The notes under the pieces were generated by a model. It did no database searches, was not told where the DNA came from, and saw only the letters and a program-made list of their open reading frames with translations. Made by a program: the position numbers and the translations under genes. Of a DNA stretch of 64,000 nucleotides, positions 1-64,000 are shown in pieces. Position 1 is the stretch's first letter. The number at the start of each line of letters is the position of its first letter. Source of the DNA: an uncultured Flavobacteriales bacterium (GTDB lineage Bacteria; Bacteroidota; Bacteroidia; Flavobacteriales_D; Crocinitomicaceae); contig CAJQPA010000008.1 in assembly GCA_905480145.1 (NCBI GenBank), positions 1 through 64,000 on the forward strand. Direction: 5' to 3'.

Positions 1-629
1 AATCTGAAACCTTGGACTATAATAATCTAATGGATGGTTTTGAGGCGATTTCACGTTCATTTCCAATGCCTAAGTATCAAGTAAGTATTGTAAATGGAAA
101 AATGAAGCCTGAAGATAAAGATTTTGAAATGAATCGATTTGTCAAAGGTGAAACTCAGATTATGGTTGCTACTACAGTTATTGAAGTTGGAGTAAATGTG
201 CCAAATGCTTCATTGATGATTATTGAGAGCGCTGAGCGCTTTGGGTTGTCTCAGCTTCATCAGCTTAGGGGACGAGTAGGAAGGGGGGGAGAGCAATCAT
301 ATTGTATATTGATGACAGCAGATAAATTATCTCGTGATAGTTTGAAGAGAATGAAAACGATGGTTAGAACTAACGATGGGTTTGAAATTTCTGAAGTTGA
401 TTTGCAACTGCGGGGTCCAGGAGACTTAATGGGTACACAACAGAGTGGGGATTTGAATTTGAAAATAGCTAACCTTGCGAAAGACGGTGGTTTGGTTTCT
501 ATTGCGCGAGATGCAGCGAAAGAGATTCTGGTAAACGACCCAAGTATAGAAAAGGAAGAAAATAAAGGAGTTCGTTCAGTATTGAGTGAATTACTGAAAT
601 CACGTCCCAATTGGGGACGAATTGCATAA
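1..629 (+). CDS. recG: ATP-dependent DNA helicase RecG, C-terminal part
   Basis: This is the last ~209 residues of a RecG-type helicase; the frame is open at the left window edge, so the wedge domain and Walker motifs lie outside. RecG remodels stalled forks and branch-migrates Holliday junctions. The visible part is the second RecA-like lobe: TTVIEVGVNVPNAS (motif V region), QLRGRVGRG (motif VI with its arginine finger) and the family-typical RGPGDLMGTQQSG near the end. The closely related Mfd shares motifs V and VI, but the RGPGD block and short C-terminal tail fit RecG. The stop lies 3 bases before ttcA, so the two are probably co-transcribed. Confidence 0.93.
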   Translation, partial: SETLDYNNLMDGFEAISRSFPMPKYQVSIVNGKMKPEDKDFEMNRFVKGETQIMVATTVIEVGVNVPNASLMIIESAERFGLSQLHQLRGRVGRGGEQSYCILMTADKLSRDSLKRMKTMVRTNDGFEISEVDLQLRGPGDLMGTQQSGDLNLKIANLAKDGGLVSIARDAAKEILVNDPSIEKEENKGVRSVLSELLKSRPNWGRIA

Positions 630-632
630 GAT

Positions 633-1418
633 ATGATTGCTATAAAAGAAGATAGAAAAATATTTTCAAGAACAGAAAAACATTTACGCCGTGATGTGTG
701 GAACGCCTGGCAAGAATATAATCTAATTGAAAACGGAGACAAGGTAATGGTTTGCCTTTCGGGAGGAAAGGATAGCTATACAATGTTGGATATGTTGTTG
801 CATTATCAAAAACAATCGGATATAAAATTTGAAATTGTCGCGGTCAATTTAGATCAAAAACAGCCTGGGTATCCAGAGGAAGTGCTTCCAAAATACTTGA
901 CAGAACTAGCTGTTCCTTTTAAAATTATTGAAAAGAACACTTACAAAGTGGTTGTGGAGAAAACAAAGGAGGGACAAACAATGTGCAGTTTATGCTCTCG
1001 ATTAAGAAGAGGAAACTTGTATACATTAGCGTCAGAAATAGGTGCTACAAAAATTGCATTAGGTCATCATCGAGATGATATTTTAGAAACCTTTTTCATG
1101 AATCTTTTCAACGGAGCAAAATTGGAAACAATGCCGGCTAAATATAGGACAGATGATGGAAAGCATATTGTGATACGTCCTTTGGCATTTTGCAAAGAAA
1201 AAGAAATTGAGATATACGCTCAAGGGATGAATTATCCAATTATACCATGCACGCTTTGTGGTTCACAAGATAATTTGATGCGTCAAAAGGTAAAGCGACT
1301 TCTTCAGAGTTGGGAAGAAGAATATCCGGGAAGATCGACATCAATCTTTAATTCTCTAAAAAATGTAAAGTCATCTCATTTGTTAGATGTCGATTTGTTT
1401 GATTTTAATAAGCTATAA
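633..1418 (+). CDS. ttcA: tRNA 2-thiocytidine(32) synthetase TtcA
   Basis: The 261-residue protein is an N-type ATP pyrophosphatase that thiolates cytidine 32 of some tRNAs, using an iron-sulfur cluster. The PP-loop SGGKDS is at residues 43-48. A CxxC pair sits at Cys118/Cys121 ([11 protein letters not shown]) and a second at Cys206/Cys209 (CTLCGS); family members use cysteines at these places as cluster ligands. GHHRDD at ~144-149 is the other conserved TtcA-family block. It is somewhat shorter than the ~310-residue E. coli enzyme. The ATG is 3 bases after the recG stop. TtcA is preferred over TilS or MnmA because of the paired CxxC motifs. Confidence 0.93.
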
Positions 1419-1467
1419 AGCTTAACGTTCTTAGCATGATGTTTGTATATTTAAGAAAAAAACAAGA

Positions 1468-1821
1468 ATGAAATACTTAATATTTATCATGTTATTTGTT
1501 TCTAACATCTCTTACAGCCAGGTTATTAGTGGTCCGGTAAAAGATGAGGGAAGAAAATTATTAGATCAGCCTGCCTTCATAATTGAGGGGATGACGAACG
1601 GATATGCGAAATATGAATTAGCTATTGATAGAGAAGGTAATGTTACCAGTGCTAGGAAGGTTAAATCAAATATTAGAATGGCACCGGCTCATATCGAGAT
1701 GAGAAATTACGTCAGTAAATTTAAATTTGAAAAAGGAACAATCTACCCCAAGTTTCATCATGTTATTATTAAGATAACGATGATGAAAAAAAAGGAAGTG
1801 ATTTTGAAAGAACTAGATTAA
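1468..1821 (+). CDS. small secreted protein with TonB C-terminal-like domain
   Basis: This 117-residue protein starts with a signal peptide (MKYLIFIMLFVSNISYS) predicted to be cut before Gln18. The remainder has the rhythm of a TonB C-terminal domain: YAKYELAIDREGNVTSARKV, then a helix, then VSKFKFEKG and a final HVIIKITMMKKK strand, matching the usual G-x-V-x-V-x-(I/V)-D-x-x-G-x-V pattern. It has no transmembrane anchor or proline-rich linker, so it would be a free periplasmic or exported domain and not a working energy transducer. It lies 49 bases after ttcA and may be on the same transcript. The domain call is by eye; the function is unknown. Confidence 0.65.
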   Translation: MKYLIFIMLFVSNISYSQVISGPVKDEGRKLLDQPAFIIEGMTNGYAKYELAIDREGNVTSARKVKSNIRMAPAHIEMRNYVSKFKFEKGTIYPKFHHVIIKITMMKKKEVILKELD

Positions 1822-1824
1822 ACT

Positions 1825-1856
1825 ATGAACCTTAGCTAGTATTAGCTAAGGTTCAT
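1825..1856. terminator. perfect 14-bp hairpin between convergent genes
   Basis: ATGAACCTTAGCTA (1825-1838) and its exact reverse complement (1843-1856) flank a GTAT tetraloop. It lies between the convergent ends of the TonB-like gene and the acyl-CoA ligase, where a bidirectional terminator is expected. Neither side has a good T tract, so it could instead be an mRNA 3'-end stabiliser. Confidence 0.6.
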
Positions 1857-1910
1857 GTCCAATGTCAAAATAGTCTTTTACTGTATTGAGTAATCTAAAG
1901 TAGTGCAATT

Positions 1911-3668
1911 CTATTGATAGATGGAACTAATAACAGTTGCGTACTTTTCCATAATTTTCTTACGTTTTAGTTTAAGAGTAGGTGTTAATTCACCTCCGTC
2001 AACAGAAAGTTCATTACTCAAAAGCTTTGTACATTTTAATTTCTCCCAATTACCAAAGTTTTCATTGAAATGTTCAACTTCTTCCTCCATTCTAGCGATA
2101 ACTTTAGGATTCTGGATTAATTCTTCATTGTTTCCATTTGTTTCAATTCCTTTTCTTTTTGCCCAATCGTGCAGAAATGAAAATGTAGGAACAATTATAG
2201 CAGAAGGAAATTTTTCTCCCTCACCAATGACCATTATTTGTTCAATAAATCTCGACTCTTTAAACTTATTTTCCATTGCCTGAGGAACTATATACTTCCC
2301 TCCGGATGTTTTAAAAATCTCTTTCTTTCTATCCGTTATTTTTAAATAGATTTCTTCTTGAAACTCACCAATGTCTCCGGTGTGGAACCAGCCATCTTTC
2401 ATAACTTCAGCTGTTTGTTCCGGCAAATTATAATACCCCATCATTACATTTGGTCCTTTGACGAGAATCTCTCCGTCTTCGGCGATTTTAACTTCAACAT
2501 GCTCAATTAAAGCTCCAACTGTACCAATTCTAACGCCTTTGCTAAAAGAATTAACTGAAACAACAGGTGATGTCTCACTTAAGCCATAACCTTCTAAAAT
2601 TGGAATGTCTGCCGCAAAGAAAATCCGAGCTAACCTGGGTTGCAAAGCAGCACTTCCTGAGGCGATTGCCTTAACATTTCCACCTAAAGCTTCTTGCCAT
2701 TTTGAAAAAATTAATTTTCGAGCAATTTTCAATTTGAAATTGTACCATGCAGAGCGATGAACAGGGTCATATTGTTCTGCTAAGCTAACAGCCCAGAAAA
2801 ACAATTTTCTTTTTATTCCAGTCAAATCATCTCCTTTGGCCATTATTTTATCAAAGACTTTCTCAATAAGTCTAGGAACTGCAGTAAAAACATCTGGTTT
2901 TACTTCTCGAATATTATCACCAATGGTTTCCATTGATTCAGCAAAGTGAACAGAGCAACCTAAATGCATGTATAAATAATGCAACATTCTTTCATAAACA
3001 TGACAAACTGGAAGGAAACTTAACACAACTGATCCTGCATTTGCTGGTATTGGCTCAATACAAGCCTGAGCATTTGATAATAAATTTCTATGGGATAACA
3101 TTACTCCTTTTGGATTCCCTGTTGTTCCTGATGTGTATATTATGGTAGCTAAGTCTTCGTATTTCACAGCGTCCATTCTTTTTTGAATCTCTTCAAAATC
3201 GATATCTTTTCCTTTACTTTTTAAAGCACTCCAATTTTGTTGTCCAGCAACTTCTTCCATTGTGAAGACTTCATTCAATAAAGGAAGTTTTCCTCTAATG
3301 TTTGAGATTTTTGTTGCCAACTCTTCATTCTCTAAAACACATAGATTAATTTTAGCATCGTTAAAAATATACTCATAATCACTTTCAGAAATGTTTGGAT
3401 AAAATGGAACTACAATGGCTCCAACATGCTGGATTGCCATATCCATAACGTTCCATTCATATCTAGTTTTAGATACGATGCCAACATTGTCACCAGCCTG
3501 AACACCATATGCTATTAATCCCTTAGCAGTTTCTATTACTTCATTAATAAAACCTTCGGTAGAAACTGGAATCCATTTTCCATCCGTCTTTGTAACAAAC
3601 ATTTTATCAGAAGGACAATTTTTCAATTGATGGTGCGGTAAATCAAATAATCTTTTAGATGCTATCAT
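1911..3668 (-). CDS. long-chain fatty-acid--CoA ligase (AMP-binding)
   Basis: The 585-residue protein belongs to the ANL adenylating superfamily and should activate long-chain fatty acids to acyl-CoA through an acyl-AMP. The AMP-binding loop YTSGTTGNPKGVM is at ~178-190, followed by GYGLSETSP and the GWFHTGDIGEF and ITDRKKE blocks that form the hinge and C-terminal domain. Length and the FACS-like middle region fit the long-chain group (FadD15/ACSL-like), not acetyl-CoA synthetase. It has no signal peptide or membrane segment. It is monocistronic, divergent from the sigma-factor operon and convergent with the TonB-like gene. Chain-length preference cannot be read from the sequence. Confidence 0.9.
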   Translation of the reverse strand: MIASKRLFDLPHHQLKNCPSDKMFVTKTDGKWIPVSTEGFINEVIETAKGLIAYGVQAGDNVGIVSKTRYEWNVMDMAIQHVGAIVVPFYPNISESDYEYIFNDAKINLCVLENEELATKISNIRGKLPLLNEVFTMEEVAGQQNWSALKSKGKDIDFEEIQKRMDAVKYEDLATIIYTSGTTGNPKGVMLSHRNLLSNAQACIEPIPANAGSVVLSFLPVCHVYERMLHYLYMHLGCSVHFAESMETIGDNIREVKPDVFTAVPRLIEKVFDKIMAKGDDLTGIKRKLFFWAVSLAEQYDPVHRSAWYNFKLKIARKLIFSKWQEALGGNVKAIASGSAALQPRLARIFFAADIPILEGYGLSETSPVVSVNSFSKGVRIGTVGALIEHVEVKIAEDGEILVKGPNVMMGYYNLPEQTAEVMKDGWFHTGDIGEFQEEIYLKITDRKKEIFKTSGGKYIVPQAMENKFKESRFIEQIMVIGEGEKFPSAIIVPTFSFLHDWAKRKGIETNGNNEELIQNPKVIARMEEEVEHFNENFGNWEKLKCTKLLSNELSVDGGELTPTLKLKRKKIMEKYATVISSIYQ

Positions 3669-3732
3669 GTTTTAGTGTTTTGTAGAACACGAATATACTT
3701 AAAATTATTAGAAAATTGAGTCAATAAAATGT

Positions 3733-3760
3733 TCGTCGAAACATATCAAATACTCGACGA
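3733..3760. promoter_or_regulatory. inverted repeat TCGTCGA-N14-TCGACGA upstream of the sigma operon
   Basis: A perfect 7-bp inverted repeat (3733-3739 and 3754-3760) lies in the AT-rich gap between the acyl-CoA ligase start and the ECF sigma gene. Its CG-rich arms stand out from the surrounding bases. It could be an operator for either divergent gene, or part of an autoregulated ECF promoter. No consensus settles this. Confidence 0.3.
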
Positions 3761-3881
3761 TTGCTACCGTATGCTAATCTAAAGCCAGTGATTGTACTTT
3801 TTTAGGGTTTTTATCGGTTCTTACTGTAACAAAATCAGGTCGTTATTTGTTTTAACTGTAATCGATCTAAACATTTTTTAT

Positions 3882-4367
3882 TTGAAAAGACGCGAGTACA
3901 ATAGCATTGTAAAAGAGCATTCCAATAATTTATTTGGATATGCAATTAAATTTCTTCGAGATAGAGAAGATGCTAAAGATATTGTACAAGATGTTTTTGA
4001 GAAATTATGGATGAACAGAAATACCGTAGAGTGCGCGAAAGCGAAATCATGGATGTTCACAACTGCGCACAATGCAATGATTAATTTTTCAAACAGAAAA
4101 GGGCGGCTTCAATTAACAGATGAGATTGGAAAGTATGATAAAGGTATAAAACCACAAACTTTCGAATCTCATCAACTAGTTGAACGAGCAGTAGGTATAC
4201 TTCCGCCAATTCAAAAAAGCGTTATCTTATTAAGAGATTTAGAAGGGTATTCCTATAAAGAAATAGGAGATATACTAGATCTTTCTGATTCTCAAGTGAA
4301 AGTATATTTGTTTAGAGGTCGTAAGAAAATTAAAAAGCAGTTAAAAGGAGTGAAAGAACTTGTATGA
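3882..4367 (+). CDS. ECF-type RNA polymerase sigma factor
   Basis: This is a short sigma-70 family factor with only regions 2 and 4. Region 2 reads LFGYAIKFLRDREDAKDIVQDVFEKLW (residues listed here as a described span, core DAKDIVQDVF), and region 4 contains the helix-turn-helix GYSYKEIGDILDLS followed by SQVKVYLFRGRKK. Confidence 0.9.
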   Translation: MKRREYNSIVKEHSNNLFGYAIKFLRDREDAKDIVQDVFEKLWMNRNTVECAKAKSWMFTTAHNAMINFSNRKGRLQLTDEIGKYDKGIKPQTFESHQLVERAVGILPPIQKSVILLRDLEGYSYKEIGDILDLSDSQVKVYLFRGRKKIKKQLKGVKELV

Positions 4368-6091
4368 GTGGACCTTCATTTAAAAATATAGATCTTTGGT
4401 TGTTTGAATTGGCAGAAGGTAATTTATCTCCTGCTCAAACGGAACAGTTAGAACTTTTTTTGCTTCAATATCCTGAGATTGATGTAGATCGAGATGCATG
4501 GAATACGGCTAAGGTTCAGCCTGAAGAGTTTGCTTATCCAGATCAAGATAAATTGATTAAGAAAAGACCAATTGGTTGGTTCTACATGTCAAGTGCAGCC
4601 TCAATTGCAATACTGTTTTCATTTTTAGTTACAGATTATTCAATTACTGATAATGCAGAAAGATTTAAGTTATTATCTGAAAAGATTGAAAATACGGCAG
4701 AACTTTCGAAGTTAGAATTTAAAGTTGCTCAATTGAAGTCGCTACTTAAAGTCAATACGAATAAAACATCAATGCCTAGTTCTGAAAAGGATTTTACGGA
4801 TGATAATTCTAGTATGTCAAGATTAAGTAATAATGGCAATAAAAGAGTTTCTCGAGAAATTTCAGGTTCAATTGATGCCACTCGAGTAAATAATTCAAGT
4901 CATTTAGAAGTCTCACATGAATCCATAGAATTAATTAAGGAGATAGGGGAAACAAATAATTCCCAATCGCAATTATCTAATGTAGGTTATTCTTCAAAAG
5001 AAATTATCGAAATTGAAATAAACGATAAAAAAAGTTTTAAACGGAACATTGAAGATGTGTTGGCAAAGAAATATGAAAGAAAGAAGAAATTTCCAACATT
5101 CTTATCTTCTGATTACTCTAATTCATTTAAAAGTAAATTAAAGAAAGCTGCACGAGCATTTGAGCGTATGATGAACAATCCAATTGCATTGACTAATTAC
5201 AGAGATCCTTCGTTTCATTTACCAGGAAAGCTTAATAATGACATTAATTTTAGTTCTGCGGGAACAGTTTTGGCAACACGAGTTCAGGCCATGAGTAGAT
5301 TACAATGGTATGGTAAAGACAATGAGCAATTAATTAACCAATTGGCAGTGGATGGATATGTATACGGTATGAGAGGTGGGGTAGGTGTTCAAATAAATCA
5401 CTCGATTTATAAAAATGGAGCAATTAATGTTTCAAGTGCGGCCTTAACATATTCTCCCAAAATATCAGTAAATCGTTCAGTTTCTATTGAGCCATCAGTA
5501 AGATTCAAGATGGGTGCAAAAACACTTAACTCTTCAAAAATGGAAGGGTTTGATCAAGTAGAAATTGATAGGCAAAGTGTTTACGATTACTATAAGGAAG
5601 GAGATGCACCAATAGGAAGTGAGCTTTGGTATAAAGACTTAGGTTTAGGTTTAATGGTGAATACAAAATGGTTTTATGTTGGGGGACATGTAGACAACTT
5701 GTTTAATCATCATGATAACATGTATTCTTCTGACTTTTCAAATCAACATCGCGCATCGCACCATTTTATTGCAGTTGCAGGTACTGATTGGGTTTCTAAA
5801 GATAAGTCAATGGGAATTTCACCTTATGTTCTTTATCAGAAAAATGAGCATTTATCTGAATTATGGGCAGGAGCTAACTTTAGATATAAATGGTTCGTGA
5901 TTGGGGGAGGGATTTCTTCATTATTGGATCCAGGCGCATCATTGGAGTTAAAGTTTGAACACTTTTCTCTAAAGTATAACACTGACTATACAATGAGCGG
6001 TATGACACAGGAGAGGAATTTATCACACCAATTGACGCTAAAATTTATCGGTAAAACGAGTAGGTTTGGTAGAAAGATTTTAAATAAATAG
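4364..6091 (+). CDS. putative dual-membrane anti-sigma factor: anti-sigma-like N-terminus, TM helix, PorP/SprF-like barrel
   Basis: This 575-residue protein has three parts. Residues 1-68 are soluble and resemble the FecR-type anti-sigma start (LWLFELAEGNLSPAQTEQLE); no zinc HxxxCxxC motif is present. Residues ~70-90 form one hydrophobic helix. Residues ~92-270 are a polar, Ser/Asn-rich and charged linker. Residues ~271-575 align by eye with the next gene, a PorP/SprF protein: GGVGVQINHS against GGIGVIGMHD, FYVGGHVDNLF against FFFGGAVHHLN, PYVLYQKNEH against PNIIYQYQNG. The gene overlaps the ECF sigma gene by ATGA and ends 3 bases before PorP/SprF. The layout implies cytoplasmic sigma binding, an inner-membrane anchor and an outer-membrane barrel in one chain. 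Similar dual-membrane anti-sigma factors (Dma) have, as I recall, been reported in Bacteroides thetaiotaomicron. Confidence 0.75.
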   Translation: MSGPSFKNIDLWLFELAEGNLSPAQTEQLELFLLQYPEIDVDRDAWNTAKVQPEEFAYPDQDKLIKKRPIGWFYMSSAASIAILFSFLVTDYSITDNAERFKLLSEKIENTAELSKLEFKVAQLKSLLKVNTNKTSMPSSEKDFTDDNSSMSRLSNNGNKRVSREISGSIDATRVNNSSHLEVSHESIELIKEIGETNNSQSQLSNVGYSSKEIIEIEINDKKSFKRNIEDVLAKKYERKKKFPTFLSSDYSNSFKSKLKKAARAFERMMNNPIALTNYRDPSFHLPGKLNNDINFSSAGTVLATRVQAMSRLQWYGKDNEQLINQLAVDGYVYGMRGGVGVQINHSIYKNGAINVSSAALTYSPKISVNRSVSIEPSVRFKMGAKTLNSSKMEGFDQVEIDRQSVYDYYKEGDAPIGSELWYKDLGLGLMVNTKWFYVGGHVDNLFNHHDNMYSSDFSNQHRASHHFIAVAGTDWVSKDKSMGISPYVLYQKNEHLSELWAGANFRYKWFVIGGGISSLLDPGASLELKFEHFSLKYNTDYTMSGMTQERNLSHQLTLKFIGKTSRFGRKILNK

Positions 6092-6094
6092 AAC

Positions 6095-7060
6095 ATGAAA
6101 AAAGGACTTATTATATTATTGACATTGCTGGGTGTATTTAGTTTTGATGTAAACGCACAAGATCCTCAGTTTACGCAATTCTATGCAAATCCATTGTACT
6201 TGAATCCAGCATTTGCAGGCTCTCATGGTTGTCCTAGGTTTTCTATGAATTACAGAAACGAATGGCCAAGTTTGACTGGTAATTATGTGACTTATAGCGC
6301 TTCATATGATCAGTATTTTAGTAATATCTCAGGAGGTATTGGTGTGATTGGTATGCATGACCAACAAGGTCAAGGAACGATATATACGTCAATGATCGGC
6401 TTGATTTATTCATATCATTTGAAAGTCAATAGAAAATTCTCAATGCTTTTTGGCGCTAGGGCGGCAATGTTTAATAAATTTTTAGATTGGGATAAATTGA
6501 CTTTTGGAGATATGATAGACCCTCGCAAAGGGTTTATTTATGAAACAGGCGATGTTCCGAGAGCAGGGAGTAGATATTTCTTTGATGCTTCAGCAGGTTT
6601 TGTTGGGTACAGTAAAAATTTCTTCTTTGGTGGAGCAGTTCATCATTTGAATAAGCCGAATGAATCTATGATTGAAGGAACATCCAAATTACCAATGCGT
6701 TTTACAGGGCATATGGGAGCAGAAATTAAATTAGGAAAACAGTCAAAGTATAACAATACGACTTCTATAATGCCAAACATCATTTACCAATATCAAAATG
6801 GTTTTCAAGAATTAAGTTTAGGTACATATGTTAAGTATGGTGTCTTTACTTTTGGAGCCTGGTATAGAAATAGAGATGCATTCATATTAACTGTTGGTTT
6901 AAATACAGGGAAATTTAAATTAGGATACAGTTACGATGTTACTGTATCTAAATTAAACAATGGTGTTTCTGGAGGTTCTCATGAAGTTTCTTTAGGATTG
7001 AATTTGAATTGTAAAAAGAAACCTCAATCGTTCAGAACAATTTCTTGTCCGTCGTTCTAA
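6095..7060 (+). CDS. PorP/SprF family type IX secretion-associated outer-membrane protein
   Basis: This 321-residue protein has a signal peptide ending VNA and a predicted mature start at Gln22. The PorP/SprF hallmarks follow: QFTQFYANPLYLNPAFAGS, then LDWDKLTFGDMIDP and alternating aromatic strands ending in HEVSLGLNL. In gliding flavobacteria SprF helps export or anchor the SprB adhesin, and PorP in Porphyromonas is needed for type IX secretion; recent family work links these barrels to attachment of T9SS substrates. No SprB-like adhesin lies nearby. It closes the sigma / anti-sigma-barrel operon with a 3-base gap, so its expression is probably under that sigma factor. Confidence 0.9.
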   Translation: MKKGLIILLTLLGVFSFDVNAQDPQFTQFYANPLYLNPAFAGSHGCPRFSMNYRNEWPSLTGNYVTYSASYDQYFSNISGGIGVIGMHDQQGQGTIYTSMIGLIYSYHLKVNRKFSMLFGARAAMFNKFLDWDKLTFGDMIDPRKGFIYETGDVPRAGSRYFFDASAGFVGYSKNFFFGGAVHHLNKPNESMIEGTSKLPMRFTGHMGAEIKLGKQSKYNNTTSIMPNIIYQYQNGFQELSLGTYVKYGVFTFGAWYRNRDAFILTVGLNTGKFKLGYSYDVTVSKLNNGVSGGSHEVSLGLNLNCKKKPQSFRTISCPSF

Positions 7061-7079
7061 TTTTTTAATTGAAATCGAT

Positions 7080-7098
7080 TCTCTTTTCTGGTTTGATG
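7080..7098 (+). repeat. 19-bp interspersed repeat, copy 1
   Basis: TCTCTTTTCTGGTTTGATG occurs here and again, identical, at 43882-43900. Both copies lie in intergenic DNA just beyond gene ends and next to a terminator hairpin. I did not find further exact copies by eye. Confidence 0.6.
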
Positions 7099-7108
7099 AT
7101 CGATATTC

Positions 7109-7145
7109 AAAAAAAAGGTTTACTCAATAGAGTAGACCTTTTTTC
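7109..7145. terminator. bidirectional rho-independent terminator
   Basis: GGTTTACTC (7117-7125) pairs with GAGTAGACC (7130-7138) across an AATA loop with one G-U pair, flanked by an A run on the left and a T run on the right. It serves the PorP/SprF operon and the convergent amidohydrolase, and overlaps the last codons of the latter. Confidence 0.85.
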
Positions 7146-8808
7146 CTTTTATAAATGTTGTGTAGGCAAAGTTATTTTGAAAGACAGGAGAGGAGTTTAC
7201 GGGACGCTCAAAAATAACAAGTGTGGCATCTTTGCCTTTTTCTAATGTCCCAAGCTGATTTTCTTGAAACGAGGCAAATGCAGCCCATATTGTCATCCCT
7301 TTGATACATTCTTCAAGTGTTATACTTTCGCTAGCCAAATAACCTTCACTAGGAATACCATCAGAATTTTTTCTATTTACGGCAGAATGAATTGTTAAAA
7401 ATGGGTCTGTAAATTCAACCGGAAAGTCTGTTCCAATTGCAATCATTCCAAATTGCTTCATCAACGAGTTGTAGGCATAAGCTCCAGGTAGTTTTTTAGT
7501 TCCGATTCTACTTTCAGCCCAACCTTGATCAGAAGTGGCATGTGTTGGTTGAACACTCGGGAACACCCCAGCTTTTGCAAAAAGCTTAAAATCATTAGGG
7601 TCCACTATTTGCGCGTGCTCTATTCTCCAGCGATGATCAGGTTTTATTGAATAAATATCTTGGTATAATTCAAGCATTATTCTATTTGTAGAATCTCCAA
7701 TAGCATGTGTATTCATTTGGTAGTCATTTACTTCGCATATTTTCGCAATACTTTTCATTCTTTCTAAAGAAGTTGTTAAATAACCCGAATGATCATGTTT
7801 ATCGGCATAGGTATGTTTTAAAAAAGCGCCGCGAGATCCTAAAGCGCCATCGCCATAAACTTTAAAACTTCTAATATTTAAATTTTTATTCTTGTAATGA
7901 CCATTTTTTTCAGCAAAAGCAATGTTTTTTTTCGTTGGCAATAGCATCCCATAGATATTCAATGGCAATTTATTTTTCTCAATTAACTTTTCCAGTATTT
8001 GAACTTCAAATTGTTTTAACCCTGCTTCATGAACTCCTGTAACGCCATAGCTTAGAAGTTCATCTTGAACTTCTAAAATAGCATCGTTCATTTCACTTTC
8101 AGGAAAGTCTGGAAGAATATCAAGAATTGGATTCATTGCGTTGTCGACGAAAACACCTGTGGGAGTATTAACTGGAATCGGTAAGTGAGAATGAATATCA
8201 GGTGGGGTGTGTGTCTTTGAAATGATGTATCCTCCTTCGTTTAATTCTGAGTTATTTTTAAATTGATTAAAAACATCAGATTTTTTAATCAAATAGTCAT
8301 TTGCTAATAAAGCATGGCCATCAATTCTGAATAAACAAACTGGAATATCGGGAAATAGTTCATTGAGTTTTGTGTTTGTTGGCATTTCATTATTTTTCCA
8401 TTTTGATTGGTCCCATCCGCGTCCTATAATATACTTTCTGTTATGCTTACTTTGATATTTTTCAATTCGAACAATCATTTCATTGAAAGATTTACAACCG
8501 ACAAGATTTACACTCAATTTTTGTCTTGCATAAGAGAAAATGTGCCCATGAGCATCTGTGAAACCAGGGTATACATCTTTTTGACTAGCGTCAATGTATT
8601 CATCTGCGCTGTATTTATTGAGTATTTGTCTTTCTGGACCAACCTCAATAATTTTACCATCTTTAAAAGCAATGGCATCTTGAAGAATACCTGAGTCATC
8701 CATGACATGGACGCGTGCATTGTGAATAATAACATCTACAGATTTTCCTTTCATGCAAGATTGAAGAAGAGCAAATGCTATTAAACTTATAAAAAGAAGT
8801 GTTTTCAT
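7120..8808 (-). CDS. amidohydrolase family lipoprotein (YtcJ-like)
   Basis: The protein is a metal-dependent amidohydrolase of the YtcJ/amidohydrolase-3 group (~562 residues). The ATG at 8808 is chosen because it opens a lipoprotein signal, LLFISLIAFALLQSC. The upstream in-frame extension to 8868 would bury that signal. After the lipobox come a small beta domain (VIIHNARVHVMDD), the metal-binding FTDAHGHIF, a GRGWDQSKW block typical of YtcJ, then NTHAIGD, RIEHAQI and IGTDFPVE with the last metal Asp, and a C-terminal LEKGKDATLVIFE. The substrate is unknown. It is probably a periplasmic lipoprotein. A candidate -7 box TATATTTG lies 16 bases upstream of the ATG. Confidence 0.88.
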   Translation of the reverse strand: MKTLLFISLIAFALLQSCMKGKSVDVIIHNARVHVMDDSGILQDAIAFKDGKIIEVGPERQILNKYSADEYIDASQKDVYPGFTDAHGHIFSYARQKLSVNLVGCKSFNEMIVRIEKYQSKHNRKYIIGRGWDQSKWKNNEMPTNTKLNELFPDIPVCLFRIDGHALLANDYLIKKSDVFNQFKNNSELNEGGYIISKTHTPPDIHSHLPIPVNTPTGVFVDNAMNPILDILPDFPESEMNDAILEVQDELLSYGVTGVHEAGLKQFEVQILEKLIEKNKLPLNIYGMLLPTKKNIAFAEKNGHYKNKNLNIRSFKVYGDGALGSRGAFLKHTYADKHDHSGYLTTSLERMKSIAKICEVNDYQMNTHAIGDSTNRIMLELYQDIYSIKPDHRWRIEHAQIVDPNDFKLFAKAGVFPSVQPTHATSDQGWAESRIGTKKLPGAYAYNSLMKQFGMIAIGTDFPVEFTDPFLTIHSAVNRKNSDGIPSEGYLASESITLEECIKGMTIWAAFASFQENQLGTLEKGKDATLVIFERPVNSSPVFQNNFAYTTFIKGKKVYSIE

Positions 8809-8824
8809 GGAATGTATTTTGAAA

Positions 8825-8832
8825 CAAATATA
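8825..8832 (-). promoter_or_regulatory. candidate -7 box TATATTTG for the amidohydrolase
   Basis: The minus strand matches the Bacteroidota -7 consensus TAnnTTTG exactly, 16 bases upstream of the chosen ATG. No convincing TTTG was seen at -33. Confidence 0.4.
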
Positions 8833-8914
8833 GAGATTTAAGATATTAATGATTGAATTGTAATTCATGGAAAAGCGATTGGTGCTTTCAATAGCTAATT
8901 GCTTCTTTTTTTGT

Positions 8915-8922
8915 TAATTTTG
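8915..8922 (+). promoter_or_regulatory. candidate -7 box TAATTTTG for valS
   Basis: An exact TAnnTTTG match ends 21 bases before the valS ATG. A TTG lies only 13 bases upstream, shorter than the usual -33 spacing. Confidence 0.45.
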
Positions 8923-8943
8923 CGGCTTATAATTTATTGAACT

Positions 8944-11565
8944 ATGGAGACACCAAAAACGTACGAGCCGCAGAAGGCAGAGGAGAAATGGTATGCACAT
9001 TGGATGGAAAAAGGATATTTTCATTCTGTACCTGATGAGAGAGAGGCGTATACGGTCGTAATCCCACCTCCAAACGTAACGGGAGTATTGCATATGGGGC
9101 ATATGTTAAACAATACTATTCAAGATGTATTGGTTCGTCGTGCAAGAATGTTGGATAAAAATGCTTGTTGGGTTCCTGGGACTGACCATGCATCTATTGC
9201 TACCGAGGCCAAGGTGGTTCAGAAATTACGCAATGAAGGGATTAAAAAATCAGATTTAACGCGTGATGAATTTTTAGGTCATGCATTTGAATGGAAAGAC
9301 AAACATGGAGGAATAATATTAGAACAATTGAAGAAGTTAGGAGCTTCATGTGATTGGGAAAGAACAAGTTTTACAATGGATCCAGAATATTCGGAATCTG
9401 TTTTGGATGTTTTTATTGACCTTTTCAATAAAGGTAAGATTTACCGTGGGTTAAGAATGGTCAACTGGGATCCAGAAGCTTTGACAGCACTTTCTGATGA
9501 AGAGGTTTTGCATAAAGAAGTGAATTCTAAGTTGTTTCATGTTCGATATAAAATTGCAGATACAGATGATCAATGGTTAACAATAGCTACAACTCGACCG
9601 GAGACAATTTTGGGTGATTCAGCTATTTGTGTAAATCCAAATGATGCACGATATGCCAACTTGAAAGGTAAAAAGGCGATTGTTCCAATTTGTGGCAGAG
9701 AGATCCCAATTATTTTTGATGATTACGTAGATATTGATTTTGGTACAGGTTGCCTGAAGGTGACACCTGCCCATGATACAAATGATTATGATCTAGGTAA
9801 GAAACATAACCTTGAAACAATTGATATTCTGGATCAACATGGTGCTATCAATGAGAATGGTATGCATTATAAAGGAATGGATCGTTTCGAAGCACGTAAG
9901 GCTATCGAAGTTGAATTAAATGAGAAAGGATACTTAACGAAAACAGAAGATTACATCAATAAGGTGGGGTATTCCGAGAGAACATCCGCTGTCATTGAGC
10001 CAAGGCTATCATTGCAATGGTTTGTAAGCATGAAAGACCTTTCTAAAACCGCTTTGGATAATGTTATGGATGGTGATATTCAATTTCATCCAGAGAAGTT
10101 TAAAAATACCTACCGTCACTGGATGGAAAACATCAAAGACTGGTGTATTTCTAGGCAATTGTGGTGGGGACATCAGATTCCAGCTTGGTATTATGGTGAA
10201 GGAGAAGATGATTTTGTAGTTGCTAAGACTGCTGAAGAGGCTGCCACAAAGGCTTCAGATAAATCTGGTAGAACAATTTCAACTTCTGATTTGAAACAAG
10301 ATGAGGATGTGTTGGATACATGGTTTTCTAGTTGGTTATGGCCAATATCTGTATTCAATGGTCTAACTGATCCTGAAAATGAAGAAATTAAATACTACTA
10401 TCCAACAAACGATCTAGTAACAGCACCTGAAATTATGTTTTTCTGGGTTGCTCGTATGATTATCGCAGGTAATGAGTATTTGGGAGAAATTCCATTTAAG
10501 AATGTTTATTACACAGGAATTGTTCGAGATAAGTTAGGTCGAAAGATGTCGAAATCTTTGGGTAATTCACCTGACCCAATCGAATTGATTAATAAGTATG
10601 GAGCAGATGGAGTAAGGGTAGGAGTTCTTATTTCCTCTCCAGCAGGCAATGATCTTCCGTTTGATAGTTCTCAATGTGAGCAAGGACGTAATTTCACCAA
10701 TAAAATTTGGAATGCTTATCGTTTAGTGGATACTTGGTCAGTTCAAGAAGATTTGGCGCAGCCAGAATCTTCTGTGCGAGCAATCGAATGGTTTGACTCT
10801 AAATTGAATAAAGAATTAGCAATCATTAATGAGCAATACGATAAGTTTAAAATTTCGGAAGCTTTAATGACGACCTATAAGTTGGTTTGGGATGATTTCT
10901 GTTCGTGGTACCTTGAAATGATTAAACCTGGGTATCAGCATCCAATTGACGCAAAGACCTTAGAGTCAACAAAATTATTCTTTGAGAAATTGTTGAAAAT
11001 ATTACAACCATTCACGCCATTTGTTGCAGAAGAATTATGGCATTCAATACGTGAAAGGGAAGAGGATATAGTTGTTGCGGAATGGCCAGAATTAGGTGAG
11101 GTGGATCAAGATATTCTGAACAAATTTGATGTTGCCAATGATGTGATTACTGATATTCGTAACATTCGTAAGAAAAACAACATTGCCAATAAGGTGAAAT
11201 TAGAGTTGTTTATAAAGAAGAATGCGGAGATCGATGAGTCTTTTGATTGTGTCATTAAAAAGATGTGTAATCTTTCAGTTTTAGATTATGTAATAGATAA
11301 GGTGATAAACTCTAACTCATTCATTGTCAACCAGAACGAATTCTTTGTTCCGTTTGGTGACACGATTGATGTTGAAGCGGAAAAAACCAAATTAAACGAG
11401 GAATTAAACTATACGAAAGGGTTCTTAAAAACCGTTCAGAAAAAATTATCCAATGAACGTTTTGTGAGCAGTGCACCGGAGCAAGTTGTTGCAAGTGAGC
11501 GTAAAAAAGAATCTGATGCTTTAGGAAAAATAGCAATATTGGAAGAGAAGATTGGAGGAATGTAA
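8944..11565 (+). CDS. valS: valine--tRNA ligase
   Basis: The 873-residue class I synthetase charges tRNA-Val. The HIGH motif appears as HMGH at 50-53 within [13 protein letters not shown], and KMSKS is at 534-538 ([10 protein letters not shown]). An editing (CP1) domain includes the [10 protein letters not shown] and [12 protein letters not shown] blocks that clear misacylated Thr-tRNA. The anticodon-binding domain covers ~620-770. The C-terminal ~60 residues form the coiled-coil arm typical of ValS ([11 protein letters not shown] to LEEKIGGM), which separates it from IleS and LeuS. It is probably monocistronic or followed by the helicase 32 bases downstream. Confidence 0.98.
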
Positions 11566-11597
11566 ATTGATTCACTTGTAAATAGCAGTATATAATT

Positions 11598-13430
11598 ATG
11601 CAAGAGCTTCATCCGCATCAAACTCATCTTTTATCTTGCATTTCTTTAGAATTAAAGGAACAAGAGAAACGATATAAAATTGATCCAAAGTCAGGTTTAA
11701 AAAAACTCCGGGCTCTAGGAGTGTTGCTTCATCCGATAAACGTTACTCGGAAATCTTTTGGATACGCAGATTATCCTGAAGTTGCTTTTCGTCTTTCGTT
11801 TCTTAATGACACTTCATCTTTTAAAGATAATTCGGCCATTGAATGTTTTATCGACGGCGAAGATTCTATAAAAGGTGTTTTGTTAGGGTTGGATGGGAAA
11901 AAGGGAATGGTACGGTTATTTTCTCCTGATTTCCCAGATTGGATAGAAGAAAGTGGTGTAGGAATAAAATTGTCACCGGATCAGCATACGATTGATCAAA
12001 TGAATTTGGCCGTTAAAGAGGTGGATTCAAAACCGTGGATAAAAAAACTTTTTTCATCTATTCATGGTAAAGAAAAATTTGGAAAGAAGTCGTTTCAAAA
12101 TTCAAGCTTAGATTTTAAAAATACTCATCTTAATAGCAGTCAAAAAAATGCAGTCAGTGCGATTTATGACAACCAAGATTTATTAGTTGTTCATGGACCT
12201 CCTGGCACTGGAAAGACCACAACTCTGATTGAAGCTGTAGTTCAGAAGATAAAATCAGGAGATCGAATTTTAATGACTGCTCCTAGCAATGCGGCTGTTG
12301 ATAACTTCGCTAGAGGATTGATTGATGCGGGAGTTAAGATACTTAGAGTTGGGAATACTTTAAAAGTGGATGCTGCAATTTTTCCTTTTACAAGTATTGG
12401 AAGGATGCAAAATTCAACAGAACAGAAAAACATTAAGCGCTTAAAAATTCAGGCGGAAGAATTTAGAAAAATGGCCTTGCAGTATAAGCGAAGTTTCGGC
12501 AAGGCAGAGAGGGAGCAGCGATCATTGCTGTTCAGAGAAATGAAGAAAATCAGAAAGGAAATTAGAGATATACGAGATCATTTTGATGGCAAGTTATATG
12601 AGAAAGCTGATGTTATTTTAGGAACGCCAATTGGATTAAAAAATTTTCTACCAAAAGATGCAATTTTCGACACTTTATTCTTTGATGAGGGTGGACAATG
12701 CGTTGAGCCATTAGCTTGGTTGATTTTTCCTTTTGCTAAAACGTGGGTTTTAGCAGGTGATCCATTTCAATTGCCTCCAACAGTTCTATCCGCGGAAGCC
12801 GTTAAAAAAGGATTTAACGTTTCTATTTTAGAGAAAGCTTTTGATAAATGTGAGAATGTTCATTTCTTGGACACGCAATACCGTATGAGAAAGTCAATTG
12901 CTGATTTTTCGAGTCGTTATTTTTACAACAATGAATTACAAACACCTGAAAATCAAAATGACATCGGTCAGCACGCGGTGTTTTATGATACTGCAGGCAC
13001 TGGCTTTGAAGAACGGTCAGGAAAAGATGGTGCTTCTTTAATCAATGAAGGTGAGTTAGATTTAGTTCATAAAATCATTGATGCGAATAAATTCATTGAT
13101 AATGAGCTTGCCGTAATATCGCCTTATTCAGGGCAGGTTCAGCAAGCAAAGGAGCTACTTTCTACGAATGTTAGAATTAGCACTGTAGATAGCTTTCAAG
13201 GGCAGGAGAAGAAGATTGTCATTATCTCTTTAGTTCGTTCAAATTCAGATGCGATCATTGGCTTCTTAAAAGATTATCGTAGAATGAATGTTGCTATGAC
13301 CCGTGCAAAGGAGCAGTTAATAGTAATAGGGGATAGCTCGACTATTGGTCAGGATAAATTCTTCTCACAATTCTTAGAGTATATGGAAGAAATCAATGGT
13401 TATAAAAGTGCTTGGGAATTAATGGGATAG
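11598..13430 (+). CDS. superfamily 1 UPF1/IGHMBP2-like helicase
   Basis: This 610-residue protein is a UPF1-like SF1 helicase (AAA_11/AAA_12 architecture). Walker A GPPGTGKTTT starts near residue 200. The Walker B box is DEGGQ at ~362, matching the DEAGQ form of this family. Motif III is LAGDPFQLPP, motif IV region QYRMRKSI, motif V STVDSFQGQE and motif VI VAMTRAKEQL. A ~190-residue N-terminal region carries the beta-barrel that precedes the motor in IGHMBP2-type enzymes, and a charged helix (~275-330) inserts in domain 1B. The bacterial role is poorly defined (DNA or RNA unwinding). It has no export signal. It ends 8 bases from the convergent peptidase. Confidence 0.9.
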   Translation: MQELHPHQTHLLSCISLELKEQEKRYKIDPKSGLKKLRALGVLLHPINVTRKSFGYADYPEVAFRLSFLNDTSSFKDNSAIECFIDGEDSIKGVLLGLDGKKGMVRLFSPDFPDWIEESGVGIKLSPDQHTIDQMNLAVKEVDSKPWIKKLFSSIHGKEKFGKKSFQNSSLDFKNTHLNSSQKNAVSAIYDNQDLLVVHGPPGTGKTTTLIEAVVQKIKSGDRILMTAPSNAAVDNFARGLIDAGVKILRVGNTLKVDAAIFPFTSIGRMQNSTEQKNIKRLKIQAEEFRKMALQYKRSFGKAEREQRSLLFREMKKIRKEIRDIRDHFDGKLYEKADVILGTPIGLKNFLPKDAIFDTLFFDEGGQCVEPLAWLIFPFAKTWVLAGDPFQLPPTVLSAEAVKKGFNVSILEKAFDKCENVHFLDTQYRMRKSIADFSSRYFYNNELQTPENQNDIGQHAVFYDTAGTGFEERSGKDGASLINEGELDLVHKIIDANKFIDNELAVISPYSGQVQQAKELLSTNVRISTVDSFQGQEKKIVIISLVRSNSDAIIGFLKDYRRMNVAMTRAKEQLIVIGDSSTIGQDKFFSQFLEYMEEINGYKSAWELMG

Positions 13431-13438
13431 TATTCGAG

Positions 13439-15349
13439 TTACTTTACAATTTCGGCGATTGTAGTTCTAGTTACAAAATGATAGCTTGAACTTGCTTTTT
13501 TAAATGTTTCTCGTGCAAAAAGATGATCCGATTTACTGTTAGAGTTCATTAACTCTTGATAAACACCTTCCACCAACCATCGACGTCCAATCTTCACTAA
13601 GAAGGCTTGCATGTCGTCTTGAACGTCTCTAAAACCTGCTCGTGCACAGAGTTTAAACCAATCAGATTTTAAAATGGAATTCCCTTCTATGGAAAATTTA
13701 AATTGATTGTTCAATGCCAGCATTACACTGTGTGGTGTCGAACTGTTCAAGGTTCGCACAAATGCTAACCATTCTTGTGTTGTAAAATCACCACGAGTTT
13801 TATTCTCAAATGCCTTATCAATTTTGCCACCTTCGTTTAAGTCATTCGCTAGTTGAATCATTTTGTTCAAGCGGGGAGATGTAATTTCGGCATGGTTCTC
13901 TGGCATTCCAGGCTGGTAAATCCACTCTTCTGCGTTAAACTCAATGTTGTGAGGTTCTAGTAAGTCCTTTTTTAAATCAGACAAAAAGTCTTCCGTAGTA
14001 ATAGATTGAAAAGAATGTTTGACAAAGTAGTTGTTTAAAAACTCATCCAATAATTCTCGGCCAGCAGCTTGTTCAAGTGTTCTTAAGAAGAAGGCTCCTT
14101 TCACATAAGCGATATCCGTCATACCATCATCCGGAGCTCTGCCATCCAAGTGTAGTTTTAAATGAGAATCTTCAGGGTGTTCGCTGTTCTCTATAGTTTC
14201 AATGGATGCTAATAAATCTTGGTATTCTATTGTGGCTAGAATATCAGCTTCTTCTTTACCGTATAACGCTTCCATGATTCTATTTTCAAAATAAACGGTA
14301 AACCCTTCGTTTAACCAGAAGTCGTCCCAAGTGGCATTTGTTACGAGGTTACCCGACCATGAGTGCGCCAATTCATGTGCAATAACAGAAGTCGAACTTC
14401 TATCTCCAGTCAATAGAGTTGGATTCGCAAAAGTTAATCTTGGGTTTTCCATTCCTCCAAAAGGAAATGAATAAGGTAGCATGACGATGTCGTATTGATC
14501 CCATTGATACTCGCCATATATTGCAGAAGCTGCAGCAATCATTTTTGGAAGGTCAGTGAACTCGTATATACAGTCCTCGGCTAGTTCTTTTTCAGAATAG
14601 ACACCACAGTTATCACCTAGAGAGGAGTACACCATGTCACCAACTGCAAGTGCTATTAAATATGAGGGTATTCTTTGTTTCATTTCGAAATGATACAGAT
14701 TATCATCATTTCTTTCTCTTGGATTTTTGGCACTCATTAATGCTATAACGCCTTGTGGTACTTTAACATCTGCAGAGTATGTAATTCTGTTCAAAGGGCT
14801 ATCTTGTAAAGGAATCCATGATCTAGTAAGAATAGCTTGTCCCTGAGTGTATAGGTAGGGATGCTGTTTTCCTGTAGTTTGTTCAGGAGCAAGCCAATCA
14901 AGTGCTTCTGTTTTTTCCGTTGTTTGATAGTATATGTTGATGAATTTAGTATCGTTATTAATTGCAACGTTTAATGCTCTACCCATTTGCTCAGAATATT
15001 CACCAATTGTGAAGTCTACGTTGTTTTCATTTTTTATTCCTGTTGTTATCTTAATGATTTCTAATCCTTTAATGTCAAAAATGGCCTGGTTAACATTATG
15101 ATCGCTCATTTCATGACGAGCAATTCCATATATTTTTTTGTTTTCAAAATTTACGTCAAGCTCTAAGTGTAAATGTTTAGTTCTAATATCTTCTATGTTT
15201 GCATAAGAATGAACATCTTTAGCAAGGATTAACTTTGATTCTTTTTGGTCCGTATTGTCTTGACCATGAGAGTCTTTATTGCTTTTTTTTGTTGTACAAG
15301 ATGAAGTAATTAGGATTGATGCTATAAAGATTAAATAAGAAACTCTCAT
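13439..15349 (-). CDS. M1 family aminopeptidase lipoprotein (leukotriene A4 hydrolase-like)
   Basis: The 636-residue zinc peptidase carries a lipoprotein signal ending ILITSSC, so it is anchored in the envelope. Zinc site HELAH is at 325-329 with the third ligand Glu in NEGFT about 19 residues later; substrate loop GGMENPRLTF precedes it. The run TLLTGDRSS, HSWSGNLVTN, WDDFWLNEGFTVY closely follows leukotriene A4 hydrolase / aminopeptidase B, including their C-terminal helical domain (~480-636). Bacterial relatives trim amino acids from short peptides. It is divergent from two POT peptide transporters, which fits extracytoplasmic peptide digestion followed by uptake. A TATATTTG -7 box lies 20 bases upstream. 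Confidence 0.93.
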   Translation of the reverse strand: MRVSYLIFIASILITSSCTTKKSNKDSHGQDNTDQKESKLILAKDVHSYANIEDIRTKHLHLELDVNFENKKIYGIARHEMSDHNVNQAIFDIKGLEIIKITTGIKNENNVDFTIGEYSEQMGRALNVAINNDTKFINIYYQTTEKTEALDWLAPEQTTGKQHPYLYTQGQAILTRSWIPLQDSPLNRITYSADVKVPQGVIALMSAKNPRERNDDNLYHFEMKQRIPSYLIALAVGDMVYSSLGDNCGVYSEKELAEDCIYEFTDLPKMIAAASAIYGEYQWDQYDIVMLPYSFPFGGMENPRLTFANPTLLTGDRSSTSVIAHELAHSWSGNLVTNATWDDFWLNEGFTVYFENRIMEALYGKEEADILATIEYQDLLASIETIENSEHPEDSHLKLHLDGRAPDDGMTDIAYVKGAFFLRTLEQAAGRELLDEFLNNYFVKHSFQSITTEDFLSDLKKDLLEPHNIEFNAEEWIYQPGMPENHAEITSPRLNKMIQLANDLNEGGKIDKAFENKTRGDFTTQEWLAFVRTLNSSTPHSVMLALNNQFKFSIEGNSILKSDWFKLCARAGFRDVQDDMQAFLVKIGRRWLVEGVYQELMNSNSKSDHLFARETFKKASSSYHFVTRTTIAEIVK

Positions 15350-15369
15350 TGTTATTCGTTTTGGTAGAA

Positions 15370-15377
15370 CAAATATA
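15370..15377 (-). promoter_or_regulatory. candidate -7 box TATATTTG for the LTA4H-like peptidase
   Basis: An exact TAnnTTTG match on the minus strand ends 20 bases upstream of the ATG at 15349. The -33 element is unclear. Confidence 0.4.
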
Positions 15378-15475
15378 GCGATTCCTCGAGGATTAAATAT
15401 GAAAGAGCGGGACCTAAAATTCTCATATTTAAGAAATTTTACTTAGCTTCACACACTCTTAAAATAGATTAAAAT

Positions 15476-16870
15476 ATGAGCCAAGATATCAGTATAGATT
15501 CTCAGAAAACATTGTTAGGACACCCAGTGGGGTTGTTTGTTTTGTTTTTTACGGAGATGTGGGAACGTTTTTCATATTATGGAATGCGTGCAATTTTAAC
15601 ATTGTACTTAGTTGAAAAGACAGATGCCATAAACCCAGGACTTGGTTGGACTGATATTGAAGCGCTTTCGCTTTATGGTTGGTATACAATGATGGTTTAT
15701 GTTATGTCTATACCCGGTGGTATAATTGCAGATAAATTTTTAGGACAGAAAAAATCTGTATACGTTGGTGGTGTTCTGTTGTTAATAGGGCATAGTATAT
15801 TGGCGGTAGAGCAAACTTGGGCATTCTATTCTGGGCTAGTTTTTATAGTTTTAGGAGTTGGAATGCTTAAGCCTAATATCTCAACAATGGTTGGAGGTCT
15901 ATACAAGCAAGGAGATTTGAGAAGAGATAAGGGGTTTACTGTATTTTATATCGGGATTAATATAGGAGCATTCTTAGCAAGTATTGTTGTAGGTTATGTT
16001 GGTGAAGTTCATGGGTGGCATTATGGTTTTGGATTAGCCGGATTAGGAATGTTGTTAGGATTGCTTCAGTATGCATTAGGACAAAAACACTTAAAACATG
16101 TTGGGAATTTCCTTGGTGCTTCTGAGAACTTAAAGGAGAAGGAGGCCATGAAAAAGCCTTTGACAAAAATAGAAAAGGACAGAGTTTCGGTACTTTTACT
16201 TTCCTTTCTCATCGTAATTTTGTTCTGGGGTGCTTTTGAGCAGGCCGGTGGCTTAATGAATATTTATACGAAAACGAAAACAGATAGAATGTTGCTAGGA
16301 ATGGAAATTCCAGCTACTTGGTTTCAATCACTAAATGCCTTGTTCATAGTCGTTTTCGGGACAATTGTTGCCGGTTTTTGGGCGAAAAGAAAATTAAATG
16401 GAAAGGAAGCATCATCATTATTTAAGATGATAGTTGGTTTAATTGTAATGGGAGCTGGTTTCTTTTTTATGACAGCCGCTGTTGCTCAATTCAACTCAAC
16501 TGGTTCATCAGCTATGTATTGGTTAGTATTAGCTTACCTTTTTCATACGATAGGAGAATTGTGTTTATCACCAGTCGCATTATCGTTCATAACTAAATTA
16601 GCGCCACTTAAATATGCTTCTATAATGATGGGAGTTTATTTTGCAATGACCGGATTTGGAAGTAAGTTAGCTGGTTTGTTAGGTGAATGGTCTTCTTCAT
16701 TGGGTGAGTATACAATCTTTACGGGGATTGCAATTTTTACTATTGTAATTGGATTTTTAGTTCTTTTAGTTTTGAAAAAACTAAAAGCTATGACGCACGG
16801 TGCGGAAGAGAAAGAAGGTGATGATGAGTTTCATGAAGCTGAAGGCTTTGAAATTATAGACCAACTCTAA
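15476..16870 (+). CDS. POT family proton-coupled peptide transporter (1)
   Basis: This 464-residue multi-spanning protein belongs to the POT/PTR branch of the major facilitator superfamily, which imports di- and tripeptides with protons. The N-terminal GHPVGLFVLFFTEMWERFSYYGMR region contains the ExxERFxxYG signature (EMWERFSYYG), and the second family block FYIGINIGAF lies in TM5. The helix pattern suggests 12-14 spans, with a highly charged C-terminal tail (EEKEGDDEFHEAEG). It stands 38 bases before a second POT gene and divergent from an aminopeptidase lipoprotein, which supports a peptide-uptake role. Substrate range cannot be read from the sequence. Confidence 0.93.
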   Translation: MSQDISIDSQKTLLGHPVGLFVLFFTEMWERFSYYGMRAILTLYLVEKTDAINPGLGWTDIEALSLYGWYTMMVYVMSIPGGIIADKFLGQKKSVYVGGVLLLIGHSILAVEQTWAFYSGLVFIVLGVGMLKPNISTMVGGLYKQGDLRRDKGFTVFYIGINIGAFLASIVVGYVGEVHGWHYGFGLAGLGMLLGLLQYALGQKHLKHVGNFLGASENLKEKEAMKKPLTKIEKDRVSVLLLSFLIVILFWGAFEQAGGLMNIYTKTKTDRMLLGMEIPATWFQSLNALFIVVFGTIVAGFWAKRKLNGKEASSLFKMIVGLIVMGAGFFFMTAAVAQFNSTGSSAMYWLVLAYLFHTIGELCLSPVALSFITKLAPLKYASIMMGVYFAMTGFGSKLAGLLGEWSSSLGEYTIFTGIAIFTIVIGFLVLLVLKKLKAMTHGAEEKEGDDEFHEAEGFEIIDQL

Positions 16871-16908
16871 AAATTTATTTTTTTAACTATTAATACAACA
16901 ATTTAGAT

Positions 16909-19068
16909 ATGTCAAATCAGGCAACAGAAAACACTAATTTTTTTGATTCACAAGTATTAGGGCACCCAGCAGGATTATTCGTTCTATTCTTTACAGAAAT
17001 GTGGGAAAGATTTTCATTCTATGGGATGAGAGTTTTATTGGTGAATTTCCTTACAATGGCCGTGATTGGTTATAATCCAGGTTGGGAATGGTCTACTGAG
17101 AATGCAACAGCACTTTTTGGGACATACGCAGGATTACTATACTTAACACCAATATTGGGTGGTATTATCGCAGATAAATTAATTGGATATCGCTGGGCAG
17201 TGGTTGTTGGAGCCTTGATTATGACTTTAGGTCATGCGTCTATGGCGGTGGAAACTGAGTTCTCTTTATATTTTGGTTTAGCTTTATTGGTAATTGGTAC
17301 TGGTTTCTTTAAACCAACTATGACCTCTATTATTTCCGAAATGTATAAGGATACACCAAAGAAAAAAGATGGTGCTTACACAATTTTCTATATGGGGGTT
17401 AATGCTGGAGCATTCTTCGGAATGATGCTTTGTGGATACTTGGCCGAAAAAATTGGATGGTCATACGGGTTTGGTCTTGCAGGTGTCTTTATGCTTTTAG
17501 GTACATTGCAATTCTGGTTATCTAAACCATTATTTGGAAATATCGGAGAAATACCTAGTAAAATTGAAGCAGCAAAGCCACATGAGGTAGAGGGTGTTCA
17601 AGATGCATCAGGTGTTGTTGATGATTTTAACGAGAAAAATGCTGAAGATCCATCAACTGATAATGCCAAAGCAAACGCCTTCACAATGGTTGATAAAGTC
17701 TTAATTGGAATTACATCAGTAATTGGTTTACTTTATCTATTAAATGATCCAATGTCTAAAATTGCAGGCATAAACTTATTCCCATTCAGCGTTGGTTCTT
17801 TGGGAGGTGAATATGTAGCTGTCTTAGTAGGTTTAGGTTTATTCTTGTTCTTAGTTGTAACTAGAATATTCAGATACGATAGAGTAACTCGTGATCGAAT
17901 GATTGCTTTTGTAATTTTCGCATTCTTTACAGTATTCTTCTGGTTATCGTTTGAGCAAGGAGCAACTTCATTAGTTCTATTTGCTAGAGATTCTGTGGAT
18001 AGAGTAATGACTGGAGATGCTGCAATCGCATACAACATAGTGAATACATTATTGACAGTAATTCCATTGTTGTTTATTACATGGGTTTTAGTTCTTCTTT
18101 GGAAAAAGACGTACAAAACAATTCCAGGATCAAACATTGTTTTGGTAATTTGTTTTGCTGGAATGTGGGGTATAGTAGGCTGGATGTTAAACAGAGATTT
18201 CAATACTATCTCATATGATGTTGAATATGGTGCAATTCAAGGAGACCCATTATTGGATGATGAAACTGGAAAACAAAAAGCAGATGAAAAAGGAAATCTA
18301 TTGTTTGCCAATACTCCAATAACTGAGAACACTGAAGTTCCTGAGGGAGCAACAATAGTATCACAAGTAACTAGCATTGGTGAGCCTTTAGAATTAGCAG
18401 TTGATTCTGATGTTAATTTAATTACAATGAACAACGAAGGAACGGTTTACGGTTATTTGAGTAAAGAAGCTGTAGAACGCGCAAGAGAGAACGGAATTAA
18501 GTATTCTCGTGACAATGGTGTAATTAAAGCTAAAGTTTTAAAAATAAAAGATAACGAAGTTACTATTACCGTTAGCTGGTTTAGTATTTTAAACTCATTC
18601 TTTATTATTGCTTTCGCATCTATATTTTCTAAATGGTGGGAGTCTAAGTACAATCCTTCAGCTACGGGTAAATACGCTCTTGGCCTAATCATTATGGCGA
18701 TTGGATTTGGTCTTTTGGCTTATGGATCTTATGGTATTCAAGACGGAGTCAAAGTGAGTATGATTTGGTTAGTATTCGCATATTTATTCCATACACTTGG
18801 AGAGTTATGTATATCTCCAGTTGGATTGTCTTATGTGAGTAAATTAGTTCCAGGCAGAATGATTGCCTTCATGTTCGGTATGTGGTATTTGGCAATTGCT
18901 ATTGGTAATAAGCTTGCCGCTGTAGTTGGTGGTCAAATCGAAGCGATAACAGAAGAATATTCGTTATCTGTTTTCTTCCTAATATTTACGATTGTTCCAG
19001 CTGTCGCAGGTCTTTTGATACTGGCTTTAAGTCCAGTAATGAAAAAATTAATGCACGGCGTTAAATAG
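16909..19068 (+). CDS. POT family peptide transporter (2) with extra extracytoplasmic domain
   Basis: This 719-residue POT transporter is paralogous to the gene just upstream (GHPAGLFVLFFTEMWERFSF and FYMGVNAGAF blocks match). It is ~255 residues longer. One expansion is a polar loop at ~205-255. The main one, ~427-552, sits between two membrane helices and is polar and beta-rich, with VEYGAIQGDPLLDDETGKQK, a VPEGATIVSQVTSIGE stretch and a final KIKDNEVTITVSW before the next helix. Such an insert would face the periplasm or cytoplasm depending on helix count; I favour the periplasm. Its role is unknown. A clear terminator follows, so the two POT genes form one transcription unit. Confidence 0.9.
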   Translation: MSNQATENTNFFDSQVLGHPAGLFVLFFTEMWERFSFYGMRVLLVNFLTMAVIGYNPGWEWSTENATALFGTYAGLLYLTPILGGIIADKLIGYRWAVVVGALIMTLGHASMAVETEFSLYFGLALLVIGTGFFKPTMTSIISEMYKDTPKKKDGAYTIFYMGVNAGAFFGMMLCGYLAEKIGWSYGFGLAGVFMLLGTLQFWLSKPLFGNIGEIPSKIEAAKPHEVEGVQDASGVVDDFNEKNAEDPSTDNAKANAFTMVDKVLIGITSVIGLLYLLNDPMSKIAGINLFPFSVGSLGGEYVAVLVGLGLFLFLVVTRIFRYDRVTRDRMIAFVIFAFFTVFFWLSFEQGATSLVLFARDSVDRVMTGDAAIAYNIVNTLLTVIPLLFITWVLVLLWKKTYKTIPGSNIVLVICFAGMWGIVGWMLNRDFNTISYDVEYGAIQGDPLLDDETGKQKADEKGNLLFANTPITENTEVPEGATIVSQVTSIGEPLELAVDSDVNLITMNNEGTVYGYLSKEAVERARENGIKYSRDNGVIKAKVLKIKDNEVTITVSWFSILNSFFIIAFASIFSKWWESKYNPSATGKYALGLIIMAIGFGLLAYGSYGIQDGVKVSMIWLVFAYLFHTLGELCISPVGLSYVSKLVPGRMIAFMFGMWYLAIAIGNKLAAVVGGQIEAITEEYSLSVFFLIFTIVPAVAGLLILALSPVMKKLMHGVK

Positions 19069-19086
19069 ATAATAAAATCAATTACT

Positions 19087-19115
19087 AAAAACAGCATTTC
19101 GGTGCTGTTTTTTTA
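19087..19115 (+). terminator. rho-independent terminator after the POT pair
   Basis: ACAGCA (19091-19096) pairs with TGCTGT (19103-19108), preceded by an A run and followed by eight T residues. Confidence 0.85.
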
Positions 19116-19127
19116 TTTACAATAATT

Positions 19128-20765
19128 ATGAAACATTTAATTTTTCTAGCATTTACTTTAACTTCAATTTTGTCTTTTGGGCAGTCTATTAATGTTATTG
19201 ATAGCCTTGAAATGCAAAGTCTTGATCCTGATAATTTCGAATATGTCAATATTAGTGTTGAAAATGAATTAGTAATCGAATCCGCTTCATCCATACTAGT
19301 TGATATGAGTTTATTGGATGTTTCGATAGCAACTGACTCGGTTCATGTTGAATTTAGAAAAGAGAATGACTTTCAAGTTTTTAAGATGACGAGTCCACAG
19401 CCATTCATGATAAATGATTTAGATTCATCTGTGAATGTTTCAATAATGATGTTTGCTAATGGGGATACTTTAAAATTTAAGTCAACTAATTCAGATGTTG
19501 TAAAATTAAAGATTGATAGGAGGGAACGACCTACTTTTGCTTCTGATACTATTGTTTTTGGTATTTTGGCTTTAGTATTAGGTTTCATATTTTATACGTC
19601 TAGTCTTCAAAAGAAAGGATGGCAGAAATTTTATATGTTCGTTCCAGCTTTATTACTTTGTTATTTGATACCTGCAATACTTGACTCAATGGGATTGATA
19701 TCCAAAGAGTATTCTAGTCTTTATACAATGGCGAAAAATTACTTGCTTCCCGGAGCACTAATTTTAATGACAATTGGTATTGATTTCAAGGGAATAATTA
19801 ATCTTGGGCCAAAAGCACTAATAATGTTCTTAACAGCCACAGTGGGTATTATTATCGGTGGACCGTTGGCTATTATTATTTATTCATATATCGACCCGTC
19901 AGTTGTTGGTGGCATAGGTGATCAAGCAGCTTGGAGAGGTTTTGCAACATTAGCAGGTAGTTGGATTGGTGGTGGTGCAAACCAGGCCGCTATGCTTGAA
20001 ACGTATGGTTATAATCAAGAATTTTACGGTAAGATGGTGACCGTTGATATTGTAGTTGCAAATTTATGGATGGCATTCTTACTTTGGGGTGCGGCACGAG
20101 CCCATAAGTTTGACAAGTGGTTAAAGGCTGATACTTCATCGATTGATGAGCTAAAAGTTACAATGAGTAAGTACCAAGCGTCAATTGCTAAAGTTCCGAC
20201 ATTAGCCGATTACATGGTGTTAGCTGCATTAACTTTTGGTATGGTTGCAGTTTCTCATTACAGCGGAAAGTGGATAGCAGGATTGATGGGAGATTGGTTA
20301 GGGCAAGAATCTCCGTTCAGTAGTTCGTTTTTCTGGTTAGTAGTTTTGGCAACAACTGGTGGTTTAATAATGTCAGCAACAAAACTTCGCAAATATGAAG
20401 GAGTTGGTGCTTCAAAAATTGGAAGTGTTTTTATCTACATTCTAGTTGCAACGATAGGAATGAAAATGGAATTAGAGAAAGCTGTTGAAGAACCGCAATT
20501 AATTTTAGTAGGAATCATTTGGATGTTGATTCATGTTACAATTCTATTTATTGTTGCTAAAATAATTAAAGCACCATTTTTCTTTGTTGCTGTAGGTTCT
20601 AAAGCTAATATTGGGGGAGCAGCATCTGCGCCCATTGTGGCTGCAGCATTCCACCCTTCATTAGCAAGTGTTGGGGCTATTTTAGCTGTTCTTGGGTATG
20701 CCTTAGGAACATACGGTGCGATATTGTGCGCAGAGATGATGGCTGCCGTTTCGCCAGTTATGTAA
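19128..20765 (+). CDS. DUF819 family membrane protein with N-terminal periplasmic domain
   Basis: The 545-residue protein starts with a cleavable signal (MKHLIFLAFTLTSILSFG, mature Gln19). Next comes a polar, beta-rich segment of ~115 residues, then ~400 residues with about ten membrane helices typical of DUF819 (YjcL-like) proteins, including GSWIGGGANQAAM and VGSKANIGGAASAPIVAA, glycine-rich re-entrant-looking motifs. DUF819 proteins are usually ~380-400 residues, so the N-terminal domain is an addition. They are thought to be transporters, but no substrate is established. Position after the POT pair hints at peptide or amino-acid traffic. It is separated from the POT operon by a terminator. 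Confidence 0.8.
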   Translation: MKHLIFLAFTLTSILSFGQSINVIDSLEMQSLDPDNFEYVNISVENELVIESASSILVDMSLLDVSIATDSVHVEFRKENDFQVFKMTSPQPFMINDLDSSVNVSIMMFANGDTLKFKSTNSDVVKLKIDRRERPTFASDTIVFGILALVLGFIFYTSSLQKKGWQKFYMFVPALLLCYLIPAILDSMGLISKEYSSLYTMAKNYLLPGALILMTIGIDFKGIINLGPKALIMFLTATVGIIIGGPLAIIIYSYIDPSVVGGIGDQAAWRGFATLAGSWIGGGANQAAMLETYGYNQEFYGKMVTVDIVVANLWMAFLLWGAARAHKFDKWLKADTSSIDELKVTMSKYQASIAKVPTLADYMVLAALTFGMVAVSHYSGKWIAGLMGDWLGQESPFSSSFFWLVVLATTGGLIMSATKLRKYEGVGASKIGSVFIYILVATIGMKMELEKAVEEPQLILVGIIWMLIHVTILFIVAKIIKAPFFFVAVGSKANIGGAASAPIVAAAFHPSLASVGAILAVLGYALGTYGAILCAEMMAAVSPVM

Positions 20766-20794
20766 TTTTGAAAAGAGAAAAAGAGTGGTAAGTA

Positions 20795-21928
20795 TTAAAA
20801 TTTTAAACTTGTAGAATCAATCATTGTAACCCATTGTTTCATTTTCTTTTGAATCACACGAAAGTGATGTTTGTCTTCTTCTGTAACAAATGTTATCGCC
20901 TCACCAGGATTCTCAGCCCGACCTGTTCTACCTATTCGATGAATAAAATCTTTTGGAGAACGAGGTAATTCATAATTAATCACATACGGAAGAAATTCAA
21001 TATCAATACCTCTAGCAAGAAGATCTGTTGTCACAAGAACAGGCAGATGCCCAGCTTTAAAAGTTGATAAGCTTTCACTTCTTGATCCTTGACTTTTCTT
21101 ACTGTGTATGGCTCTCGCGTTTACACCATTCTTGCGAAGTTTAAGCGTTACTTGGTCCGCTTGATAAACTGAAGATGTGAAAATTAAGACTTGCTTCATG
21201 TCTTTTTCTTTGATCAAATATCGCAGTAGAGGACCCTTTTTCTCGGCGTCAACGTGATACCCAACTTGCTGAATCAAATGTTCTTCTTCTTCCAAGGATT
21301 CAATCTCAATGATTGATGGATTTGATAGTAATCCTTTTTCAATATTCTTGACGTCTGGGCTAAGAGTTGCTGAGAATAGCAAGTTTTGTCTTTTCTTAGG
21401 AAGTAAATCAAAAATTTGATTCATTTCTTCTCTAAATCCTAAGTTCAATATTTTATCCGCCTCATCTAATACTAAAGTTTCAACCGCGTCTAGATGAACA
21501 GCATTTGAACGAGACAATTCCAATAATCGACCAGGTGTTGCAACAAGAACATTAATATTGTTCATTGACTTCATTTGAGGGTTAATAGATACACCTCCAA
21601 AAACAGCCTTTGATTTAAAATGGAATGGTAATGCTTCGCCAAATTCCTTAAAGACTTCTTCAACTTGAATGGCCAATTCTCGAGTAGGGACTACAACTAA
21701 AACATTAATATGGCGATTCTTAACGACTGTCTTACCTTCAATATTCATTAAAATAGGAAGAACATAACTTGCCGTTTTTCCAGATCCTGTTTTTGCAATT
21801 CCCAGAACATCTTTTTTTGCCAGTACAACTGGTATTGCTTGTTCCTGAATAGGGTAGGGAGTCTTGAAGTTTTTAGCTTCTAGTGCTTTTACAAGAAATG
21901 GAGATAATCCTAAAGAGTCGAATGACAT
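20795..21928 (-). CDS. DEAD-box ATP-dependent RNA helicase
   Basis: This 377-residue protein is a minimal DEAD-box helicase. The Q motif is FKTPYPIQEQAIP, motif I AKTGSGKT at 45-52, motif Ib TPGR, motif II DEAD at 154-157, motif III SAT at 185-187, and motif VI HRIGRTGRAE. It stops soon after the second RecA lobe and lacks the basic or DbpA-type RNA-binding tail seen in RhlE, DbpA or DeaD. Members unwind short RNA duplexes in ribosome assembly or mRNA turnover. A TAACTTTG -7 box lies 23 bases upstream. It converges on the DUF819 gene with a 29-base gap and no visible terminator. Confidence 0.93.
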   Translation of the reverse strand: MSFDSLGLSPFLVKALEAKNFKTPYPIQEQAIPVVLAKKDVLGIAKTGSGKTASYVLPILMNIEGKTVVKNRHINVLVVVPTRELAIQVEEVFKEFGEALPFHFKSKAVFGGVSINPQMKSMNNINVLVATPGRLLELSRSNAVHLDAVETLVLDEADKILNLGFREEMNQIFDLLPKKRQNLLFSATLSPDVKNIEKGLLSNPSIIEIESLEEEEHLIQQVGYHVDAEKKGPLLRYLIKEKDMKQVLIFTSSVYQADQVTLKLRKNGVNARAIHSKKSQGSRSESLSTFKAGHLPVLVTTDLLARGIDIEFLPYVINYELPRSPKDFIHRIGRTGRAENPGEAITFVTEEDKHHFRVIQKKMKQWVTMIDSTSLKF

Positions 21929-21951
21929 ATAGCGTATTGTTTAATTTGATG

Positions 21952-21959
21952 CAAAGTTA
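21952..21959 (-). promoter_or_regulatory. candidate -7 box TAACTTTG for the DEAD-box helicase
   Basis: An exact TAnnTTTG match on the minus strand lies 23 bases upstream of the ATG at 21928. Confidence 0.45.
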
Positions 21960-22010
21960 ATTCTACCAAATTAGAAAGCTCTCAAATAGTCAAAAAATAT
22001 ATGAATTGAT

Positions 22011-22400
22011 TTAAGCGAGTTTTTTCTTGTCCAAAAGTTCATTGAGTTCAAACAACTTTGTTTTAAGATGATTTTCATTAATTGGCTTAAATACAAAGCC
22101 AGCTGGGTTAACAGATCTTGCTCTGTTTAAGGTTGACTCATCTGAGTTTCCGGTAAGAAACAAGACTGGGATATCATACTTTTGATTGATCAATTCTGTC
22201 GTTATTATTCCATCTTTATCTCCAGCAATACCAATATCCATCAATATTATTTCAGGTTTAAAATCATTTACTTTTTGAAGAGCTTGTTCACACGTTCTTG
22301 CTTCTCCAACGACATCGAAACCAAGGCTTGTGATAATTTTATTCAAAAACATTTGAATTATCATGTCGTCTTCTACTATTAATATTCTCTTTAATCCCAT
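22011..22400 (-). CDS. single-domain response regulator (CheY-like receiver)
   Basis: This 129-residue protein is a lone receiver domain. Acidic pocket residues are Glu10/Asp11/Asp12, the phosphoacceptor is Asp55 in ILMDIGIAGDKDG, the conserved Thr is in LFLTGN and the Lys in VFKPIN. There is no output domain, so it must act through protein contacts or a phosphorelay. It begins 3 bases after the HisKA_2 kinase gene and is surely its co-transcribed partner. The LMDIGIxGDxDG variant is the form seen in receivers paired with HisKA_2/HWE kinases. Its downstream target is not encoded nearby. Confidence 0.93.
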   Translation of the reverse strand: MGLKRILIVEDDMIIQMFLNKIITSLGFDVVGEARTCEQALQKVNDFKPEIILMDIGIAGDKDGIITTELINQKYDIPVLFLTGNSDESTLNRARSVNPAGFVFKPINENHLKTKLFELNELLDKKKLA

Positions 22401-22403
22401 AAT

Positions 22404-23333
22404 TTAATAAATTGATTCAATTTCTTGAAAAATAAGCATGTAATTAGTTCCGCGTGTTCCATTTATTTTTTCGATGCTTCCCTTTAACTGTATAGAAAGC
22501 TTATGCATTAACATAAGTCCTAATGAATTAGGGTTTCTAAAAGTAACATCATCTCTAAAGCCTGAGCCATTATCCCCAATTAACATTCTGAAATGATTGA
22601 GTCTTGTATTCTTAATCTCAATATGAATAACACCTTGGTCATCTCCTCTAATTCCATATTTTAGAGCATTTGTGATGATTTCATTAATTAATAATCCCAA
22701 TGGTATAGCGGTATCCATATTTAAATATACATCATCTATAGAAATTCTTAGCTGTACATTACTATTATTTCCTTTCATAGAAACAATGAGTCCTGCTACT
22801 AATTTTTTTGTATAGCCATTAAAATCAATTTTCGAAATATCACTCGATTTATACAATGTGTCGTGAATCATTGCCAAAGAATTGATTCTATATTGACTAT
22901 ACCTGAATAGCATTTTTGTTGCTTTATCCTCTATAAAACCACTTTGAAGACTTAGTAGACTTGTGATAATTTGTAAGTTATTTTTCACGCGATGATGAAT
23001 CTCTTTTAGGAGTGATTCTTTTTCAGAATTCAATTGGGTCAAGTTTTTATTGACCTCTTCCAGTTTGTTATTTCTTTGTTGAATGTCTTTTTGATGAGAT
23101 TTGTGGATACGACTATATGTCCACCAGAGGATGCAAGCACTTAAACTGATAACAAAAGGAGCCGAGTCAATTATGTATAAAAGAGGAAACTGCTGATGCA
23201 GTGCAATAATTGAATGAGATTCCCCTGAAGGAAGCAGTAGATAAATACAAATAAGATAGGATAGTATAGGGAATATGGCCCCTAGTAGAAAGCCTAATGT
23301 AGCATACAAGAAAATGTAACGAGTTTTTCGCAT
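22404..23333 (-). CDS. membrane sensor histidine kinase (HisKA_2 type)
   Basis: The 309-residue kinase has two N-terminal membrane helices (~9-34 and ~52-73) with a short extracytoplasmic loop between them, so it has little external sensing surface. A coiled coil (~80-108) leads to the HisKA_2 box LKEIHHRVKNNLQ, with the phosphoacceptor His at 113/114. The ATPase domain follows: LLINEIITNALKYG (N box), GDNGSGF (G1) and SLGLMLMHKLS. This family commonly works with receiver-only regulators, as here, where one starts 3 bases downstream. The signal is unknown. No promoter box was evident upstream. Confidence 0.92.
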   Translation of the reverse strand: MRKTRYIFLYATLGFLLGAIFPILSYLICIYLLLPSGESHSIIALHQQFPLLYIIDSAPFVISLSACILWWTYSRIHKSHQKDIQQRNNKLEEVNKNLTQLNSEKESLLKEIHHRVKNNLQIITSLLSLQSGFIEDKATKMLFRYSQYRINSLAMIHDTLYKSSDISKIDFNGYTKKLVAGLIVSMKGNNSNVQLRISIDDVYLNMDTAIPLGLLINEIITNALKYGIRGDDQGVIHIEIKNTRLNHFRMLIGDNGSGFRDDVTFRNPNSLGLMLMHKLSIQLKGSIEKINGTRGTNYMLIFQEIESIY

Positions 23334-23500
23334 CGCTTAATTAGTGAATAGATGAGTAATTTAATCAAATATTCACCAAAAGCAGAAAGATTTGGTCCTT
23401 CTTTAGCAAAAGCCAATTGTGGCTGAATATTTAAAGACAAAATAAAATTGTTGGCATAATTGCAGTTATTTGTATAGTATTGGGGTTTAAATAAAATATA

Positions 23501-24112
23501 ATGAGTTGGATTTACGGTCTTGATTTACTCGGAGTTTTCGTTTTCGCTATAAGCGGCGTTTTAACGGCTATAGATAATAAATTTGATGTAGTTGGTTCTG
23601 CAATTATTGGAATGGTAACAGCGATAGGTGGAGGCACTTTGAGGGATATTTTAATCGGTGAAACTCCTGTTGGTTGGATGAAGGATATGAACTATTTATT
23701 AGTTGTACTTGCTGCTCTAATTGTTTCATATTTATTTAAAAATAATATTATTCAACTAAAGAGAAGCATGTTTTTCTTCGATACTATTGGGATTGGTCTT
23801 TTTACTATTTTGGGTATTCAAAAAACAATGGATATTGGATTAAGTCCATTTGTTGCGCTGCTTATGGGAATAGTTACCGCAGTTTTTGGTGGTGTTTTAA
23901 GGGATGTTTTGACCAATGTTGTTCCTTTAGTTTTTAGAAAAGAAATTTATGCCACGGCATGTTTAGCAGGAGGGATATTATTTTTAGTCTTGTCCAATTT
24001 TTCAAATTATTTGAATCTGAACCTCGTTTCTGCTATGTTGGTTGTAGTCATTATTCGCTACTTGTCCGTAAAATTCAACTGGACTCTTCGAAAGTCAATT
24101 CGTAAAGACTAG
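23501..24112 (+). CDS. TRIC-type cation channel / UPF0126 (YadS-like) membrane protein
   Basis: This 203-residue protein has about seven membrane helices arranged as two related halves. The first half carries VTAIGGGTLRDILIGETPVGW and the second VTAVFGGVLRDVLTNVVPLVF; the paired GGxxRD motifs are the hallmark of the UPF0126 / glycine-transporter fold, which is related to trimeric intracellular cation channels. Bacterial members have been linked to cation passage and to glycine. The length is normal for the family. Its stop codon shares a CTAG palindrome with the stop of the convergent ABC gene, so the two genes overlap by four bases. Confidence 0.9.
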   Translation: MSWIYGLDLLGVFVFAISGVLTAIDNKFDVVGSAIIGMVTAIGGGTLRDILIGETPVGWMKDMNYLLVVLAALIVSYLFKNNIIQLKRSMFFFDTIGIGLFTILGIQKTMDIGLSPFVALLMGIVTAVFGGVLRDVLTNVVPLVFRKEIYATACLAGGILFLVLSNFSNYLNLNLVSAMLVVVIIRYLSVKFNWTLRKSIRKD

Positions 24113-25926
24113 GATTTTACCTCTTGCAGGTGCACTAAATTCGAGTAGGTTCCATTAAGATCGATCAATTGATCGTGCTTTCCTTCTTCAATTATTTGGC
24201 CGTTTTCAATGACTAATATTTTATCTGCTTTCTTTATAGTTGATAGGCGGTGAGCAATGACAAAAGATGTTCTACCTTCCATGAGTGTGCTCAGCGCATT
24301 TTGAACTTCTTTTTCAGATTCTGAATCCAGTGCAGATGTCGCTTCATCTAGAATGAGAATTTTAGGATCTTTCAAAATTGCTCTGGCAATCGCAATTCGT
24401 TGTTTTTGTCCTCCAGAAAGTTGTATACCTCTATCGCCAACTTCCGTCTCTAGTTTTTCAGGGAAACTATCAATAAAGCCAAGAGCATTCGCTTTTCTTG
24501 CTGCATCAATTACTTCTTCATCAGTCGCATCTATTTTCCCGAAGCAAATATTTTCTTTAATTGTACCAGCAAAAAGAATAACTTCTTGTGGCACAATTGC
24601 CAAATGAGAACGCAAATGGTTGGTTTCTATTTCTGAAATATTTACCCCGTTAAATTGAATATCACCTTTTGTTGCACCATAGTAATTTAGCAAGAGCGAA
24701 GCTATCGTAGATTTACCTCCACCGGAGGCACCAACCAATGCTATTGTTTGATTTTCTTTTACGCTGAAGTTAATGTCTGATAGAACTTGAACGTCCATTC
24801 TTTGAGGATAACTGAAGTTGATACCGTTAAACAACACTTCTCCAGTAATTTCAGGTTTTTCTTTTCCTGTATGCAGTTCATTTTCATTTTCTGTTGATAT
24901 AATATTCATCAAGTTTTCGGTAGAACCAATCGCTTTTTGGATGTTCGCATACATGTCAGGAAGTGAACTAAAAGAAGCTGCCATCATTACCGTGAACATA
25001 ACAAATGAAAAGAAATCTCCCCTTGCCAATTCAGGGTTTACTCCTTGAGTCATTAATAAACCTTGCCAAATTATGAATACCATCGCCCCAAACATTGTAA
25101 AAATGATGAACGAAATAAATATTCCTCTCCAAAGACCACTTTTGATTGTTAATGCTCGAATATTGTTAATTATTGTGGAATATTTCCCTAACATGAAACT
25201 CTCATTTGTGAAAGATTTAACATTTGAAATCCCCATCAAAGATTCCTCTAAAACAACATTAGAAGCAGCCGCTTCATCTTGTGCGGCTTTGGAAAGTTTT
25301 TTAATGAATTTTCCAAAGACAATTGCGATGACAATTATAACAGGCAATGTACCAAGCATTATTAAGGCAAGTTTTAGAGATATGAAAGCCAAAAAAGCAA
25401 TACCACCAATAATGATTACTAATTGTCTGAAGAATTCAGCGATTGTAGTTTGCAGTGTTGCCTGAATTTGAGTAATATCTGATGAGATTCTGCTTGTCAA
25501 TTCTCCAACTTTGTTTTTGTTGAAAAAGTCCATTGGCATATATATTAATCTTTCAAATGCATTTTTACGAATATCACGAAGTGTGTTCTCCGTTACGTTC
25601 GTAAATAAAACTACTCTAAAAAAAGAGAAAACAGATTGCAAGGCAAAAATTATGAATAGGGCGAAGGCAAATGAGTTAACAGTATCTAGTGTTAAAAAGC
25701 TAAGCATCCCTTTCATTGAACTGTCATCTCCAGTTTCACCTCCAAGTAACTGTCCCAGTAGAAGAGGGAATAGGAGTCCTATTAAGCTTGATAATACAAG
25801 AAAAATCCAACCTAATATAAACTGTCCTCTATATGGGCGCATGTAGGAAAAAATTCTTTTTGCTTTTTGGACACTTTCCTTAGATAGTTTCTCTCGCTTT
25901 TCCTTTTTATTGTTTGGTCTAAACAT
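24109..25926 (-). CDS. ABC exporter, fused permease and ATPase (MsbA/LmrA-like)
   Basis: The 605-residue half-transporter has an N-terminal six-helix ABC-exporter membrane domain (~30-345) and a C-terminal ATPase. ATPase motifs: Walker A GASGGGKST, Q loop IVPQEVILF, signature LSGGQKQRIAIARAIL, Walker B ILILDEATSALD, and switch His in VIAHRLSTI. It should work as a homodimer exporting lipids or drugs; in Bacteroidota such genes are often labelled MsbA-like, but the substrate cannot be fixed here. A charged start (NNKKEKREKLSKESVQKAK) precedes the elbow helix. The gene is divergent from rpmH and a TAATTTTG box lies 24 bases upstream. Confidence 0.93.
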   Translation of the reverse strand: MFRPNNKKEKREKLSKESVQKAKRIFSYMRPYRGQFILGWIFLVLSSLIGLLFPLLLGQLLGGETGDDSSMKGMLSFLTLDTVNSFAFALFIIFALQSVFSFFRVVLFTNVTENTLRDIRKNAFERLIYMPMDFFNKNKVGELTSRISSDITQIQATLQTTIAEFFRQLVIIIGGIAFLAFISLKLALIMLGTLPVIIVIAIVFGKFIKKLSKAAQDEAAASNVVLEESLMGISNVKSFTNESFMLGKYSTIINNIRALTIKSGLWRGIFISFIIFTMFGAMVFIIWQGLLMTQGVNPELARGDFFSFVMFTVMMAASFSSLPDMYANIQKAIGSTENLMNIISTENENELHTGKEKPEITGEVLFNGINFSYPQRMDVQVLSDINFSVKENQTIALVGASGGGKSTIASLLLNYYGATKGDIQFNGVNISEIETNHLRSHLAIVPQEVILFAGTIKENICFGKIDATDEEVIDAARKANALGFIDSFPEKLETEVGDRGIQLSGGQKQRIAIARAILKDPKILILDEATSALDSESEKEVQNALSTLMEGRTSFVIAHRLSTIKKADKILVIENGQIIEEGKHDQLIDLNGTYSNLVHLQEVKS

Positions 25927-25950
25927 GTATTTTCATTAGTTTTAACTCTA

Positions 25951-25958
25951 CAAAATTA
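25951..25958 (-). promoter_or_regulatory. candidate -7 box TAATTTTG for the ABC exporter
   Basis: An exact TAnnTTTG match on the minus strand lies 24 bases upstream of the start at 25926, in the divergent gap shared with rpmH. Confidence 0.4.
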
Positions 25959-26006
25959 ATACAATTGGATGAACGGAATCTTTTTTAGTAATTTTTATGT
26001 AAACCT

Positions 26007-26036
26007 TTTGCAAACTAGAAAAAATCATTACCTTTG
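26007..26036 (+). promoter_or_regulatory. Bacteroidota-type promoter of rpmH
   Basis: TTTG (26007-26010), an 18-base spacer and TACCTTTG (26029-26036) fit the Bacteroidota sigma-A consensus at both elements. It is the cleanest promoter in the window, as expected for a ribosomal protein gene. Transcription should start near 26042, giving a leader of ~34 bases. Confidence 0.8.
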
Positions 26037-26075
26037 CAGTTCGAAATTTGAATATAAAGATTAATAAAATATATT

Positions 26076-26237
26076 ATGAGTAAAAGAACTTTTCAGCCGT
26101 CAGTAAGAAAAAGAAGAAACAAACACGGATTCCGCAGTAGAATGGCTACTAAGAATGGAAGAAAATTGTTAGCTGCTCGTCGTCGTAAAGGGAGAAGCAA
26201 ATTAACGGTTTCTTGTGAAGGAATGCACAAAAAATAG
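26076..26237 (+). CDS. rpmH: 50S ribosomal protein L34
   Basis: A 53-residue ORF beginning [19 protein letters not shown] and continuing [20 protein letters not shown] is an unmistakable bL34. Slightly longer than the usual 44-46 residues, it has a Bacteroidota-style tail ([13 protein letters not shown]). In many bacteria rpmH is followed by rnpA and yidC; here it stands alone between a strong promoter and a strong terminator, and yidC is ~21 kb away. It is divergent from the ABC exporter and convergent with the SpoIIE phosphatase gene. Confidence 0.98.
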
Positions 26238-26258
26238 TCTTTCACTCAAAAATAATTG

Positions 26259-26290
26259 AACCGATACTCATTGAGTGTCGGTTTTTTTTT
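26259..26290 (+). terminator. rho-independent terminator of rpmH
   Basis: AACCGATACTC (26259-26269) pairs with GAGTGTCGGTT (26273-26283) around a three-base loop with one U-G pair, followed by a run of T. It ends just short of the stop of the convergent phosphatase gene. Confidence 0.88.
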
Positions 26291-26292
26291 GC

Positions 26293-28725
26293 TTATATTT
26301 CTATACCAATTACACAAACATCATCAATTTGTTCTTGTTCGGCTTTCCAATTATTAAAGATAGTGCTTAGTTGTATGTCTTGCCGCTTTATAGGATCTGC
26401 AGTTAACCGAATTAAAAGGTTTTTAAAAGGTTTAGATTTTAATTTTTTATCATTTTCACCACCAAATTGATCGGCAAATCCATCGGAGAAAATATAGATT
26501 CGATCTCCAGTTTCAAGTTTTATTTCTTTTTGAGTAAATGGTTTTATGTCATTTACGTCAGTATATCCAACATTTTGTTTGTCAGCTTTAAATTCAAATA
26601 AAGAAATATTATCGACGGTTGTATTTCGATCGAATTTTAAATGACTAGTGTCCTCAATTGTTTTTCGAATAATCCATAAGGGATTATTCGCTCCTGAATA
26701 GCACAATAATTTTCCTTTAATGGAGCATAGTGCAATATCCATCCCATCATGGACAAACTTGCCACTTTTAGCAAATGCTTCTGTGACAAGCTCTCTGGTT
26801 TTATCTAAAATATCTGAAGGGCTTCTTAGGTTAAATTCCTTTATAGCTCTGTTTAATGCGTTAGAGCAAACCATACTTACCATGGCACCAGGAACACCAT
26901 GTCCAGTGCAATCTGCTGCAGCAATATATTTTATCTCATCTATTTTTTCTGTCCAGTAAAAATCACCACTGACAATATCTTTAGGTTGGTAGAAAATAAA
27001 GCTATTGGGGAACCAACGCTTTATATTTTCTTCGTTTGGTAAAATAGCATCTTGTAGTCTTTTAGCGTAATTAATACTGTCTAGAATTTCGTCATTTTTC
27101 CGTTCAATTAATTCATTGGCATCTGACAAAGTGCTGTATATCTTAGAATTTTCTATGGCTATTGAAACATAAGCACCTAAAGTTTTAAGAATGTCTACTT
27201 TTTCACTCGTATAACTGTCTTTCGTGTAACTATGTACTCCAATTACACCAATCAATTTATCTTTTATTTTTATGGGTAAAATCATTATTGACGAAGGTGG
27301 ATTTTCTTTTTCATCATTATCAATTAGTGAAATATATTCCGATGCTTCTTTGTCAACATCATTGAGTATCATTTGTTTTTGATTCTTAATACACCAAACT
27401 GTGAATTTTCCACGATGAGACATTGGTACAATGACATCATGAATTCTCTCTAGTTTTTTCATGTAAAAAGGAAATTCAATTTGTTCTTTGACTTCGTTGT
27501 ATGTTCCAACATACATTACATCGGCAGACATAAGTTTGTTGACTTGACTGTATATAAGAGTAAGCAGCTCTTCTAGGTCTAGTTTTGATGCTATTTCTTG
27601 GCCGAGTTCTCCAATGGTCCGAATTCTGTCATTTGATTCTTTTAGGTATTCGGATCTATAATTAAGTTCTTTGTTTTTGATTTTATAGATTTCATTTTCT
27701 TTTTCAACACGCTCTAAATTAATTTTAATGTTAAGTCCTTTTAGATGTAATCCGTGTTTTTTATCATTAATTTTCTCTCTATATTCTTGATGTTTCTTTA
27801 AGTGAAAAACGGTTAATTCAAAATTCTTTTGATCCTCATAGAATTGACCTAGAGTTTGATGAAAACCAGCACGAATGTCAAGATTGTCAATCTGATCAGC
27901 AATTTCTATGGCTTCGTAAAAGACTTCAAAAGCTTCTTTTTCATTCGTGTTTAGTAGGCTTTTTCCTTTTAGAAATAAGATTCTAGCTAATCCAATTTTA
28001 AATTCTAAATCACGGGCTACTTTTATAGCGATATTAAGGTGTTTGTTTAACTTTTCGTTGAGATTTTGAGCTAAGTAAAGATTAGAAAGCCCCTCATTGG
28101 CAAAAACAATTTCCTGGAGATATCCATTATTATTACAAATTTTGAGACAATCTAAAAAATATTTCTCTGCTTGCGGGTATTCCTTGCTGTGGTAAGAAGC
28201 TTTTCCTAGGCCATGAAGAACTTTCGCTTTTATGTGTTCTGCACTTTGGTCTTTTAATAATTCAAAACTCTTTTTAAGCACGGAAAGCGAATCTTCATAA
28301 TTACCAATTTCATAGTAAACACTTCCGATTCCATTCTTTGCGTCGGCCTGGCCAATAATGTTGTTGGCCTCTTTATATAAATTGAGTGATTCAATAAAAT
28401 GATTTAAACTTTCTTCATAATCTGACAAGTAGTAATACCAGGTACCAAGACTGTAAGCACATTTTGCATTATAGTCTATTTCATTATTTTTTTCAAAATA
28501 GATCTTTGCTTCATGAATATTTTTTATGGATTCTTCGTATTCCGATAACCAAACTTGTGATGTTCCAATGATAAACCTACTTATAGCTCTCTCTCTTTCA
28601 TTTCTAGTGATTTTGGATGCACTTAATGCTTGTGTGGCAAATTGAATTGCTTCCTTTGGAGAGGACCTATTTATTTCCCATGCTTTTTTATTCCATTCTG
28701 AAAGTTGAACACTTATGTCTTTCAT
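26293..28725 (-). CDS. TPR-GAF-SpoIIE serine phosphatase (PP2C-type regulator)
   Basis: The 810-residue cytoplasmic protein has three parts. Residues ~1-330 are tetratricopeptide-like repeats (YSLGTWYYYLSDYEESLNHF, GIGSVYYEIGNYEDSLSVL and similar). A coiled coil (~330-370) leads to a GAF-like domain (~375-535; NKLMSADVMYVGTYNE). A SpoIIE/PP2C phosphatase follows (~570-810), with DIVSGDFYW, AADCTGHGVPGAMVSM, DGMDIALCSI and IFSDGFADQFGG carrying the metal Asp residues. Such proteins dephosphorylate anti-sigma antagonists or Ser/Thr-phosphorylated partners; Bacteroidota have many with no known partner, and no anti-sigma pair is encoded nearby. There is no signal peptide or membrane helix. Confidence 0.9.
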   Translation of the reverse strand: MKDISVQLSEWNKKAWEINRSSPKEAIQFATQALSASKITRNERERAISRFIIGTSQVWLSEYEESIKNIHEAKIYFEKNNEIDYNAKCAYSLGTWYYYLSDYEESLNHFIESLNLYKEANNIIGQADAKNGIGSVYYEIGNYEDSLSVLKKSFELLKDQSAEHIKAKVLHGLGKASYHSKEYPQAEKYFLDCLKICNNNGYLQEIVFANEGLSNLYLAQNLNEKLNKHLNIAIKVARDLEFKIGLARILFLKGKSLLNTNEKEAFEVFYEAIEIADQIDNLDIRAGFHQTLGQFYEDQKNFELTVFHLKKHQEYREKINDKKHGLHLKGLNIKINLERVEKENEIYKIKNKELNYRSEYLKESNDRIRTIGELGQEIASKLDLEELLTLIYSQVNKLMSADVMYVGTYNEVKEQIEFPFYMKKLERIHDVIVPMSHRGKFTVWCIKNQKQMILNDVDKEASEYISLIDNDEKENPPSSIMILPIKIKDKLIGVIGVHSYTKDSYTSEKVDILKTLGAYVSIAIENSKIYSTLSDANELIERKNDEILDSINYAKRLQDAILPNEENIKRWFPNSFIFYQPKDIVSGDFYWTEKIDEIKYIAAADCTGHGVPGAMVSMVCSNALNRAIKEFNLRSPSDILDKTRELVTEAFAKSGKFVHDGMDIALCSIKGKLLCYSGANNPLWIIRKTIEDTSHLKFDRNTTVDNISLFEFKADKQNVGYTDVNDIKPFTQKEIKLETGDRIYIFSDGFADQFGGENDKKLKSKPFKNLLIRLTADPIKRQDIQLSTIFNNWKAEQEQIDDVCVIGIEI

Positions 28726-28816
28726 CAGTTGCCGGTTAGCTAGTTTCGTTAGTGAATACAGTTATTACTTATTAAGATAATAATAAATGTGCAATAATCA
28801 TGAGAAATTCACGAAT

Positions 28817-28855
28817 AAAAAAAAAGGGGATCCGATTTTTCGAATCCCCTTTTTT
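28817..28855 (-). terminator. rho-independent terminator of the Na/Pi gene
   Basis: GGGGAT and ATCCCC arms, with an inner CGA/TCG pairing after one mismatch, are flanked by A and T runs. On the minus strand it follows the Na/Pi cotransporter stop, so it ends the 35.3-28.9 kb unit. Confidence 0.85.
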
Positions 28856-28869
28856 AAATTAATACTTTA

Positions 28870-30966
28870 CTAAACCTCTCCAGCAACCGCTTCAGAAACA
28901 TTGATAATGTGATCACCTACTTTTTCAAATGAAGCGACAACGTTAATGTAAGCTAAGGAACCACTCATTTTAAACTCTTCTAAATTGATGTTCTTTAGGT
29001 GCTTTCTTCTTAATTGATCTCTCAAAGCATTAATTTCTTTTTCTTTTGTTATTGCGTTATCGAGAGATATGCTTCCATACTGAGAAGCAAGGTTTTCATT
29101 CATTATCTCAAATGCTTCTTCTGTGATTGAAATCATACTATTTACACCGTCTCTCTGTTCAGGGGTAAAGTAGCTTTTCTCACTGTCTTTCTTTTCTAAA
29201 ACTTTACTGATTTGATAAAATATATCTCCAATACGCTCCAAGTCAGTAGAAATGTTCATCATACTTCTCATTTGAATTGATGCTTCATCACTCATTTCTA
29301 GACGTGCAGTTTCTCCTAAGTAATCAGTAATTTCAACTTCAACTCGATCCGTAATTTCTTCGTACTTCTCAAGTTTGGTTAGCATTTTAGACTTATCCTT
29401 TTTGTCAGGTGAATTGATGTATGTTTTAACGAAACCATTCATTCTGGATGTAGTGCGTCCAAATTTAGCTACTTCCTTTTTTGCTTCTAAAATGCAAAGC
29501 TCTGCAGTTGAACCAAGAGGTCCGCCGATATAATCTAGTTTAAATTCTTCGTCCGCTTCACCTTTTGATTTCACAGTTTTTTCAGCTAAACTAACCAATT
29601 GCGGCACGAAACCGATCAACATAAGAACGTTCGCCGTATTGAAAACTGTATGAAACAAAACAATCGTAGTTCCAGCAACAGCTATACCTTCAGGTGTCAT
29701 TGCATAAGGATCTCCATCAACAAAATAACTTAAACCCTTTAAAAACCAAGGGAAAATAATAAGCATCCATGCAACACCAACAACATTGAACATAGAATGA
29801 ATTCTGGCAGACCTCTTGGCATGCACATTCGCAACCATAGAGGCTATTTCAGCTGTAATTGTTGTTCCTATATTCTCTCCCAGTATCATGGCACAGGCTA
29901 CTTCAAATGGGATTGTCCCAGTACTCACCATTGCTAATGTTAAAGCCATTGCTGCTGAAGAAGACTGAATTACAACAGTTACAAGCGCTCCTAACAGAAC
30001 GAACATGATTGGACCGTACCATACTGATTTAAAATCGACAAAGAATCTCACAATAGAGGAGTCAGCATCTAAATCAGGAACAGCATCTTTTAAAACGCCT
30101 AAACCAATGAAGAGAATACAAAATCCAAATATTGCACTTGCCCATGCTTTTGCTTTTCCTTTTTGAATAAATAGGAGAGGGGCCGCAAGCGCAAGAATCA
30201 TATATGCATAACTTCCGATACTCACTTTAAAGCCTAATAAAAGAATTAACCAACCTGTAATAGTTGTACCAATATTGGCTCCCATCATGACACCAGCAGA
30301 TTGACGTAGAGTCATTAAGCCGGCATTTACAAAACTCACTGTCATTACTGTGGTAACAGAAGATGATTGTACAATTGATGTAATTCCAAAGCCGGTTAAA
30401 ACTCCCTTTACACGATTCGATGTTATTGAACCAAGCATTGCTCTCAGTTTAGTTCCAGCTGCTTGCTGTAAACCTTCACTCATCAATTTCATTCCATAAA
30501 TGAAGAATGCTAAAGAACCTATAAGAATTAGAAGTTTAGCTATTCCCCAAGATCTTTTTGTTTTTTGTTTTATGACATCCGACCAGACCGTTTTACCATC
30601 TTCTAGTTGAATACCAATGTTGAACAGGTATTTTTCATTACCAATAAGATTTTCTATTTCGTAAGAAGTTTCTGTAATACCAATTGGTTCTGTTACAATC
30701 CATTCTGCACCATCATAGCCACTTTTGTTACGGTCACTATTGATTTTGGTGTTGTACTTAATAACGATTTTTGCGTCTCTTTCTTTTAGTGTTTGATAGA
30801 ACTCATAATCCACGTACCATGTTAATTCTACTTTTTCAGCGCCTGGAGCGCACGAGATGTTTTTGATAACATCTGAGGTGATCTTTTCTGGTTGAATCGA
30901 CGCAAATGAATAGCTACCGACAAATGAAATAAAAAGAATCGCTAACGCAGAAAAAGCTTTTAACAT
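28870..30966 (-). CDS. Na/Pi cotransporter family protein with N-terminal Fn3-like and C-terminal PhoU-like domains
   Basis: The 698-residue protein belongs to the NptA/PNaS family. After a signal segment (~1-23), residues ~30-135 look like a fibronectin type III domain (VELTWYVDYEFYQ, TSYEIENLIGNEKYLFNIGI, TVWSDV). The membrane part (~140-475) contains the paired QSSS motifs (IVQSSSVTT and VIQSSSAAMA) and GANIGTT/GENIGTT repeats diagnostic for sodium-phosphate symporters. The C-terminal ~190 residues are PhoU-like helices. The likely job is sodium-driven phosphate transport. The Fn3-like domain would sit outside the inner membrane. It lies downstream of a TonB receptor and lipoprotein on the same strand. 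Confidence 0.88.
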   Translation of the reverse strand: MLKAFSALAILFISFVGSYSFASIQPEKITSDVIKNISCAPGAEKVELTWYVDYEFYQTLKERDAKIVIKYNTKINSDRNKSGYDGAEWIVTEPIGITETSYEIENLIGNEKYLFNIGIQLEDGKTVWSDVIKQKTKRSWGIAKLLILIGSLAFFIYGMKLMSEGLQQAAGTKLRAMLGSITSNRVKGVLTGFGITSIVQSSSVTTVMTVSFVNAGLMTLRQSAGVMMGANIGTTITGWLILLLGFKVSIGSYAYMILALAAPLLFIQKGKAKAWASAIFGFCILFIGLGVLKDAVPDLDADSSIVRFFVDFKSVWYGPIMFVLLGALVTVVIQSSSAAMALTLAMVSTGTIPFEVACAMILGENIGTTITAEIASMVANVHAKRSARIHSMFNVVGVAWMLIIFPWFLKGLSYFVDGDPYAMTPEGIAVAGTTIVLFHTVFNTANVLMLIGFVPQLVSLAEKTVKSKGEADEEFKLDYIGGPLGSTAELCILEAKKEVAKFGRTTSRMNGFVKTYINSPDKKDKSKMLTKLEKYEEITDRVEVEITDYLGETARLEMSDEASIQMRSMMNISTDLERIGDIFYQISKVLEKKDSEKSYFTPEQRDGVNSMISITEEAFEIMNENLASQYGSISLDNAITKEKEINALRDQLRRKHLKNINLEEFKMSGSLAYINVVASFEKVGDHIINVSEAVAGEV

Positions 30967-30983
30967 ATAGTTTGTTTTAGGCG

Positions 30984-30991
30984 CAAAAATA
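30984..30991 (-). promoter_or_regulatory. candidate -7 box TATTTTTG for the Na/Pi gene
   Basis: A TAnnTTTG match on the minus strand lies in the 57-base gap after the TonB receptor gene, so the Na/Pi gene may have its own promoter as well as read-through. Confidence 0.35.
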
Positions 30992-31023
30992 AAAGAAAAA
31001 AGCGAAGAAAATCTAACATACTA

Positions 31024-33963
31024 TTATTTCTTTTTCCCCTCTAAAGTGAAGGAAACTGATCCTGAAATTGTCATTCCTTGATTGAAATAATCATAAACTT
31101 GATTCTCAGCGTTAAATGATTCATAGTTTTTCTGGCGAACACTCATTAAAATGTTTCTTGCAGACAAACTTGCTTTCCATCTTTCTTCTTTTCCTAGAAC
31201 TTTTGATGCCTTGAAATTTAAACTGTGAAAAGGTTGTTCGTATACATCAGGTAAACTTCCGATACCAATAACAGCCAATTTCTTTCCTTGAACATTGTAG
31301 CTCAAATTTAACACTAATCCTAAGGAATCATTTTTAAAAGTTGTAAAAGCATTGATGATATATGGAGATTGACCGTACATTGAGCGATAGTTACCAATAA
31401 CTTCTCCCTCTCGTGCATTTTCAATTCGAATACTTTTTTCTGTTCTTGTTAAATCACCAGTTGTTATATTAACCTCTCTCATATCAATTCTTGATGCAAC
31501 ATAAGTGAAATTACTTCCAACCATCCAGCTCAAATGTTTTTTAGAATCTGAGTTGAATCCTATTGCTTTTCTAACTTCTAACTCTATACCATATACATCT
31601 GCTTGACCTGCATTAAGAGGTTGTACTTCATTTGGAGCAGAGTTATAAGCAACGAGTTCTATTGGGTTGATGAATTTTTTATAGAACGCACTGGCTGAAA
31701 CTAATTCAGTTCTTCCAAAGAAGTGCTCCCACCTTAAATCAACATTATGAATATTTGTTTGTAATAAATCAATGTTTCCGTTGAATGTTCTTCCTTGAAG
31801 CGGATCGTACAATTGTGCAATAGATTTCTCTTTAAAGGAAGGACGAGCTATGGTCATCGCATATGCCGCTCTAATATTAGTGTATTTAGAATACTTTTGA
31901 AGACTGTCCGCTTTCTTTTCAAATTTATAGACAGTGTTCAAAGAAGGTAATACATTCCATTCATCCAATACTATTTCATCTAAATACTTAACGGTTCCTG
32001 TATTGTTTTGTCCAGTATACCAATTTGTTGCTTTTTCAACTCTTACACCATATGTAGCTTCAAATTTAGATGTTAAAGGTAATTGATTCATTACGTACAT
32101 TCCACTTACGTTTTGACGAGCTTGGTATGTGTTGGCTAACTCTCTTTGTCCGTAAGCATAAGTTCCTGAATCAGCCTCTGGTGTCCAGATGTTTTCATCT
32201 TGAAAATACCAGTTAGGATCTCCGCTGAACGTGCTGTTACCTTCCAGTTCAAAGAAGTAGTCTAAAACATCAAAATCTCGACTTTTATAAGTATTTAGAG
32301 CACCAAATGAAAGTTCGCTTTTTAGTGAATCCCATTGTACAAAGTTGTATCTGAAATCCATTCTTGCACTAACATTATATTCACTTAGGTTTCTCCAAGT
32401 TCTTCTAATTTGAGAACCAACGGCAGGCGAGTATGCATAAACTGGGTTTCCGTTTGCATCTGGTTCGTCCAAAACTTCTAAAGCTGTAGATCGCGTGTCA
32501 GGATCTTTAATACTAGAGTAGGTTGGACTGACTTTCCAATCCATCTTCCATTTATTCAAGGTGTCAAGGAAATGTCTTCCCGCAAGATTGATGTTGGAAA
32601 TTGATCGTTGAGAATATTGCAAGTTTTGCTTTTCTAATGTCGAAGGGTTTTGTTCAAAATTTCCTTCAGTAAGTCTGGATGCAGAAGATGTACCATTTTG
32701 AGTATGGAATAGATTTAATGATATTTTAGATCTTTTAATCTGTATTGCTTGACCAATTAATGCAGACCAAATAATGTTGTTTTCAGACAATGTACCTTTT
32801 GAAGCTCTAAATTTATCCAATTCATTTACTGGAGAACCATCATCATTAAACACTTTTCGATACTCGTTGTATTGAATGTTTTCGTAATAGCGATGACTAT
32901 TTCTGTAGTTCAAAACAGCATTGTAGCCATAAGTGAAGCTCTTTTTCTTTTTGGTTTCAAATTTATGTTTGTTCCCATAAGAAATAGCATAATTCTGATT
33001 GAGAAAATTTTTAGCTTCCTCTGCGGCCATTGTTTTCCCAAATTGTCGCGTTCGCTCTTCAAGGATTTGATCACCTATCACGGGATGCGGAAATTTATCT
33101 GTGGTACGAACGGGTAAATACCTTGTGCCGTCATCAAAACCAAGAAAGTCAATTTTCCCTCCAGAATAAGATAAATAGTCTTTATTGAACGTAGTAGCTG
33201 TATTGTATCCTAAACCAGCTTTGACAAAGAAAGTTTTTTGTGATGGGAAATCTTTCGTTGAAATATCAACCAATCCTCCAGTATAATCACCCGTTAAATT
33301 TGGTAAGAATGTTTTGTATACTGTAATGTTGTCTATAACGTTAGCTGGAAAGATATCCATTTGAACAGAATTTCTGTCTGGATCCAGTCCTGGAATTTCC
33401 ATTCCATTTAGAATTGTTTTCGTGTATCTATCACCAAGACCTCGCACATATACATTCTTTCCATCTTCAACAGAAAGTCCTGGAGCCATTTGAACAGCTT
33501 CAACCGCAGTTGTTACACCACGCTCTTTCATTTGTTCATCGGTAACTCCCTCAGTTGCACCTTTTTCGTCACGTCTCCTAGCATCATCAGCTTCAACTGT
33601 TTTTGCTTTTTCTGTTTTTTGATGCGTAACATTCATGACGATTATATCCTGAGCTTTTTTAATCAATGATACATCGATATGCTTTGAATCATTTACTGCT
33701 AAACTAACATCTATTTTTTCATCTGCATAACCATCTAGCGCCATAGAAACAATTAAGATATATTCACCGGCATCTAGTTTGATTTTAAAATTTCCGTCAA
33801 AATCGGTATTCGCGCCTAAGCTTAACCCTTCAACTTTCACTTTCGCAAATGGAATAGGTTCGTTTGTTCCTTTATCGATTACAGTTCCTGTAACGAAACT
33901 TTGTCCAATAGCACTAATGCTAATGAAAACGACGAACAAGAAAGACAATAAGCTTTTATTCAT
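31024..33963 (-). CDS. TonB-dependent outer-membrane receptor with carboxypeptidase-like N-domain
   Basis: The 979-residue protein has a signal peptide (cut before Gln21), then a CarboxypepD_reg-like domain (~20-105; VTGTVIDKGTNEPIPFAKVKV), a plug (~150-245; GVTTAVEAVQMAPGLSVEDG, VYVRGLGDRYTKTILNGMEI) and a 22-strand type barrel ending GSVSFTLEGKKK. It should import a ligand across the outer membrane using TonB. The lipoprotein encoded 29 bases upstream is probably its surface partner, by analogy with SusC/SusD pairs, though that partner is not SusD-like. Downstream Na/Pi cotransporter suggests phosphate or a phosphorylated ligand. That link is inference. Confidence 0.92.
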   Translation of the reverse strand: MNKSLLSFLFVVFISISAIGQSFVTGTVIDKGTNEPIPFAKVKVEGLSLGANTDFDGNFKIKLDAGEYILIVSMALDGYADEKIDVSLAVNDSKHIDVSLIKKAQDIIVMNVTHQKTEKAKTVEADDARRRDEKGATEGVTDEQMKERGVTTAVEAVQMAPGLSVEDGKNVYVRGLGDRYTKTILNGMEIPGLDPDRNSVQMDIFPANVIDNITVYKTFLPNLTGDYTGGLVDISTKDFPSQKTFFVKAGLGYNTATTFNKDYLSYSGGKIDFLGFDDGTRYLPVRTTDKFPHPVIGDQILEERTRQFGKTMAAEEAKNFLNQNYAISYGNKHKFETKKKKSFTYGYNAVLNYRNSHRYYENIQYNEYRKVFNDDGSPVNELDKFRASKGTLSENNIIWSALIGQAIQIKRSKISLNLFHTQNGTSSASRLTEGNFEQNPSTLEKQNLQYSQRSISNINLAGRHFLDTLNKWKMDWKVSPTYSSIKDPDTRSTALEVLDEPDANGNPVYAYSPAVGSQIRRTWRNLSEYNVSARMDFRYNFVQWDSLKSELSFGALNTYKSRDFDVLDYFFELEGNSTFSGDPNWYFQDENIWTPEADSGTYAYGQRELANTYQARQNVSGMYVMNQLPLTSKFEATYGVRVEKATNWYTGQNNTGTVKYLDEIVLDEWNVLPSLNTVYKFEKKADSLQKYSKYTNIRAAYAMTIARPSFKEKSIAQLYDPLQGRTFNGNIDLLQTNIHNVDLRWEHFFGRTELVSASAFYKKFINPIELVAYNSAPNEVQPLNAGQADVYGIELEVRKAIGFNSDSKKHLSWMVGSNFTYVASRIDMREVNITTGDLTRTEKSIRIENAREGEVIGNYRSMYGQSPYIINAFTTFKNDSLGLVLNLSYNVQGKKLAVIGIGSLPDVYEQPFHSLNFKASKVLGKEERWKASLSARNILMSVRQKNYESFNAENQVYDYFNQGMTISGSVSFTLEGKKK

Positions 33964-33992
33964 GATATAAATTTTAAAAGAATTCTTTATTA

Positions 33993-35312
33993 TTAAAGTT
34001 TTCCTGTTATGCTAGACCATGTCCAGTTATCAAAAACACTTTGGTCTGCTCCAGTTGCAGTAACTGAAACCATTTGTCCCTCAGCGGCCGTTTGATCTGC
34101 TGGGAAAACTACGCACTCTGTTGGAGTGACTGCACCATCATCTGAAGTAGTGTATACTAAAACTGTTGAAAATTCAGACCCCGTAAAAGTCAAAGTTGGA
34201 GAACCGTCCGTTAAGTGAGTAAAAGCGTCTGTTTTTGCATCTACACAAGCGTTTTGATAAGATGCTCTAATTTTTGCCTCTCCCATTATTACGTTGTTCA
34301 CGAATCCTTGTGCTTTTGATTTAAAATCTCCTCGTGCTGATCCTCCACCGTATGTGTACACATAACCATCTTGAAGAGTGAATAAGCCATTAGTATTCGT
34401 TGATCCTTCTGGGCCATCTATTTCGAGAGCTTCATCTGAGTTCGATCCATTCATTACAATAAAATTATTTACAGTTCCTGAATAATTCATATCTGCATCG
34501 ATCCCATCATCTCCTTGGAATCCAACCAATATGTTCGATACGTTAACTGTTCCTCCAAAAAATTCTATTCCATCATCCAGGTTAGAAACAATTTCAATGT
34601 TTGATATTGTTGTTCCAGTTCCAACACCACCTAGTGTTAGTCCGTTGATTTCATTTCCTGCTCCAATTAAAGCGCCACCGTGCCTAATTGATACATAACA
34701 TAGTATTCCTGAATTATCAGCTGGATCACTACCTCCAAATGCACCGTAGCTTTCAGAAGCAGGTATTCCTTCAATCTGAGAAAGAACATCACCATCTGCT
34801 GCAGAAATAGGAGCGTTTCCTAGAATAATGATTCCTCCCCATAAACCTTGATCAGTTTCATCTAAGTTTGTACCAGTTGTCAAGTGTAAATCAATGTTGT
34901 CGTATTCTGAAGTAAAAATAATTGGTGCTATGGCAGTTCCACAAGCATTTATTTTAGACCCTTGAGAAATAATTAAGGCAGAGGCTACAGTTCCTGATCC
35001 TGCTTTTCCTTTTATAATGGTTCCTGGATTAATTGTTAAAGTTGCATTATTGTCAACAACAACTTTTCCGTCTAGTGTGTATATTTTATCTGATGTCCAA
35101 GTAACATCTTCCGTGATAGTTCCAGTAACTGTTTCTGAATTGTAACATTCATGAGATTCAGAAATCACACAAGATCCATCATCTTTTTCGGCTAGTTCAT
35201 TAAAGTTTAACGCAGTTGGGTCTGTACAACCTTTCTTTTTACATGAAGGGGTAAGTATCATTAAGCCTGCTGTCAAAACTAAAGCTCCAAATTTCAAAAT
35301 GTTCGTGTTCAT
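33993..35312 (-). CDS. surface lipoprotein partner of the TonB receptor (beta-helix-like)
   Basis: The 439-residue lipoprotein has a lipobox ending GLMILTPSC, followed by GCTDPTALNFNELAEKDDGSC, a short disulfide motif common in secreted proteins of marine Bacteroidota. The rest is rich in Gly, Asn, Ile and Thr in repeated short strands (LDGKVVVDNNATLTINPGTI, GVGTGTTISNIEIVSNLDDG, DGIEFFGGTVNVSN), consistent with a right-handed beta-helix. It is encoded immediately upstream of the TonB receptor (29 bases) and is probably co-transcribed. It may bind the ligand at the cell surface. No enzyme motif was recognised. Confidence 0.75.
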   Translation of the reverse strand: MNTNILKFGALVLTAGLMILTPSCKKKGCTDPTALNFNELAEKDDGSCVISESHECYNSETVTGTITEDVTWTSDKIYTLDGKVVVDNNATLTINPGTIIKGKAGSGTVASALIISQGSKINACGTAIAPIIFTSEYDNIDLHLTTGTNLDETDQGLWGGIIILGNAPISAADGDVLSQIEGIPASESYGAFGGSDPADNSGILCYVSIRHGGALIGAGNEINGLTLGGVGTGTTISNIEIVSNLDDGIEFFGGTVNVSNILVGFQGDDGIDADMNYSGTVNNFIVMNGSNSDEALEIDGPEGSTNTNGLFTLQDGYVYTYGGGSARGDFKSKAQGFVNNVIMGEAKIRASYQNACVDAKTDAFTHLTDGSPTLTFTGSEFSTVLVYTTSDDGAVTPTECVVFPADQTAAEGQMVSVTATGADQSVFDNWTWSSITGKL

Positions 35313-35422
35313 TTTTATTGTTTTTTTTTTACAAAGATGTGGGGATAATTTCGATTGGTTTGTAAAAAACGTTTTATGAAAACATTAATGTTATGTTAAC
35401 TTAATGTTAAGAGTAAGGACAC

Positions 35423-35452
35423 AAAAAAAGGCGAATGATTTTCTCATTCGCC
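35423..35452 (-). terminator. rho-independent terminator of the small lipoprotein gene
   Basis: GGCGAATGA (35430-35438) and TCATTCGCC (35444-35452) form a perfect 9-bp stem with a 5-base loop. The minus strand continues into seven T residues. Confidence 0.88.
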
Positions 35453-35478
35453 CTTCCAACAATATTTAAGTGTTTTAT

Positions 35479-35805
35479 CTATTCAAAAGAATTTCCTGAA
35501 TCTTCGTTAACCTCTATCTTTGCATCCGGAAATTTACTGTGTAAAAACCTCGCGATTTCTAACATGTCTTCATCCTTCGTGAAGCTGGTAGCTACTGATA
35601 TTTCTCTTACGAAACTGTTTTTATATAGCTCCCATTCAGTAGAAGAAAGTGTGCCGACTTTAGTTCCGTTTTTCATTACATTCCATCCATCAATGGAATA
35701 TCCTTTTTCTGCAATTTCAGTATCACTCATCGTGTATTTTGATGCTCCACAAGAAACAACAAATAAAGACAGTGATAAAATTAGTATTTGGTTTATTTTT
35801 TTCAT
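35479..35805 (-). CDS. small hypothetical lipoprotein
   Basis: This 108-residue protein has a lipoprotein signal ending LSLFVVSC. The mature part is short and mixed alpha/beta: GWNVMKNGTKVGTLSSTEWELYKN, then a central region SVATSFTKDEDMLEIARFL and a C-terminal KIEVNEDSG. No conserved domain was recognised. It is transcribed alone, ending in a strong terminator, between the T9SS cargo gene and the TonB receptor unit. Being anchored by its Cys it should lie in the envelope. Confidence 0.75.
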   Translation of the reverse strand: MKKINQILILSLSLFVVSCGASKYTMSDTEIAEKGYSIDGWNVMKNGTKVGTLSSTEWELYKNSFVREISVATSFTKDEDMLEIARFLHSKFPDAKIEVNEDSGNSFE

Positions 35806-35894
35806 GGGCGTAAAATTACTTTTATTTATTTTGAATCTATGTTTTTACAAAATTACTTTTAAGTTAAGAAATAGTTAACAAAATGAGATTTTCA

Positions 35895-36668
35895 TTATTG
35901 AATGATTAATCTTCTCGTATTTGTTTTTCCTTCGGAGCTAACTTTAACGAAATAAATTCCTGATAGTTGATTGTCTAAATCAACTATCATATCATTAGAC
36001 CCTGTCGCAGTCGAATAAATAACTCTTCCTGTTACATCTATGACATCAACATCAATGTTGTTAGTGCTATTTTCGGGAAGATTAATTTTAAAAGTTCCTT
36101 TTGTTGGATTTGGATAAATACTAAAATTCAATCCATTAGTAATTTCATCAATTCCGGTTTCGTTGTTGTCCCAAAGAATTTCGATTTCAGCAAAATATAC
36201 ATCAGCCACATTCACTTCTACGAGGTATGGAGTATTTTCAGGTATTGTGAACAAATCAAACTGCTGAGCCAGTGCCTGTGCGATAATTCCGTCATCACCA
36301 GAATCTGGACTGCATGTAGTGCCCCCAATTACATCTGACTCATGCCCAGACATTTCAATATTAATGTAGTTGGTGTTGACTCCGGTTTGATTAGCTATTT
36401 CATAATCAGTGATATCATTCCAAACACCAAAGTCAGCGTTGGAGTCATCTTCGAAAATCCAACAATTTGTATTTGTGTTTCCATCCGCATCGTTCGTCCA
36501 AATATTAAAAACTGGATCTTGAGGGCCAAAAGTTGCTTGTCCGAGTATACAGCCGTCGCAGTCGTCTGCATTAGCTTTAAGTTGTTTAATTGTTACCGTG
36601 TAATCAATATTATATTGTGCAAAGGCAAAAGAAGGTAAAATAATTAGTGTAAGTAGGAGTCGTTTCAT
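35895..36668 (-). CDS. secreted protein with type IX secretion C-terminal sorting domain
   Basis: The 257-residue protein has a signal peptide ending FAFA (mature Gln18) and a classic type A T9SS sorting domain in its last ~80 residues: FSIYPNPTKGTFKINL, VDVIDVTGRVIYS, LDNQLSGIYFVKVSSEG and a final RRLIIQ. The cargo region (~18-175) is acidic and contains several cysteines (DDCDGCILGQ, NTNCWIFEDD, GGTTCSPDSGDDG) and aromatic residues; no enzyme family was recognised. It should cross the outer membrane through T9SS and be released or attached after cleavage of the domain. The two PorP/SprF-type barrels at ~5-7 kb are possible attachment partners. Confidence 0.9.
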   Translation of the reverse strand: MKRLLLTLIILPSFAFAQYNIDYTVTIKQLKANADDCDGCILGQATFGPQDPVFNIWTNDADGNTNTNCWIFEDDSNADFGVWNDITDYEIANQTGVNTNYINIEMSGHESDVIGGTTCSPDSGDDGIIAQALAQQFDLFTIPENTPYLVEVNVADVYFAEIEILWDNNETGIDEITNGLNFSIYPNPTKGTFKINLPENSTNNIDVDVIDVTGRVIYSTATGSNDMIVDLDNQLSGIYFVKVSSEGKTNTRRLIIQ

Positions 36669-36856
36669 ATTGTTTATTTTTTGATTAAATATACAAAATA
36701 AATAAAAAGAAGTATAATCTCTATTTCATAATTCCCTTTAAATATTATTGAATGCTAGTACATTCATTTTTTTCTTTTTTAAACTGACAAATTTCATTAG
36801 CTTAATATAGAGTGGGTGATAAATTTCACTCAATTTAACCTAAGTAAATCACTATT

Positions 36857-38431
36857 ATGCTAGTAAAAACCTACGGAGCATCTGTTTTTGGAATAGATGC
36901 AACGACCATTACAATTGAAGTCAATTTATCACAGGGGATTAATTTTTTCTTAGTTGGCTTACCAGATTCCGCGGTAAAAGAAAGTCAGCAAAGAATTAAA
37001 GCGGTCTTCAATAACAACAACTTCAAGTATCCAGGAAAAGAGATAACAATAAATATGGCGCCTGCGGATATTCGCAAGGAAGGTTCTGTTTTCGATTTAC
37101 CTATAGCTATTGGTATTTTGGCTGCAAGTGAGCAATTGAAGACTAATAAGCTAGAAGAGTATGTGATTCTTGGCGAGTTATCATTAGATGGGGAATTAAA
37201 CGCGATGAAAGGTGTTCTGCCAATTGCATTAAACGCCAAGAAAGAAGGGTTTAGAGGATTGATTATTCCGAAAGAAAATGCAAAAGAGGCTGCGATGGTT
37301 GAGGGCCTAGAAGTAATTCCAGTAGACAATTTACAAGATGTTGTTGAATTTATAAATGAAGAGAAATTTATTGAACCTATGGAAATTGATGTCAATAAGA
37401 TTTTTGAATATTCTCAAGTGTCCTTGGGGGTAGATTTTAAAGATGTGAAAGGGCAAATGGCGATAAAGCGCGCGTTTGAAATAGCTGCTGCTGGTGGTCA
37501 CAACGTCATTCTAATTGGTCCTCCAGGTGCAGGGAAGTCTATGTTAGCAAAGAGATTGCCAACAATTTTACCTCCGATGTCCTTAGATGAATCATTGGAG
37601 TCAACAAAAATTCATTCTGTGGTTGGTATAATTTCGAAAGGAAAGGGATTGCTTACAGAGCGCCCTTTTAGAAAACCTCATCATACAATTTCTGATGTGG
37701 CTTTGGTCGGCGGTGGCGGTTACCCCATGCCAGGTGAAATTTCATTGGCACACAACGGTGTTCTTTTCCTCGATGAATTGCCTGAGTATAAAAGAACAGT
37801 CTTAGAAGTGATGCGTCAACCTATGGAGGATAGAACGGTTACCATTTCCCGAGCGAAGTTTACAGTCGATTATCCGGCTGGTTTTATGCTTATAGCCGCG
37901 ATGAATCCTTGTCCCTGTGGCTATTATAATCACCCAGAGAGAGAATGTACATGCGGGCAAAGTACTGTTCAACGATATATGAATAAAGTCTCCGGGCCTT
38001 TGCTGGATAGGATTGATTTGCACGTGGAAGTTACACCAGTCAATTATGATGATCTTGCAAATGACATTCCGAAAGAGGGTAGCAAAGAGATTCGATCAAG
38101 AGTAGTGGCGGCCAGAAAAATTCAAACAAGACGGTTCTCAAGAGCGATAGAGTCAACTGAAAAATTCGGAAGCCGACAGGGTGAATGTTCGAAAACACAT
38201 TCGAACGCTGAAATGAGCAGTAAAGACATTCGTCAATTTTGTCAAATTAATGAAGGTAGTGCTGCGCTATTAAAGAAGGCGATGAACAATCTTGGGTTTT
38301 CTGCGCGAGCTTATGATCGGATTTTAAAAGTATCAAGGACAATAGCTGATTTAGATGGTGTCGAGAAGATCGACTCTAAACATATTGCGGAAGCAATTCA
38401 ATACCGTAGCTTAGATCGAGATGTCAGGTGA
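36857..38431 (+). CDS. YifB/ComM family Mg-chelatase-like AAA+ ATPase
   Basis: The 524-residue protein has an N-terminal Lon-protease-like subdomain (~1-180; GLPDSAVKESQQRIKAVF, MAPADIRKEGS), an AAA+ core with Walker A GPPGAGKS at 221-228, the sensor block PHHTISDVALVGGG, Walker B LFLDELPEY, and a Cys cluster (NPCPCGYYNHPERECTCG) before a C-terminal lid. ComM in naturally transformable bacteria is a helicase that extends branch migration during DNA integration, and YifB homologs are widespread. The length is normal. It stands 57 bases ahead of the flavoprotein gene. A ComM-type role in recombination is likely, but untested here. Confidence 0.95.
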   Translation: MLVKTYGASVFGIDATTITIEVNLSQGINFFLVGLPDSAVKESQQRIKAVFNNNNFKYPGKEITINMAPADIRKEGSVFDLPIAIGILAASEQLKTNKLEEYVILGELSLDGELNAMKGVLPIALNAKKEGFRGLIIPKENAKEAAMVEGLEVIPVDNLQDVVEFINEEKFIEPMEIDVNKIFEYSQVSLGVDFKDVKGQMAIKRAFEIAAAGGHNVILIGPPGAGKSMLAKRLPTILPPMSLDESLESTKIHSVVGIISKGKGLLTERPFRKPHHTISDVALVGGGGYPMPGEISLAHNGVLFLDELPEYKRTVLEVMRQPMEDRTVTISRAKFTVDYPAGFMLIAAMNPCPCGYYNHPERECTCGQSTVQRYMNKVSGPLLDRIDLHVEVTPVNYDDLANDIPKEGSKEIRSRVVAARKIQTRRFSRAIESTEKFGSRQGECSKTHSNAEMSSKDIRQFCQINEGSAALLKKAMNNLGFSARAYDRILKVSRTIADLDGVEKIDSKHIAEAIQYRSLDRDVR

Positions 38432-38464
38432 AAATTAGAATTAGGTAAGGAAGATAATTGTGTT

Positions 38465-38472
38465 TAATTTTG
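38465..38472 (+). promoter_or_regulatory. candidate -7 box TAATTTTG for the flavoprotein gene
   Basis: An exact TAnnTTTG match ends 16 bases before the ATG at 38489. Confidence 0.4.
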
Positions 38473-38488
38473 CCTTTCAAATTGTTTT

Positions 38489-39694
38489 ATGAAAGTAGCT
38501 GTTATTGGTGGTGGTGCTGCAGGTTTTTTTGCTGCAATTCGAGTGAAAGAAGTTCACCCAGAGGCCGACGTAACAATTTTTGAAAAATCGAAGAAGATTT
38601 TAGCTAAGGTTAAAGTTTCTGGAGGCGGTCGCTGCAATGTGACTAATTCTGAAACGAACATCAAAACCTTAGCACAAGCCTATCCTCGAGGGGAAAAATT
38701 CTTAAGAAAAGCTTTTGGCAAGTTCAATACTGCACATACGATTGAATGGTTCGAGTCTCGAGGCGTGCCGTTAGTGACTCAATCAGATAGCTGCATTTTC
38801 CCAGAGTCTCAAGATTCTCAAAGTGTGATTGATTGCTTTCTAATGATAGCCTCTAAACAAGATGTTAAAATAGAATTTAGTACTACAATTCGTTCAATTT
38901 CTGAAAATGATAATTCTTTAACTTTAACTATAGGTGAAGATTCTCATTTGTTTGATAAAGTGATAGTTGCGACAGGAGGATCTCCAAAAAGAAGTGGTTT
39001 AGAATGGTTGGAGAGTTTAGGGCATTCTATCATTGATCCGGTGCCTTCTTTGTTTACGTTTAACATGCCTGATGAAGCGATTACTTCGTTAATGGGTATC
39101 GTTGTTGAAAATGCATTGGTAAGCGTACAAAGGACTAAATTAAAGTCAAGTGGTCCTCTTTTGATTACACATTGGGGAATGAGTGGTCCGGCAATACTTA
39201 TTCTGTCTGCTTTTGGCGCGAGAATATTAAGCGAACGTAATTACTCATGCGTTGCTCAAGTGAATTGGGTAGGTGAATTGAATTCTGAATTAGTTAAACA
39301 AGAAATTGAAAAGATTATCAACGATAACCCTAATAAGCTAGTTGCAAACTACAGACCATATGCTTTGCAGGATAGGTTGTGGCAGTATTTTATTACGAAA
39401 TGCGAATTCCCAAAGGATCACCGCTGGTCTAATCTTGGGAGAAAAGGAATAAACAAACTCGTTAACTGCCTCACAAACGATACTTATGAGGTAAGTGGTA
39501 AAACTACCTTTAAGGAAGAGTTTGTGACTTGTGGGGGTATTAGTTTGGATGATATCGATGTTAAAACGATGCAAAGTAAAGTAACTCCAAACTTATATTT
39601 TTGCGGAGAGGTGATGGATATCGATGGAATTACCGGAGGGTATAATTTCCAAGCAGCATGGACTACTGGATATATAGCAGGAGAACTGGGCTAA
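38489..39694 (+). CDS. HI0933-like NAD(P)/FAD-dependent oxidoreductase (YhiN family)
   Basis: This 401-residue flavoprotein has the FAD-binding GxGxxG-type motif GGGAAG at residues 7-12, followed by KVSGGGRCNVTNS, the strongest family mark of HI0933/YhiN proteins. VATGGSPKRSG and a final CGEVMDIDGITGGYNFQAAW complete the FAD fold. The middle insert (~185-340) is the family's substrate domain. Reactions of this group are poorly defined; some are annotated as aminoacetone oxidases. It is cytoplasmic. It converges on the ABC ATPase gene with two bases between the stops. Confidence 0.92.
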   Translation: MKVAVIGGGAAGFFAAIRVKEVHPEADVTIFEKSKKILAKVKVSGGGRCNVTNSETNIKTLAQAYPRGEKFLRKAFGKFNTAHTIEWFESRGVPLVTQSDSCIFPESQDSQSVIDCFLMIASKQDVKIEFSTTIRSISENDNSLTLTIGEDSHLFDKVIVATGGSPKRSGLEWLESLGHSIIDPVPSLFTFNMPDEAITSLMGIVVENALVSVQRTKLKSSGPLLITHWGMSGPAILILSAFGARILSERNYSCVAQVNWVGELNSELVKQEIEKIINDNPNKLVANYRPYALQDRLWQYFITKCEFPKDHRWSNLGRKGINKLVNCLTNDTYEVSGKTTFKEEFVTCGGISLDDIDVKTMQSKVTPNLYFCGEVMDIDGITGGYNFQAAWTTGYIAGELG

Positions 39695-39696
39695 AC

Positions 39697-40407
39697 TTAT
39701 TCTTTAAAAGCAAGATTAATTATTTCTTCTTTCGATGTTGGTGACAAAACCTGTCTAATTTTTTTCTCTATTGAATTTACAGCCAGAAAAGGGCATTCAG
39801 CGGCAATAGACATGTCTATGTCATGGGAGGACATAATGATGCATTTGCCCATTGTTTTAGAGATGTTCTTCAATAAATCAACAACTCTTTGCTTATTCGT
39901 GTAGTCTAGAAATGCAGTTGGCTCATCTAAAATAATAATCGCGGTCTCTTGAGCTATTGCTTTAGCTATGGAGACCATTTGTTTCTCACCGTCACTCAAT
40001 TCAGAAGTGAAACGCTGTTTTAAATCTTGAATATTGAGAATATCAAATGCTTGATCAATCAAATCTTGGTCCTTGGACGATGTTCTTCCAAAATGCCCTG
40101 TGTAAGGTGTTCTCGCTAATCGAACATACTCTTCTGCGGTCAAGTAATCTGTGAGAGGGAAGTGCGTTGTGACAAAAGCGACCGTCTTTGGAATTTCTTT
40201 GTATGTTAAGTGTGAAATATGATTTCCATTTAAAAGAACCTCACCGTTTATAGGAGGTGTTTCTCCAATAAGGGTTTTGAGAAACGTAGATTTTCCAGAT
40301 CCGTTTCTTCCAATGAGAAAATACAATTCACCTTTATCTAATGATAAATCATCAACAGCTAGAAGTTCTTTAGCGTATCCGATATGTAGGTTTTTTGTTC
40401 TGATCAT
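39697..40407 (-). CDS. ABC importer ATPase (metal-chelate/FecE-BtuD type)
   Basis: The 236-residue ATPase has Walker A GRNGSGKST at 33-41, Q loop region VAFVTTHFP, signature LSDGEKQMVSIAKAI, Walker B IIILDEPTAFLD and switch His in SSHDIDM. It is the energising subunit of a three-gene importer for siderophores, haem or cobalamin. Its ATG overlaps the TGA of the permease gene (ATGA), showing translational coupling. The gene order on the minus strand is binding protein, permease, ATPase. Confidence 0.93.
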   Translation of the reverse strand: MIRTKNLHIGYAKELLAVDDLSLDKGELYFLIGRNGSGKSTFLKTLIGETPPINGEVLLNGNHISHLTYKEIPKTVAFVTTHFPLTDYLTAEEYVRLARTPYTGHFGRTSSKDQDLIDQAFDILNIQDLKQRFTSELSDGEKQMVSIAKAIAQETAIIILDEPTAFLDYTNKQRVVDLLKNISKTMGKCIIMSSHDIDMSIAAECPFLAVNSIEKKIRQVLSPTSKEEIINLAFKE

Positions 40408-41402
40408 CTTAATCTATTTAGAATAAAGAAAATAACCATGGGAGCACCAATAATTGAAGTCAAGACATTAATGGGTAGCATAAAGAATGGCTCTGTCAGT
40501 TGAATGATTACATCACAAAGGAGAATAAAAATTGCCCCTAACAATGCACTCGCTGAAATCAAAATGAAATGTTGTTGTGTTCTAAATAAAATCCGAACTA
40601 GGTTAGGAACAGCAAGTCCTACAAAAGCAATTGGTCCACAAAATGCAGTGACTAATCCTGTTAATATTGCTGTGATGACGATAATCCACAGACGTGTTGT
40701 TTTTATATTGACACCTAAAAGTTTTGATTCATTCTCACCTAAAACAAGAGCATTCAATGGTTTGACGAGTAGAAAGGCACCCAGTATTCCAACTATTGTG
40801 ATTCCGATGATGATAGGGAGTTGAGAGAATTCTACTTTTTGTAACGATCCCAACGCCCACAATGTAAAGACTTTTAATTCTTGTGCATTGCTAGCCGATT
40901 GCAGGAAAGCAACGAATGCACTGATGAAACTACCTAGCATTAAACCAATCAGTAATAATGAAATTTGTGTTTTAACAAGTCTTGAAAAGAAAAGAATCAA
41001 CAAGCCAAAAAGAAAAGCTCCTAATAAAGCGTTAGTTATTAGACCCAATTCCGATGCGAAAAATGGAATACCCGTCATTATACTCAGTGCCACGAATAAA
41101 CTTGAGCCTGAGTTAATTCCAAGAACATATGGACCTGCTAGAGGATTGTTAAAGAGTGTTTGCATCAATAAACCAACAATTGAAAGTCCAGCCCCCGCTA
41201 TAAGCGCCATGAATAATCTTGGGATTCTAATTTCTCTTGCAATAATATGATTTGATGAAGTTGCGTCAAAATTTGAAAAACTACTCCAGTAATCAGAGAA
41301 TGAAATAGGAATTTGTCCAACATAGAGATGAAGCAAGCAGAATAACGGCAGAAGCAGTGCTAAGACCAATAGAATTATTTTATGTCTTTTGGAAAGGATC
41401 AA
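40404..41402 (-). CDS. FecCD-family ABC permease (iron-chelate/cobalamin)
   Basis: The 332-residue membrane protein has ~10 helices and the FecCD/BtuC hallmarks: IAREIRIPRLFMALIAGAGL near the N-terminus, QTLFNNPLAGPYVLGINSG, and GPIAFVGLAVPNLVR (the cytoplasmic coupling region). The only in-frame start ahead of the first helix is a TTG (SKRHKIILL follows), two bases beyond the end of the binding-protein gene, so translation is probably coupled. It forms the channel with the ATPase encoded directly downstream. Confidence 0.93.
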   Translation of the reverse strand: MILSKRHKIILLVLALLLPLFCLLHLYVGQIPISFSDYWSSFSNFDATSSNHIIAREIRIPRLFMALIAGAGLSIVGLLMQTLFNNPLAGPYVLGINSGSSLFVALSIMTGIPFFASELGLITNALLGAFLFGLLILFFSRLVKTQISLLLIGLMLGSFISAFVAFLQSASNAQELKVFTLWALGSLQKVEFSQLPIIIGITIVGILGAFLLVKPLNALVLGENESKLLGVNIKTTRLWIIVITAILTGLVTAFCGPIAFVGLAVPNLVRILFRTQQHFILISASALLGAIFILLCDVIIQLTEPFFMLPINVLTSIIGAPMVIFFILNRLR

Positions 41403-41405
41403 ATC

Positions 41406-42473
41406 TTATTGGATGTTCTTGTAAAAATACAATTCTCTCTTTAATGATAGTTCAGGATGTAATACCTGAATGAGGTCATGAAGTAATAGGTGGGGCATGA
41501 TGGCACTTTGCTCCCAGAACTTAGTCATTTGTCCAGAATAACAAAACATTCCATTCTCGAAAGCGCTAAGATGTTTTAGCTGTGGATTCATTTGTAGAAC
41601 CTTTATCTTAGTGTCAACTGTTGGATTGATCCAATACTCTATTTTTATATTATCATCTAGAACTTGCTCTAGTGACAATTCAAGGCTAGCCGTACCTTTA
41701 CTTTCTTTGTATTGATAATTTGCTCCTGCATCTTTTAACAGTGTTGCAAAGTAGCTTTCGCCGCCTGGTGCATACCAAACATCCCCATAAAAACTTCCGG
41801 CAGTAACTGTCGGGTTCGATGATACTGAATCGACAATAGTTTGCAGTCGATTATATTCTAAAACTATTGATTGAAATAATTTGTTGGCTTCATCAATTTT
41901 GCCGGTTATAACGCCAGCTAATTTTATCCACTCTGCTTTACCTAACGGGTGATTTTCTCTCCAGTCGTAGATTGGAATTGTAGAGACACCTAATTGATTT
42001 AATTTTTTTTCATTTGGAAATCCATCACCAAAGCCATTGTAGAAAACAATATTTGACTGATTCGCTATAATTTTCTCTAAAGAATGATTACTCTCATCTC
42101 CAAAAACTTGAATTTCCTTAGATGCAATTTTTTGAAGAATCAAAGAGTCGTAAACATATTTCTCACTGGATACTCCGGAAAGGTAGTTTTGAGAGTTTAT
42201 GGCACAGAGCATACCGTTAAAAGTAGATGTTAAACTTATTAATTTCGGTTTGGTTAAAGTTTTAATGAAGTGCGATTGTTCTATCTCTCCATTCTCGGGA
42301 CTTAGTATCAAGAGGTTGTAACCGTCGTCTGTTGGAATCAAATCAAAATTAACGGCATAATCAATACTAATGTCGTCGAATGAATTGATTTCACTAGCAG
42401 ATTCAATACTATCCACTTTATTAGAGCAACTGAAGAGTAATAAGAATAGGGGAGTCAATGCTAAAAACCTCAT
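41406..42473 (-). CDS. substrate-binding lipoprotein of metal-chelate ABC importer
   Basis: The 355-residue protein has a lipobox (LTPLFLLLFSC) and a two-lobe TroA/BtuF-like fold: ISLTSTFNGMLCAINSQNYL and GDESNHSLEKIIANQSNIVFYNGFG in lobe 1, a long connecting helix (EANKLFQSIVLEYNRLQTIVD), then AGSFYGDVWYAPGGESYFATL in lobe 2, typical of siderophore or cobalamin binding proteins. No single ligand can be named. It heads the three-gene importer. A CATCTTTG box (one mismatch to TAnnTTTG) sits only 4 bases before the ATG. No riboswitch is possible in the short gap to rplI's terminator. Confidence 0.88.
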   Translation of the reverse strand: MRFLALTPLFLLLFSCSNKVDSIESASEINSFDDISIDYAVNFDLIPTDDGYNLLILSPENGEIEQSHFIKTLTKPKLISLTSTFNGMLCAINSQNYLSGVSSEKYVYDSLILQKIASKEIQVFGDESNHSLEKIIANQSNIVFYNGFGDGFPNEKKLNQLGVSTIPIYDWRENHPLGKAEWIKLAGVITGKIDEANKLFQSIVLEYNRLQTIVDSVSSNPTVTAGSFYGDVWYAPGGESYFATLLKDAGANYQYKESKGTASLELSLEQVLDDNIKIEYWINPTVDTKIKVLQMNPQLKHLSAFENGMFCYSGQMTKFWEQSAIMPHLLLHDLIQVLHPELSLKRELYFYKNIQ

Positions 42474-42477
42474 GGTA

Positions 42478-42485
42478 CAAAGATG
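42478..42485 (-). promoter_or_regulatory. near-consensus -7 box CATCTTTG abutting the importer start codon
   Basis: One mismatch from TAnnTTTG, and only TACC separates it from the ATG. If used, the transcript would have almost no leader. Confidence 0.35.
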
Positions 42486-42500
42486 CTAAAATGATTGTCA

Positions 42501-42537
42501 AAAAAAAGACCTGATAATTTATTTATCAGGTCTTTTT
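42501..42537. terminator. bidirectional-looking terminator after rplI
   Basis: GACCTGATAA (42508-42517) and TTATCAGGTC (42523-42532) form a perfect 10-bp stem with a TTTAT loop, flanked by A and T runs. It ends the rpsF-rpsR-rplI operon on the minus strand. Confidence 0.9.
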
Positions 42538-42556
42538 GAATTAGTGTAATCGATGA

Positions 42557-43003
42557 TTATTCACCAACAACTTCAAATGTAAAAGAAGCTTGTACTTCTT
42601 TGTGCAAGTTTGCAGTTGCTTCGTATGATCCAACCTCACGGATTGGTTCATCTTTGATTTTTAATGATTTTCTATCGATATCAATTCCTTCAGCTTTAAG
42701 AGCTTCAGATAATTGAATAGTGTTTACAGAACCAAAAATCTTTCCTTTTTCTCCAGCTTTAGTAACAATCTTAACAGATGTTGCTTCTACTTTCTTTCCT
42801 AATGCTTCAGCTTCAGCCAAAATCTTAGAATCTTTGTGAGATTTTTGTTTCATGATTTCAGCGTGCGCCTTCTTTGCAGAGGCAGTAGCTAAAATAGCAT
42901 ATCCTTGAGGGATTAAAAAGTTACGACCAAATCCTGGCTTAACTGTAACCATCTCGTTCGCGTATCCTAAATTGTCTACGTTCTTCTTTAAAATTACTTC
43001 CAT
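42557..43003 (-). CDS. rplI: 50S ribosomal protein L9
   Basis: The 148-residue protein is bL9: N-terminal MEVILKKNVDNLGYANEMVTVKPGFGRNFLIPQG region binds 23S rRNA, a long central helix (~40-75) links to a C-terminal domain with GKIFGSVN and IDRKSL. The length is standard. It is the last gene of the rpsF-rpsR-rplI operon, 19 bases after rpsR, and is followed by a perfect terminator hairpin. Confidence 0.98.
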   Translation of the reverse strand: MEVILKKNVDNLGYANEMVTVKPGFGRNFLIPQGYAILATASAKKAHAEIMKQKSHKDSKILAEAEALGKKVEATSVKIVTKAGEKGKIFGSVNTIQLSEALKAEGIDIDRKSLKIKDEPIREVGSYEATANLHKEVQASFTFEVVGE

Positions 43004-43022
43004 TTTGATAAATTTAGATCGA

Positions 43023-43286
43023 TTATTTTAACATATCCGCAACGTAAGGAAGAACAGCAATGTGACGTGCACGCTTAATTGCTTTGTTCACTCTTCTTTG
43101 GTACTTCGCTGAAGTTCCAGTAAGACGTCTTGGTAAAATTTTCCCTTGTTCGTTTATCAACTTCAATAAGTAATCAGGATCCTTATAATCGATAAATTTG
43201 ATTTTGCTTTTCTTAAAACGACAATATTTTTCTTTTTTGATCTCGATGTTAATCGGAGTCAGGTAGCGAATATCATTTTGTGCCAT
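43023..43286 (-). CDS. rpsR: 30S ribosomal protein S18
   Basis: The 87-residue protein is bS18, recognised by [34 protein letters not shown] and the basic tail [11 protein letters not shown]. It pairs with bS6 on the platform of the small subunit. It lies between rpsF (26-base gap) and rplI. The ssb gene often found in this position in other phyla is absent, as is normal for Bacteroidota. Confidence 0.98.
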
Positions 43287-43312
43287 CTTTTTTCTTTTTT
43301 AAGTTTAATAAA

Positions 43313-43669
43313 TTAAGCTTCAGCCGGTGCTGATTTTTTTGCTCCTAGTCTTTTTCTACGCGACTCAGCATAAGTAATGTGGTCTGCGTCCATTCTTACA
43401 GAAAGAAAACGCATGACACGTTCATCTCTTTTGTATGCAACTTCTAGCTCACCAATGGCGCTTCCAGGAGCTTCAAACTCTGTTAAAAAATAGAAACCTG
43501 TAGATTTCTTTTGAATTGGATAGGCTAATTTCCTTAGTCCCCAACTCTCGCTGTGCTTAACTTTTCCACCCAATGAGCTGATTTGGCTCTCGAATTTCTG
43601 CACTGCTTCCTTTGCCTGTTCTTCAGACAAAACGGGAGTTAAAATGAAAACAGTTTCGTACGAATTCAT
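43313..43669 (-). CDS. rpsF: 30S ribosomal protein S6
   Basis: The 118-residue protein is bS6: MNSYETVFILTPVLSEEQ, ESWGLRKLAYPIQKKSTGFY and ERVMRFLSVRMDADH follow the family closely, with a short Ala/Lys tail. It binds 16S rRNA with bS18. It is first in the operon and has a TATCTTTG promoter box 57 bases upstream and a hairpin in the leader, which may be an autoregulatory site. Confidence 0.98.
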   Translation of the reverse strand: MNSYETVFILTPVLSEEQAKEAVQKFESQISSLGGKVKHSESWGLRKLAYPIQKKSTGFYFLTEFEAPGSAIGELEVAYKRDERVMRFLSVRMDADHITYAESRRKRLGAKKSAPAEA

Positions 43670-43703
43670 AAAATTGAATTTTGTGTATTAATAAATTATT
43701 TAA

Positions 43704-43722
43704 CCTGTTTCTTATAAACAGG
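43704..43722 (-). other. hairpin at the 5' end of the rpsF leader
   Basis: CCTGTTT (43704-43710) and AAACAGG (43716-43722) form a perfect 7-bp stem with a 5-base loop. It falls almost at the predicted transcription start of the rpsF operon. It could protect the mRNA 5' end or act in S6/S18 feedback, though I do not see the CCG box of the published S6:S18 motif. Confidence 0.4.
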
Positions 43723-43726
43723 AGCG

Positions 43727-43734
43727 CAAAGATA
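43727..43734 (-). promoter_or_regulatory. -7 box TATCTTTG of the rpsF operon
   Basis: An exact TAnnTTTG match on the minus strand, 57 bases upstream of the rpsF ATG. A weak TTTA lies at a -33-like distance. Confidence 0.6.
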
Positions 43735-43849
43735 TAAATTAATTGTGAATAAATGAAGGGAGGGTGTAATTTTCAGCTTAATTTTAAGCTAAATGAATCT
43801 CGATCTAAAAAAAAATATCAAGTATTATTCTTTTTAATTAAGAGAAAGC

Positions 43850-43881
43850 AAAAAAAAGAGGCACTTTGATAAAAATGCCTC
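43850..43881 (-). terminator. rho-independent terminator of the M1 peptidase gene
   Basis: GAGGCA (43858-43863) pairs with TGCCTC (43876-43881), with an inner TTT/AAA pairing; the minus strand runs on into a T tract. Confidence 0.75.
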
Positions 43882-43900
43882 TCTCTTTTCTGGTTTGATG
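43882..43900 (+). repeat. 19-bp interspersed repeat, copy 2
   Basis: Identical to 7080-7098. It fills the space between the terminator hairpin and the stop codon of the M1 peptidase gene. Confidence 0.6.
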
Positions 43901-46192
43901 TTATTTCCCTAATTCTTTAAGACGTTGGTCTCGTTGCATAGGGTTTTCACCGGTATTCTTTTTTCTAAATAACTCAAACTTGGTTGGAACCTGTTGCTGC
44001 GGCCAACTGTTGTTATTTACGTCTGTATCTGCAATTTCTAAAAATGGATCCATTAAAATTGACTTTACCTTTTGATCAAATATGAATACTTTTGTTACCA
44101 TTTCTTCATGCCTTCTCCAAATTTCAGCAGGTATTCTAATGACTTCTGTAGAATTGTCTTCAAAAGTGAATTCCAAAATGATCGGCATTGGAAGTCCACC
44201 TAAGTTTGAGAATTGTAACTCATAGAATTGTTTGTTTGAGTTTAATAATTCCAGTTCATCTTTGGATAATTTCTTTTTAAACTCTTCGTAATCTAACTCA
44301 TCGATTGCATCAACAGCATAAATGTCACGTCTAGCATAAAAATCATCGATGTCTGAATCTTTCTCATTCACTGTTTCTTTAATTGCTTCTTTATTGCGCG
44401 GTACACCAATGAACTCTTGTTTGTTTTCATTTTTTATTTTGTCTTTGGCCTTTTCAACTACTGGATTACCAGAGTTTAATTCGTACCAGCTAACATCGTC
44501 TAAACTGATATCAACATGATCGGTTGTATAAAACCAACCTCTCCAGAACCAATCTAAATCAACCGCAGAAGCGTCTTCCATAGTTCTGAAGAAATCAGCA
44601 GGCGTGGGGTGTTTAAATTTCCAACGTTCACAGTACGTTTTGAAAGCATGGTCAAACAATTCTCTCCCCATTACAGTTTCACGAAGAATGTTAAGGGCTG
44701 TAGCTGGCTTACCGTAGGCATTATTTCCAAATTGCCAAATTGATTCAGAGTTAGTCATGATAGGAGAAATGTGACTCTTGTCTCCACGCATATAATCTGC
44801 GATCATGTATGCAGGTCCTCTTCTTGAAGGGTAGTTACGTTCCCATTCTTGTTCAGTTAAATATTGTACAAAAGTATTTAAACCTTCATCCATCCATGTC
44901 CATTGACGTTCATCAGAATTGATGATCATTGGAAAAAAGTTATGTCCAACTTCGTGAATAATAACTCCCCACATTCCGTATTTTGTTCTTTCTGAATAAG
45001 TCCCATCTGCTTCTGGACGACCACCATTGAAACAAATCATAGGGTATTCCATACCAATCCATTTTGAATGAACAGAAATTGCAACTGGATAAGGATAATC
45101 AACAGTATATTTAGAATATGTTTTTAAAGTCTGTGCAACTAATTTAGTTGAGTATCTCTCCCATAAAGGATTACCTTCTTTTGGATAGTAAGACATTGCC
45201 ATAATGTTCTTCCCATTGATTTCAACTCCTTGGGCATCCCACATGAATTTTCTTGACGACGCAAAAGCAAAATCTCTAACGTTCTTTGCTTTGAAAATCC
45301 ATGTTTTTAGGCCTTTTTCTTTTTTCTTCTCGGCTGCCTCAGCTTCTTCTTGAGTTACGATTAAGACAGGTGTGTCGGAAGTCGCAGCTTTTTTGAATCG
45401 ATTTCTTTGCTCTGCAGTAAGAACACTACTTGCATTTTGTAATTCTCCTGTAGAACCAACTATATGATCTGAGGGTACCGTAATTGATACTTCATAATCT
45501 CCAAAAGGCAAGGCGAATTCACCTCTTCCTAAGAATTGTTTATTTTGCCAACCTTCAACATCACTGTAAACACACATTCTAGGGAACCATTGCGCAATAG
45601 TATACAAGTAGTTGTCATTCTCTTCAAAGTGCTCGTATCCAGAACGCCCTCCAATTTTCATTCTATCGTTGATGTTGTACCACCATTTGATGTCGAATGA
45701 AATTGATGAGTTCGCCGCTAGAGGTTTATCTAGATCTATTCGTAACATTGTTTTGTTGATCGCATATTTTAAATCTCGGCCAGAAGTAGTTGTAACTCCT
45801 TCAATTTTAAAACCGCCATCAAAATCCAATAGTTTTTTAGCAACATCACCAATACTTCTAAAGTCTTCCATTTTGTCAACGCTGATCAATTTAGAGTCAG
45901 AATCTTTAGCGCGCACGTTTTGATCCAATTGAATCCATAAATACTCTAGATTGTCTGGAGAATTGTTTGTGTATGTTATTGTTTCTTCACCTTTAATTTT
46001 TTGGGAAGCATCATCAATTGTAACTTGGATTTTATAATCCGCCTTTTGTTGAAAATAGTTATGACCTGGTGCACCAGCTGCATTTCTATATTCGTTTGGT
46101 GTAGGCAGCAGCTGGTCAAGTTGCGCAAATTTGTTGTCTTGTCCAAAAGACAATGCTGGCAGTAAAATAGCTAATAGAAGAGTTTTTTTCAT
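43901..46192 (-). CDS. secreted M1 family metallopeptidase
   Basis: The 763-residue protein has a signal peptide ending LSFG (mature Gln18). The zinc motif HEVGH is at 413-417, with the distal Glu in MDEGLNTFVQY. The catalytic domain includes YTVDYPYPVAISVH and SDERQWTWMDEG. The N-terminal beta domain (~50-260) shows the YTNNSPDNLEYLWIQLDQNV pattern of M1-like proteins of Bacteroidota. The C-terminal ~200 residues are charged and end in a Lys/Arg-rich tail, with no T9SS domain. It probably digests peptides in the periplasm. It follows a DUF6702-like gene by 2 bases and is likely its operon partner. Confidence 0.9.
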   Translation of the reverse strand: MKKTLLLAILLPALSFGQDNKFAQLDQLLPTPNEYRNAAGAPGHNYFQQKADYKIQVTIDDASQKIKGEETITYTNNSPDNLEYLWIQLDQNVRAKDSDSKLISVDKMEDFRSIGDVAKKLLDFDGGFKIEGVTTTSGRDLKYAINKTMLRIDLDKPLAANSSISFDIKWWYNINDRMKIGGRSGYEHFEENDNYLYTIAQWFPRMCVYSDVEGWQNKQFLGRGEFALPFGDYEVSITVPSDHIVGSTGELQNASSVLTAEQRNRFKKAATSDTPVLIVTQEEAEAAEKKKEKGLKTWIFKAKNVRDFAFASSRKFMWDAQGVEINGKNIMAMSYYPKEGNPLWERYSTKLVAQTLKTYSKYTVDYPYPVAISVHSKWIGMEYPMICFNGGRPEADGTYSERTKYGMWGVIIHEVGHNFFPMIINSDERQWTWMDEGLNTFVQYLTEQEWERNYPSRRGPAYMIADYMRGDKSHISPIMTNSESIWQFGNNAYGKPATALNILRETVMGRELFDHAFKTYCERWKFKHPTPADFFRTMEDASAVDLDWFWRGWFYTTDHVDISLDDVSWYELNSGNPVVEKAKDKIKNENKQEFIGVPRNKEAIKETVNEKDSDIDDFYARRDIYAVDAIDELDYEEFKKKLSKDELELLNSNKQFYELQFSNLGGLPMPIILEFTFEDNSTEVIRIPAEIWRRHEEMVTKVFIFDQKVKSILMDPFLEIADTDVNNNSWPQQQVPTKFELFRKKNTGENPMQRDQRLKELGK

Positions 46193-46194
46193 AA

Positions 46195-46695
46195 TTATTT
46201 CTTAAGTAGTTTTATTTCTTGCTTGCGAACATCGAATAAGAATGGACGCGAGTATGTTTGGTTTCTGTAGTAGAAGGTTATTTTATTTTGTTGTTCTTGA
46301 TGTTGTTGCATTAATAGATCGAATTCTACAGTCAAGATCTCTTTTAAGTCCATCTGGCTAGATTCGAAGAAGAAGTTAGTAACACCACTCATTAGTACCT
46401 CGAAGCCAATTAATTTTAGGTTTGATTCATTATTGCTTGATACTTTGAAGTGTTGTAATAAATAACGTTCTACTACTTTAAAGTCGTTTGATCCTAAGTT
46501 TATTGCCTCTATATTTTTAAGAGTAGGTTTTGTTTCTCGAATAGCATTTTCAACATCGTGTGTAGAAGCCGTTAATGTTGCTTCCAATTTTTTGGAAATA
46601 TCATTGTATTCAACCTCCGCAAAAGCAAAAAAGTAATCATGAGAATATGATAGTGTGGATGTAATAAGAAGAAGTGCCAATAATAGATGCTTCAT
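46195..46695 (-). CDS. DUF6702-like secreted protein
   Basis: About 166 residues. The ATG at 46695 is chosen because it opens a clean signal peptide (MKHLLLALLLITSTLSYS); the frame extends to 46752 without a better start. The mature part begins HDYFFAFAEVEYNDISKKLEAT, followed by LTASTHDVENAIRE and a second half ending LFDVRKQEIKLLKK, which matches the DUF6702 pattern by eye. Its function is unknown. It ends 2 bases before the M1 peptidase start, a tight operon, suggesting a shared role in the envelope. TAAATTTG sits 5 bases before the ATG and TAAGTTTG 21 bases before it. Confidence 0.75.
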   Translation of the reverse strand: MKHLLLALLLITSTLSYSHDYFFAFAEVEYNDISKKLEATLTASTHDVENAIRETKPTLKNIEAINLGSNDFKVVERYLLQHFKVSSNNESNLKLIGFEVLMSGVTNFFFESSQMDLKEILTVEFDLLMQQHQEQQNKITFYYRNQTYSRPFLFDVRKQEIKLLKK

Positions 46696-46700
46696 AATTC

Positions 46701-46708
46701 CAAATTTA
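46701..46708 (-). promoter_or_regulatory. candidate -7 box TAAATTTG for the DUF6702/M1 operon
   Basis: An exact TAnnTTTG match on the minus strand, 5 bases from the ATG. A second exact match, TAAGTTTG at 46717-46724, would give a more usual leader length. Confidence 0.4.
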
Positions 46709-46814
46709 ATGGAAGCCAAACTTACAAAAAATAAAATCTTAATATATACCACTCATCACTTTTGTAAATATAGTTTTGCACAATTCCCATTTCGCAGTCT
46801 TAAAAACAAAAATG

Positions 46815-46822
46815 TATATTTG
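46815..46822 (+). promoter_or_regulatory. candidate -7 box TATATTTG next to the glycosyltransferase start
   Basis: An exact TAnnTTTG match ends 6 bases before the ATG at 46829. An alternative TAGTTTTG at 46771-46778 would give a ~45-base leader. Confidence 0.4.
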
Positions 46823-46828
46823 CTGTCT

Positions 46829-47560
46829 ATGAAAAATGCATTGAAAAAATTATCTATTATCATACCCGCTTATAATGAGGCGAAAACTATTCACTTAATA
46901 TTGAATAAAGTGAAGGCAGTTCAACTTGTTAATAGTATTGAAAAAGAGATAATTATTGTAAATGACTTCTCTACGGATGGCACGGATAAAGTGATAGAAC
47001 AGTATATTTCTGAAAATTCAGAGCTGAAAATTCAATTGTATAATCAAGAAAAGAATAAAGGGAAAGGCGCTGCTCTGCATAAAGGGATAGAATTAGCAAC
47101 TGGAGAATACTTAGTGATTCAAGATGCAGATTTAGAATATGATCCAGAAGAATATAATGATTTATTGAAACCAATTTTAGAAGATCAAGCAGATGTAGTA
47201 TACGGTTCCCGATTCATTGGTGGAAAACCGCATAGAATATTGTTTTACTGGCACTCATTAGGGAATAAATTTTTGACAAAATTATCCAATATGTTTACGA
47301 ATTTAAACTTGACGGATATGGAGACTTGCTATAAGATGATTCGTTCTGATATTGCGAAGTCGCTTCGTTTGAAAGAACAAAGGTTTGGCTTTGAACCTGA
47401 AATAACGGCTAAATTATCACGCGTGTCTAAAATTAGAATTTATGAGGTCGGTATTTCTTATTATGGAAGAACATACGAGGAAGGCAAAAAGATTGGTTGG
47501 AAAGATGGTTTTAGGGCAATCTATAGTATTCTCAAGTATAATATCTTCAGTCGGAAATAA
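46829..47560 (+). CDS. family 2 glycosyltransferase
   Basis: The 243-residue protein is a GT-A fold transferase of the dolichyl-phosphate mannose synthase-like group. LSIIIPAYNEAKTI opens the nucleotide-sugar fold, IIIVNDFSTDGTD carries the first Asp pair, and QDADLEYDPEEY the metal-binding DxD-like motif; VYGSRF follows. There is no C-terminal membrane helix, so it should be cytoplasmic or membrane-associated. The ATG at 46829 is chosen because the family fold begins immediately after it, while the longer frame to 46655 runs antisense through the DUF6702 gene. The acceptor may be undecaprenyl phosphate or an envelope glycan. Confidence 0.88.
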   Translation: MKNALKKLSIIIPAYNEAKTIHLILNKVKAVQLVNSIEKEIIIVNDFSTDGTDKVIEQYISENSELKIQLYNQEKNKGKGAALHKGIELATGEYLVIQDADLEYDPEEYNDLLKPILEDQADVVYGSRFIGGKPHRILFYWHSLGNKFLTKLSNMFTNLNLTDMETCYKMIRSDIAKSLRLKEQRFGFEPEITAKLSRVSKIRIYEVGISYYGRTYEEGKKIGWKDGFRAIYSILKYNIFSRK

Positions 47561-47580
47561 AAACTGAATAATGTATTCAA

Positions 47581-47611
47581 AAAAAAGCCTTTTAACGAAT
47601 TAAAAGGCTTT
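47581..47611. terminator. bidirectional terminator between glycosyltransferase and yidC
   Basis: AAAGCCTTTTAA (47584-47595) and its exact complement (47600-47611) make a 12-bp stem with a CGAA tetraloop. It serves both convergent genes. Confidence 0.88.
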
Positions 47612-47628
47612 CAATAGTTAGAAAATAA

Positions 47629-49527
47629 TTATTTCTTTTTCTTGTTTTTTAACTGCTCTTGCTGAGCTTTCTGCATTTGCTCCAAACGTGCTTGGAATTT
47701 ACTTTTGCCTTTTGCCTTCTTTGGGTTAGCTGCTGCATTTGCTTTTCTCTCTGCCATTTTTAATTTTATTTTATCCTCGTCAACGAAAAACTTTTTAATA
47801 ATCAACATGATTAAAATAGAAGCTAACGTAGAGATAAAGTAATAGTAACTTAATCCGGAAGAGTAGTTGTTGAAGAAAAAGATCATCATGATAGGGAAGA
47901 AGTACATGATGTATTTCATATTAGGCATTCCAGGTTGCTGAGGAGTTTGCATTTGACTTCCATTCATCATTGTATAAAATAATGTCGTAACAGCCATTAG
48001 CAATGTAAATAAACTTACGTGGTCACCATAAGGCCAAACGTTAAACCCTAATTCATAAATGGAATCATAAGAAGACAAATCTTCTGCCCACAGAAAAGAT
48101 TTTTGACGCAGATCAAATGTGCTCGGAAAAAATCTAAATACAGCTAAAAGAATAGGCATCTGAATTAACATCGGAACACATCCTGATAGTGGACTAGCAC
48201 CCGATGCCTTATAGAGAGCCATCGTTTCCATTTGTTTTTTCATTGCGTCTTCCTTTTCAGGATATTTTGCAGCAAGTTCCTCCATTTCAGGTTTAAGAAT
48301 TCTCATTTTAGCCGAAGAAGTATACATCTTCCATTGGATCGGCATTAAGGCAGTTTTGATTAGAATGGTTAAAAGAAGAATAGCGATTCCCATTCCCATT
48401 CCTGTACCTTTAAGAACATTGAAAATAGGTTGCACAGCATAAAGATTTATCCATCTAAACAATCCCCATCCATAGTTTAGCACATCATCATACCCCTCAT
48501 CGTAAGAGGTTAAAGTTTTGTAATCATTTGGGCCAAAGAACCAGTTCATACTTACCGAACCATTATCTACATTTTTAATGTTTAAATTTAGCAATGCTTT
48601 GTAGTCCTTCAAGTGAGTTGTGTCTTTTGCACTTCCTTCTTCATACTCAGCTACATTTAATGTAGATCCACTTTTCCCAAATCCATTTTCTGGATTAATA
48701 AAAGAAGAGAAGTAACTCTGCTTAAAACTTACCCAGTCCAATTTGTCCTCAGCTATTTCCTCATCAGAACCCATTTCACTTAACCAAGAAAATCCTTCAT
48801 CTTCATAGTTAAAACATACCGTTGAAACCCTTCTTTGTTCGGTGAATAAACGTTCTGTCTTTCTGAGTGAGGCATTCCATTTAAACATTACGTTTTGTGG
48901 AGTTACTTTTCCCGCAAAACCTCTCATATTCACTGTATAGTCAATGTCAAATGCATTTGGTTTGAATTGGTAAGCAAATTCTATTGATTGATTTCCTTCT
49001 TTTTTTAATTCAAATACGATCCGGTCGTTTGATTGAGATTTAATAGAGAATATTTCATTTGATGTGCTCAGCTCTTTTCCGTTTAGAGGAAAAACTAATC
49101 CGTTTGTTGCATCACCATTTTCGAATAAAACCAAAGCATCTATTTTACCATCTTCTTTAGCGTAATTGTCGTAAGATTCATATTCCTTGAGTTTAACAGA
49201 GGCTATTTGTCCACCTTTCGTATTAAAGTCAATGATTAATTTTTCATTTTCAATTGTAATGATTTCTCCTTTGAGATTCTTCACAACAGGTGCTTGAGTT
49301 GTATCACCAATGGAGTCATTCAGTGGGATACTTACTTCTTCAGTAATTTGATCACCTTGAACCGTCTCATTTGCAGTGGGTTCAGTTACTTTGTCTACTT
49401 TTATTGTTTCTGCGGCTATTTCAGCTTCTCTTTTTGCAATTTCTTCTTTGGTAGGTTTGTTGAATATTGTAAATACGGAGAGTATCACTCCAATTATCAC
49501 CAATCCAATTACGGTATTCTTATCCAT
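47629..49527 (-). CDS. yidC: membrane protein insertase YidC
   Basis: The 632-residue protein inserts and folds inner-membrane proteins, alone or with SecYEG. It has an N-terminal helix (~5-20), a large periplasmic P1 domain (~60-360; FNTKGGQIASVKLKEY, FMFKWNASLRKTERLF-like strands), and the YidC/Oxa1 core with about five helices (~375-600), including MPIQWKMYTSSAKMRILKP, GCVPMLIQMPILLAVFRFFP and YYFISTLASILI. The basic C-terminal tail (KNKKKK) helps ribosome binding. The length is normal for Bacteroidota. It follows pyrG by 22 bases on the same strand, so the two are probably co-transcribed. Confidence 0.97.
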   Translation of the reverse strand: MDKNTVIGLVIIGVILSVFTIFNKPTKEEIAKREAEIAAETIKVDKVTEPTANETVQGDQITEEVSIPLNDSIGDTTQAPVVKNLKGEIITIENEKLIIDFNTKGGQIASVKLKEYESYDNYAKEDGKIDALVLFENGDATNGLVFPLNGKELSTSNEIFSIKSQSNDRIVFELKKEGNQSIEFAYQFKPNAFDIDYTVNMRGFAGKVTPQNVMFKWNASLRKTERLFTEQRRVSTVCFNYEDEGFSWLSEMGSDEEIAEDKLDWVSFKQSYFSSFINPENGFGKSGSTLNVAEYEEGSAKDTTHLKDYKALLNLNIKNVDNGSVSMNWFFGPNDYKTLTSYDEGYDDVLNYGWGLFRWINLYAVQPIFNVLKGTGMGMGIAILLLTILIKTALMPIQWKMYTSSAKMRILKPEMEELAAKYPEKEDAMKKQMETMALYKASGASPLSGCVPMLIQMPILLAVFRFFPSTFDLRQKSFLWAEDLSSYDSIYELGFNVWPYGDHVSLFTLLMAVTTLFYTMMNGSQMQTPQQPGMPNMKYIMYFFPIMMIFFFNNYSSGLSYYYFISTLASILIMLIIKKFFVDEDKIKLKMAERKANAAANPKKAKGKSKFQARLEQMQKAQQEQLKNKKKK

Positions 49528-49549
49528 TTTTTTCGAGTTATTCTAATGA

Positions 49550-51187
<1,638 letters not shown>

Positions 51188-51354
51188 CTATTCATTGTTC
51201 TTGACGTCTTTTTATGCTATTATTTTTTGAATTTTATCACTTTTATTCAAAATAACGAATGAATAAGGTTGATACTTTTGCTACAACCACTAATAGTGCA
51301 TGGCTTATAGCTATAGTTCATGTTGGTCAAATAACTGATTGTTAAAGGTTCAGA

Positions 51355-52365
51355 TTATTTTGATCTAATAGTTATTTCTATTTTGGCCCCGTGGTCATTA
51401 GAAAATAAAATTTCTCCGTTCAACTGTTTTATTAAAGAAATAATTATGGAAATCCCATGAGAGTTTAATGTATCAATTGAATCGAGTATAGATTGACTAA
51501 AGCCTTGACCATTATCATTGTAGGTTATATTAAGGTGTTCATCGTTTTCATTAATTAGTATATCTATGATTCCATCTTTTTCTCCTTTTGGATAAGCGTA
51601 TTTTATGGTGTTATTTATAAATTCACTAATAATGAGCCCTATTGGAATTAAAAAATCGATTGTTTTGTTAATGGGATCAGATTTTAGATTTAAAGTAATT
51701 TCATGTCCTTCGATTAGAGGACTAATAACTTTGTTTAAATAATCTGAAACTTTCAAGTTGTCAAATCCATCTGTTTTATAAATTGCTTCATAAGCTGCTG
51801 CAATAGAGGAAATAGAATCTTCAATTTCAGAATACTTGACTTTACCTTCTTTTTGCTTCATGTAGGCTAAGCTTAAAATTAACTGAAGATTATTTTTTAC
51901 TCTGTGATGAACTTCACGCAATAATACATCTCTTTCAGAGATAGTTTTTTTAAGTTTTATTTCAAGTTCTTTTTCCTCTGTAATATCAATATGGCAGCCA
52001 ATAGCTCTAGCAGGAGCTCCATTTTCCGACCATTCTACAACTTTACCATTGCATTTTACCCAAATCGTTTCCCCATTTTTATGGAAGTATCTTACGATTG
52101 AATGAAAAGGTATTACTCCCTTTGATTCAATATGTTTTTCAAAGGAACTAAACATGCCCGGCAGGTCTTCAGGATATGCTATTTTTTGCCATGCCTCTGG
52201 TTTGTTTTCCATTTCATGGTCTTCATAACCGAACATTTCTTTGAACCTCGGACTCAGGTATTCTTCATTTGTAATTATGTTCCAGTCCCAAAAACCTGCA
52301 AGAGAACTTTCTATGGCACTTTCACTAACTAATTCTAAGTCTTTATGGCTTGTGTATTTTTTCAA
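51355..52365 (-). CDS. soluble PAS-domain sensor histidine kinase (HisKA_2 type)
   Basis: The 336-residue kinase lacks membrane helices. A PAS domain with its PAC tail covers ~12-130 (AGFWDWNIITNEEYLSPRF, FHKNGETIWVKCNGKVVEW, AIGCHIDITEEKE). HisKA_2 follows with LLREVHHRVKNNLQ at ~148-161 (phosphoacceptor His ~153/154). The ATPase domain ends the protein: GLIISEFINNTIKYAYP, YNDNGQGFS and a C-terminal ITIRSK. It resembles the kinase at 22.4 kb in its catalytic half but senses in the cytoplasm. No response regulator is adjacent, so it is an orphan. Confidence 0.92.
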   Translation of the reverse strand: MKKYTSHKDLELVSESAIESSLAGFWDWNIITNEEYLSPRFKEMFGYEDHEMENKPEAWQKIAYPEDLPGMFSSFEKHIESKGVIPFHSIVRYFHKNGETIWVKCNGKVVEWSENGAPARAIGCHIDITEEKELEIKLKKTISERDVLLREVHHRVKNNLQLILSLAYMKQKEGKVKYSEIEDSISSIAAAYEAIYKTDGFDNLKVSDYLNKVISPLIEGHEITLNLKSDPINKTIDFLIPIGLIISEFINNTIKYAYPKGEKDGIIDILINENDEHLNITYNDNGQGFSQSILDSIDTLNSHGISIIISLIKQLNGEILFSNDHGAKIEITIRSK

Positions 52366-52516
52366 ATGAAATTTAATTTTTAGGAAATGGTTTATAAAAA
52401 AAAATGATTAGAACATTTTTTTTTAGGAAAATCAGTGGTTAATAATCCGATGAATAGTGTTTTAAATAAAATTTGCTTGACTACAATATACTAATTTTAA
52501 ATAAATAATTGAAATT

Positions 52517-53425
52517 TTATTGAAACCAAGAATCACTGGTTCCTAATTGAAAATATAATCGATTTTTTTTAGCGTGATTTTTTTCAAAAACTGGGCAACC
52601 TAATTCATCCAGTCTCGGGTAGTGTGAAGAGTGATGTTTTACTGATTTAGGCAAGAATATAAGATCATGTATTAATCTGTTTTGGATCAGGTGTCTTATT
52701 TCCTCGCTCTCTATTCCAATTTTCACAAAAGCATCTTGTCTATAAGGCAAGTTGTACGATAAGGATCCATAAAGTATTCCGTGACTTGTTTTTCCATAAG
52801 AAAGGTGATCTAATGTTTTGTAACCTCCACGAATTTTGTCATTAACTAAATCTATATGCTTACCACCTCTTGTTTCTCCCGTCCACATTTTAACACCTAT
52901 TCCAAATTTATAATCTTGATGATGATAAGCAAAATGAAACTGGCCTGTTCTAAATCTATCTCTTCCTTGTCCAGCAAAAATGTCGTTTTCATGATAGACT
53001 GTAAAATTCTTAGCATGAACTGCAAAACCACCAGATCTTTGTGAGGTTTTTCTGTTGTCATGATAAAGAATGTAGTTATAGCCAAGACCTAAATTGTATT
53101 TTGTTTGATGATTGATTGCATCTAGTTGAAAGTCGACAGTGTCCCTGTCTTTTTTACCTGCTAAAAGCACAGCGCCAATTGCTGTTCTTGATTCAAAGAA
53201 ATTTTTTCTCTCTCCTAAGTTGGTGAGGTGGAAATGAAGTGAAGATTTAGCGTTGATTTGAATGAAATAATCTGTCCAATATCCATTAAAAGTCAATCCT
53301 AATGAGTTGATGTGAGAACCAAAATTGACAGAAACACCAATTGTCCCACCAAAATGTTGGCTAACGTAATCTTGTCCAAAAGACAGAAAAGGTAAGAGTA
53401 AAAATACAAGGAACCAATGTTTCAC
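52517..53425 (-). CDS. secreted polymorphic-toxin-type-23-like protein
   Basis: The 302-residue protein starts at a GTG and has a signal peptide (MKHWFLVFLLLPFLSFG, mature Gln18). The body is beta-rich: IGVSVNFGSHINSLGLTFNG, LGLGYNYILYHDN, VHAKNFTVYHENDIFAGQGRDRFRTGQFHFAYHH, each reminiscent of short barrel strands. The last third (IRHLIQNRLIHDLIFLP, HHSSHYPRLDELG, YFQLGTSDSWFQ) resembles the proteins annotated as polymorphic toxin type 23 in Bacteroidota. I recognise this from memory only. No immunity gene, Rhs repeats or T9SS domain is nearby, so a structural or outer-membrane role is as likely as a toxin. Near-consensus CATCTTTG lies 4 bases before the start. Confidence 0.6.
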   Translation of the reverse strand: MKHWFLVFLLLPFLSFGQDYVSQHFGGTIGVSVNFGSHINSLGLTFNGYWTDYFIQINAKSSLHFHLTNLGERKNFFESRTAIGAVLLAGKKDRDTVDFQLDAINHQTKYNLGLGYNYILYHDNRKTSQRSGGFAVHAKNFTVYHENDIFAGQGRDRFRTGQFHFAYHHQDYKFGIGVKMWTGETRGGKHIDLVNDKIRGGYKTLDHLSYGKTSHGILYGSLSYNLPYRQDAFVKIGIESEEIRHLIQNRLIHDLIFLPKSVKHHSSHYPRLDELGCPVFEKNHAKKNRLYFQLGTSDSWFQ

Positions 53426-53429
53426 AATG

Positions 53430-53437
53430 CAAAGATG
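53430..53437 (-). promoter_or_regulatory. near-consensus -7 box CATCTTTG abutting a GTG start
   Basis: One mismatch from TAnnTTTG on the minus strand, with CATT between it and the GTG start at 53425. Confidence 0.35.
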
Positions 53438-53503
53438 ACAAAAAACATTCCAATCTAACAGACTGCACTTAAATTGGCACCTTTGACCATATATTTAAGC
53501 CAA

Positions 53504-53536
53504 TTATCATTTATTGAATGCAGTTATCAATGATAA
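53504..53536. promoter_or_regulatory. TTATCA direct/inverted repeats upstream of the LytS-LytTR operon
   Basis: TTATCATT (53504-53511) recurs as TTATCAAT (53524-53531), 20 bases start to start, and AATGATAA (53529-53536) is the exact complement of the first copy. Regulators with LytTR domains bind pairs of repeats about two helical turns apart, so this may be the operon's own operator. It lies just upstream of the TAAATTTG box. Confidence 0.4.
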
Positions 53537-53540
53537 GCAC

Positions 53541-53548
53541 TAAATTTG
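53541..53548 (+). promoter_or_regulatory. candidate -7 box TAAATTTG of the LytS-LytTR operon
   Basis: An exact TAnnTTTG match ends 17 bases before the kinase ATG at 53566. Confidence 0.45.
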
Positions 53549-53565
53549 AAAAAGGTATATAGAGT

Positions 53566-54600
53566 ATGTTGAATACAAAAGCATTTTATTGGTTAGCCCA
53601 AATAGTTGGATGGTTTTCCTATTGTGGTCTGCTGTGGCTATCTGTTTATACAGATAATCCAGATCGTGTAAACTACAACTTCTTCGTGAATATTGGTGTA
53701 GTTATTGTTTCTGGAATTTTTGCTACTCATCTTCAACGGGTAATTTTTATTAAATTAGGTTGGCTTGAATTCCGGCTACCTAGGCTAATTCCATTGTTAA
53801 TTTTTTCATCCCTTGTATGCGCAATTGTTATTTCCTCAATTGATATGTTTACAGACTACTTTACGGATTTAAATGGCATTAGCTCTACAGATATTACTAT
53901 TACCACTGTCATCGTCAATGTATTTGCAACCCTTATTTTAGTGCTTTTCTGGAATGCAATTTATTTTACTTTTCATTTCTTTCAACAATCTAGAAAGCAG
54001 GAAGTATCAAATTTAGAATTGAAGGCGAGCAATAGGGAGAGTGAGTTGAAGAATTTACGATCTCAATTAAATCCTCATTTTTTATTCAATTCTTTGAATA
54101 GCATTAGAGCTCTAATTGATATAGAGCCATTAAAAGCAAAGGTTTCTATTACAACCTTGTCAAATTTACTGCGCCAATCCTTAGAATTAGGGAAAGAGCA
54201 TTTAGTTTCTTTGGAACGAGAAATTCAACTAGCGAAAAATTATTTAGACCTTGAAAAGGTTCGTTTTGAAGAGAGGTTACAAGTGAGTTGGAGTTTGGCG
54301 CCTGGTTTGGAAACTTTTCAAATCCCGCCTTTTACCCTTCAAATGATGGTAGAGAATGCTATAAAACATGGTATTTCAAGTCTTCGAGACGGTGGCATTG
54401 TTGAAGTAATCGTTTATGAAAGTGAAAATTCTGTAAGTATAGAAGTTCGGAATTCTGGAACACTTAAAGATACGGTTGATCTTGGCGTTGGGATTGAGAA
54501 TATAAAAAAACGACTGTTATTGCAGTTTGGAGCTAATGCAGAATTTCATTTGATAGAAGAGAATGATCATGTAATAGCTAAAATGAAATTTAAAAAATGA
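53566..54600 (+). CDS. LytS-type sensor histidine kinase
   Basis: The 344-residue kinase has four membrane helices in its N-terminal ~145 residues (AFYWLAQIVGWFSYCGLLWL, a second near 45-65, SSLVCAIVISSIDMF, FATLILVLFWNAIYFTF), so sensing is probably in or near the membrane. A short coiled coil leads to the His_kinase motif LRSQLNPHFLFNSLNSIR with the phosphoacceptor His near 172. The ATPase part has MMVENAIKHG and GVGIENIKKRL and lacks the classical second half of large kinases. It overlaps the LytTR regulator gene by ATGA, so the two form a standard pair. Confidence 0.93.
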   Translation: MLNTKAFYWLAQIVGWFSYCGLLWLSVYTDNPDRVNYNFFVNIGVVIVSGIFATHLQRVIFIKLGWLEFRLPRLIPLLIFSSLVCAIVISSIDMFTDYFTDLNGISSTDITITTVIVNVFATLILVLFWNAIYFTFHFFQQSRKQEVSNLELKASNRESELKNLRSQLNPHFLFNSLNSIRALIDIEPLKAKVSITTLSNLLRQSLELGKEHLVSLEREIQLAKNYLDLEKVRFEERLQVSWSLAPGLETFQIPPFTLQMMVENAIKHGISSLRDGGIVEVIVYESENSVSIEVRNSGTLKDTVDLGVGIENIKKRLLLQFGANAEFHLIEENDHVIAKMKFKK

Positions 54601-55340
54601 AGACATTTAAAACAATAGTTATAGATGATGAGCGATTGGCTCGAGAAGAATTGAAATCAATGCTTTCAGAATTCAATGAAATAGAAATTTCAGACGAAGC
54701 GAGAAATGGGGAAGAGGGGATTGATAAAATCAAAGATCAGCAACCTGATTTAATTTTCCTAGATGTGTCTATGCCTGGAATGACAGGTTTTGATATGCTG
54801 AAGAAGCTAGATTATATCCCTCATGTTATTTTTGTAACTGCCTATGATGAATTTGCTTTAAAAGCATTTGAGGTCAATGCTTTGGATTATGTTTTAAAGC
54901 CAATAGACCCGGTTAGATTGAGCGAAGCAATAGAGAAATTAAGACAAAAAGAAGAGACAGAATTTGAGTCTGAAAACGAAAAGATTTCAAGAGAAGAGAA
55001 GAAGCTCGATACGACTGACCGCATTTTTATAAAAGATGGTGAAAAGTGTTATTTCGTGAAATTAGAAAAGGTCAGAATGTTGGAATCCGATGGGAATTAT
55101 GTGAAAATCCATTTTGGAAAGAATAGGCCTTTAGTTTTAAGGTCACTAAATAGTTTTGAAGAGAAATTAGATACAGGTAGCTTTTTTCGTGCAAACAGAA
55201 AATTTATAATCAATTTGGACTGGATAGAGAATGTTGAGAACTGGTTTAATGGCGGTTTACAAGTAGAATTAAAAAGCGGAGATAAGGTGGAGATTTCAAG
55301 AAGGCAAGCAATTCGTTTTAAGGAAATGTTCAGCTTTTAA
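54597..55340 (+). CDS. LytTR-family response regulator
   Basis: The 247-residue regulator has a receiver domain (phosphoacceptor Asp56 in LIFLDVSMPGM, with Asp10/Asp11 in the pocket and Lys in YVLKPID) and a C-terminal LytTR DNA-binding domain (~140-247): DRIFIKDGEKCYFVKLEKV, LESDGNYVKIHFG, FFRANRKFIINLDWI and EISRRQAIRFKEM. LytTR proteins bind repeated short sites as dimers; repeats at 53504-53536 are candidates. The stop codon shares a TTAA palindrome with the convergent CvfB-like gene. Confidence 0.95.
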   Translation: MKTFKTIVIDDERLAREELKSMLSEFNEIEISDEARNGEEGIDKIKDQQPDLIFLDVSMPGMTGFDMLKKLDYIPHVIFVTAYDEFALKAFEVNALDYVLKPIDPVRLSEAIEKLRQKEETEFESENEKISREEKKLDTTDRIFIKDGEKCYFVKLEKVRMLESDGNYVKIHFGKNRPLVLRSLNSFEEKLDTGSFFRANRKFIINLDWIENVENWFNGGLQVELKSGDKVEISRRQAIRFKEMFSF

Positions 55341-56167
55341 TTTCCCAAGTAAGTTATTTTATCTTCGTCAAGTCTAATTAACCTTTCTTTGTAGAGCTTT
55401 CCTATTGCTTGTTTGAAAGTTTTCTTGCTCATCCCGACCAAATCTCTAATGTCATCCGGAGAACTTTTATCTGTCAAGGGCAATGCACCTTTTGAACGAA
55501 GCATTTCCAATAACTTATCTGCTGATCCTATGATTTTATCACCACCCACTTTATCTAATCGAATGTCAAGTTTTCCGTCTTCGCGGACTTTGGTTACATA
55601 TCCAATAATTTTCTGACCTCTTCTCAGTGGCCTACTTACGTCACTTTTAAAGATAAGACCACCATACCTACTGTTTACAATAACTTTTGTTCCCAGATCT
55701 GTTCTTTCACAAACCATACATTCTACTTCATGCTCAGGCTCAAACTCTTCTGTGCAAGGTTTTAGATATCGGTTTGTTTTTGTAGATCCATAAACACGAT
55801 CCGTTTTCTCATCAAGGGCTAGATGAGTTAAGTAATAGTTATCTTCTTCTAGCTTAAGGTTTTGTTCTTTAAAAGGAATCATTAATTCTTTCTCTAATCC
55901 CCAATCAGAAAAAGCTCCAAAATTAGTTACAGCTGTTACTTTTAAATAAGCAAAGCCATTCATTTCAATTTTTGGGATTTCTGTTGTCGCTACTACACGG
56001 TCTTCAGAATCTCGATAAATGAAAACACTGATCTTTTGATCAATTTCCATTTCGTCTGTGATATATTTATTCGGCAACAAGACATCATTCTCATTCTCAT
56101 CTTCAAGGTATGCACCTACAGAAGTAAAACGTAATAATGTTAATTCATTGAATTCACCAATTTTCAT
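55337..56167 (-). CDS. CvfB/YitL-like RNA-binding protein with S1-type domains
   Basis: The 276-residue protein is built from OB/S1-like beta barrels: LTLLRFTSVGAYLEDENENDVLLP, NGFAYLKVTAVTNFGAFSDWG, and EVECMVCERTDLGTKVIVN, each about 60-70 residues. The C-terminal ~65 residues form a winged-helix-like end (GMSKKTFKQAIGKLYKERL). This layout matches CvfB (YitL), an RNA-binding virulence regulator in Gram-positive bacteria; the Bacteroidota function is not established. Four bases separate its ATG from the end of the upstream universal stress protein gene, so the two are probably co-transcribed. Confidence 0.88.
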   Translation of the reverse strand: MKIGEFNELTLLRFTSVGAYLEDENENDVLLPNKYITDEMEIDQKISVFIYRDSEDRVVATTEIPKIEMNGFAYLKVTAVTNFGAFSDWGLEKELMIPFKEQNLKLEEDNYYLTHLALDEKTDRVYGSTKTNRYLKPCTEEFEPEHEVECMVCERTDLGTKVIVNSRYGGLIFKSDVSRPLRRGQKIIGYVTKVREDGKLDIRLDKVGGDKIIGSADKLLEMLRSKGALPLTDKSSPDDIRDLVGMSKKTFKQAIGKLYKERLIRLDEDKITYLGN

Positions 56168-56170
56168 TTG

Positions 56171-56977
56171 CTAGTAATATAAAGAGGATGCTAGTTTTGA
56201 ATTGATAATCAAAACTGGTAGCCCAGACTTATTAGTAATTAAATTTTGCGCAAAGGTATCAAATTGTGGGAATAAACTCTCGGAGTGAAATGCCAAGGCT
56301 ATTAATCCTACTTTATTTTCTTTTGCGTGTTTAATTATTTTTTTTTGGTAACTACCTTTCTTTTTTACAAAATTAATATCACATTTCACACCTTTCTCTT
56401 CATATTCATTCTGAACAATTCCAATTCTGTTTTGTATTCTAGAAATCAACATTGGGTCGCTTTGTTTTTCTACTAAAACGGTAACGTCAGACTTCATAAT
56501 TCGAGCCATATCTCCAGCGACACCTACGATTTGCATACTCTCTTTTGTTAAGTCAATTGGAACAGAAATATGAGCAATCTCTTCAATTTTAGTGTTTTTT
56601 TGCACGATTAAAAAAGGACACTCGCAACTTTGTAAGATTTTCATGGCGAAACTACCGAATAGCCATTGCATTCCTTTCATACCGTGAGTTCCCATTATGA
56701 TGAGCTGAGCTTTTTCTTTTTTTGCAATTTTTCCTATATCAGAAAAAATATCTCCAACTTTCACCATTTTGGTTAATTCAACACTGCTTGGCGTTTGAGT
56801 ATTTTTGATTAACTCATCCAATAGCTTAACCTTTTCCATGCCTTTCGCACGATCTTTGGCGAGGTGAATTAGTCTAATCTCAGTTGCAACATGTCTACCA
56901 ACATGAAGGGCGTAGGCTAGAGCCTTTTCAGAAGTCGGTGTGAAGTCGTAAGGTACTATGTATAAGTTTTTGCTCAT
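56171..56977 (-). CDS. tandem universal stress protein (UspA)
   Basis: The 268-residue protein contains two Usp domains. The first (~1-130) is full: LYIVPYDFTPTSEKALAYAL at the start and IIMGTHGMKGMQWLFGSFAM, which carries the G-x2-G-x9-G-like nucleotide site, then CPFLIVQKN. The second (~135-268) is less conserved, with ALAFHSESLFPQFD in place of the glycine-rich loop, so only the first domain may bind ATP. Such proteins accumulate under stress or growth arrest. TATATTTG lies 18 bases upstream of the ATG. Confidence 0.92.
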   Translation of the reverse strand: MSKNLYIVPYDFTPTSEKALAYALHVGRHVATEIRLIHLAKDRAKGMEKVKLLDELIKNTQTPSSVELTKMVKVGDIFSDIGKIAKKEKAQLIIMGTHGMKGMQWLFGSFAMKILQSCECPFLIVQKNTKIEEIAHISVPIDLTKESMQIVGVAGDMARIMKSDVTVLVEKQSDPMLISRIQNRIGIVQNEYEEKGVKCDINFVKKKGSYQKKIIKHAKENKVGLIALAFHSESLFPQFDTFAQNLITNKSGLPVLIINSKLASSLYY

Positions 56978-56995
56978 GATTTTATGCTTTAATCA

Positions 56996-57003
56996 AATAT
57001 ATC
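56996..57003 (-). promoter_or_regulatory. candidate -7 box TATATTTG of the usp-cvfB operon
   Basis: An exact TAnnTTTG match on the minus strand, 18 bases upstream of the ATG at 56977. Confidence 0.45.
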
Positions 57004-57096
57004 GAAAAAAAAATAGATATAAAGACCAAAAGTGAGCGAGTTGTGAGTGTGAAAATGTTGAAGAAGTAACTTTACCTCATGACTTTCAAGTATAGC

Positions 57097-58206
57097 TCAG
57101 TTTTTACGTCTACGTTTCCTGTATTTTTTTTTCTTTTTATTGACCACTTGGTCTTGAAAAGAAACGTTTTTAGGGTCACGTTTGTCTTTTTTATCAAGCT
57201 TTATTTTGTGCTCTTTTCCATCTTTCGTTTCTTTGCTTTCTTGAGGAGTGACAGCAACATGTTCAGTTCCTCCATTTGGATTTTGTGGGTCAGAAGGGTT
57301 TTTCCAATCCGCTTTAATTTCTCTTTCTTCTACTTTACCATTTTTTTCATTGAGAACATAGACCGTCTGTTTTTTTTCTCCATTGCCTTTATTTACACCA
57401 ATTACATCCTCATTAAGAATCCATTTGCCGTCTTCTAGAATGTAAGCATCATAAGACATATCAGGAACGTAAAAAGATCGAAATTTTTTCATTGAAGGAG
57501 ATTCTGGAGACAGGTGATCGAATATGATTCGTTCTCGATCTGATTCATACTTTAATGACATGCTCGTTTTTTTTGAATGTTCAAAAAACACACGTTTCTT
57601 CGTGATTTTTCCCTCTTTAAATATTGGAGCTCCGAGCTTTAAAGTTTTACCCGTAAAATAGATGACATCAATTAACTTGACTTGGCTCATACTAGAATTA
57701 TGATCCCAGCCCAATACTGTATAAAGAGTTTTACTTCCTTTTTTTACAGGGATTATTTTATAATAAAGTGCACCATACCAATTAGTAGCGTTGATTATTT
57801 CACTAGGGTGGAAAGGCATTCCAAAAGAGTTGTCTATTAATTCAGTTGCAAAGTATTTTTTTTTTCTCTTGTCAAAATGTAAAACAAAGCAATTATAGGT
57901 ATGACTAAAGTCATCCTTCTCTACATTCCAATTAATTATTCTCAATTGTTTGTCGGGACTATCAATAATTCCAACAGTTTCCATTTTAGAAAATGGAAAA
58001 TTTAATGCTTCTTTTTGTTGAGTTACTTCCGCTATTTTCTCCTTGAATAATTTGTTAGCAGTTACCTTAGCTTGGTCACCTTCAGCCTTTCTTAAGTTAC
58101 TTAGCAAGATAACCAACTCATCTTCCATAGAGCTCAAATCCTTTGTTTGACCAAAAGAAAAGGTTGTAAGAACCAAGATTAGTAAGAAAGATGTAAACTG
58201 TTTCAT
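57097..58206 (-). CDS. secreted hypothetical protein with basic C-terminus
   Basis: About 369 residues. The ATG at 58206 is preferred because it opens a signal peptide (MKQFTSFLLILVLTTFSFG, mature Gln20); the frame extends back to 58245. The middle region has WNVEKDDFSHTYNCFVLHFD, NATNWYGALYYKIIPVKKG and VLGWDHNSSMSQVKLIDVIY, all well-structured, but I recognise no family. The last ~60 residues are low-complexity and strongly basic, ending KKKKKYRKRRRKN. A basic tail in a secreted protein could bind peptidoglycan, DNA or LPS. It is the last gene before the convergent gap at 57 kb, downstream of rpe. Confidence 0.7.
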   Translation of the reverse strand: MKQFTSFLLILVLTTFSFGQTKDLSSMEDELVILLSNLRKAEGDQAKVTANKLFKEKIAEVTQQKEALNFPFSKMETVGIIDSPDKQLRIINWNVEKDDFSHTYNCFVLHFDKRKKKYFATELIDNSFGMPFHPSEIINATNWYGALYYKIIPVKKGSKTLYTVLGWDHNSSMSQVKLIDVIYFTGKTLKLGAPIFKEGKITKKRVFFEHSKKTSMSLKYESDRERIIFDHLSPESPSMKKFRSFYVPDMSYDAYILEDGKWILNEDVIGVNKGNGEKKQTVYVLNEKNGKVEEREIKADWKNPSDPQNPNGGTEHVAVTPQESKETKDGKEHKIKLDKKDKRDPKNVSFQDQVVNKKKKKYRKRRRKN

Positions 58207-58287
58207 TATTAGATTTAACGCTTTATTATTGATAATGTTACTCAATCAATTTTTATACCATAATCAATGCTGCAATATTCAACCGGA

Positions 58288-58938
58288 CTACATATTTTTA
58301 AGCGCAGTAATTGTATCGCTTGGTTTTTCAGAATTGAAAACAAAACTACCTGCAACCAGCACTTGCGCGCCAGCCTCGACTAATCTTGATCCAGTATCCA
58401 AATTAACACCTCCATCAACTTCGATTATCGCTTTTGATCCTGACTTTTCAATCAGTTGTTTCGCATCGGCCACCTTTTTAATCGCATTTTCAATAAATTT
58501 CTGCCCGCCAAATCCTGGGTTAACCGACATGATCAAAACCATGTCAATGTCACTTATAATAGAATTTAGTACACTAACATCTGTATGCGGGTTTAGTGCT
58601 ACTCCCGCTTTCATTCCAAAAGAATGGATCAACTGAATAGTTCTATGTAAATGAGGACAAGCTTCATAATGAACGGTTATTATATCAGCGCCAGAATTTG
58701 CAAATTCTTCAATATATTGATCAGGGTTAACAATCATTAAATGAACATCTATTGTTTTTTTTGCGTGTTTTTTAATGGCCTTTAAAATTGGAAAGCCGAA
58801 CGAAATATTGGGAACAAAAACACCATCCATCACGTCAATATGAAACCAATCAGCATTTGATTCATTGATCATTTCAATATCCCGCTGCATATTTGCAAAA
58901 TCACATGACAAGACGGAAGGAGCGATTAAGTGTTTCAT
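58288..58938 (-). CDS. rpe: ribulose-phosphate 3-epimerase
   Basis: The 216-residue TIM-barrel enzyme interconverts ribulose 5-phosphate and xylulose 5-phosphate in the pentose phosphate pathway. IAPSVLSCDFANM opens the barrel, HIDVMDGVFVPNISFG gives the metal-binding His and Asp, VHLMIVNP and MSVNPGFGGQKF follow with the family's phosphate loop, and EVDGGVN carries the second catalytic Asp. The length is standard. It lies 39 bases after the L,D-transpeptidase gene but has a TATCTTTG box of its own in that gap. Confidence 0.97.
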   Translation of the reverse strand: MKHLIAPSVLSCDFANMQRDIEMINESNADWFHIDVMDGVFVPNISFGFPILKAIKKHAKKTIDVHLMIVNPDQYIEEFANSGADIITVHYEACPHLHRTIQLIHSFGMKAGVALNPHTDVSVLNSIISDIDMVLIMSVNPGFGGQKFIENAIKKVADAKQLIEKSGSKAIIEVDGGVNLDTGSRLVEAGAQVLVAGSFVFNSEKPSDTITALKNM

Positions 58939-58955
58939 AGAGTTTCTTTTTATTG

Positions 58956-58963
58956 CAAAGATA
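58956..58963 (-). promoter_or_regulatory. candidate -7 box TATCTTTG of rpe
   Basis: An exact TAnnTTTG match on the minus strand, 17 bases upstream of the rpe ATG, inside the gap after the transpeptidase gene. Confidence 0.45.
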
Positions 58964-58977
58964 GATATATTGAGTAT

Positions 58978-60558
58978 TTATTCTCGCATTATTTTCAGGT
59001 ATTCTTCATCACGGCCATATACATCAATAAACATCTTCATATCTTTTCCTTTACTTGTAACGCTCAGGTATTCTATATAAATAGGTATTGGCTGAAGTAA
59101 TTTTATTTCATAATTTTCTCCACGACTAAATAATGTATCCAGTGAATCAGAAGTCATAATGTTAAACTTGTTTCTGCGCTCATCTCTATCTAAAATAATT
59201 TTGGCTAATTCGATAGGGTTTTGTGTTCTCATGCACCCATGTGAGTATGCTCTGACATCAGCACCAAATAATGATTTAGAAGGTGTGTCATGAAAATAGA
59301 CACTATGAACATTGTAAAAGTCAAATTTGATGATGCCAAGAGCGTTTTTTGGACCTGGGTCCTGTCTTATTTTATATCGGAAAGAGTTTTGGCGAACTCT
59401 ACTCCAGTCAACACTTGATGGATCTATAATCTCACCATTCTTTAAAAGCTTATAATTGTGTTTGTCCATGTAATCAACGTTACGTTTTAAATGTGGGAGA
59501 ATCTCCTTACTGGAAATTGAATAGGGCAGATTCCAATATGGATAAACAACTATTTTTCGAAGTTTCGATGTTAGCTCAGGGGTTTCATTTCCAATTTTGC
59601 CAACCACGACATTATGTTCACTTTTTAAACTATCATTAATGTAAAGCCGCAATTTGTATTCTGGAATGTTAATGTAAATGTATTTATCAGGCCGCGCTTT
59701 TCTTGCTCTAACTTTGTCCATGGCTAACAAGATGCGCTCAACTTTATGGTAAGTGCTTTCATTGAGTGCTTTTGAAGTGTATTTCCCAATTACACCATCT
59801 TCTTTTAAGCCATTATCAAATTGAAATTTTTTTAGACTAGCAAGAATATCCATGCTGTCAGAAACGTCTGATAATAAATAACCTTTAGAAACTAAAGCGA
59901 CTCTTGTTTTTTCAAAAGCGAACAAGGTATCGTACTTAACAGATTCGATGTTAAACGTAGTTGTATCTAATGGATATGTTTCCAGAATACTAGTAAGACC
60001 TCTCGATAAGGCTTGAAAGGTAGAGTCTTTTGGTCCAATTGATAGGAATTGTGCACATATACTATGGGTGGAGTCTATTACGAAATCATTTAATTTCTCA
60101 ATCGATATTAAGCTTTTGGGGTTTTGTATAAGACTATCATAGTTTATGACTCCAGTTTCTAAATCAGAAAGTATTCGAGCAAGTTTGTAGGTTAAAAGAA
60201 TTTCTGCCTGGATATAATTCTCTCCATTTTCAGCCAGGATTCGACCAGTCGGCAATCCAAAAGAATAAGATTTTTCAAAATTATTACGTAGTTGAAGTCC
60301 AATGTCACTTAATGTGGAATCATTGATCCATCTAGGAATGAAGTTTCTTTTGGTGTAATATTCTTGAATATAACTGATTGAAGAATCTGAAAGCTTTAGC
60401 GTTTGGAGGTACTCTTTAGAAAGAGCGATTTCTATTTTTTTTTCAGCAGAAATTTCTTGAAATTCAAATGGTAAAATGACTTTTTCCTCTTCTATGACTT
60501 GTTCTTGACTACAAGAAAACAACAGTATACTGAGAAAAATTAAATTGATTAGTTTCAT
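58978..60558 (-). CDS. YcbB-type L,D-transpeptidase lipoprotein
   Basis: About 526 residues from the ATG at 60558 (a TTG two codons earlier is also in frame). It has a lipobox (LIFLSILLFSC). Residues ~200-280 include a peptidoglycan-binding-like helix set (LKKFQFDNGLKEDGVIGKYT). The YkuD domain (~300-470) holds IYINIPEYKLRLYIND, VVVGKIGNETPEL and the catalytic SHGCMR with Cys near residue 442, preceded by YFHDTPSKSLFG. The size and layout match LdtD (YcbB), which makes 3-3 crosslinks in peptidoglycan. It is upstream of rpe on the minus strand and divergent from the rhomboid gene. Confidence 0.92.
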   Translation of the reverse strand: MKLINLIFLSILLFSCSQEQVIEEEKVILPFEFQEISAEKKIEIALSKEYLQTLKLSDSSISYIQEYYTKRNFIPRWINDSTLSDIGLQLRNNFEKSYSFGLPTGRILAENGENYIQAEILLTYKLARILSDLETGVINYDSLIQNPKSLISIEKLNDFVIDSTHSICAQFLSIGPKDSTFQALSRGLTSILETYPLDTTTFNIESVKYDTLFAFEKTRVALVSKGYLLSDVSDSMDILASLKKFQFDNGLKEDGVIGKYTSKALNESTYHKVERILLAMDKVRARKARPDKYIYINIPEYKLRLYINDSLKSEHNVVVGKIGNETPELTSKLRKIVVYPYWNLPYSISSKEILPHLKRNVDYMDKHNYKLLKNGEIIDPSSVDWSRVRQNSFRYKIRQDPGPKNALGIIKFDFYNVHSVYFHDTPSKSLFGADVRAYSHGCMRTQNPIELAKIILDRDERRNKFNIMTSDSLDTLFSRGENYEIKLLQPIPIYIEYLSVTSKGKDMKMFIDVYGRDEEYLKIMRE

Positions 60559-60619
60559 ATTCAATACAGATGTTTTGTCTATTTTAGCAAGTGATCTTAA
60601 ACGAATATACTATCAAATT

Positions 60620-61252
60620 ATGAGCCTAAATATTTTAACACTAATTATTTTGGTTGTTGTTGGGATTTCTTTTTTTGCATTTAAGAACAGAGAGTTTCAA
60701 AATAAGTTATTGTATATACCTTATGATTGTAAACATAATGGCAGATATTCCACAATGTTTACGCACATTTTTATTCATGCCGATACAAATCATTTGCTCT
60801 TTAATATGTTCTCCATGTATTTCTTAGGGGATGTTTTATTAAACTATGGCTTAATAAGAAATTATGGTGTTTTTGCTGGGCAAGCACACTTCTTAGTGCT
60901 CTTTATGTTGGGGGGCTTGTTTGCAACATTGATTCCATATATTCGGAATCAAGACAATCCGAATTACAGGTCATTAGGTGCTTCAGGTGCAGTGTCTGCA
61001 GTTATTTTTGCTGCTATTATGTGGAATCCAGGAATGAAACTGAACATAATGTTTATTCCTATTAACATTCCAGCCGTTGTTTTTGGACCATTGTATTTGC
61101 TTTATGAATTTTATGCAGCAAAAAAAGGAGGAACCGGCATTGCGCATGACGCTCATATTGGCGGGGCAGTTTTTGGAGTTATATATGTCTTAATTATTAA
61201 TTTTGAGAAAGGCGCTGATTTCTTTGAGGCAGTCCTTGGTATTTTCAATTAG
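60620..61252 (+). CDS. rhomboid family intramembrane serine protease
   Basis: The 210-residue protein, from the ATG at 60620, has six membrane helices. The catalytic dyad is Ser122 in GASGA (helix 4) and His179 in AHDAHIGG (helix 6). The HxxxN element HLLFNMFSMYF lies in helix 2, as in the rhomboid fold. The ATG at 60620 is preferred over a start at 60545, which overlaps the divergent transpeptidase gene. Rhomboids cut transmembrane proteins; substrates are unknown here. It lies 16 bases ahead of the PLP enzyme gene. Confidence 0.92.
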   Translation: MSLNILTLIILVVVGISFFAFKNREFQNKLLYIPYDCKHNGRYSTMFTHIFIHADTNHLLFNMFSMYFLGDVLLNYGLIRNYGVFAGQAHFLVLFMLGGLFATLIPYIRNQDNPNYRSLGASGAVSAVIFAAIMWNPGMKLNIMFIPINIPAVVFGPLYLLYEFYAAKKGGTGIAHDAHIGGAVFGVIYVLIINFEKGADFFEAVLGIFN

Positions 61253-61268
61253 TCACACTTTACAGAAC

Positions 61269-62117
61269 ATGTTGTACATAAATAGTAACGATAAAATAAT
61301 TCCGAATGAAAAGGAAACTATAAAGACAGGTAATCGATCATACCTCTACGGTGATGGAGTTTTTGAGAGTATTAGAGTGATTAATGGACATCCAATTAAT
61401 CTGGATAATCATATTTCTCGTCTTTTAGAAGGAGCTAAGATGATAATGATACAGGTTCCCGAGCGCTTTGATTCAGCATTTTTTAAAGGGAGAATTATTG
61501 AATTGTTGTTTGAATCTGGAATTAAAGGAGATGCCAAATGCCGTTTATCTTTGGATAGAAAACCTGGAGGGTCATATGCACCGGATTCTAATGATGCAGA
61601 TTTCTATATTGAGGTTTATCCAATATCAGAAACTGGATTTTCTCTCAATGAAAAAGGAAAGCAAGTAGATATTTATACTGATTATAAAAAGCAAAAAAGT
61701 AAGCTTTCAAATTTCAAGACTAAAAACGGATTGCTTTTTGTTTTGGCATCTATTGCAGCTGGGAGAGATGGATTAGAAGATTATTTATTGACAAGTGATT
61801 CAGGTAGCATTCTTGAAAGTACTAACTCTAATTTATTTGTAGTGAGCAATGGTGTCTTATACACTCCAAGTCTAGAAGAGGGCTGTTTAGCTGGCACAAT
61901 GAGAATGCAAGTAATTAACCTCGCGATTTCTAACGGTATAAAAGTGTATGAGTGCAATATTCTTCCGCAAAATCTATTAATTGCCGATGAAGTTTTCTTG
62001 ACAAATGCTATTCAAGGAGTTCAATGGGTCGGAAGCTTTAGAACTAAGAGATATTTCAATGTGATTTCAAAAAAAATAAATGGGTTTTTAAATGACAAAT
62101 GGTTAAAAGAGATTTAA
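61269..62117 (+). CDS. class IV aminotransferase / aminodeoxychorismate lyase-like PLP enzyme
   Basis: The 282-residue PLP enzyme of fold type IV begins at the ATG at 61269; an earlier in-frame start at 61203 overlaps the rhomboid gene and lacks fold similarity. RSYLYGDGVFESIRV is the N-terminal substrate region, LSNFKTKNGLL holds the PLP lysine (residue ~150), SGSILESTNSNLF the conserved Glu, and EGCLAGTMRM the phosphate-binding end. The group includes branched-chain and D-amino-acid transaminases and PabC; the sequence does not decide between them. It may share a transcript with the rhomboid gene. Confidence 0.88.
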   Translation: MLYINSNDKIIPNEKETIKTGNRSYLYGDGVFESIRVINGHPINLDNHISRLLEGAKMIMIQVPERFDSAFFKGRIIELLFESGIKGDAKCRLSLDRKPGGSYAPDSNDADFYIEVYPISETGFSLNEKGKQVDIYTDYKKQKSKLSNFKTKNGLLFVLASIAAGRDGLEDYLLTSDSGSILESTNSNLFVVSNGVLYTPSLEEGCLAGTMRMQVINLAISNGIKVYECNILPQNLLIADEVFLTNAIQGVQWVGSFRTKRYFNVISKKINGFLNDKWLKEI

Positions 62118-62122
62118 TTTTG
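62115..62122 (+). promoter_or_regulatory. candidate -7 box TAATTTTG of the cysteine-rich lipoprotein gene
   Basis: An exact TAnnTTTG match overlaps the stop codon of the PLP enzyme gene and lies 47 bases before the next ATG. Confidence 0.45.
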
Positions 62123-62135
62123 TAGTTTTACAAGC

Positions 62136-62157
62136 AACCAATTAACCAATTAACCAA
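62136..62157 (+). repeat. tandem AACCAATT repeats in the leader of the cysteine-rich gene
   Basis: AACCAATT occurs twice in a row followed by a partial third copy (AACCAA), 12 bases before the ATG at 62170. It could bind a repressor or be chance AT-rich repetition. Confidence 0.4.
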
Positions 62158-62169
62158 AACGATTTAATT

Positions 62170-62544
62170 ATGAAATTTTTAAAATTTTTATTCCCTCTAG
62201 CTTTAGCTTTATTTATGTTTTCATGCTCTAATGATGATCACAATGACGACCATGATCATCATAACGCTGAAGCAAAGAAAGAGTGTTGCAAAGAAGGTGA
62301 GAAGTGCGAAGATTCTGATAAAAAAGAATGTGAAGGTCATGATAAAATGGCTCACAAGTGCACAGATGAATGTGCGGAAGGTTGTTCAGGTGAAAAAAAA
62401 GGATGTGAAGAAGGCTGTATGAAAGCATGTTGTTCCTCTGATGCTCATGAATGCACAGAAGAATGTGCTGATGACTGCACAGCCGATAAAGGAGGTTGTG
62501 AAGAAGGATGTGAAAAAGAATGTTGTGCCGATAAAGAAGCATAA
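62170..62544 (+). CDS. cysteine- and histidine-rich lipoprotein, putative metal-binding
   Basis: The 124-residue protein has a lipoprotein signal (FPLALALFMFSC, Cys19). The mature part starts SNDDHNDDHDHHN, a His/Asp-rich cluster that also resembles the acidic export signal of surface lipoproteins in this phylum. It contains 18 further cysteines, no Trp and almost no hydrophobic residues. Residues 64-88 and 95-119 are two repeats with identical spacing, C-x3-C-x3-C-x6-C-x3-C-x3-CC (period 31). This pattern suggests binding of a soft metal such as Cu, Zn or Cd, or a disulfide-rich fold. I recognise no family. A strong terminator follows, so it is probably transcribed alone. Confidence 0.85.
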   Translation: MKFLKFLFPLALALFMFSCSNDDHNDDHDHHNAEAKKECCKEGEKCEDSDKKECEGHDKMAHKCTDECAEGCSGEKKGCEEGCMKACCSSDAHECTEECADDCTADKGGCEEGCEKECCADKEA

Positions 62545-62566
62545 TTTTTAGGTAATAATATTAATG

Positions 62567-62602
62567 AAACTCTGTTGAATCAAATTCAGCAGAGTTTTTT
62601 TT
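62567..62602 (+). terminator. rho-independent terminator after the cysteine-rich gene
   Basis: AAACTCTG and CAGAGTTT arms with an inner TGAA/TTCA pairing form a long stem (62567-62597) followed by a T run. Confidence 0.85.
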
Positions 62603-62612
62603 ATTTCAAATT

Positions 62613-62807
62613 ATGAATGGAAAAATCAGGAAAGAGCTCTCGGTAGGGCAGCTGGTAAAAGTTGTCAAGAAAGAGCATCAGAAAAATGGTCAATTAACTG
62701 AGGGGATAATAAAAAGAATTTTAACGAACTCCCAAATACACCCTCATGGAATTAAAGTTGAGCTAGAGAACGGCAGCGTGGGGCGAGTTAAGGATATTAT
62801 TTATTAG
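62613..62807 (+). CDS. YwbE family protein (DUF2196)
   Basis: The 64-residue protein matches YwbE/DUF2196: SVGQLVKVVKKEHQKNGQLT, EGIIKRILTNSQIHPHGIKV and a final VGRVKDIIY. The family is small, basic and widely conserved, with no known function; an RNA-binding role is sometimes suggested. It begins 10 bases after a terminator, in a region with no clear promoter. Confidence 0.9.
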   Translation: MNGKIRKELSVGQLVKVVKKEHQKNGQLTEGIIKRILTNSQIHPHGIKVELENGSVGRVKDIIY

Positions 62808-62919
62808 TCACGAAAATTAATATAGGCTATTCGAATATAGATAAAGAGATAATGCGTAAAAAGGGATATTCAATTATGCATAAAAGTTAAATTCTCGAAA
62901 CATTTTTTCAGAATATTCG

Positions 62920-62927
62920 TACCTTTG
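62920..62927 (+). promoter_or_regulatory. candidate -7 box TACCTTTG of the cold-shock gene
   Basis: An exact TAnnTTTG match lies 108 bases before the ATG at 63036. A leader of about 100 bases fits cold-shock genes, whose long leaders fold differently with temperature. Confidence 0.5.
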
Positions 62928-63035
62928 CTCAAGGTTAGTTAATTGTGACCTTCTGAAAGTTATGCTTATATCGAAAATACAATTGAATAAAATGAATTAT
63001 TTTGCTTCAAAATAAATTTAAAATAAATTAAATTA

Positions 63036-63590
63036 ATGGCCAGATCTCAAGAGACATTTAGTAAGAAAGAAAAAGAAAAAAAGCGTTTAAAAAAACGTAA
63101 AGACAAAGCCATGAAAAGAGAGGAACGCAAAGCTAGTTCTGAAGGTGGTGGATTAGATAACATGTTGGCTTATGTGGATGAGTTTGGTCAAATTTCAGAT
63201 ACTCCGCCAGATGAGAATGTGAAAAGGAAAGAAATTAAAGCGGAAAACATAGAAATTGGCATACCTAAAAGGACAGATATTCCTGCTGCTGCCGGAAGAG
63301 AGGGTAGAGTAGTTTTCTTTAATGATTCTAAAGGATACGGATTTATTAAAGAAACGGGTACTGAGGAAAAGTATTTTGTCCATGTTAATGGATTGCTTGA
63401 AGAAATTAAGGAGAATGATTTAGTAAACTTCGAGTTGGAAAGAGGAATGAAAGGAATGAATGCTGTTCAGGTTAAGATTGTTAACCTTGAAGAGAAGGCT
63501 GCTAGAGAAGCTGCATTGAAGGCTGCGGAAGAAGCTGAAGCTGAAGAAGAGGAGGACGAAGATTCTAAAGAAGAGAAAACGGAAGAGTAA
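63036..63590 (+). CDS. cold-shock domain protein with basic N- and acidic C-terminal tails
   Basis: The 184-residue protein has a central cold-shock domain (~88-152): GRVVFFNDSKGYGFI carries RNP1 (KGYGFI), and YFVHV is RNP2, the RNA-binding aromatic motifs. The N-terminal ~45 residues are almost purely Lys/Arg/Glu (KKEKEKKRLKKRKDKAMKRE), and the last ~30 residues are acidic (EEAEAEEEEDEDSKEE). This extended Csp form is common in Bacteroidota and probably acts as an RNA chaperone. It is followed by a clear terminator. Confidence 0.95.
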   Translation: MARSQETFSKKEKEKKRLKKRKDKAMKREERKASSEGGGLDNMLAYVDEFGQISDTPPDENVKRKEIKAENIEIGIPKRTDIPAAAGREGRVVFFNDSKGYGFIKETGTEEKYFVHVNGLLEEIKENDLVNFELERGMKGMNAVQVKIVNLEEKAAREAALKAAEEAEAEEEEDEDSKEEKTEE

Positions 63591-63610
63591 AATCTTGTGA
63601 TTATAAATTG

Positions 63611-63645
63611 AAAGCCGTTTCCCTTGCGAATCGGCTTTTTTTTTA
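63611..63645 (+). terminator. rho-independent terminator of the cold-shock gene
   Basis: AAAGCCG (63611-63617) pairs with CGGCTTT (63632-63638), with an inner TTC/GAA pairing, followed by nine T residues. It abuts the stop of the convergent channel gene. Confidence 0.85.
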
Positions 63646-64000
63646 TGCGTTCTCTAGCTTGTTTAATAGTAAGTGATCCAATACCACAAAACCATCCGTA
63701 TTATAATTGATAGTTGATACAAATTTCTTGTTGAATTCTAGATCGTTTAATGAATAGTTATAGAGCTGATATAGTTTTTGAGTAAATGATTGTTCGTAAT
63801 AATTTACGAGTACAAATAATTCAGCATTAAGGTTTTTTAATTCTTCTTTGCTGTATTTTGATAAGGGACTTTCGTCATTAATTTGGTGAACGATGGTCCA
63901 CATTGTTGGTAAATACATGATGTTACTTCTTTCAAGTTCTAAGATGTAAAACGATCGTTTTACTTCACCATTATTATTCATTTCAGGAATTGACATTGTT
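63643..64000 (-). CDS. inward-rectifier (Kir-like) potassium channel, C-terminal part
   Basis: The last ~118 residues of a protein that continues beyond the right edge. YILELERSNIMYLPTMWTIVHQI, NDESPLSKYSKEELKNLNAEL and YNYSLNDLEFNKKFVST follow the cytoplasmic domain of inward-rectifier potassium channels, where W-T-I-V-H and D-E-x-S-P-L are conserved. The channel helices and selectivity filter would lie outside the window. It is convergent with the cold-shock gene. Confidence 0.8.
   Translation of the reverse strand, partial: TMSIPEMNNNGEVKRSFYILELERSNIMYLPTMWTIVHQINDESPLSKYSKEELKNLNAELFVLVNYYEQSFTQKLYQLYNYSLNDLEFNKKFVSTINYNTDGFVVLDHLLLNKLENA

Follow-up and report, generated by a model that had tools for sequence, protein, structure and literature searches.

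In cell-surface signalling of the FecIR type, a sigma and anti-sigma gene pair answers to the outer membrane. The dual-membrane anti-sigma factors (Dma) of Bacteroides are described as consisting of an N-terminal sigma-binding region, one transmembrane helix, a long disordered tether and a C-terminal barrel; a cognate ECF21 sigma, which they repress, is encoded next to them (PMC13088901). In Porphyromonas gingivalis, a feedback loop on T9SS operation has been proposed for the PorA-PorXY-SigP system, and the ligand at its PorXY-SigP surface input is called unknown in the available text (PMC7712824). SprF is described as bonding to GldK through a tail cysteine (PMC12635249).

The window, i.e. 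the whole stretch of 64,000 nucleotides from an uncultured Crocinitomicaceae bacterium, harbours at positions 3882-7060 an ECF sigma gene, a single-frame fusion and a free PorP/SprF gene (Table 1). The coordinates, the single frame and the ATGA overlap at the sigma/fusion junction are all as claimed in an earlier reading made from the sequence alone (the sequence-only reading).

Table 1. Features of the sigma-fusion-PorP locus, in window coordinates
Feature	Position	Strand	Evidence
Predicted operon promoter TGTAAC-N16-TTGTTTTA, 57 nt 5' of where sigma starts	3825..3854	+	Motif conservation
ECF sigma factor of 161 aa with a TTG start	3882..4367	+	Pfam Sigma70_r2/r4_2
Anti-sigma-like/PorP-barrel fusion, 575 aa, no internal stop	4364..6091	+	Profiles, AlphaFold2, recurrence
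Predicted cytoplasmic three-helix anti-sigma-like domain, residues 1-66	4364..4561	+	AlphaFold2, conservation
Single membrane helix, residues 70-90	4571..4633	+	Hydrophobicity scan, AlphaFold2
Coiled coil and disordered periplasmic tether, residues 91-250	4634..5113	+	pLDDT, low conservation
14-strand PorP/SprF-type barrel, residues 306-562	5279..6049	+	Pfam, AlphaFold2, profile alignment
Free PorP/SprF of 321 aa, the operon-borne copy of the core PorP linked to gldJ	6095..7060	+	
Terminator-like hairpin 3' of PorP	7111..7144	+	Fold -18.1 kcal/mol, z -7.4

The survey of other genomes proposed in that reading found the sigma-fusion-PorP order repeatedly in Crocinitomicaceae. The N-terminus of the fusion was present in 51 out of 52 genome loci. 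Forty-six of these 51 encode the fusion as an intact single frame, four are interrupted by contig ends, and one (L064) is in pieces with a broken frame. Sigma and fusion overlap by 4 nt in 50 of the 51 loci and by 1 nt in the other. PorP lies 3' of the fusion in 44 of the 51 loci (23 full length, 20 cut by contig ends, one a 99-aa frame in L048), and in the remaining seven at most 125 nt are left beyond the fusion. In an order-wide survey, all 11 further best-scoring loci carried N-terminus and barrel in one frame beside sigma. The fragmented L064 (1/51) speaks for a frameshift or assembly error having fused two genes, an outcome that would have undone the sequence-only reading; against it stand the 46 intact frames and the 11 survey loci, so that such an artefact is ruled out by recurrence and its probability is negligible. 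The single-frame fusion is real and is not a sequencing join.

The sigma protein matches Sigma70_r2 (4e-12) and Sigma70_r4_2 (7e-17), and its best NCBIfam model is NF058625 (PG0214/GFO_1088 ECF), with 126.1 bits, slightly below the cut-off of 130. An alternative longer ORF from 3792 would start upstream of the predicted promoter. The motif TGTAAC-N16-TTGT was found in all 52 upstream regions (the window and 51 loci), 47-73 nt 5' of sigma; the best two-part motif in five shuffled sets reached 6-9 of 52. Within the window, the operon site is the sole match at one mismatch or fewer, and 24 of 100 window shuffles likewise yielded at least one such match. By pattern count, the terminator-like hairpin showed no excess over chance (1 found against 1.3 expected).

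AlphaFold2 places the N-terminal helices of the fusion at residues 6-18, 23-35 and 37-49, and a barrel-less, sigma-adjacent paralogue carries the same domain. The sequence-only reading had called this N-terminus FecR-like. The label was dropped: the window N-terminus matched no Pfam family at E<=1, the FecR and DUF4880 profiles included, and the comparison with anti-sigma families gave no significant match in the window or in the 22 members scanned. Among these 22 (row L122 of the alignment began three codons ahead of its start), zf-HC2 appeared for three (best E 0.029) and DUF4880 for one (E 0.13), neither significant, and BRK, a family unconnected with sigma, for 12 (best 0.0045). Both zf-HC2 and DUF4880 are anti-sigma-type family names. 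Against PDB sequences, the N-terminal profile found nothing below E 0.7 and the whole-fusion profile nothing below 0.25.

In a scan of starts 41-130, the strongest hydrophobic 19-residue stretch begins at residue 70-78 in 47 out of 47 fusions, with none stronger elsewhere. The tether that follows is variable and about 180 residues long, with disorder predicted over residues 131-221 (pLDDT <50); the distance from the transmembrane helix to the barrel motif could be measured in 33 of 47 fusions and is 164-253 residues there. Median identity to the window over the other 46 fusions is 0.61 for the N-terminus and 0.54 for the barrel, 0.19 for the transmembrane helix and 0.14 for the linker (residues 93-250). 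Both ends of the fusion are under constraint, and the tether is not. Hydrophobicity and AlphaFold2 bear out, as prediction, the single-chain layout from inner to outer membrane put forward in the sequence-only reading.

The PorP/SprF-like barrel recognised in that reading was recovered by several methods. Pfam PorP_SprF (PF11751) matches fusion residues 297-561 with 69.4 bits, above its cut-off of 22.3, and the stricter NCBIfam model PorP (TIGR03519) gives 77.8 bits, under its cut-off of 90.55. Profile-profile alignment of the fusion with PorP reached a probability of 99.1% (E 6e-19). Modelled alone, the protein forms a barrel with pLDDT mostly over 90; the strand count in Table 1 is our reading of DSSP, with one split hairpin set aside. 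Foldseek returned generic barrels (CymD, OmpU, OmpG, FadL) and, at rank 3, 6h3i_F, a chain of a T9SS translocon entry (E 9e-6), matches which would inform on the barrel fold, not on function.

By our reading of the model topology, two long loops, at about residues 389-419 and 445-466, point outwards. They could suit a surface receptor in which barrel or loops bind an external ligand, with PorP as accessory or output, and the architecture is as in Dma, where binding of a glycan has been proposed for Dma2 (PMC13088901). That ligand is itself hypothetical there (PMC13088901), and both loops can be aligned with those of PorP, with which they share residues such as a Gly-x2-Pro motif, which makes the receptor explanation improbable.

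In a tree of PorP/SprF proteins, which used 13 of the 14 loci of the source genome and excluded the contig-cut C30 copy, the eight sampled fusions all form one clade (support 100/100) on the gldJ-type PorP side of a supported branch (97/96). Ten other PorP/SprF members of the source genome fall away from the fusions and the gldJ-type PorPs. The branch of the fusion clade is long (1.19), and the tree does not fix where exactly it joins next to the gldJ-type PorPs. By sequence, the fusion barrel groups with a single PorP subfamily, to which the gldJ-adjacent copy belongs, and this is new here. The T9SS link is stronger than the sequence-only reading could see: the barrel groups with gldJ-linked PorPs and the free partner is, in the source genome, a copy of the core PorP.

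The adjacent PorP partner was confirmed, with a PorP_SprF match over residues 20-301 (203.3 bits). Its structure was predicted with modest confidence (mean pLDDT 65.2), and its search against PDB sequences returned six rows, all at E 1.5 or worse. The core copy sits between porU and gldJ; equating this gldJ-linked PorP with the porP of porPKLMN proved wrong, as the gldK-linked PorP is a separate gene. In the mature part, operon and core PorP are 99.0% identical in the source genome and 98.1, 97.7, 97.6, 96.0, 94.0, 93.3 and 88.3% identical in seven other genomes. To speak of the same protein is true for part of the range, because identity is 73-77% in six genomes (G005, G007, G008, G013, G017 and G023) and 64% in G026. 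At 4-fold sites the two copies are 34.8% identical in the source genome, which leaves recent gene conversion unsupported there as a general cause of the likeness, and 80.0% identical in G020, where such conversion is plausible. The tree needs at least nine label changes between the copies, so over part of the genus the copies group by genome.

Cysteines 46, 306 and 318 are each present in 25 out of 25 free PorPs. None occurs in the last 20 residues of the fusion in 47 out of 47, and 40 of the 47 fusions have no cysteine at all. This loss of the C-tail cysteines in the fusion, with retention in the free PorP, is new here. The fusion also starts with the N-terminal helix domain instead of a signal peptide, and hence has neither of the two features of a working carrier such as SprF, signal peptide and C-tail cysteines.

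The promoter motif was also present 5' of a pair of small lipoprotein genes in 19 out of 21 fusion-bearing genomes and in none of three well-assembled fusion-less genomes (shuffled control: mean 0.02, maximum 1; all 25 loci were included in the count). In G017 and G019 the fusion is present and the motif was not found at the pair; in G003, a genome 79% complete in about 800 contigs, the motif is present and the fusion was not detected. The lipoprotein pair had no significant family match in Pfam. The occurrence of the motif before both sigma and this pair is new here.

The source genome contains seven exact TGTAAC-N16-TTGT sites, and apart from the ones at the operon and at the lipoprotein pair none is wholly intergenic; counted over this whole genome, the short motif shows no enrichment (seven sites versus 18 for the reversed control). 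A longer motif had 56 exact matches in 40 genomes, of which 21 belong to the operon; of the other 35, nine are at the lipoprotein pair. Its reversed control had 20. The predicted sigma output in the source genome is five genes in two transcription units, including the PorP copy. Failed folding or misinsertion of the barrel, followed by its cleavage in the periplasm and release of sigma, could in principle make the fusion a general sensor of outer-membrane assembly or envelope stress, with the PorP kinship reflecting origin only. Any tethered barrel could serve this role, and envelope repair could be what the lipoprotein pair provides. Nevertheless, such a sensor need not keep kinship with a PorP subfamily or a co-travelling PorP, PorP follows the fusion in 44 out of 44 loci with more than 125 nt remaining, and the few motif sites 5' of genes in the source genome are narrow for such a regulon; we consider it unlikely.

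No motif site was found in 22 core loci (209 kb) around core PorP copies and one gldK, six of them from genomes without a detected fusion, which cover the T9SS genes in part. A T9SS-wide regulon is not suggested, because the motif is absent from these loci, and a sigma promoter before core T9SS genes, as for a SigP-type regulator, was not found in the part covered. That the covered gldJ and gldK loci have no motif also weighs against a mechanical sensor, in which the barrel would contact the GldJ/GldK track, or a PorP on it, and tension on the tether would signal gliding or the action of the motor. The gldJ-type kinship of the barrel would fit, as would the transient interaction with the track that cysteine-less SprF retains (PMC12635249). 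Even so, we consider this explanation unlikely as well.

The reading we prefer, to which we give a probability of about 50%, is an ECF sigma factor with a dual-membrane single-chain anti-sigma factor whose sensor head is a T9SS carrier, forming a feedback on carrier supply and demand. The fusion looks like the sensor by which the cell tunes carrier supply, because one chain joins a predicted gene-switch clamp and a carrier-type barrel, with a spare carrier adjoining. Residues 1-66 would hold sigma in the cytoplasm, as suggested by the gene overlap, the helix bundle and the paralogous sigma pair. One predicted helix would cross the inner membrane, the periplasm would be bridged by the long tether, which is not conserved, and the C-terminal barrel, kin to the gldJ-adjacent PorP, would lie in the outer membrane. 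Without tail cysteines, the barrel would not be track-bonded as SprF is to moving GldK. Presumably because true PorP is short, this decoy carrier would take up cargo, be retained at the translocon or be pulled. The tether would relay that state to the anti-sigma domain, perhaps by proteolysis, and sigma would be freed. Judging from the conserved promoter, sigma would then transcribe its own operon, giving more PorP, and the small-lipoprotein pair. The net effect would be a feedback fitting carrier supply to demand. More tentative is the specific proposal that a PorP-like decoy would gauge how much true PorP is engaged and adjust the provision of this carrier and of two lipoproteins.

The input module is here named by sequence, a gldJ-type PorP barrel, and the small predicted output that includes the same PorP leaves the loop open to direct test. 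In the titles and abstract beginnings of the CC-licensed PMC literature, outside which subscription papers mostly fall, no description of an anti-sigma/PorP fusion was found among the papers listed. Nor did the papers listed from there describe a one-protein T9SS readout at the carrier, from the outer membrane to sigma. The sequence-only reading as a whole is supported in part: its architecture, barrel, PorP partner, likeness to Dma and T9SS link stand, FecR-like falls, and a barrel that reports outer-membrane or T9SS status to sigma is its putative element.

Similar to FecIR, the locus has a sigma/anti-sigma gene pair, with a predicted outer-membrane response. However, the operon has no TonB-dependent receptor, receptor and anti-sigma would be one chain, and there is no FecR match. 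Like PorA-PorXY-SigP, it has an ECF sigma that would answer to a cell-surface T9SS part; that system comprises a CTD protein that is secreted, a sensor kinase, and PorX, which acts on SigP (PMC7712824), whereas here it is one protein. PorX, the known T9SS regulator, is also present in the source genome (827 bits, cut-off 300), so the fusion system would be an additional circuit. With SprF, a PorP/SprF carrier of type B T9SS cargo (PMC12635249), the fusion has the barrel family in common, but an inner-membrane anchor replaces the signal peptide and the tail cysteine is missing. The SprF tail is Cys-X-Cys (PMC12635249); in the free operon PorP the two conserved cysteines of the tail are spaced as Cys-X11-Cys. 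The likeness to Dma claimed in the sequence-only reading is supported by the predicted architecture: domain layout, neighbouring sigma gene (here overlapping the fusion) and Bacteroidota origin agree. For Dma, a connection with vesicles and PULs is described, and for Dma1 a rise in NigD1 (PMC13088901), whereas the barrel of the fusion is of the T9SS PorP/SprF family and a free PorP lies in its operon. By this likeness of architecture, the fusion may work in the manner of Dma, its sensor head being a T9SS carrier, which suggests the Dma layout as a chassis able to take different barrels as sensor heads.

The genome to which the window belongs comprises 2.44 Mb in 63 contigs, with the window in contig 8. 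As the sequence-only reading had proposed, three plus-strand genes follow each other closely: an ECF sigma factor gene, in which Pfam matched both sigma regions 2 and 4, a gene encoding a 575-residue protein with an ATGA overlap and, after a gap of 3 nt, a PorP/SprF gene. The PorP/SprF barrel claimed for the 575-residue protein (hereafter the fusion) was recovered as a Pfam PorP_SprF match at residues 297-561 (69.4 bits), and the free gene of the operon matched the same family with 203.3 bits. For the neighbouring acyl-CoA-ligase-type gene, none of the matches listed reached an NCBIfam cut-off. Downstream, an amidohydrolase-like gene, recognised by ORF reading without family search, converges on the operon.

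Features of the operon region (positions in the window) and of further loci extracted from the compared genomes (L and G handles; G000 is the genome of the window)
Feature	Location	Remark
Divergent acyl-CoA-ligase-type gene	1911-3668	upstream of operon
Predicted operon promoter	3825-3854	TGTAAC-N16-TTGT motif upstream of sigma
Operon of three genes	3882-7060	plus strand
Strong hairpin	7111-7144	3' border of operon
Sigma and barrel-less paralogue	L079:3879-5361	G000:C32
Sigma and barrel-less paralogue	L086:4412-5925	
Adhesin-adjacent PorP/SprF member	L090:1450-2376	G000:C26
Lipoprotein pair	L162:1740-2511	
Motif-preceded PorP-family gene and next gene	L172:1602-3735	G018
Anti-sigma-like domain matched twice	G034:C205:28482-28859	

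An AlphaFold2 model of the fusion, built on 47 sequences (mean pLDDT 75.8, pTM 0.58), showed an N-terminus of three helices, a membrane helix (70-90) followed by a low-confidence coiled coil, a disordered stretch at 131-221, and a confidently modelled barrel at 306-562. Reading of the strand list suggests 14 membrane strands with both termini periplasmic. Strands are arranged much alike in the model of the free PorP, which is less confident (mean pLDDT 65.2). The other 46 fusions had a median identity to that of the window of 0.61 over residues 1-66 and 0.54 over the barrel, 0.19 over the membrane helix and 0.14 over the linker; the sigma factor reached 0.70. Judged by these identities, the N-terminus and the barrel appear to be under constraint, and the tether to drift freely.

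Scanning genome contigs by pattern with a 20-sequence alignment yielded 52 loci. The N-terminus was present in 51 of them, and 46 out of the 51 carried one full frame spanning all parts, which bears out the single chain first read in the window; four were cut by contig ends and one was in pieces. The sigma and fusion genes overlap by 4 nt in 50/51 loci and by 1 nt in the remaining one. PorP follows the fusion in 44/51 loci: its gene is complete in 23, a contig end truncates it in 20, and a single locus has a 99-aa frame. The seven loci where none was seen have at most 125 nt of contig left past the fusion. Contigs stop within the free PorP in 20/51 loci, and 113-125 nt past the fusion in L055, L061 and L065; assemblers were likely stopped there by near-identical operon and core PorP copies. 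Apart from one isolate, Brumimicrobium glaciale (Crocinitomicaceae), the records are labelled as MAGs, assigned to Crocinitomicaceae, Fluviicola or Flavobacteriales or named less precisely, with two labelled Chitinophaga pinensis.

Among 40 relatives, the fusion was found in 21 out of the 25 genomes of the genus (in G019 split over two contigs) and in G026, G033 and G034, which belong to other families. It was not found in the genus members G001, G003, G015 and G024, the assembly of G003 being 79% complete. At E<=1e-60, these four possess one gldJ-type PorP copy each; the 21 fusion-bearing genomes possess at least two copies in 14 cases, one in six and none in G010, the lower counts being partly due to contig breaks. 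Within the order, the N-terminal-domain profile (E<=1e-4) matched in 82 of 150 genomes, and 36, counted from the listing, had a match of at least 48 bits inside a frame of 490 residues or more. The best 12 loci of this search (one of them the window's) all encode both a sigma factor and a PorP-type barrel. When 198 genomes were drawn from the whole phylum, N-terminal-domain matches appeared in eight, and the sole frame above 490 residues was that of the window; therefore, within the genomes sampled, the fusion occurs in this order alone.

The same N-terminal domain also occurs in a barrel-less paralogue of 331-344 aa beside a paralogous sigma gene (L079, L086). Both proteins end in GFFLKIGK(L/F)E(I/L)SRK, and that of L079 had no match in Pfam or NCBIfam. 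In frames of 359-507 residues the anti-sigma-like domain was matched twice (G034, G054:C96, G070:C264, G142:C19 and others).

The genome of the window possesses 14 PorP/SprF loci, several directly 3' of very long genes that by reading resemble gliding-type adhesins. One adhesin-adjacent member (L090) has a two-cysteine tail (...SCPLF), unlike most paralogues in the genome. In a barrel tree of 26 rows, the eight sampled fusions formed a single clade (8/8, support 100/100). A branch supported at 97/96 separates ten other PorP/SprF members of the genome from the fusions and from the core PorP, whose gene is flanked by porU and gldJ, with its kin; the place of the fusion clade on the gldJ-type side is approximate, because its branch is long. 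The free operon PorP belongs to the gldJ-linked subfamily, as the core copy does.

In the window's genome, the mature parts of operon and core PorP are 99.0% identical; in the other genomes compared, no match exceeds 88%. Similarly, the two copies of G014 (98.1%), G016 (97.7%), G020 (97.6%) and G004 (96.0%) are closer to each other than to their best matches elsewhere. The likeness is weaker in G021 (94.0%), G018 (93.3%) and G012 (88.3%), and falls to 73-77% in G005, G007, G008, G013, G017 and G023, and to 64% in G026; G005 has an additional copy at 62%. Four-fold sites agree in 34.8% between the two copies of the window's genome, compared with 35.6-37.8% against G014. As this agreement is as low as between species, the two copies appear to be alike in protein and not in DNA.

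In Flavobacterium johnsoniae, according to PMC12635249, the tail cysteine of SprF is bonded to GldK Cys343 and the carrier is dragged by the moving track. The free PorP has cysteines 306 and 318 in 25/25 sequences. The fusion, unlike SprF, has no cysteine within its last 20 residues in 47/47 sequences, and none anywhere in 40/47. Assuming by analogy that the cysteines of gldJ-type PorP serve as those of SprF do, the fusion would be a carrier-like barrel that the track cannot haul, moored to the inner membrane instead.

The motif TGTAAC-N16-TTGT lies 47-73 nt upstream of the sigma start in 52/52 sequences (window and 51 loci). In five shuffled sets the best two-part motif reached 6-9 of 52, which overstates significance since the upstream sequences are akin; the spacer, however, is widely divergent. 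The operon motif is exact in G026 and G034, and has one change in G033. The window's genome contains seven exact sites, whereas the reversed control has 18; alone, the motif therefore predicts little there. By ORF reading, four sites are intragenic and one (C7) crosses a gene end, the next called start being about 180 nt away; the two remaining sites are those at the operon and at a lipoprotein pair.

This pair consists of two adjacent, distantly alike genes beside a gene read as pheS-like, encoding proteins of about 125 residues with a lipobox by reading and no significant match in Pfam. The first gene has an orthologue in 25/25 genomes of the genus. The motif lies 138-159 nt upstream of the pair in 20 of 22 genomes, namely 19 of 21 fusion-bearing genomes (missing in G017 and G019) and G003, where it is present though no fusion was found; shuffles of the 22 upstream regions gave a mean of 0.02 and a maximum of 1. 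It was absent (0/3) in the well-assembled fusion-less genomes G001, G015 and G024. The sigma factor is predicted to drive both operon and pair, the match in presence and absence of motif and fusion being the best evidence.

The longer motif TGTAAC-N16-TTGTNTTA gave 56 exact matches in 40 genomes (reversed control, 20), 21 at the operon and 35 elsewhere. Nine of the 35 lie at the lipoprotein pair, and in G004 (C75) and G003 (C551) a related lipoprotein match lies about 55 nt downstream of the motif. In G018, an exact promoter match precedes a PorP-family gene (Pfam 2.5e-28) by 101 nt, and the next gene has a GldM second-domain match (4e-6). The 22 core loci examined (209 kb), of which 6 come from genomes without detected fusion, contained no motif site.

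Carrier-supply feedback, with a sensor made of the same kind of protein as it regulates, would tie together what sequence comparison establishes: the single chain, the family and kinship of its barrel, its lack of cysteines, the relation of the PorP copies and the conserved promoter. Residues 1-66 would bind sigma, the fusion would be tethered across the periplasm, and loading or pulling of the barrel would be the signal upon which sigma is released. What the fusion senses may also be general outer-membrane stress, tension of the track or an outside ligand.

Feedback on secretion has been proposed in P. gingivalis, from the surface protein PorA via PorXY to SigP (PMC7712824), and PorX of this route is also encoded in the window's genome. 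PMC9723704 links an ECF/anti-sigma pair of F. psychrophilum to a promoter class serving T9SS genes. The proposed likeness to the dual-membrane anti-sigma factors (Dma) of Bacteroides holds by description, since the fusion has the layout given for Dma proteins in PMC13088901. By this common architecture, we file the fusion as a putative variant of the Dma kind.
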